Positions 1-23,046 of a stretch of DNA of 23,046 nt are shown here, one piece after another. Below the pieces are notes generated by a model, which was given only the letters and a program-made list of their open reading frames with translations, ran no database searches and had not been told where the DNA came from. The translations under genes and the position numbers were made by a program. Position 1 is the stretch's first letter. Every line of letters starts with the position of its first letter. The DNA is from a virus, in the IMG/VR virus record IMGVR_UViG_3300044729_003777, positions 1 to 23,046 of that record; one strand, given 5' to 3'.

Positions 1-878
1 CGTTTGACCGGAATCAGGCTCATCTCTCTAAGATTGTAGTCTCGAATAAAAGTTTCTTTGATGAAGTTGGCTTCTTCGTAGCTGATGTCAATGTCCAACT
101 CTACTCGCACATGCATCTTGGGCTTGAGAATCGCAGCAGCGTTGTCAATGAGGTTGGCCAAGCCAAACACACGATAGGTGGGTTGATCTGGCCAAGCATG
201 GAATTCAGGCTGCTTGCCCCACTCCATGATCATGACACCGCGGTCGTCGTCGCCCACATCAGCGTAGTTGTGTGGGAAACAGTTGCCAATATAGGTGATG
301 TTGTTTTTGGTTTGACGTTTGTGAAAGTGTCCGGTGAACACATGTTCAAACCCGTAAAAGTCTTCTCTACGCACATTGCCATGATCAGGCATGGCTACCA
401 TGGCATTCATGAGATAGCCAGGTAGTTCAAAATGCCCAAACATATACTTGGCGTTTAACTTAGTGATCCTTTTATAATCATCCCCAACCAGCCAAGGAGC
501 AATAACCACGTCGCCACTGATATACCAATCATTGCAAATATGAATGTTAGGTAAGTTCCGTGCCCATGCCACACTCTGGATATCGCGACGATCGCGATAA
601 TATAAGTCGTGATTGCCAGGAATAAAATAAACAGCATCAAAATTGTCATTCAGGTGCTCCAGAGCCTTGAGACTGTAGTCAAGAGTGACAATGTTGATAC
701 TGGCACGATGATTGTGCCAATCTCCAAGAAACAGTGCTGTTTCACAACCTTCCTCTCGAGCTTTGCTGGTGGCCCATTTCACAAATGACAAACAGTCCTC
801 GTTGTGCAAAGTGCTGTTGCTCTTGAGACCAAAATGGATGTCGGTAAACACCGCAGCTTTTTTGAATAGATTAGACAT
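1..878 (-). CDS. 47: gp47-like recombination endonuclease subunit (SbcD/Mre11 family), 3' end outside window
   Basis: This is the Mre11/SbcD-type metallophosphoesterase that, with ATPase gp46, forms the phage SbcCD-like nuclease. The family processes DNA ends for recombination-dependent replication and host DNA breakdown. Translation from 878 gives 292 complete codons with no stop before the edge; T4 gp47 is about 340 residues, so roughly 50 are missing. All metal-binding motifs are present in order: D13-x-H15, G52-D53, G88-N89-H90-D91, H149 in GHF, and G183-H184-F185-H186. The stretch LFLGDWHNHR and the GNHDLYYRD block resemble T4 gp47. The ATG lies inside the last codons of the upstream gene (ATGTCTAA, 8-base overlap) and has no clear Shine-Dalgarno, so translation is probably coupled. 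In related phages gp46 usually follows, which would put it beyond the left edge. Identity rests on motif order and neighbours; confidence is high. Confidence 0.9.
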   Translation of the reverse strand, partial: MSNLFKKAAVFTDIHFGLKSNSTLHNEDCLSFVKWATSKAREEGCETALFLGDWHNHRASINIVTLDYSLKALEHLNDNFDAVYFIPGNHDLYYRDRRDIQSVAWARNLPNIHICNDWYISGDVVIAPWLVGDDYKRITKLNAKYMFGHFELPGYLMNAMVAMPDHGNVRREDFYGFEHVFTGHFHKRQTKNNITYIGNCFPHNYADVGDDDRGVMIMEWGKQPEFHAWPDQPTYRVFGLANLIDNAAAILKPKMHVRVELDIDISYEEANFIKETFIRDYNLREMSLIPVK

Positions 879-1785
879 AGTCAAGCAATTTTACATGATC
901 AACGATGCGTTGAGCAAGTTGTTGATGACCAATTGGCCCAATGTGCTCGCCATCGGTGCCGCGATCAAATTGTCTCCAATCTGGTGTAGGACACCATTCT
1001 TGGTAGCCGCTGCATTCAAGTTCAATACTGTCCAACAACGGTGTGTTGCCTAGCAATGTCAGTAAAACAAATTTTGTGTTACTTTGCTTCAGATAAGTTG
1101 TGCCAATGTGTATGAATTCAAGATGCTCGTACAGCAGTTGATGATCATTGTAGTAGTCCAAGGCCGCAGCATCACTTTCGCATAACATGTGATCAACTGT
1201 CTCGTACTGATTGGATCGACGCAAACGTTCTGCACTGGTAGTGGCCCAGATCACAATGTCGTTGGGTGCGAATTTGGTCTGTAAAATATGATTGAGACTC
1301 CAGCGAGTGCTGGTGCCAGATTCCGCAATCACAGCAACATCTAGATTGAGTTGTTGTGCCACCAAAGTTGCAAAACGTTGATGTTCTGGTTGATGCAGAC
1401 CCACGCCCAAGGTATGGCTACAGCCAAACGCCCATACAGTGGCTCCGGGTGACTGCGCGGTCAAAAACCCGTTTTGATAGCACTGTTGTGCAGGCGGGTC
1501 AAAATTTTCAACAGTGCGAAAGTGCCTGACATGATTCAACAACTGTTGAGTTTTGCGTTTGGCTGCTAGATCTTGCCAGGGCACTTGGTCGCAGTATACC
1601 ACTCTGGATGCAGCAAGGCACACAGCCTTGAGCGTGTCAAAATCAACATCGCCCAAGGCTGTGTGATACACACCATTGAGAGACACAGCGTGACAGTTGT
1701 TGAGATCAATCAGCACACTGTGTCCAAAGTGCTGTGCGCACCACTCAGCCAGTTCCGGGCTGGTATCGCCCACTACAACAATCAT
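871..1785 (-). CDS. SGNH/GDSL-hydrolase-like protein with extra N-terminal domain
   Basis: This 304-residue protein has two parts. Residues 1-95 start with a beta strand (MIVVVGDTS) and look like a small alpha/beta domain of unknown role. From about 117 onward the SGNH-hydrolase plan appears: FGCSHT with candidate nucleophile Ser123, GTSTRWS near 157, a strand DIVIWATT near 176, and the C-terminal catalytic D-x-x-H (D278, H281) followed by GPIGHQQLA. SGNH enzymes are esterases or deacylases acting on lipids, acetylated sugars or peptidoglycan; the substrate here cannot be read. The GDSL motif is altered to GCSH, which occurs in divergent members. ATG at 1785 is preferred over a TTG one codon upstream because it overlaps the gp55 stop as TGATG. 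The gene lies between a sigma factor and a nuclease, so early or middle expression is likely. It could modify host or phage glycans, but that is inference. Confidence 0.72.
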   Translation of the reverse strand: MIVVVGDTSPELAEWCAQHFGHSVLIDLNNCHAVSLNGVYHTALGDVDFDTLKAVCLAASRVVYCDQVPWQDLAAKRKTQQLLNHVRHFRTVENFDPPAQQCYQNGFLTAQSPGATVWAFGCSHTLGVGLHQPEHQRFATLVAQQLNLDVAVIAESGTSTRWSLNHILQTKFAPNDIVIWATTSAERLRRSNQYETVDHMLCESDAAALDYYNDHQLLYEHLEFIHIGTTYLKQSNTKFVLLTLLGNTPLLDSIELECSGYQEWCPTPDWRQFDRGTDGEHIGPIGHQQLAQRIVDHVKLLDYV

Positions 1786-2687
1786 CAATAGTTCATGTCA
1801 ATGGATGTGACCGGACCAGACACATCTGCAGACAACTTGCCAGAATTTTGTCTTGTCCAGGAAGGGTTGAGACCGTTGAGTTCCAGTATATCGTCTCTGA
1901 TGCTTTGATTCTTTTTTTCTATGTTGAGTATGCGTGTGAAACTGTTGGTTATGGCTGCTGTGTAATATGCAAATGGGTTTTGCGATTTTGACTCGTCAAA
2001 TTGCAGGCCAATCTGACTCAACTGTAACAGAGCCTGCCCACGCATTTCTTCGTTGTAGGTGTAACCGCGCCAGTTTGAACGTGTGGCATAGCGTTCACAC
2101 AGTTTCATAAACATCATGGCCAGTTTTTTGGTCATTTGTCCATGCTCTCTGCAAAATTGGCCAGATTCAAGATCGCCCTGCCAGTGACTACGTCCCACGA
2201 TGTAGGTTGTCTTGTCTTCGGTGATGCGATAGTGTTCAAAGGGCGGAAAATTCAACCGAACATGATTGGTGTCTAGCACAGGCTCATCCAGCAGCTCTTG
2301 CAAGCCATCATCTTGTTCGGTGTCTTCAAGATCCAGAATGTCTTCCAGTCTGCGTCGTTTGAGTTCGGCCTTGCTGACTTTTTTTGGTGCTCTGGGAATG
2401 TGATCCCAGGTTGTTATTCTAAACACAATGTCAGTGTTGGGAATTTTTTTGGGATCAATCACAGTGCCAGTTTCGCGTTTGATGCGATCAGCACGGTTGC
2501 GTCGAGCCTCGGCTATGGTGCGTTGATTGATGCGATCCAGACTGGGCAATATGATGTCAAATTGATGGTCCAGATCACGATCACGAAACCAACAGTAGCT
2601 ATTTTTGCTGAGATGTATTTCTTTCAATATATCGCGGTTGTTGAGATAGTTCACCTTGGGCGAACTCTTGGGCAGGGGTGTGGTCAT
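1785..2687 (-). CDS. 55: Late-transcription sigma factor gp55-like
   Basis: gp55 is the phage sigma factor that directs host RNA polymerase to TAAATA-type late promoters. The N-terminal block PKVNYLNNRDILKEI (residues 10-24) resembles the T4 gp55 start, and the core sigma-region-2 homology lies at about 184-262: NWRGYTYNEEMRGQAL, FDESKSQNPFAYYTAAI, then a basic helix. The last six residues, SIDMNY (295-300), match the pattern of the T4 gp55 tail SLDFLY, which contacts the gp45 sliding clamp. The protein has 300 residues against about 185 in T4. The excess is an insertion of roughly 150 residues (about 26-180), rich in charged residues and containing WDHIPRAPKKVSKAELKRRR. It is the first gene of the leftward operon, with AGGAG 12 bases before the start and a sigma70-like promoter upstream. 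Identification is strong; the role of the insertion is unknown. Confidence 0.9.
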   Translation of the reverse strand: MTTPLPKSSPKVNYLNNRDILKEIHLSKNSYCWFRDRDLDHQFDIILPSLDRINQRTIAEARRNRADRIKRETGTVIDPKKIPNTDIVFRITTWDHIPRAPKKVSKAELKRRRLEDILDLEDTEQDDGLQELLDEPVLDTNHVRLNFPPFEHYRITEDKTTYIVGRSHWQGDLESGQFCREHGQMTKKLAMMFMKLCERYATRSNWRGYTYNEEMRGQALLQLSQIGLQFDESKSQNPFAYYTAAITNSFTRILNIEKKNQSIRDDILELNGLNPSWTRQNSGKLSADVSGPVTSIDMNY

Positions 2688-2703
2688 GCTGTGCGACGTC
2701 TCC

Positions 2704-2709
2704 TAAATA
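2704..2709 (+). promoter_or_regulatory. Second TAAATA hexamer in the divergent region
   Basis: TAAATA at 2704-2709 reads rightward and lies in the gp55 leader, overlapping its AGGAG site on the other strand. It lacks the AACTGCGCCGTT box and is 94 bases before the gp48-like start. It could be a weaker late promoter whose transcript would cross the gp55 promoter, or a chance AT-rich hexamer. Confidence 0.2.
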
Positions 2710-2716
2710 GATACTT

Positions 2717-2744
2717 AGTGTAGCATTTTTGCAACAGATGTCAA
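2717..2744 (-). promoter_or_regulatory. Sigma70-type promoter for the gp55 operon
   Basis: On the minus strand TTGACA (2744-2739) is followed after 16 bases by TACACT (2722-2717), a perfect -35 and a 4/6 -10 element. It points to gp55, whose ATG is 30 bases downstream of the -10. Use of the host sigma factor would let the late sigma gene be made before late transcription. An AGGAG ribosome-binding site (2704-2700) lies in the leader. The spacing is one short of the ideal 17 and no start site is known, so confidence is moderate. Confidence 0.5.
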
Positions 2745-2755
2745 CCTTTTTCTAA

Positions 2756-2784
2756 AACTGCGCCGTTAAAAATCCGAGTAAATA
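2756..2784 (+). promoter_or_regulatory. Candidate late promoter with upstream dyad box, copy 1
   Basis: The box AACTGCGCCGTT (2756-2767) is followed by an 11-base spacer and TAAATA (2779-2784), the core of T4-type late promoters read by gp55. The box is a near-perfect inverted repeat, AACnGCGCnGTT. The same box, spacing and TAAATA recur before gp6. A start about six bases after TAAATA would fall on the AGAGGA ribosome-binding site (2789-2794), giving a leader of roughly 13 bases. It would drive the whole rightward baseplate operon. The promoter call is strong by position; the function of the box is inference. Confidence 0.7.
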
Positions 2785-2802
2785 ACATAGAGGAACATTA
2801 TC

Positions 2803-3927
2803 ATGGCTGAACCCACAAGATCACCTGCACCGGTGCCACCAGGCGAAACTGGCTATACTGTTGAGCAGACCAACGTCAATGTGTTGCGAGCAATTGGTGC
2901 GCCTGCCAACGTGGGCGAAGCTGCTGTGGCACAGACCAATGCCAGTATTGTGAATACCATAGTACGCAATCCTGTGAGTGTGCCCACGCCGCCTCCGCCG
3001 GCAGGAAGCACAGCAGCACTGGAGGCCAACAAAAGACTGATAATCAGCAACAATTTTAACACACAGGTCACGGCTGCTAGAGAAAATGCACAGCAGCAGG
3101 CAGTGCGCCAGTCCATGGAGAAAAATCCCCAGGTAGGCGACTGGCGAGTTAGGCTACAGCTGGCACCCAACAGTGATTATCTCTACACCACTGGTGCTCA
3201 AGACGTGGGCATCTTGAAACCACTGCAAAACAGCAACGGTGTGATTTTTCCCTACACTCCCAGTGTACAGACAGCATATCGTGCCAATTACGAAAGCTAT
3301 AACCTCATACACAGCAATTTTCGCGGACTGTTTTACAAAAGCAGTCAGGTTGATGATGTACAAATACGAGCCAAATTCACAGCACAGGACACAGCAGAAG
3401 CCAATTATCTCCTGGCAGTGATTCATTTTTTCCGCAGTGTGACCAAGATGTTTTATGGTCAAGATGCACAGCGAGGAACACCGCCACCCCTGGTTTATCT
3501 GCGGGGTTTTGGTGAATATCAATTCATGAATCATCCCTGCTTGGTATCGGCGTTTACCTACACTCTGCCCACTGAAGTTGACTACATTCGAGCTCTTGCG
3601 CCCAACAACTACGGACAGAGTCTGTTGACCAGACGTGAAGTTGGTCAGGCGCCGTTCTTGGGCAGTCAATTGGCCGGTGCTCGTCGTTTGTTGAATGCCA
3701 TACAAAGATTTGGCAGTCAAGCCGTGCCCAAGGGGGCCGAAGCCAAGCCACCTTCGCCTCCGCCGCTGGAGCAGAATATCAACAACACTGCCATGGCTAC
3801 CTATGTGCCCACGAGCATGGAAATTGACATAACACTGATACCGGTGCAGACTCGTCAACAGGTCAGCACACAGTTCAGTCTCAAACAATTTGCCAACGGT
3901 GACTTGATCAAAGGAGGTTATTGGTAA
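2803..3927 (+). CDS. 48: Baseplate tail-tube cap/initiator, gp48-like
   Basis: First gene of the rightward operon, 374 residues, close to T4 gp48 (about 364). In T4, gp48 and gp54 sit on top of the central hub and nucleate the tail tube. Residues 1-70 are Ala/Pro/Thr rich and end in TPPPPAG, probably flexible. The folded core spans about 110-265: DWRVRLQLAP, then RAKFTAQDTAEANYLLAVIHFF, then GTPPPLVYLRGFG, then FTYTLPTEVDYI. Together these follow the pattern of tube-initiator proteins in which a beta sandwich is interrupted by a helix carrying the AxYLLAVIHFF signature. A second Pro-rich stretch (PPSPPPLEQ, near 316) precedes the C-terminal strands. AGAGGA lies 8 bases before the ATG. The stop overlaps the next start as TAATG. 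gp54 is the main alternative, as the two T4 proteins are related in role; no separate gp54 is seen here. Confidence 0.65.
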   Translation: MAEPTRSPAPVPPGETGYTVEQTNVNVLRAIGAPANVGEAAVAQTNASIVNTIVRNPVSVPTPPPPAGSTAALEANKRLIISNNFNTQVTAARENAQQQAVRQSMEKNPQVGDWRVRLQLAPNSDYLYTTGAQDVGILKPLQNSNGVIFPYTPSVQTAYRANYESYNLIHSNFRGLFYKSSQVDDVQIRAKFTAQDTAEANYLLAVIHFFRSVTKMFYGQDAQRGTPPPLVYLRGFGEYQFMNHPCLVSAFTYTLPTEVDYIRALAPNNYGQSLLTRREVGQAPFLGSQLAGARRLLNAIQRFGSQAVPKGAEAKPPSPPPLEQNINNTAMATYVPTSMEIDITLIPVQTRQQVSTQFSLKQFANGDLIKGGYW

Positions 3928-4226
3928 TGGCCACGTACGACAGCCGCAGTCCCTACTACACCACAACTTATTCGCAGTTTTTTCTTGATGTCATGAACAA
4001 TCGTCCCATACCCAAACAGGACGATGATTTACAGTTTGAGATAAATCTCACATATCAATACAGACCAGATCTTTTGGCATTTGACTTGTACGACTCAGGA
4101 TCGTTGTGGTGGGTATTCTATCAAAGAAATCCCAACACCTTGCAAGCACCGCCGCTTGATTTCAAAGTGGGCACGGTGATATATCTGCCCAAGATCAGCA
4201 CGTTGAAATCTGCCCTTGGATTCTAA
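3927..4226 (+). CDS. 53: Baseplate wedge protein gp53-like (short form)
   Basis: This 99-residue protein carries the conserved gp53 core: YQYRPDLLAFDLYDSGSLWW at about 44-63, followed by VFYQRNPNT and DFKVGTVIYLPK, a LysM-like fold. In T4, gp53 joins neighbouring wedges around the hub. T4 gp53 is about 196 residues, so this version keeps only the N-terminal, core-containing half. ATG at 3927 is chosen over a TTG two codons upstream because it overlaps the previous stop (TAATG) and has a strong AGGAGG at 3912-3917 with 9-base spacing, lying inside the preceding gene. The next gene begins 2 bases after the stop. Confidence 0.85.
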   Translation: MATYDSRSPYYTTTYSQFFLDVMNNRPIPKQDDDLQFEINLTYQYRPDLLAFDLYDSGSLWWVFYQRNPNTLQAPPLDFKVGTVIYLPKISTLKSALGF

Positions 4227-4228
4227 AC

Positions 4229-6952
4229 ATGGCCAATAGTCCAATTCCGGTTCCGTCTCCAACAGGCAATGGTCCCAGCAACGCCGCTGAATTGGCATTG
4301 GCTCAAGGCAAAGACATTGCCAAACCTGATCCTGCTCTGTCAACATCACAGACAGAGAGCAAGGCCATTACCAATGACGACAACGCTAGAGCAGCCAACA
4401 ATCAACAACAGCCACTGACCTCGCAGCCTCAAACAACTGAATACTGGAAAAATTTTAGAATAAGACCACAGCCCAATGTGCTGGATGCCTACAGCAGTTA
4501 CAGCTATTCTGCATCGGTGTATCTTATCACAGAAAACCAATATCTTCAACTGCTGCAGAGTGCCAATAAAACCGTGGCAGGTTTCCAACTGTTGTTCCAA
4601 AGCGGTGGAGCGCAGGCCAACTCCGGACCAGTAACGGTGACCAGCATCGACGGACAGCCCACCAATGCCACCACCGGACCCAATGACGGATTGAATCGCA
4701 GCAGATTCTTCACAGATGATTTTTATATTGATTCAATAACACTGGAAAACAATGTGCCTGGCAAGGCCACTGGCGCTGCGCACATGAACACCAACCTTAC
4801 TTTTACAGTGATTGAACCCACGGGTATAACTCTAATAGACAGGCTGGCACAGGCCGTGGCTGATTTTAGATCGCCCGAACTGCAAGGCAAGCCAGTGAAC
4901 TATGCTGCTGCTCAGTATCTCATGGTCATAAGATTTTATGGCTATGACAAAGATGGTAAGCCAGTGCAGGTCACGGGCGGAACCGTGGATCAAGAAGGAG
5001 TCAGCCAACAAGGGGCAGTGGTAGAACGTTTTATACCTTTCAAGATTCGCGGGATCAAATTCAGTGTGGGCAATCAATTGGTTACCTATACCTGGGAATG
5101 TGCGCCAGTGGGCCAGCTCAACGCCAGTTATACTGGGCGAGGCACGATTCCTGCCGACATAGAATTGGCATCAAAATCTCTAGGAGATATACTGGGTGGC
5201 ACAGTGGGCGATGTGTCCACAACAGCTGGCACAGCTACCAACACAGCTCTGCCTGGCACTGCCAATACCACCAATATCAATGCGCCAGCGCAGCAGACCG
5301 AAGGCCGTGTCAATTCTCAAACCGCAACCAATCCTGCATCAGCCAATCCCAACACAGCCGCAACGCCAACCAATGTCACCACTGCCAATCGCGGTTTGGT
5401 CAAGGCTCTCAATGATTACCAACAACAGTTGGTCAAGCAAGGCATATTTGATCAGGCCGACATTTACGAAATAAGATTCATAGGCGACGATGCTGGTGCA
5501 TTATACAGCGCCAGATTGGAACTGTTGGACGATGACATTGTGAAAAAACGCACCGCGTCAGCCAAAGCCACACCGCAGACCATTGACCCCAATCGTGGGT
5601 ACGTGGATTTGAAAACACGCAGCTATCCTATCACAGCCGGCATGAGCATTGTGAATGTCATTGATATCTTGTGTAGAAACAGTACCTGGATATCCAATCA
5701 AAGTCTGATAGTGTATGATGCCAATGGCCAAGCTCAACCTAACAAAAATCGCAGCAACAGCCCACTGAAATGGTTCAACATATCCATGCATGCTGAACCT
5801 TTGAAATGGGACGACAAACGCAACGACTATGCGTATAGAATTGTCTACAGCATTGGCAGTAGATTGGTCAAAAACGTGGTCAGTAGATATTTTGTGAGTC
5901 CAGCCTTCACTGGTGTGGTAAAAAGATATCCTTATTGGTTCACCGGACAGAATTCAGCGGTCTTGGATTACAAAGAAGAATTGAACACACTGTATCAATT
6001 CACTGTGAGTGGCGGGCGCACTGCCACCGGGCAAGAAATTGAAAGTGCTCGAGACAACAGTCTGGTCAATGCCACGTTTAGTCTGCTAGATGTGGCCACC
6101 TATGTGTACTCTCCACGCAGTGCCGAATCCAGTGCCGGCGGCAACGGGCCGCAATTTGAGCCAGCAGCCAATTTTGCAGAATTACTTTACAGTCCAGGTG
6201 ATCTCAAAGAAGTCAATTTGAAAATTGTGGGCGACCCGGCCTGGATTGTGCAAGGCAGTGTGCTGCGAGCACCAACCAATCTGCTGTTTAGTGGCACCAG
6301 CTTGGCCGAGGGATTTCTGCCTGATGGCACCATTAATTTCGAGAATCAAGATGTGTTGTTTGAGATAGCATGGCAGAAACCTGCGGATTACGATCTGGCC
6401 ACGGGCATAGCTGACCCTTATAAATCTGATCCAACTCGTAATCGCAATCCATTTCAAAGCAGAATATACATTATCAAGCGGGTGGTCAGTGAATTCAATC
6501 GCGGCAGTTTTACTCAAACATTGAATGGCGCAGCATACCTGATACCAACTTCTTTCCTACAGCAAGGAAGTGTGGAAATTGGTCCTATAACACCTGAACG
6601 CCGCGAAACCAGCGGCAGCCAGCAACCTCAGCGTGAGAACGCAGCACAGAATGCTCAAAACAATTCATCAGCAGTGCAAGGCGGTACATATTTCAACGGT
6701 GCTAGAAATCAACCTGCCCTGAGCGGTAGAATAATTTCGCCCAGTCAGGCTGTGGCAGCGGCCAGCACGGAAAGCACCAATCTAGTCCCGCCACTGCCGC
6801 CAAGAGTTCCCACTGATGGCACCAACAACGTGGTTGGCAGCACCGGTGGTGGATTTGCCAACGGGGGATTTGGCAGCATAGGCACAGTTAGCCAAGCACC
6901 ACAGCCCAGTGTCAATTCGCCAACCAATCAACTCATGAAGAGAGAAGCTTAG
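4229..6952 (+). CDS. Large baseplate hub-like structural protein (position of gp27)
   Basis: A 907-residue virion protein directly upstream of gp5. Residues 1-70 are polar and probably disordered. A first folded part (about 71-318) contains the strands FFTDDFYIDSITLENN, then LTFTVIEPTGITLIDRLAQA and YLMVIRFYGYDKDG. A linker of almost only Thr, Ala, Asn and Pro follows (about 320-389). A second folded part (about 390-788) ends with SRIYIIKRVVSEFNRGSFTQ, which resembles the closing strands of phage and VgrG hub proteins, where a line on path and velocity of strands is given by V-x-x-x-F-x-x-G-x-F-T-Q. The C-terminus (about 789-907) is again Gln/Ser/Gly/Pro rich. T4 places hub gp27 in contact with gp5, and no other gp27 candidate is present here, so this is probably its functional counterpart. 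That assignment is inference; the gene itself is certain. It starts 2 bases after gp53. Confidence 0.62.
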   Translation: MANSPIPVPSPTGNGPSNAAELALAQGKDIAKPDPALSTSQTESKAITNDDNARAANNQQQPLTSQPQTTEYWKNFRIRPQPNVLDAYSSYSYSASVYLITENQYLQLLQSANKTVAGFQLLFQSGGAQANSGPVTVTSIDGQPTNATTGPNDGLNRSRFFTDDFYIDSITLENNVPGKATGAAHMNTNLTFTVIEPTGITLIDRLAQAVADFRSPELQGKPVNYAAAQYLMVIRFYGYDKDGKPVQVTGGTVDQEGVSQQGAVVERFIPFKIRGIKFSVGNQLVTYTWECAPVGQLNASYTGRGTIPADIELASKSLGDILGGTVGDVSTTAGTATNTALPGTANTTNINAPAQQTEGRVNSQTATNPASANPNTAATPTNVTTANRGLVKALNDYQQQLVKQGIFDQADIYEIRFIGDDAGALYSARLELLDDDIVKKRTASAKATPQTIDPNRGYVDLKTRSYPITAGMSIVNVIDILCRNSTWISNQSLIVYDANGQAQPNKNRSNSPLKWFNISMHAEPLKWDDKRNDYAYRIVYSIGSRLVKNVVSRYFVSPAFTGVVKRYPYWFTGQNSAVLDYKEELNTLYQFTVSGGRTATGQEIESARDNSLVNATFSLLDVATYVYSPRSAESSAGGNGPQFEPAANFAELLYSPGDLKEVNLKIVGDPAWIVQGSVLRAPTNLLFSGTSLAEGFLPDGTINFENQDVLFEIAWQKPADYDLATGIADPYKSDPTRNRNPFQSRIYIIKRVVSEFNRGSFTQTLNGAAYLIPTSFLQQGSVEIGPITPERRETSGSQQPQRENAAQNAQNNSSAVQGGTYFNGARNQPALSGRIISPSQAVAAASTESTNLVPPLPPRVPTDGTNNVVGSTGGGFANGGFGSIGTVSQAPQPSVNSPTNQLMKREA

Positions 6953-6959
6953 ACAAATC

Positions 6960-8504
6960 ATGGCAGAAATCATACAACGCAGCAGAGGCCGGCCCAAGAG
7001 TTACAAATTTGATCGTGGTGGCTACCCAGCAGAATTTGGACCATTCACCGGTATAGTCATGAGCACCTATGACAACACTCGCAGCGGTAGACTCAGAGTG
7101 TTCATTCCAGCATTCAATGGACCAGCCAATCAAATCAATACCAGTGATGCCTACAGTGTCATGCAAGACGAAAGCAAGTGGACCACAGTGAGCTACATGC
7201 CACCGTTTTTTGGGTCCACCCCACCGCCACCATCGTCAGGCTCAACCAACAGCGTGGGTGCCTACCCAGGCAACCCCAACAGTTACGGCATGTGGTTCAC
7301 CCCGCCTGACATCGGAGTCACTGTCATCTGTATCTTTGTCAACGGTGATCGCAGCCAAGGCTACTATATTGGTGTGGCACCTGATGAAACTGTGGGACAC
7401 ATGGTGCCTGCCATCGGGGCCTCCAGTTCGTTTGAATTGGCCAATGCAAATCAACAAGCCTATTTTGATGGCGCGATTAGGCTACCAGTCAGTGAACTCA
7501 ACGTCAACAATGATGCCTTGTACAACAGCCCTAGATTTTACAATGTACCAAAACCGGTGCATAGTTATCAGGCTCAAACCATGTTTCAGCAGGGCTTGAT
7601 CAAAGACGGAGAACGCGGTCCCATAACCAGTAGCAGCCAACGTGAAAGTCCCAGTGCGGTGTTTGGGATTAGCACACCGGGCACGCCTATCTATCAAGGC
7701 GGTCTCAAACCCAACGACATCCGCAGACGAATTGATGCAGGGGAAGTCAGTCCTCAAGATGTCAATGTGATAGGCCGGGTGAGTGGCCACAGTTTTGTCA
7801 TGGACGACGGCAATCTAGATGGTGACAATTCGCTGATTAGATTGAGAACCAGCAAAGGACACCAGATCACCATGAGTGACAGTGGAAACTTTTTCTACAT
7901 CACTCACGCCAACGGACAGACATGGTTGGAATTTGGTGTGGAAGGCACAGTTGATGTCTACAGCAGCAATTCTGTCAATGTGCGGACCAAGGGCGACATA
8001 AACCTACACGCAGATCGTGACATCAACATGTATGCTGGTCGAGAAGTCAACATCAAGAGTGAAAAAAACATGCACCTTGAAAGCATGGTTGACACAATCA
8101 TCACTGCCCAACAAAATTTCACGGCTTATAGCAAAGGAACCATTGGTGTCAAGGCCGACGGTACTTTGACATTGAACAGTGCTTCTGGATCATGGGGCGC
8201 AGGCAGTGCCATGAAACTGCAGGCCGGCGCTATTGATCTCAATGGACCTGCTGCTGACAAGGTCACAGCACCCAACCCCATTACAAAAACTCTATTTGAT
8301 GACACCACGTTTGACAACAGCACAGGTTGGGAAACACAGGAAGATGGTTTGACCAGCATAGTTTCTCGTGCGCCTACCCATGAGCCTTATCCTTATCACA
8401 ACCGCGGTGTTGACGTTGTCACAGCATTTGAAACTGGCCAACCCAGTCCGCCGCCCGGAGCTGTGCCGGTGCCAGCCGGTGTAGAAATCATTGTTCAGGG
8501 CTGA
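6960..8504 (+). CDS. 5: Baseplate central spike/hub protein gp5-like, without lysozyme domain
   Basis: gp5 trimers form the membrane-piercing needle below the hub. Residues about 25-140 make an OB fold, with FGPFTGIVMSTYDNTRSGRL, then KWTTVSYMPPFFGST, then MWFTPPDIGVTVICIFVNGD. Residues about 270-330 form a second gp5/VgrG-like section (GHSFVMDDG, then LIRLRTSKGHQITMSDSG). Residues about 331-410 show the alternating pattern of a triple beta-helix, for example DINLHADRDINMYAGREVNI. The C-terminus has a conserved-looking APTHEPYPYHNRG (about 471-483) and a Pro-rich end. T4 gp5 has a phage-lysozyme domain between OB fold and helix; here that stretch (about 141-265) has no lysozyme motif. Length is 514 against 575 in T4. 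The start lies 7 bases after the hub stop, with only a weak AGAGAG upstream. Confidence 0.86.
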   Translation: MAEIIQRSRGRPKSYKFDRGGYPAEFGPFTGIVMSTYDNTRSGRLRVFIPAFNGPANQINTSDAYSVMQDESKWTTVSYMPPFFGSTPPPPSSGSTNSVGAYPGNPNSYGMWFTPPDIGVTVICIFVNGDRSQGYYIGVAPDETVGHMVPAIGASSSFELANANQQAYFDGAIRLPVSELNVNNDALYNSPRFYNVPKPVHSYQAQTMFQQGLIKDGERGPITSSSQRESPSAVFGISTPGTPIYQGGLKPNDIRRRIDAGEVSPQDVNVIGRVSGHSFVMDDGNLDGDNSLIRLRTSKGHQITMSDSGNFFYITHANGQTWLEFGVEGTVDVYSSNSVNVRTKGDINLHADRDINMYAGREVNIKSEKNMHLESMVDTIITAQQNFTAYSKGTIGVKADGTLTLNSASGSWGAGSAMKLQAGAIDLNGPAADKVTAPNPITKTLFDDTTFDNSTGWETQEDGLTSIVSRAPTHEPYPYHNRGVDVVTAFETGQPSPPPGAVPVPAGVEIIVQG

Positions 8505-8509
8505 CCCAC

Positions 8510-10003
8510 ATGGGCAAGTTTACCTTTCAACGCCAAGGCAAAAGCTACACTGTCACAGCGCCTGCTGGTACCACGCAGGATCAGGCCAAGGCCATTTTTG
8601 ACCAGCAGGCCAACACCGGCAGCTTGGATGGTCTGCAGCCAGGCGACACACTGTCAGCTGCCACACAGGCAGCTCAAGGTCTAGATTCAGCCGCAGCCAA
8701 CGCATCTCAAGACCTAGCCAAATCTGGCAAAAGCCTGGCGCAAGGCATTGGTGATCTAGCAGGAGCCACGGTCAAGGCTGTGAAATCAGTGGCTGGTGGT
8801 ATAGGCAAAGCGGTCAAGGGCATTGGCAAGGGAGTATCCAGCGGGCTCGCCAAGGTGGGCAGCAGTCTTGGTTCTGCTGTGGTCAAGATTGGCGAAGTCA
8901 TAGGTTCAGTGCCCATTGGCAACGGTATCACAGTGGGAAATTTTGCACTCAGCACCGCGGCTTTCTTGGGCATTGGTGGCATGACTCAGGCCGAAACCAC
9001 AGGCACCTTGGCTCAGGTCAGCAACAATGTAAACCAACCCGCAGATGCTGTCAGCAACAGCAAGGGTGTGGGCAAATATGGACTCAGCATCAGTCAACTT
9101 GAGTCAGCAGGCTATGTGAGACCTGGCAACTCCGCCTTGGTCAACGCAACCAACACGCCGGTCAGCATACTCAAAAGCCCTGCGGTATGGACCGGAAAAG
9201 ATGGCATCAACAGCCTAGATGACATGTTGGCCAATGAAAAAATACAGAGCAAGATACAACAGACTACCATGGTGCAGGGACTGGCTGGTTTGGCCGCAGT
9301 GGGTCTAGCTGTGGGTGGAGGCAGCGATGCCATCACCACTGCGGCCATGGCAGTGGTTGCGGCCAAAAGCATTCAGCAGGCCGCGGCATATTTCAAAGAC
9401 AAACCCATACCCAATGATCCCACGGGCGCAGTGAAAACAGAATTTGACAACTCGGTACGCAACAGTGCCTATGCAGTGAGCTACACTCAGCAAAAAGTGC
9501 CAGAAGTCTGGAAGGCAGAAGAAAACCCAGTGGCGGCTGTGGCCACAACCAACCGCGACACTGTGAATGCTGCCAGCACTCGCATAGTTGGCAACGACAA
9601 AGTACCTGAGCCTCAATACAACAACGCTCCTCCTGACGTAGAAGTTGATGCAACAGCAGTGGGCGAAAGATTCACAAAAGAATATAACGACACTATAGAC
9701 AACTTCAACAACGAAATAGCAGGCATCAAAGCAGATCCAGGTTTGTCCAAGCTGCAGAAACTTGAAGCCAGAGAAACTGTGTTTATTAGATACATTGCTA
9801 TCTTGACCGGTCTAAGACAGAGTATAGCTGATTATTACTATGACCGCACTCAGTTGAAAAAACAAGATCGTGAAAAATACAATTTTAACGGTTCGGTTTT
9901 TTATCAAATAGTGCTAAGAATTGGTGAGGACATCAAGGCATTTGAAGTCAAACTGTTTGACACTCGCGATGACTTGCTGAAATTGAAGTCTCAAACACAA
10001 TAA
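8510..10003 (+). CDS. Virion-associated protein of unknown function between gp5 and gp25
   Basis: I do not recognise a characterised family for this 497-residue protein. Residues 1-45 form a small domain (FTFQRQGKSYTVTAPAGTTQ, then AKAIFDQQ), a pattern seen at the start of several phage virion proteins. Residues about 83-160 are Gly/Ala/Val/Lys rich with lysines every 4-7 residues (KAVKSVAGGIGKAVKGIGKG), suggesting an amphipathic, possibly membrane-active helix. A second block (about 195-255) includes YGLSISQLESAGYVRPG and SPAVWTGKDGINSLDDML. A hydrophobic Gly/Ala stretch (about 254-295) follows, then a Pro/Val-rich linker and a charged helical C-terminus (about 385-497, possible coiled coil). 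Its place in the operon suggests a baseplate, hub-internal or ejected protein. It begins 5 bases after gp5 with no strong ribosome-binding site. Confidence 0.75.
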   Translation: MGKFTFQRQGKSYTVTAPAGTTQDQAKAIFDQQANTGSLDGLQPGDTLSAATQAAQGLDSAAANASQDLAKSGKSLAQGIGDLAGATVKAVKSVAGGIGKAVKGIGKGVSSGLAKVGSSLGSAVVKIGEVIGSVPIGNGITVGNFALSTAAFLGIGGMTQAETTGTLAQVSNNVNQPADAVSNSKGVGKYGLSISQLESAGYVRPGNSALVNATNTPVSILKSPAVWTGKDGINSLDDMLANEKIQSKIQQTTMVQGLAGLAAVGLAVGGGSDAITTAAMAVVAAKSIQQAAAYFKDKPIPNDPTGAVKTEFDNSVRNSAYAVSYTQQKVPEVWKAEENPVAAVATTNRDTVNAASTRIVGNDKVPEPQYNNAPPDVEVDATAVGERFTKEYNDTIDNFNNEIAGIKADPGLSKLQKLEARETVFIRYIAILTGLRQSIADYYYDRTQLKKQDREKYNFNGSVFYQIVLRIGEDIKAFEVKLFDTRDDLLKLKSQTQ

Positions 10004-10024
10004 GTAACAAGTGAGGCACACAAA

Positions 10025-10402
10025 ATGGCACAGACCTACATTGGATTCAACACAATAGATCAATTCAAAAAATTCACGCTGACAGGCGATGCATTGATCA
10101 AACGTGACCTTATCAATGCTTTCAACATTCGTCAAGGGTCACTGCCGGGGCGTCCTGGCTATGGCACAGTGATCTGGGACTATCTATTTGAAAACAAAGT
10201 AGAAGACCTACAGTTTGAACTCAACAGAGAAATTCAACGTGTGGCCGGAAGCGATCCCCGAGTGTATATCAGCGACAGTCAGGTGTACCCACAAGACAAT
10301 GGAATTCTCATAGAAATACAGCTCACCATAGTGCCAGGCACTGACGTTGAGAGACTGGCCATATTTTTTGATCTCACCAGTCGCTCAGCAACCTACGTAT
10401 AA
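10025..10402 (+). CDS. 25: Baseplate wedge protein gp25-like
   Basis: gp25 joins gp6 and gp53 in the wedge and starts sheath assembly; the fold is shared with contractile injection systems and type VI secretion TssE. The protein has 125 residues (T4: 132). Visible signatures are DLINAFNIRQGSLPGRPGYG (about 30-49), TVIWDYLFEN, and the helix ELNREIQRVAGSDPRV followed by VYPQDNGILIEIQLT. Family members carry the same R-x-G-x-x-x-x-x-P-x-x-G arrangement and a C-terminal beta hairpin. GTGAGG at 10011-10016 lies 8 bases before the ATG. The gene is separated from the previous one by 21 bases, and its stop codon overlaps the first bases of the promoter box in front of gp6. Confidence 0.97.
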   Translation: MAQTYIGFNTIDQFKKFTLTGDALIKRDLINAFNIRQGSLPGRPGYGTVIWDYLFENKVEDLQFELNREIQRVAGSDPRVYISDSQVYPQDNGILIEIQLTIVPGTDVERLAIFFDLTSRSATYV

Positions 10403-10429
10403 CTGCGCCGTTTTTGCCGTCGATAAATA
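10401..10429 (+). promoter_or_regulatory. Candidate late promoter with upstream dyad box, copy 2
   Basis: AACTGCGCCGTT (10401-10412) lies 11 bases before TAAATA (10424-10429). Box sequence and spacing are identical to the copy at 2756-2784, while the spacer bases differ. The box starts within the gp25 stop codon. A start about six bases downstream of TAAATA would coincide with AGAGG (10435-10439), the ribosome-binding site of gp6, leaving a leader of about 10 bases. It would give gp6 and the giant gene their own late promoter. Confidence 0.7.
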
Positions 10430-10444
10430 AAAAAAGAGGCTAAA

Positions 10445-13400
10445 ATGGCGATTACCACACGACAAACTGCAATATTTGGTGTTGAAGACTGGAAACAGAT
10501 CTATCAAACCTATCGCGAAGCTGATTTTCAAAGCTATGATTTTGAAACTCTGCGCAAGAGTTTTGTAGACTATCTAAGACTCTACTATCCTGAAACTTTC
10601 AATGACTACATCGAAAGCAGTGAATTTATTGCGCTGCTTGATGTAATTGCTTTCATGGGCCAGGCACTGGCTTTCCGCACTGATCTCAACACTCGCGAAA
10701 ATTACATTGACACAGCAGAACGTCGCGACAGCGTGGTCAAATTGGCCAACTTGGTCAGCTACACTGCCAAGCGTAACATTGCGGCCGAAGGATTTCTCAA
10801 GGTTTTTTCAGTTGTCACAACTGAAAATGTTTTTGATTATCAAGGCACCAACCTGGCCAACTTTACAGTGAACTGGGCCGATCCCACCAATCCAGACTGG
10901 CAAGAACAGTTCACAACCATACTGAATTCGGCCTTGGTTGACACACAGCGAGTGGGTAGACCGGCCAACCGTCAAAACATCTTGGGCATCAGAACCGACG
11001 AATATGGTATCAATCTAGTTCCGGGCTTCTTGCCAGTGGTACCCTACAATGCCACAGTGGACGGTGTTGTAATGCCGTTTGAAGCAGTTACATCCACCAG
11101 CGAAGGTGCCAACTTCTTGTATGAACCAGCACCACAGGCTGGGCAGCCATTTAATATCTTGTTTAGAAACGACAGCCTAGGATTTGCCAGCCCCAACACC
11201 GGATATTTTTTCATGTTCAAACAAGGTGTGCTGCAAAACCAGGATTTTAACTTGGCCGAACGTATCAGTAATCGCACAGTCAACATCAACATCGAAGGCG
11301 TCAACAACAAAGACTTCTGGCTGTTTCAGCTTGACAACGTTGGCAATGTATCTAGACAGTGGGAATACAGCGAAAACATTTACACCGCAGCCGGTGAACA
11401 GCTTGGAACCAGTCTGCGCCCATTGTTCAGTGTGACATCAAGAACCAATGATCAGATCACTCTTATATTTGGCGACGGGGTGTTCAGCGAAATTCCTGTG
11501 GGCACATTCCGTACCTATGTGCGTGCCAGCAACGGTTTACAGTACATCATCAACCCAGCTGAAATGCAGAATGTGCAGTTGTCTATCAGCTACATCAGCC
11601 GCACAGGCAATCTAGAAACAATCACTTTTACCTGTGGCATCACGCAGCCTGTGAGCAACAGTCAGGCACGTGAGCCCTTGGAACAGATCAAACAACGTGC
11701 TCCGGCCAGATACTACACACAGGATCGCATGGTCAACGGTGAAGATTACAACCTGTTTCCCTACACTCAGTACAGCTCAATTCTCAAAAGCAAGGCCTTG
11801 AACAGAGCCAGTATTGGTACCAGTCGTTATCTTGACCTAGTGGACAACACGGGCAAATACAGTTCAACCAATACCTTTGGCAGCGATGGTGCGCTGTGGC
11901 GCGAAGATGTTACGCCCACAATTTTGTTCAGCTGGGTCAACCGCAATGAAATTGCTGATGCCATAACCAACCAGGTGCAACCACAGTTGGCTGAAAGTAC
12001 GCTGCAACAATTTTATTACGCCAATTTTCCACGACAAACAGTCAACACCGGTGCCACAGCAGGCTTTACCTGGCAACAGAGCACCACCTTGGCCAACGAA
12101 ACCACAGGATTTTTTAGAAACGCCACGTTCAGTCAAGACTGGCCCAATGGTGCTCCCATAGCCGTCGGACCCACTACCAGCACAGTATTTCGTTATGTTG
12201 TTGTAGGCAGCTTGATCAAGTTTGTGGCTCCGGCAGGCTACTATTTTGATACCAACAACAAACTGCAACCAGGCACTGCCACTGGCGAAAATGAAAAAGA
12301 CAGTATTTGGGCCAGTCCACAAGCCATTGTGGGCACCGGCGACAACAATGGTCTAGGCAATCTAACCACAGGCGTGGGGCCAGTAACGCTTAACAATTTT
12401 GTGCCCACTGGCGCCATTGTTGATACCATTATCCCATTGTTTGTGACAGACCTGCCTTTGTCTCTGGAAACTGCCATGGCTGAACAGATTCTGCTGTTTA
12501 GAAACTTTGGCATTGGTTACGACAACGACGGCACCATCACCGGAACCCCTTATACCTGGTATCTCATTACCAGCACCAATCTTGATCAAGATGCTGCGTT
12601 CAGTTTGGCCAACGCAGGATCAACCGCAGGTACCAATCTAGATGCTTCGTGGTTGGTGCAGTTTGTGGTTGAAAATCAAAATTATACCATTACGTTTAGA
12701 GGCTTGTCTTACAATTTTGGATCAGTGCTGCAGACTAGATTTTTCTTCTATGGCGATCAACAGATTTACGACAGCCGCACAGGCACAATCATCAAAGATT
12801 TCGTCAACATCTTGGCCGTAAACACCAGACCTGACAGCACTCAAACACTGTCAGGCAACGTGCCTGTGACCATCACAGGACAACCTGTGGAAAGCGATGG
12901 CTACGTGGACGACTTCCAGGTCTTGGTTGGATTCCGTGATGTTGACAACGACGGCGTGCCAGACAATCCAGATTTTTTTGATGAGATTGTAGCTCCATCA
13001 GTGACACCAAATCAAAAACTGATCTTTTTACAACAGACCATTGATTTTGACAATCTTCAAAGATATCTGCTGACCGAGCCTGGCGTGGTCAACAGCGATT
13101 ATCCCACACTTGATGCGCTTGAACTGGTCAAGACCGAGTGGTCACCAGGACAGGTGTTCTACGCATATTCACAAGAACTATTTTACCAACTGTCAATCAA
13201 CGCCGCTGGAGTTAGAACCCTGACTCAGGTGTCAGGCTACATCGCTCGCACTGGTCGCCAAAGCCTGTATTATCAGTACAGACACAATGCTCCACTCAGT
13301 GCGCGAATTGATCCAGGTACCACAAACATCATTGATTTGTACATTGTGACGCAAAGTTACTACACAGCCTATCAAAACTGGATCAAAGACACCACAGGCA

Positions 13401-13897
13401 CTGTGACTGAGCCACCGTTGCCCACAATTGACGAACTCAGCACAGAATATCAAGGTTTGCAAGAATACAAAATGTTGAGCGACAACATCATCTTGAACAG
13501 TGTGATTTTCAAGCCCTTGTTTGGCGCCAAGGCAGCCAATGAACTTCGTGCCACCATCAAGGTCATCAGAGCTCAAGGCAGCACAGCCAGCACCAGTGAA
13601 ATCAAAAGTTCGGTGGTGGCAGCCATGAATGATTATTTCAGCATTGACAAGTGGAACTTTGGTGACACTTTCTTTTTCAGCGAGTTGGCTGGCTATCTAC
13701 ACAGAGAATTGGGCAGCATAATTAGTTCTGTAGTACTGGTGCCGCTGGACCAACAGAAGTTCTTTGGAGATCTGTACGAAATTAGATCAGCACCCAGTGA
13801 GATTTTTGTTAACGCCGCAACTATTGACAACATTGACGTGATCGAGGCATTGACCAGTACCAACTTGCGCACTGCACCAGGTAGTGGAGTTATCTAA
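10445..13897 (+). CDS. 6: Baseplate wedge protein gp6-like (enlarged)
   Basis: gp6 forms the inner ring that links baseplate wedges. The 1150-residue protein is much longer than T4 gp6 (660). The N-terminal part has LYYPETFNDYIESSEFIALL and DLNTRENYIDTAERRDSVVK (about 40-100), with ITLIFGDGVFSEIPVGTFR near 337-355 (the FGDG motif of this superfamily). It continues with IKQRAPARYYTQDRMVNGED (about 416-435) and a conserved block through about 480. The C-terminal part keeps FKPLFGAKAANELRATIKVI, DYFSIDKWNFGDTFFFSELA and FGDLYEIRSAPSEIFVN. Between roughly 495 and 1010 lies extra sequence, including an aspartate-rich loop D832-x-D-x-D-G-x-x-D840 that resembles calcium-binding repeats. AGAGG precedes the ATG by 5 bases. 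The stop overlaps the next start as TAATG. Confidence 0.95.
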   Translation: MAITTRQTAIFGVEDWKQIYQTYREADFQSYDFETLRKSFVDYLRLYYPETFNDYIESSEFIALLDVIAFMGQALAFRTDLNTRENYIDTAERRDSVVKLANLVSYTAKRNIAAEGFLKVFSVVTTENVFDYQGTNLANFTVNWADPTNPDWQEQFTTILNSALVDTQRVGRPANRQNILGIRTDEYGINLVPGFLPVVPYNATVDGVVMPFEAVTSTSEGANFLYEPAPQAGQPFNILFRNDSLGFASPNTGYFFMFKQGVLQNQDFNLAERISNRTVNINIEGVNNKDFWLFQLDNVGNVSRQWEYSENIYTAAGEQLGTSLRPLFSVTSRTNDQITLIFGDGVFSEIPVGTFRTYVRASNGLQYIINPAEMQNVQLSISYISRTGNLETITFTCGITQPVSNSQAREPLEQIKQRAPARYYTQDRMVNGEDYNLFPYTQYSSILKSKALNRASIGTSRYLDLVDNTGKYSSTNTFGSDGALWREDVTPTILFSWVNRNEIADAITNQVQPQLAESTLQQFYYANFPRQTVNTGATAGFTWQQSTTLANETTGFFRNATFSQDWPNGAPIAVGPTTSTVFRYVVVGSLIKFVAPAGYYFDTNNKLQPGTATGENEKDSIWASPQAIVGTGDNNGLGNLTTGVGPVTLNNFVPTGAIVDTIIPLFVTDLPLSLETAMAEQILLFRNFGIGYDNDGTITGTPYTWYLITSTNLDQDAAFSLANAGSTAGTNLDASWLVQFVVENQNYTITFRGLSYNFGSVLQTRFFFYGDQQIYDSRTGTIIKDFVNILAVNTRPDSTQTLSGNVPVTITGQPVESDGYVDDFQVLVGFRDVDNDGVPDNPDFFDEIVAPSVTPNQKLIFLQQTIDFDNLQRYLLTEPGVVNSDYPTLDALELVKTEWSPGQVFYAYSQELFYQLSINAAGVRTLTQVSGYIARTGRQSLYYQYRHNAPLSARIDPGTTNIIDLYIVTQSYYTAYQNWIKDTTGTVTEPPLPTIDELSTEYQGLQEYKMLSDNIILNSVIFKPLFGAKAANELRATIKVIRAQGSTASTSEIKSSVVAAMNDYFSIDKWNFGDTFFFSELAGYLHRELGSIISSVVLVPLDQQKFFGDLYEIRSAPSEIFVNAATIDNIDVIEALTSTNLRTAPGSGVI

Positions 13898-16800
13898 TGG
13901 CAACTGTAAAAACTGTTGATTTTCTTCCAGAAATTTTTCAAACTGACACCAATCGCCAGTTCTTGGCAGCTACCCTGGATCAATTGGTACAGGAACCACG
14001 GTTCAAAAAGACCCAAGGTTTTATTGGACGCAGAGTGGGACCCGGTGTCAACCCCAATGATCGATATGTGGTGGAAATTGACGAAACACGTACCAATTAT
14101 CAACTTGAACCTGGTGTAATCAGTCTCAAACCCGACACTGACATTATCAAAGATGTAATAACCTATCCAGGTATCAATGATGCAATAACTTTTCAAGGCG
14201 GCAACGGCGACAGACCGGATCGTCTCTACACCAGTGAATATTACACTTGGGATCCGTTTGTAAACTTTGATACCTTTGTAAACTTCAGTCAGTATTTTTG
14301 GCTGCCCAACGGCCCTGACTCAGTTGATGTCCGGGCTTCGCAGATTCCCTTCAATGCAAATTTCAATGTAACAAGAGAAAACGGTGTTTACACATTTGAC
14401 GGGGTCAGCGGCAATAATCCCACTATTACCCTGGTGCGTGGCGGAAACTATACGTTTTCTGTAGCACAAAATGACAAAGAAACCATCAATTTTAGAGTCC
14501 AAAACAGCACAGACACAGCTTATCTCGTAGACGGTCAACGCAATCCCACACTCACATTGGCTCGCGGCAACACCTATGTGTTCAACCTCACCACCAATGG
14601 AGTGTTTCCGTTTTGGATCAAATCTCAGCCCGTGACCGGCACAGTTGAGTCGTACGATCAGGGTGTGCTGAGAAACGGTGCAGTCACTGGATTGGTAACT
14701 TTCACAGTACCGCGCGATGCGCCTGACACACTGTATTACATTGCAGAAAACAGACAGGCAATGCAAGGGGTGTTGAACATAGTTGACAATGTGTCTGGAA
14801 CTGGTCCAGGTTTTTGGATTCAGGCAGCACCAGGAGTATCAGGTCAACTGCCTTCAACTCCAAACATCAGCAGTCGTGATGTGTTTGGGGTAACCAACAA
14901 TGGTGAAGATCTAGGAGTTGTGACTTTCAACGTTCCTTTCAAAGAAGGACAAAACTTTTTCTACAATCTCACCAATTTTGGCACAGCAGACCTCTTGACC
15001 ACCCTGCAGTTCAGTCAGATCAACAACGTCAGCGTCACTCAGTTCATTGATACCTATGGTGGCATTGATGGCATCACGGATCTCAACGGTAGAACATTGG
15101 TGTTCACAAACCCCGAGCTTGACGCCGCCGTGGGCGGTTGGGAAGACATTTCGCTGTATGATCCCTTGGTTCAAACTGTTGCCAACAATGGCTTGATTGG
15201 TAGTTTTGACTCAACAACTTTCAGTCAGACCACACCAATACCTTTTGAAAATCGCTATCAACTTTGGCAAATCAATTACACCACCACTGACAATGTTGAG
15301 TACATCACTCTGCAAAAAATCACAGACATCCCGGAACTTTCAAAATTTACTGTGAAATTTGGTGCGGAATTCAGTAACACACAGTGGTACAAAGACACCA
15401 CTGGGTTTATCAAATCTGTGCCTTTGCTGTCAGCAGCTCAGGACACTTTGTACTATCAAGATGGTACTGATCCTGACATTTTTGGACAAATCAAATTGGT
15501 TGATCAAGGACAATCAACCACAATTTTCATTGATGAAATAGTTGGAAAAAGCAACTACACCAGTCCAAATGGTGTGGTCTTCAGCACAGGATTGAAAGTC
15601 AAATTCACTGGTGATGTTGTGCCATCAACCTTTGCCAGCAACACTGTTAGCATATCTTACACAGGAACCGAAGCTGGCACAAATTACATCACTGCGGTTG
15701 ATGACACAGACCAACTCTATGTTGGTCAGCGCATTGTGTTTTCTTCACCAACCCTGGGTGGATTGGTTGCTGGTCAAAATTATTATGTGAGATCAATCGC
15801 GGCCAACGGTTTGAAATTCACAGTAAGTTCACAGCCTGGTGGAACAACTACGTTGTTGCAAAATGGCTCAGGCAATGCCACAGCCACGGCTATCAGCTTG
15901 AGAGAATATTATGTGGCCGGCGTTGGTACTGCAATTGAACTTTTGCCAGTGACAAATTTTGTTGTGCCCGAAACCTATGCCAGTGACTTTGACACAGACA
16001 CTGTGGCTGTTGAGCCCTTGGAGCTTGATTATCTAACCATTGACCGTGCCAGCAAAGATCTAAACGCCTGGACACGAAGCAATCGCTGGTTCCATCTTGA
16101 CGTTATCAACGCCACGGCAGAATATAACAACACTGTGGCAGTGCTGGACAATGCTTATCGCGCCAAGCGTCCAATCTTGCAATTTAGACCCGGCTTCAAA
16201 CTGTGGAACATGGGTACCGAAGGCAAGCAGCCAGTAGACATCATTGATTTTGAAGAGACTGACGCATTTAGCAACATTGAGGGAGCCACAAGTTACACAG
16301 TGGATGGTTACACTTTTGTAGAAGGAACTCGTGTAATTTTTGCTGCCGACAATGACATTGAAGTGCGCAACAAAATTTATGTTGTCAGCTTTATATTGCC
16401 TGACTCTCAGTCACCTTTGATAGCACAGCCTATCATCAATTTGACCTTGGCCACAGATGGCGAAGTTTTGATAGACCAGTCCACGGTTGTCACAGCCGGT
16501 GAATCTACCCAAGGCAAAACCTATTGGTACGATGGCGAACAGTGGATTCTTGCACAACAAAAAACCAGCATACAACAGGCTCCGTTGTTCAACATCTATG
16601 ACAGTCAAGGTGTGAGCTTTGGAGACACAACCAAATATCAATCATCAAACTTTGTCGGCAGCAAACTGTTTAGCTATGCAGTGGGGGATACCAGCCTGGT
16701 TGATCCTGTGCTGCAATTTGCCTTGGACTATCTCAACATTGAAAACGTTGGAGACATTGTGTTTGAAAACAATCTCTACGTGGACAGTTTTGTTTATGTG

Positions 16801-19800
16801 GTAGACAATGCCAGTGTTACTCTAGACATCAGCAGCGGTGCAGCACGAGAATATGCATCACGCACAGTATTTCAAAAACGCATAGGTTGGCAAAATGCTG
16901 TGGTCACAAGCCAAACCTATCAACAGTTTAGATTCAATTTCAACAATCAGGCCCTGAATCTTGACGTTGCAGCCAACAGCCAAATCACAAGTCCGGTGCC
17001 TGTGATAAAAATCTATGTTGGCGCACAGTTTTTACCGCCCAGTCAGTACACTTACACCACCACCGCCAACAGCACTGAAATCAATTTGTTGCAGGACTAC
17101 CCACTTGATGAAATCATTGAAGTGCTGGTATTGAGTGACCAAACCAGTCAAACTGCATTCTATCAAGTACCTATCAATCTTGAAAGCAATCCACTCAATG
17201 CCAACAGTCCTAGATTCACCCTAGGCACTGTGAGAACGCACTATCAAAGTATCTGTGAAAATTTAACCACGTTGTCTGGTCCGGTAAATGGTGCCAACAA
17301 CACCCGTGATCTTGGAAATCTTGTTCCCTATGGTTTGATAATTCTACAACAAAGTGCACCATTGACTTTGGCCGGGTATTTCATGCGCAGCAAAGAATAC
17401 AATATTTTTGCAGCGTTGAAATACAACACTCAAGAATACCTAAAGTACAAAGCCACACTGCTGGATGCTGTGTTGCGTCAAAACATCAGCTTCAAGACCA
17501 CGGGCGAAATCTTGGATGAAGCCATTCAAGAATTAACCTTGGGCAAAATTGAATCACAACCGTTTTACTGGAGCGACATGCTGCCCAGTGGTATACCGAC
17601 CTACAGCAACAGCTACACTGTGAGCTTCACTACCTCATCAGTGTTCGACACAGTGCAGGTCTACAACTTCACCAGTTCAAATTATCTTGGACTGTTGGTA
17701 TACGTCAATGGTCAACTGCTCACACGCGGAGTAGATTACACCGTGGCCACAGACGGCCCCAGGGTCACTATTGACACGCCATTGACACCGGGTGATGTTG
17801 TGACCATTAACGAATACTCCCAAACTTACGGCAGCTTTGCACCCAACACCCCAACCAAAATGGGCTTGTATCCGGCCTGGCGTCCTGCTGTGGTACCAAT
17901 CCAAACCAGCACAGGTATCAAATTGGCCACACTGGGTCATGATGGAAGCACTACGCCGCTTTATGGTGACTTGCGAGATCAGGTGCTGTTGGAATTTGAA
18001 ACCAGAATCTATGACAATCTAAAGTTGGATGGAAATCCAGTTCCGCTGACTGAGGCCAATGTGCTACCTGGGCAATTTAGAGACACAGGATTCACCTATC
18101 AAGAAACCAACAATATCTTGGCACAGGATTTCCTCAGCTACTGCGGTTGGAACAAACTTGATTTCCGTACACAGCAGTACAATGTCAACAACACATTCAC
18201 ATACAACTACAGTGGTTCACAGAATCGCTTGGACAATCAACCCTTGTTGGGCGCCTGGCGCGGCATCTATCGATTCACCTACGATGTAGAACAGCCACAG
18301 TACACTCCCTGGGAAATGCTGGGACTGAGCATTGAACCTGATTGGTGGGAAGAAAGATATGGCCCAGCACCTTACACCAGCGACAACTTGGTGTTGTGGG
18401 ATGATCTTGAAGCTGGCTATGTTGCGGATCCCGTGGCTCCATATTTTCTCACAGAATATGCCAGACCCGGATTGACTGAAATCATACCCACAGGCAGTGA
18501 GGGCGAGCTGCTGCCGCCCAATCAGTCGGTCATGGGCTTTTTCAACGAAACCCAGTTTCAAAAGAGCTGGGCTGTGGGCGATGGCGGACCAGTAGAAGCA
18601 TCGTGGTGGAACAGCAGTGCATATCCTTTTGCAGTGATGCGCCTGTTGGCAGTCACTCGCCCAGCCAAGTTTTTTGCACTGTTTGCTGACCGTGATCGTT
18701 ACAAATTCAATCTTGACTATCAGCAATATCTCTATGATGATCGTTATCGTCTAGACGCCAACGGAATTCAAGTGTATGGCAACGGCGTCAGCAAGGCCAG
18801 TTACATCAACTGGATTGTTGACTACAACAGAATCTCTGGTCTTGACAGCACACAGAGTCTGACAGATGACTTGGCCAATCTAGATGTTAGACTGTGCTAT
18901 CGCATGGCCAGCTTCAGCGACAAGCAGTACATCAAGGTTGTTACAGAAAAAAGCAGCCCCAGCAGTACCAACACTGCCTTGATAATTCCTGACGAAAGCT
19001 ATGATCTTTTGGTATACAAAAATCAGCCGTTCGGACAAACCGTATACAGCAGTGTCACAGTTCAAAAAACAGCCAGTGGTGGATTCAGCGTGTCTGGATA
19101 CAGCACTTTACAACCATACTTCAACACACTGAAAAGTGGCGGCGGCGGTCGTTTGCAAAACTTCACTCTTGGCAATATATCGGTTCAAATACCCACACTG
19201 TATACCGACAATGTTGTGCAGGTACCATACGGTACTGTGTTTGCCAATGCCGGCGCGGTAGTTGACTTTTTGTTGTCCTATGGAAAATACCTTGAAGGTC
19301 AAGGTCTCAGTTTCACCAACACTGCCAACGGTTATGTGTTGGATTGGACCAGAATGGCCTATGAATTTTTGTACTGGGCTCAACAAGGATGGAGTAATGA
19401 GGCTATCATCAACCTCAATCCCTTGGCAGACAAATTGGTAGTGACCAAAGAAAAGGCCGTGGTTGATTCTATTCGAACTCAGACAGTTGAGACACAGTTG
19501 TTGGATCAAAACAGTCAGGATTTTGCCACAAGAAATCTCAACATTGTTAGAATTGACAACACATTCATAATACAAAGTTTGGTTACTCAAGCAGTGTCAT
19601 ATGCCGAACTTAATTTTACGTCATTTGAACACATCATTGTTTTGAAAAATCAAAGTGTGTTTGGCGACCTAATATACGACCCCACCACAGGCGATCGTCA
19701 GAGTCGCTTGAATCTAATTGCTGTGACCAGTGTTGACTGGAATGGTACTGTAAATGCGCCAGGCTTTATTCTCAATCAAAACAATGTAGAAGAATGGACC

Positions 19801-22800
19801 GGACTGAGAACTTACACCAAGGGCGAAATCGTTCTATACAAAAACGTGTACTGGAGCGCCTTGACCATTGTGCAGCCCAGTGCCAACTTCAACTTCAATG
19901 ACTGGGTACAGAGCGATTACGAACAGATTCAACTGGGACTGTTGCCCAACATTGCCAACAAAGCAGATCAGCTGGCCAACAGCTACAACATCAATTTGGC
20001 CAATATTGAGAGTGACAACGATCTGTTGTCTTATGGTCTAATTGGTTATCGTCCACGCCAATACATGGCCGCTCTGAATCTTGACGATGTCAGCCAACTC
20101 AATGTTTACCGTCAGTTCTTGGGAACCAAAGGAACTGTGCTGGCAGCAGAGTTGTTCAAGGGCGCAAACTTCAGCAAAGAAACTGCTGATTACGATATCT
20201 ATGAAAACTGGGCAGTGCAGCGAGCAGTGTACGGAGCCAACGCCAACCGAAGCTTTGTTGAACTGAGACTGAACCGTGGTCTGCTGAACAGCAATCCCAG
20301 TATTGTCAAGGTAACCACACCTGAAGAAGTCACTGAAGCAGACCAAAATATTCAATTGGGCGCGGTGTGGCGACAGAGCTACAAACTGACATCGCCTGAC
20401 TTTTTGCCAGTGACCTTTGACCTGCCCACAGACACTGCTCTGCCCAATGCTGGATATGTGAGCTTGGATGATGCTGATCTCACAGTATTTGACATAGAAG
20501 ACGACGAAGAATTCGCTGCCAGTCTTGACAGTATTCAAGTGGGAACCAGTATTTGGGTAGCCAAAATCAATCAGTATGACTGGAACATATACCGTGCGCA
20601 ACCAGTGCCCGGAACCATTGTTCATGTGTGCGACAATCTTGACAGCACCAGCAGAGTTGTATTTTCCAAACAACACGGACTGTCTGCAGGTCAAAGACTG
20701 ATTATCAAACAGTTTGATATTGAAGTTGATGGTGTGTACACTGTGGTGTCTGTGCTGAATTTGACCACAGTCAACATTGAGTTCCAGTTCGCAGGTAGTC
20801 GTACCGTGGTTGACGGCGATGGCATTGGATTTACTTTGCAGACTCAACGTGTGGCGCAGGCCAGCGACGTATTGAACTTGCCTTATGCCAACGAAATTCA
20901 GGCTGGTGCAAGGGTTTGGGCCGACGATGACGGGACCGGTCACTGGGCTGTGTTTGAAAAACAGGATCCGTTCACTGCTATCACAGTGTTGAATCCCGAT
21001 CCCATGACCACGTTCCAAAATGAGAACTACGGTCACAGTGTGGCACAGGCGCAGAATCGTACTGCGCTTTTGGTTGGTGCGCCGTTTTATACCAGAAGTG
21101 CTGTGCAACACGGCGGTGTATATGTCTATGTCAAGAGCGACAGTGATCAGTATACTCCTGTGACTCCGTTGCCCAACAGTGTCAATGCTGTGTTGACACT
21201 GGATGTTACTGGCGTGCGCGGTTACGGCAACGCAGTGGATTTTGGCAATCAAACCTGGGCTGTGGCCGGCGCCAGTCGCAGTCTTGGCCCTGCGTCAGAA
21301 GCAGACAACGGATATGCTGCTGTAATTTACAGAGATCCAGATCTTGGTGAACCGGGTATTGTGCCCTTTGCCCAGTGGCAACTGCTGACACAGCCTGGCA
21401 CAACTCCCAGCAGCACCCCAGGCGCGGGAGAATTTGGCTACAGCGTGGCCATGAGCACTGATGAACGTTGGTTGTATGTTGGAGCTCCTGGCATCAGCAA
21501 TGTTCATGCCTATGGGCGAGTAGACTGGGAACACCAGTTCCATACAGCCACAGGCGATGGAGTCACTGATACCTTTTTGATCTCTGACAAAATACAGATC
21601 AATCAAGACACACAAATCACAGTCACAGTCAATGAAACACCGCAGTTCTTGACCGTGGATTACACTGTGGATGGTACTTTTGACAATGTCATCTTTGTTA
21701 CACCTCCTGCGCTTGGTGCAAGAATACGTATTCAACGCATCAATCAGCAACGATTGGATTATGGCATCTACTATGGTGTAACTCAGTCAGCTACGTCTGG
21801 CGGCGGGTCAGACGCTGTGTTCACCATTGAGCGAGTGCGTGGCCAAGTTGGACAACCAAGTGCTGTCAGCGGCTTTGTTGGTGTCAATGGCGGTGGATCA
21901 GGCTACGCAGTGAGTAATACAATCACAATTGATGCAGCGGATTTTGATGGCGGTTCATCTCCTGCCAATGACATCACACTCACAGTAACACAGGTTGGTG
22001 CGCTTGGTGAATTGGAAGCATTTACAATTGCTTACACACCGCCGGCTCTACAGACAGTGTTCAATCTTGGAACCTATTTCTTCACAGCGACCAATATTGA
22101 CAGCTTCAGTGTGTATTACCAAGATATATTGCTACGACCCAACATTGATTATTCTTTCAATACCGGTACTCAAGATTTAACATTTACTACAATACCATCA
22201 GCAGGCTCAGAAATAATTGTCCGAGCTGAAAGCTATTTTAGATATGTTTCTTCATTGCAGGTAGTGGGACTTACTCCCAGTGATCGCATGGGTACCAGCG
22301 TTGCAACCAGCACTGACGGTACTCAGATATTGTCTGGGTCTCCTGATTCTACCGTTTACAGCGCAGTTGAAGCTGGCACGGTGTATGTGTTTGATCGCAA
22401 TGTGCAGCGTTTTATTGTCAATGCTGCTGCTGACAATCCAACATTCACTGTGTTAGGTCTTCCAGCAGTGGCTCCGGTGGGGGTCACTGTCAACAACGAA
22501 CGCTGGATCAATCAAGACGACAGTGTGATAGGTGGTGTTCACACATTCATCTGGGATGGATCAAATGGGTTCACTCTGAACGGATCTGTCAACGTTGGTG
22601 ACGAAGTCTTGATTGAAACCAACAATTTTGCTCTGTTGGATCAGTTGCACCAACAAACTGTGGCAGAATTCTCCAATTTTGGATCAGCAGTTGACCTATG
22701 CGAAAACAATTGCAGCGTGTATGTGGGCGAGCCCAACAGCAGCGTACAGGTTTACAAAGGTGGTATTGTTGAGCGCAGTGAGAACCAGTCAAGACTCTAT

Positions 22801-23046
22801 GGCACCATAACCAGTCTCAACCCCGCACCCACACTCACAAATGGTCACACCCTGCGTGTCAACAACATTGATGTGCCAGTACAACCTGATCAATCTTTGG
22901 CCGGCTTGGCTGCTGCAATAAACAGCACAGTGCCCAATGTCACTGCCACAGTCAGCGCCAGCACAGGACTGATGACACTCACTGTGACCAACAGTGCAGC
23001 CGCAGATCCTTTCAACAAGGTCAATGTAGCACCGGGCAGCGTTGGT
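13897..23046 (+). CDS. Giant virion structural protein in the gp7 position, 3' end outside window
   Basis: An uninterrupted frame of 3050 codons runs from ATG 13897 to the right edge without a stop. It starts MATVKTVDFLPEIFQTDTNR and overlaps the gp6 stop as TAATG, so translation is probably coupled. Recognisable parts in order: a conserved N-terminal segment (1-150); a cupredoxin-like region (about 170-300); long beta-rich regions; a helical block near 1110-1230 with NLVPYGLIILQQSAPL; a Trp-rich block near 1455-1530 with PWEMLGLSIEPDWWEERYGP; FG-GAP-like motifs near 2377, 2442, 2513, 2797 and 2925; and a flagellin-hook-like segment near 2980-3040. Modules with the pattern VNGxxLxxxxDYT recur near 1035, 1265, 2576 and 2738. 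T4 has gp7 (1032 residues), the peripheral wedge initiator, at this spot. A role combining wedge structure with surface or adhesion functions is inferred from position and domains. No tail-fibre assignment is possible. Confidence 0.88.
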   Translation, partial: MATVKTVDFLPEIFQTDTNRQFLAATLDQLVQEPRFKKTQGFIGRRVGPGVNPNDRYVVEIDETRTNYQLEPGVISLKPDTDIIKDVITYPGINDAITFQGGNGDRPDRLYTSEYYTWDPFVNFDTFVNFSQYFWLPNGPDSVDVRASQIPFNANFNVTRENGVYTFDGVSGNNPTITLVRGGNYTFSVAQNDKETINFRVQNSTDTAYLVDGQRNPTLTLARGNTYVFNLTTNGVFPFWIKSQPVTGTVESYDQGVLRNGAVTGLVTFTVPRDAPDTLYYIAENRQAMQGVLNIVDNVSGTGPGFWIQAAPGVSGQLPSTPNISSRDVFGVTNNGEDLGVVTFNVPFKEGQNFFYNLTNFGTADLLTTLQFSQINNVSVTQFIDTYGGIDGITDLNGRTLVFTNPELDAAVGGWEDISLYDPLVQTVANNGLIGSFDSTTFSQTTPIPFENRYQLWQINYTTTDNVEYITLQKITDIPELSKFTVKFGAEFSNTQWYKDTTGFIKSVPLLSAAQDTLYYQDGTDPDIFGQIKLVDQGQSTTIFIDEIVGKSNYTSPNGVVFSTGLKVKFTGDVVPSTFASNTVSISYTGTEAGTNYITAVDDTDQLYVGQRIVFSSPTLGGLVAGQNYYVRSIAANGLKFTVSSQPGGTTTLLQNGSGNATATAISLREYYVAGVGTAIELLPVTNFVVPETYASDFDTDTVAVEPLELDYLTIDRASKDLNAWTRSNRWFHLDVINATAEYNNTVAVLDNAYRAKRPILQFRPGFKLWNMGTEGKQPVDIIDFEETDAFSNIEGATSYTVDGYTFVEGTRVIFAADNDIEVRNKIYVVSFILPDSQSPLIAQPIINLTLATDGEVLIDQSTVVTAGESTQGKTYWYDGEQWILAQQKTSIQQAPLFNIYDSQGVSFGDTTKYQSSNFVGSKLFSYAVGDTSLVDPVLQFALDYLNIENVGDIVFENNLYVDSFVYVVDNASVTLDISSGAAREYASRTVFQKRIGWQNAVVTSQTYQQFRFNFNNQALNLDVAANSQITSPVPVIKIYVGAQFLPPSQYTYTTTANSTEINLLQDYPLDEIIEVLVLSDQTSQTAFYQVPINLESNPLNANSPRFTLGTVRTHYQSICENLTTLSGPVNGANNTRDLGNLVPYGLIILQQSAPLTLAGYFMRSKEYNIFAALKYNTQEYLKYKATLLDAVLRQNISFKTTGEILDEAIQELTLGKIESQPFYWSDMLPSGIPTYSNSYTVSFTTSSVFDTVQVYNFTSSNYLGLLVYVNGQLLTRGVDYTVATDGPRVTIDTPLTPGDVVTINEYSQTYGSFAPNTPTKMGLYPAWRPAVVPIQTSTGIKLATLGHDGSTTPLYGDLRDQVLLEFETRIYDNLKLDGNPVPLTEANVLPGQFRDTGFTYQETNNILAQDFLSYCGWNKLDFRTQQYNVNNTFTYNYSGSQNRLDNQPLLGAWRGIYRFTYDVEQPQYTPWEMLGLSIEPDWWEERYGPAPYTSDNLVLWDDLEAGYVADPVAPYFLTEYARPGLTEIIPTGSEGELLPPNQSVMGFFNETQFQKSWAVGDGGPVEASWWNSSAYPFAVMRLLAVTRPAKFFALFADRDRYKFNLDYQQYLYDDRYRLDANGIQVYGNGVSKASYINWIVDYNRISGLDSTQSLTDDLANLDVRLCYRMASFSDKQYIKVVTEKSSPSSTNTALIIPDESYDLLVYKNQPFGQTVYSSVTVQKTASGGFSVSGYSTLQPYFNTLKSGGGGRLQNFTLGNISVQIPTLYTDNVVQVPYGTVFANAGAVVDFLLSYGKYLEGQGLSFTNTANGYVLDWTRMAYEFLYWAQQGWSNEAIINLNPLADKLVVTKEKAVVDSIRTQTVETQLLDQNSQDFATRNLNIVRIDNTFIIQSLVTQAVSYAELNFTSFEHIIVLKNQSVFGDLIYDPTTGDRQSRLNLIAVTSVDWNGTVNAPGFILNQNNVEEWTGLRTYTKGEIVLYKNVYWSALTIVQPSANFNFNDWVQSDYEQIQLGLLPNIANKADQLANSYNINLANIESDNDLLSYGLIGYRPRQYMAALNLDDVSQLNVYRQFLGTKGTVLAAELFKGANFSKETADYDIYENWAVQRAVYGANANRSFVELRLNRGLLNSNPSIVKVTTPEEVTEADQNIQLGAVWRQSYKLTSPDFLPVTFDLPTDTALPNAGYVSLDDADLTVFDIEDDEEFAASLDSIQVGTSIWVAKINQYDWNIYRAQPVPGTIVHVCDNLDSTSRVVFSKQHGLSAGQRLIIKQFDIEVDGVYTVVSVLNLTTVNIEFQFAGSRTVVDGDGIGFTLQTQRVAQASDVLNLPYANEIQAGARVWADDDGTGHWAVFEKQDPFTAITVLNPDPMTTFQNENYGHSVAQAQNRTALLVGAPFYTRSAVQHGGVYVYVKSDSDQYTPVTPLPNSVNAVLTLDVTGVRGYGNAVDFGNQTWAVAGASRSLGPASEADNGYAAVIYRDPDLGEPGIVPFAQWQLLTQPGTTPSSTPGAGEFGYSVAMSTDERWLYVGAPGISNVHAYGRVDWEHQFHTATGDGVTDTFLISDKIQINQDTQITVTVNETPQFLTVDYTVDGTFDNVIFVTPPALGARIRIQRINQQRLDYGIYYGVTQSATSGGGSDAVFTIERVRGQVGQPSAVSGFVGVNGGGSGYAVSNTITIDAADFDGGSSPANDITLTVTQVGALGELEAFTIAYTPPALQTVFNLGTYFFTATNIDSFSVYYQDILLRPNIDYSFNTGTQDLTFTTIPSAGSEIIVRAESYFRYVSSLQVVGLTPSDRMGTSVATSTDGTQILSGSPDSTVYSAVEAGTVYVFDRNVQRFIVNAAADNPTFTVLGLPAVAPVGVTVNNERWINQDDSVIGGVHTFIWDGSNGFTLNGSVNVGDEVLIETNNFALLDQLHQQTVAEFSNFGSAVDLCENNCSVYVGEPNSSVQVYKGGIVERSENQSRLYGTITSLNPAPTLTNGHTLRVNNIDVPVQPDQSLAGLAAAINSTVPNVTATVSASTGLMTLTVTNSAAADPFNKVNVAPGSVG

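Follow-up and report, generated by a model that had tools for sequence, protein, structure and literature searches.

A gp55-type late sigma factor with a folded domain at the sigma-NCR position, present throughout one lineage of jumbo phages

The late factor gp55 is the textbook example of a minimal sigma factor. In phage T4, its residues N13, R57, F86, Y97, and T99 contact the -10-like element and R114 the template strand, while E70, D74, and E77 contact the beta' clamp helices (PMC7892883). The late promoters of T4 have no upstream element (PMC2988020). Among bacterial sigma factors, E. coli sigma70 carries the non-conserved region (NCR, residues 128-372), which contacts the toe of the beta' clamp and includes an acidic loop that is mobile (PMC7822876). 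The protein described here is a gp55 late sigma factor with a previously undescribed folded domain at the position of the NCR, shared by a whole phage lineage; within the open-access literature, no paper describing such a gp55 domain was found.

The window, i.e., the whole stretch of 23,046 nucleotides that was analysed, encodes a 300-residue protein (Table 1) that matches the profile phrog_12791, annotated as "sigma factor for late transcription", with an E-value of 1.4e-75. The match to the T4-type profile phrog_234 is limited to residues 181-281 (E 9.1e-24), and in a sequence search of the PDB, T4 gp55 was the sole match, in two stretches corresponding to the NYVNNKELLQAI N-terminal motif and to the sigma-2 domain. 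Indeed, residues 12-25 (VNYLNNRDILKEIH) align with the T4-type NYVNNKELLQAI, with N17, the equivalent of T4 N13, present in all 193 insertion-bearing homologues, and residues 187-281 align with the T4 sigma-R2 homology domain, so that the likeness to T4 gp55 seen by eye in the first-pass annotation is confirmed for both segments. The sigma-R2 homology fold, made of H1-H4 and the helix-loop-helix extension, is present in the protein (VIA Z 13.6 with 122 residues aligned to 7d7c_F; Foldseek rank 1, probability 1.00). Neither the whole protein nor the insert by itself had a Pfam or NCBIfam match above cut-off.

The gene is flanked on one side by a gp47-like nuclease gene and on the other by diverging structural and baseplate genes, and a similar neighbourhood is found in several jumbo phages, among them CBB, 121Q, the PA5oct-like MIJ3, and Vibrio 2.275.O. 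Between gp55 and the gp47-like gene lies an ORF of 305 residues (871-1788, minus strand) without a PHROG match at E 0.01, at a place where most of the examined jumbo isolates lack a gene. At the other end, an ORF of more than 3050 residues (13897-23046, plus strand), likely coding for a giant virion protein, runs off the window. Given that the gp55 gene has a sigma70-like promoter, the host polymerase probably expresses it ahead of late transcription.

Table 1. Coordinates of the features of the gp55 locus and of the late-promoter-like sites in the window.
Feature	Position	Strand	Basis or remarks
gp55-type late sigma factor gene, 300 aa	1785..2687	-	phrog_12791 1.4e-75; phrog_234 9.1e-24; VIA Z 13.6 to 7d7c_F
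N-terminal helix, residues 12-25, counterpart of T4 gp55 H1	2613..2654	-	alignment
Inserted domain, residues 26-186	2130..2612	-	missing from 153 insertionless homologues; AlphaFold2
Insert core A, residues 26-98; S27, K28, D44, I46, R90, H96, P98 conserved	2394..2612	-	pLDDT 95-98; conservation
Charged loop, residues 99-140: basic 99-113 (+7), acidic 114-140 (-12)	2268..2393	-	pLDDT 53-72; charge count
AELKRRR, residues 107-113	2349-2369	-	within basic 99-113
Insert core B, residues 141-186; N146-F147, P149, H152, V164, S167-H168-W169, G171, G176, F178, G183 conserved	2130..2267	-	pLDDT 93-98; conservation
Sigma domain 2 and helix-loop-helix, residues 187-281	1845..2129	-	promoter-contact residues kept; T4 D74, E77 replaced by Q218, L221
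Sigma70-like promoter of the gp55 gene, TTGACA-N16-TACACT	2717..2744	-	sequence; arrangement repeated upstream of gp55 in close relatives
Late-promoter-like site of gene 2803: box AACTGCGCCGTT 2756-2767, 11-nt spacer, TAAATAA 2779-2785	2756..2785	+	
Late-promoter-like site of the gp6 gene: box AACTGCGCCGTT 10401-10412, 11-nt spacer, TAAATAA 10424-10430	10401..10430	+	kept in G001, G003

The first-pass annotation had placed an insertion of about 150 residues at positions 2148-2612, and this stands with slightly wider bounds, given that alignment with jumbo-phage and T4-type homologues sets it at residues 26-186. The excess over T4 gp55 between the N-terminal helix and sigma domain 2 is about 140 residues, and the domain itself has about 150. 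Between the conserved N17 of the N-terminal motif and N205 of domain 2, the spacing ranges from 164 to 190 residues in the 193 insertion-bearing homologues and from 41 to 67 in 153 insertionless ones, with no intermediates, both sets having been fetched by sequence patterns that rare intermediates could escape. As the earlier annotation had proposed, the structure of the protein alone was predicted, and the insert is mostly folded: the AlphaFold2 model, built with 111 sequences, has a pLDDT of 93-98 at residues 26-100 and 145-190, and of 53-72 at residues 101-140. The isolated insert of a relative without the charged loop, predicted alone, reaches a pLDDT of 95.0 and a pTM of 0.86. From these models it can be said with confidence that the bulk of the insertion is predicted to be a compact, autonomously folded alpha/beta domain. 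Comparison of the insert alone with known structures by Foldseek and VIA gave a best E of 0.37 and a best Z of 3.6, which means that no fold was recognised and does not prove a new one; a PDB sequence search with the insert profile gave a best E of 1.6, and no known sequence family was recognised in the searches. Four histidines of the insert, H96, H152, H168, and H182, are highly conserved, and three of them were lost together in Vibrio phage 2.275.O. A zinc site formed by the four was considered and discarded, as H182 varies independently in other members.

The charged stretch that the first-pass annotation saw between the two T4-like motifs is present, including the basic helix AELKRRR. This helix, however, falls in the least certain part of the model, where it adjoins an acidic stretch, and is absent from 63% of the family. 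Approximately 30 residues of the loop are specific to the clade of the window, with residues 111-140 gapped in 63% of the 193 relatives, while the basic patch around K102-K106 is kept more widely than the loop and is shortened in 121Q and CBB. Predicted disorder, together with variation in relatives that keep the upstream box discussed below, is thus a property of the basic-helix segment and not of the conserved core of the insert.

A tree built on the shared core groups all insertion-bearing proteins into a single clade, with a support of 1.0. This clade contains RaK2, 121Q, CBB, PA5oct, Atu_ph07, and many environmental jumbo phages, and the domain is found in all of its members. The gp55 of Campylobacter phage CP220 (255 aa) was examined as a further candidate and has a short spacer and a C-terminal extension only, with no such domain. 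The first-pass annotation had also asked whether the insert occurs as a stand-alone gene in other phages, which was never observed: a tblastn search of 50,697 phage records found it in 56-57 records, at one place in each, and all matches fall in a gene that matches full-length gp55, except for a partial match in Salicola SCTP-2. Likewise, none of the 362 insert-bearing ORFs in the fetched loci clearly lacks the domain-2 motif. A strict pattern missed this motif in 63 of them and a looser one in a single protein (L580), the C-terminus of which is typical of the family.

The residues that T4 gp55 uses to read the promoter are retained. N17, R203, F230, Y241, T243, and K258, the counterparts of T4 N13, R57, F86, Y97, T99, and R114, are each found in 95-100% of the 193 insertion-bearing sequences, and the positions matching N13, F86, Y97, T99, and R/K114 are conserved in insertionless homologues as well, while T4 L54 and H95 are replaced by Y and F in the window protein. 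The contacts to the beta' clamp helices show a different pattern. At the positions of T4 E70, D74, and E77, the insertionless homologues have D or E in 153/153, D in 153/153, and E in 147/153, versus E in 193/193, D in 7/193, and E in 0/193 of the insertion-bearing ones. In the window protein E214 is kept, and Q218 and L221 replace the acidic residues at T4 positions 74 and 77; this protein therefore lacks the features of the insertionless phrog_234 proteins, having an H1-H2 spacing of 187 (versus near 46) and no acidic residues at 74 and 77. Both the insertion and the acidic losses fall on a single long branch (1.66) and, for this reason, their correlation amounts to a single event. Furthermore, of the 37 columns with a conservation of 95% or more among insertionless proteins, 20 changed on this same branch. 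The acidic losses therefore do not stand out statistically, even if D74, E77, and R109 are the positions within these 20 at which a charge was clearly lost. The loss of D74 and E77 with the DNA-contact residues kept suggests a remodelling of the clamp contact in the presence of the domain.

The position of the domain was computed by structural alignment. With VIA, residues 10-153 of 7d7c_F match residues 14-284 of the model, running through the insert, and residues 90-446 of sigma70 (6ca0_F) match residues 6-257, a span that includes the NCR. In the latter alignment the insert lies between the region-1.2-like helix and region 2.1, i.e., in the same place as the sigma-NCR. A polymerase- or DNA-binding role for the insert, as first proposed, is reasonable. 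The reading preferred here is that this is an NCR-like domain. According to it, the sigma factor retains a T4-style head for reading TAAATA, and in one lineage of jumbo myoviruses an alpha/beta domain lies between the region-1.2-like helix and sigma domain 2, at the place of the NCR. This domain would sit on the outer face of sigma domain 2, next to the beta' clamp and to the upstream edge of the -10 element, where it may supply an extra contact to RNA polymerase and so compensate for two lost contacts out of the three that acidic residues of T4 gp55 make with the beta' clamp helices. The flexible basic and acidic loop added in the clade of the window would be reminiscent of the acidic loop of the E. 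coli sigma-NCR, although the basic part could equally touch DNA. While the position, the fold confidence, the distribution, and the residue changes come from computation, we infer the polymerase contact and the compensation, and hold them tentatively, at a little short of an even balance, because so many columns changed on the same branch and the evolutionary event is single. Against an NCR-like role stands the fact that, in Foldseek and VIA comparisons, the insert has no fold similarity to the NCR or to any solved structure; absence of the sigma-NCR among the matches of the isolated insert is, nonetheless, not proof of a different fold. A regulatory or sensing domain that responds to a ligand, a metal, or a protein partner, with no role at the polymerase, would agree with the conservation of the four histidines, with the joint loss of three of them in Vibrio 2.275.O, and with the lack of similarity to polymerase-binding domains. 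It is nevertheless an unlikely explanation, as the insert is located beside the beta' clamp and the variation of H182 alone argues against a strict metal site.

The coactivators of T4 late transcription were also searched for. The gp33 profile (phrog_254) finds T4, KVP40, S-RIM2, and DLP6, and gives no confident match in 17 insertion-bearing long records, Phosso being marginal at 0.026. With the gp45 profile, the only match in insertion-bearing records is a weak one in Vibrio 2.275.O (1e-5). The C-terminal tail of gp55, which binds the clamp in T4, has a mean pairwise identity of 0.19 in the family and no clear sliding-clamp-binding motif, and the clamp itself was not identified. The authors of the CBB genome reported an ATAAATA late motif and no homologues of gp33 or gp45 (PMC5259590). 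These observations would fit an insert that replaces gp33 and gp45 in a lineage where late transcription needs neither. Yet the clamp loader gp44 is clear in most insertion-bearing records and, therefore, a divergent clamp probably exists in these phages; a later review assigns a gp33 orthologue to group 2 jumbo phages (PMC7824862), and gp33 binds the beta flap, which is distant from the part of sigma where the insert lies, so that such a replacement appears improbable. The same low standing applies to a broader version, in which the insert would be a new RNA-polymerase-binding module that took over part of the contact between sigma-2 and the clamp helices and removed the need for gp33 and gp45. 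If true, jumbo phages would have T4 late transcription in a one-protein form.

The window contains three TAAATA sites, two of which read TAAATAA (2779 and 10424). TAAATA is the commonest of 15 permuted hexamers at 18-45 nt upstream of ORFs in the close relatives G001 and G003 and in 121Q, and such sites are, as judged from sequence, promoter-like and candidate late promoters. Both TAAATAA sites of the window follow AACTGCGCCGTT at exactly 11 nt, an arrangement for which permuted boxes average 0.01 cases, and the same two boxed promoters are present in G001 and G003. The extra upstream box noted in the first-pass annotation is thus real at both TAAATAA sites, but marks a small subset of TAAATA sites: each of these two long relatives has just 2 boxed sites, and in a 343-kb close relative they are 2 of about 38-44 promoter-like TAAATA sites. 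Genome-wide scans of G001, G003, G007, G010, and 121Q did not show the box as a general late-promoter feature. It is an imperfect dyad found on few structural-gene promoters per genome, and reads AAAACTAGTTTT or AACTACGTAGTT in other clades. In the distant relatives, boxed TAAATA sites occur at 157832, 199308, and 127941 of G007 and at 136003 of G010, ahead of a baseplate wedge gene, a gene for a virion structural protein, and others whose function is unknown, which suggests a small boxed regulon.

At the promoter that diverges from gp55, 58 of the 97 independent clusters have A/T half-sites at exactly this spacing, versus at most 10 at any shift. This regularity, the fixed spacing in the window, and the basic stretch at residues 99-113 are what could be expected if the insert were a sequence-specific DNA-binding module that reads the dyad at some late promoters, as had been proposed. 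However, most late-promoter-like sites have no box; the half-sites are kept in 37 of 73 clusters without the charged loop and its basic helix; they are missing at this promoter in CBB, 121Q, Vibrio 2.275.O, and BF-like contigs, which all carry the domain; and a dyad suggests a dimeric binder, yet there is a single sigma per polymerase. A box-reading insert is thus very unlikely. Because few sites are boxed, the box is kept without the basic helix, and it is missing in domain-bearing phages, the domain neither requires nor explains the box, and the first-pass interpretation is only partly supported. More plausible, though still somewhat doubtful, is that the box belongs to a separate factor that acts at few late promoters independently of the insert, such as a DsbA-like protein or another dimeric regulator. 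A DsbA-like protein is a candidate binder because T4 DsbA binds two late promoters at A/T-rich sites that overlap them (PMC2988020); the box is a dyad confined to few promoters and, in distant clades, rich in A/T, and DsbA profile matches were found in 16 of 17 insertion-bearing long records. Against this, the profile has no match in G003, which carries the box, and DsbA has weak specificity in T4. The DsbA-like protein occurs in nearly all of the long relatives G001-G011 and in jumbo isolates. In T4, dsbA precedes gene 33; the gene that follows its counterpart in G001 and G010 was considered as a gp33 and rejected, being a much longer ORF that resembles a DNA polymerase.

Compared with known systems, the window protein has in common with T4 gp55 (PDB 7d7c/7d7d, phrog_234) the N-terminal motif, the sigma-R2 fold, the residues that contact the -10-like element, the helix-loop-helix, and the TAAATA sequence. 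T4 gp55 differs in having no inserted domain, all three acidic clamp-helix residues, and a C-terminal clamp-binding motif, whereas in the window protein other residues stand in place of D74 and E77, and the tail lacks conservation. The phrog_12791 proteins of phages of the RaK2, 121Q, CBB, PA5oct, and Atu_ph07 type are its own family and share its architecture, including the inserted domain, the clade of the window being set apart by approximately 30 extra residues (basic helix and acidic stretch) inside the insert. T4 gp33 (phrog_254) is a separate protein on the beta flap for which no similarity to the insert was found, although the insert could serve a related coactivation purpose. The sigma-NCR of E. 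coli sigma70 occupies the same place, from region 1.2 to region 2.1, and has a flexible acidic loop as does the clade of the window, while neither fold nor sequence similarity to the insert was found. In this lineage of large phages, gp55 has an extra domain where bacterial primary sigma factors carry one, its clamp-contact surface is altered, and no gp33 can be recognised. How a sigma factor can be remodelled while its promoter-reading head stays the same can be tested here, and CBB, 121Q, and PA5oct are available in culture for such work.
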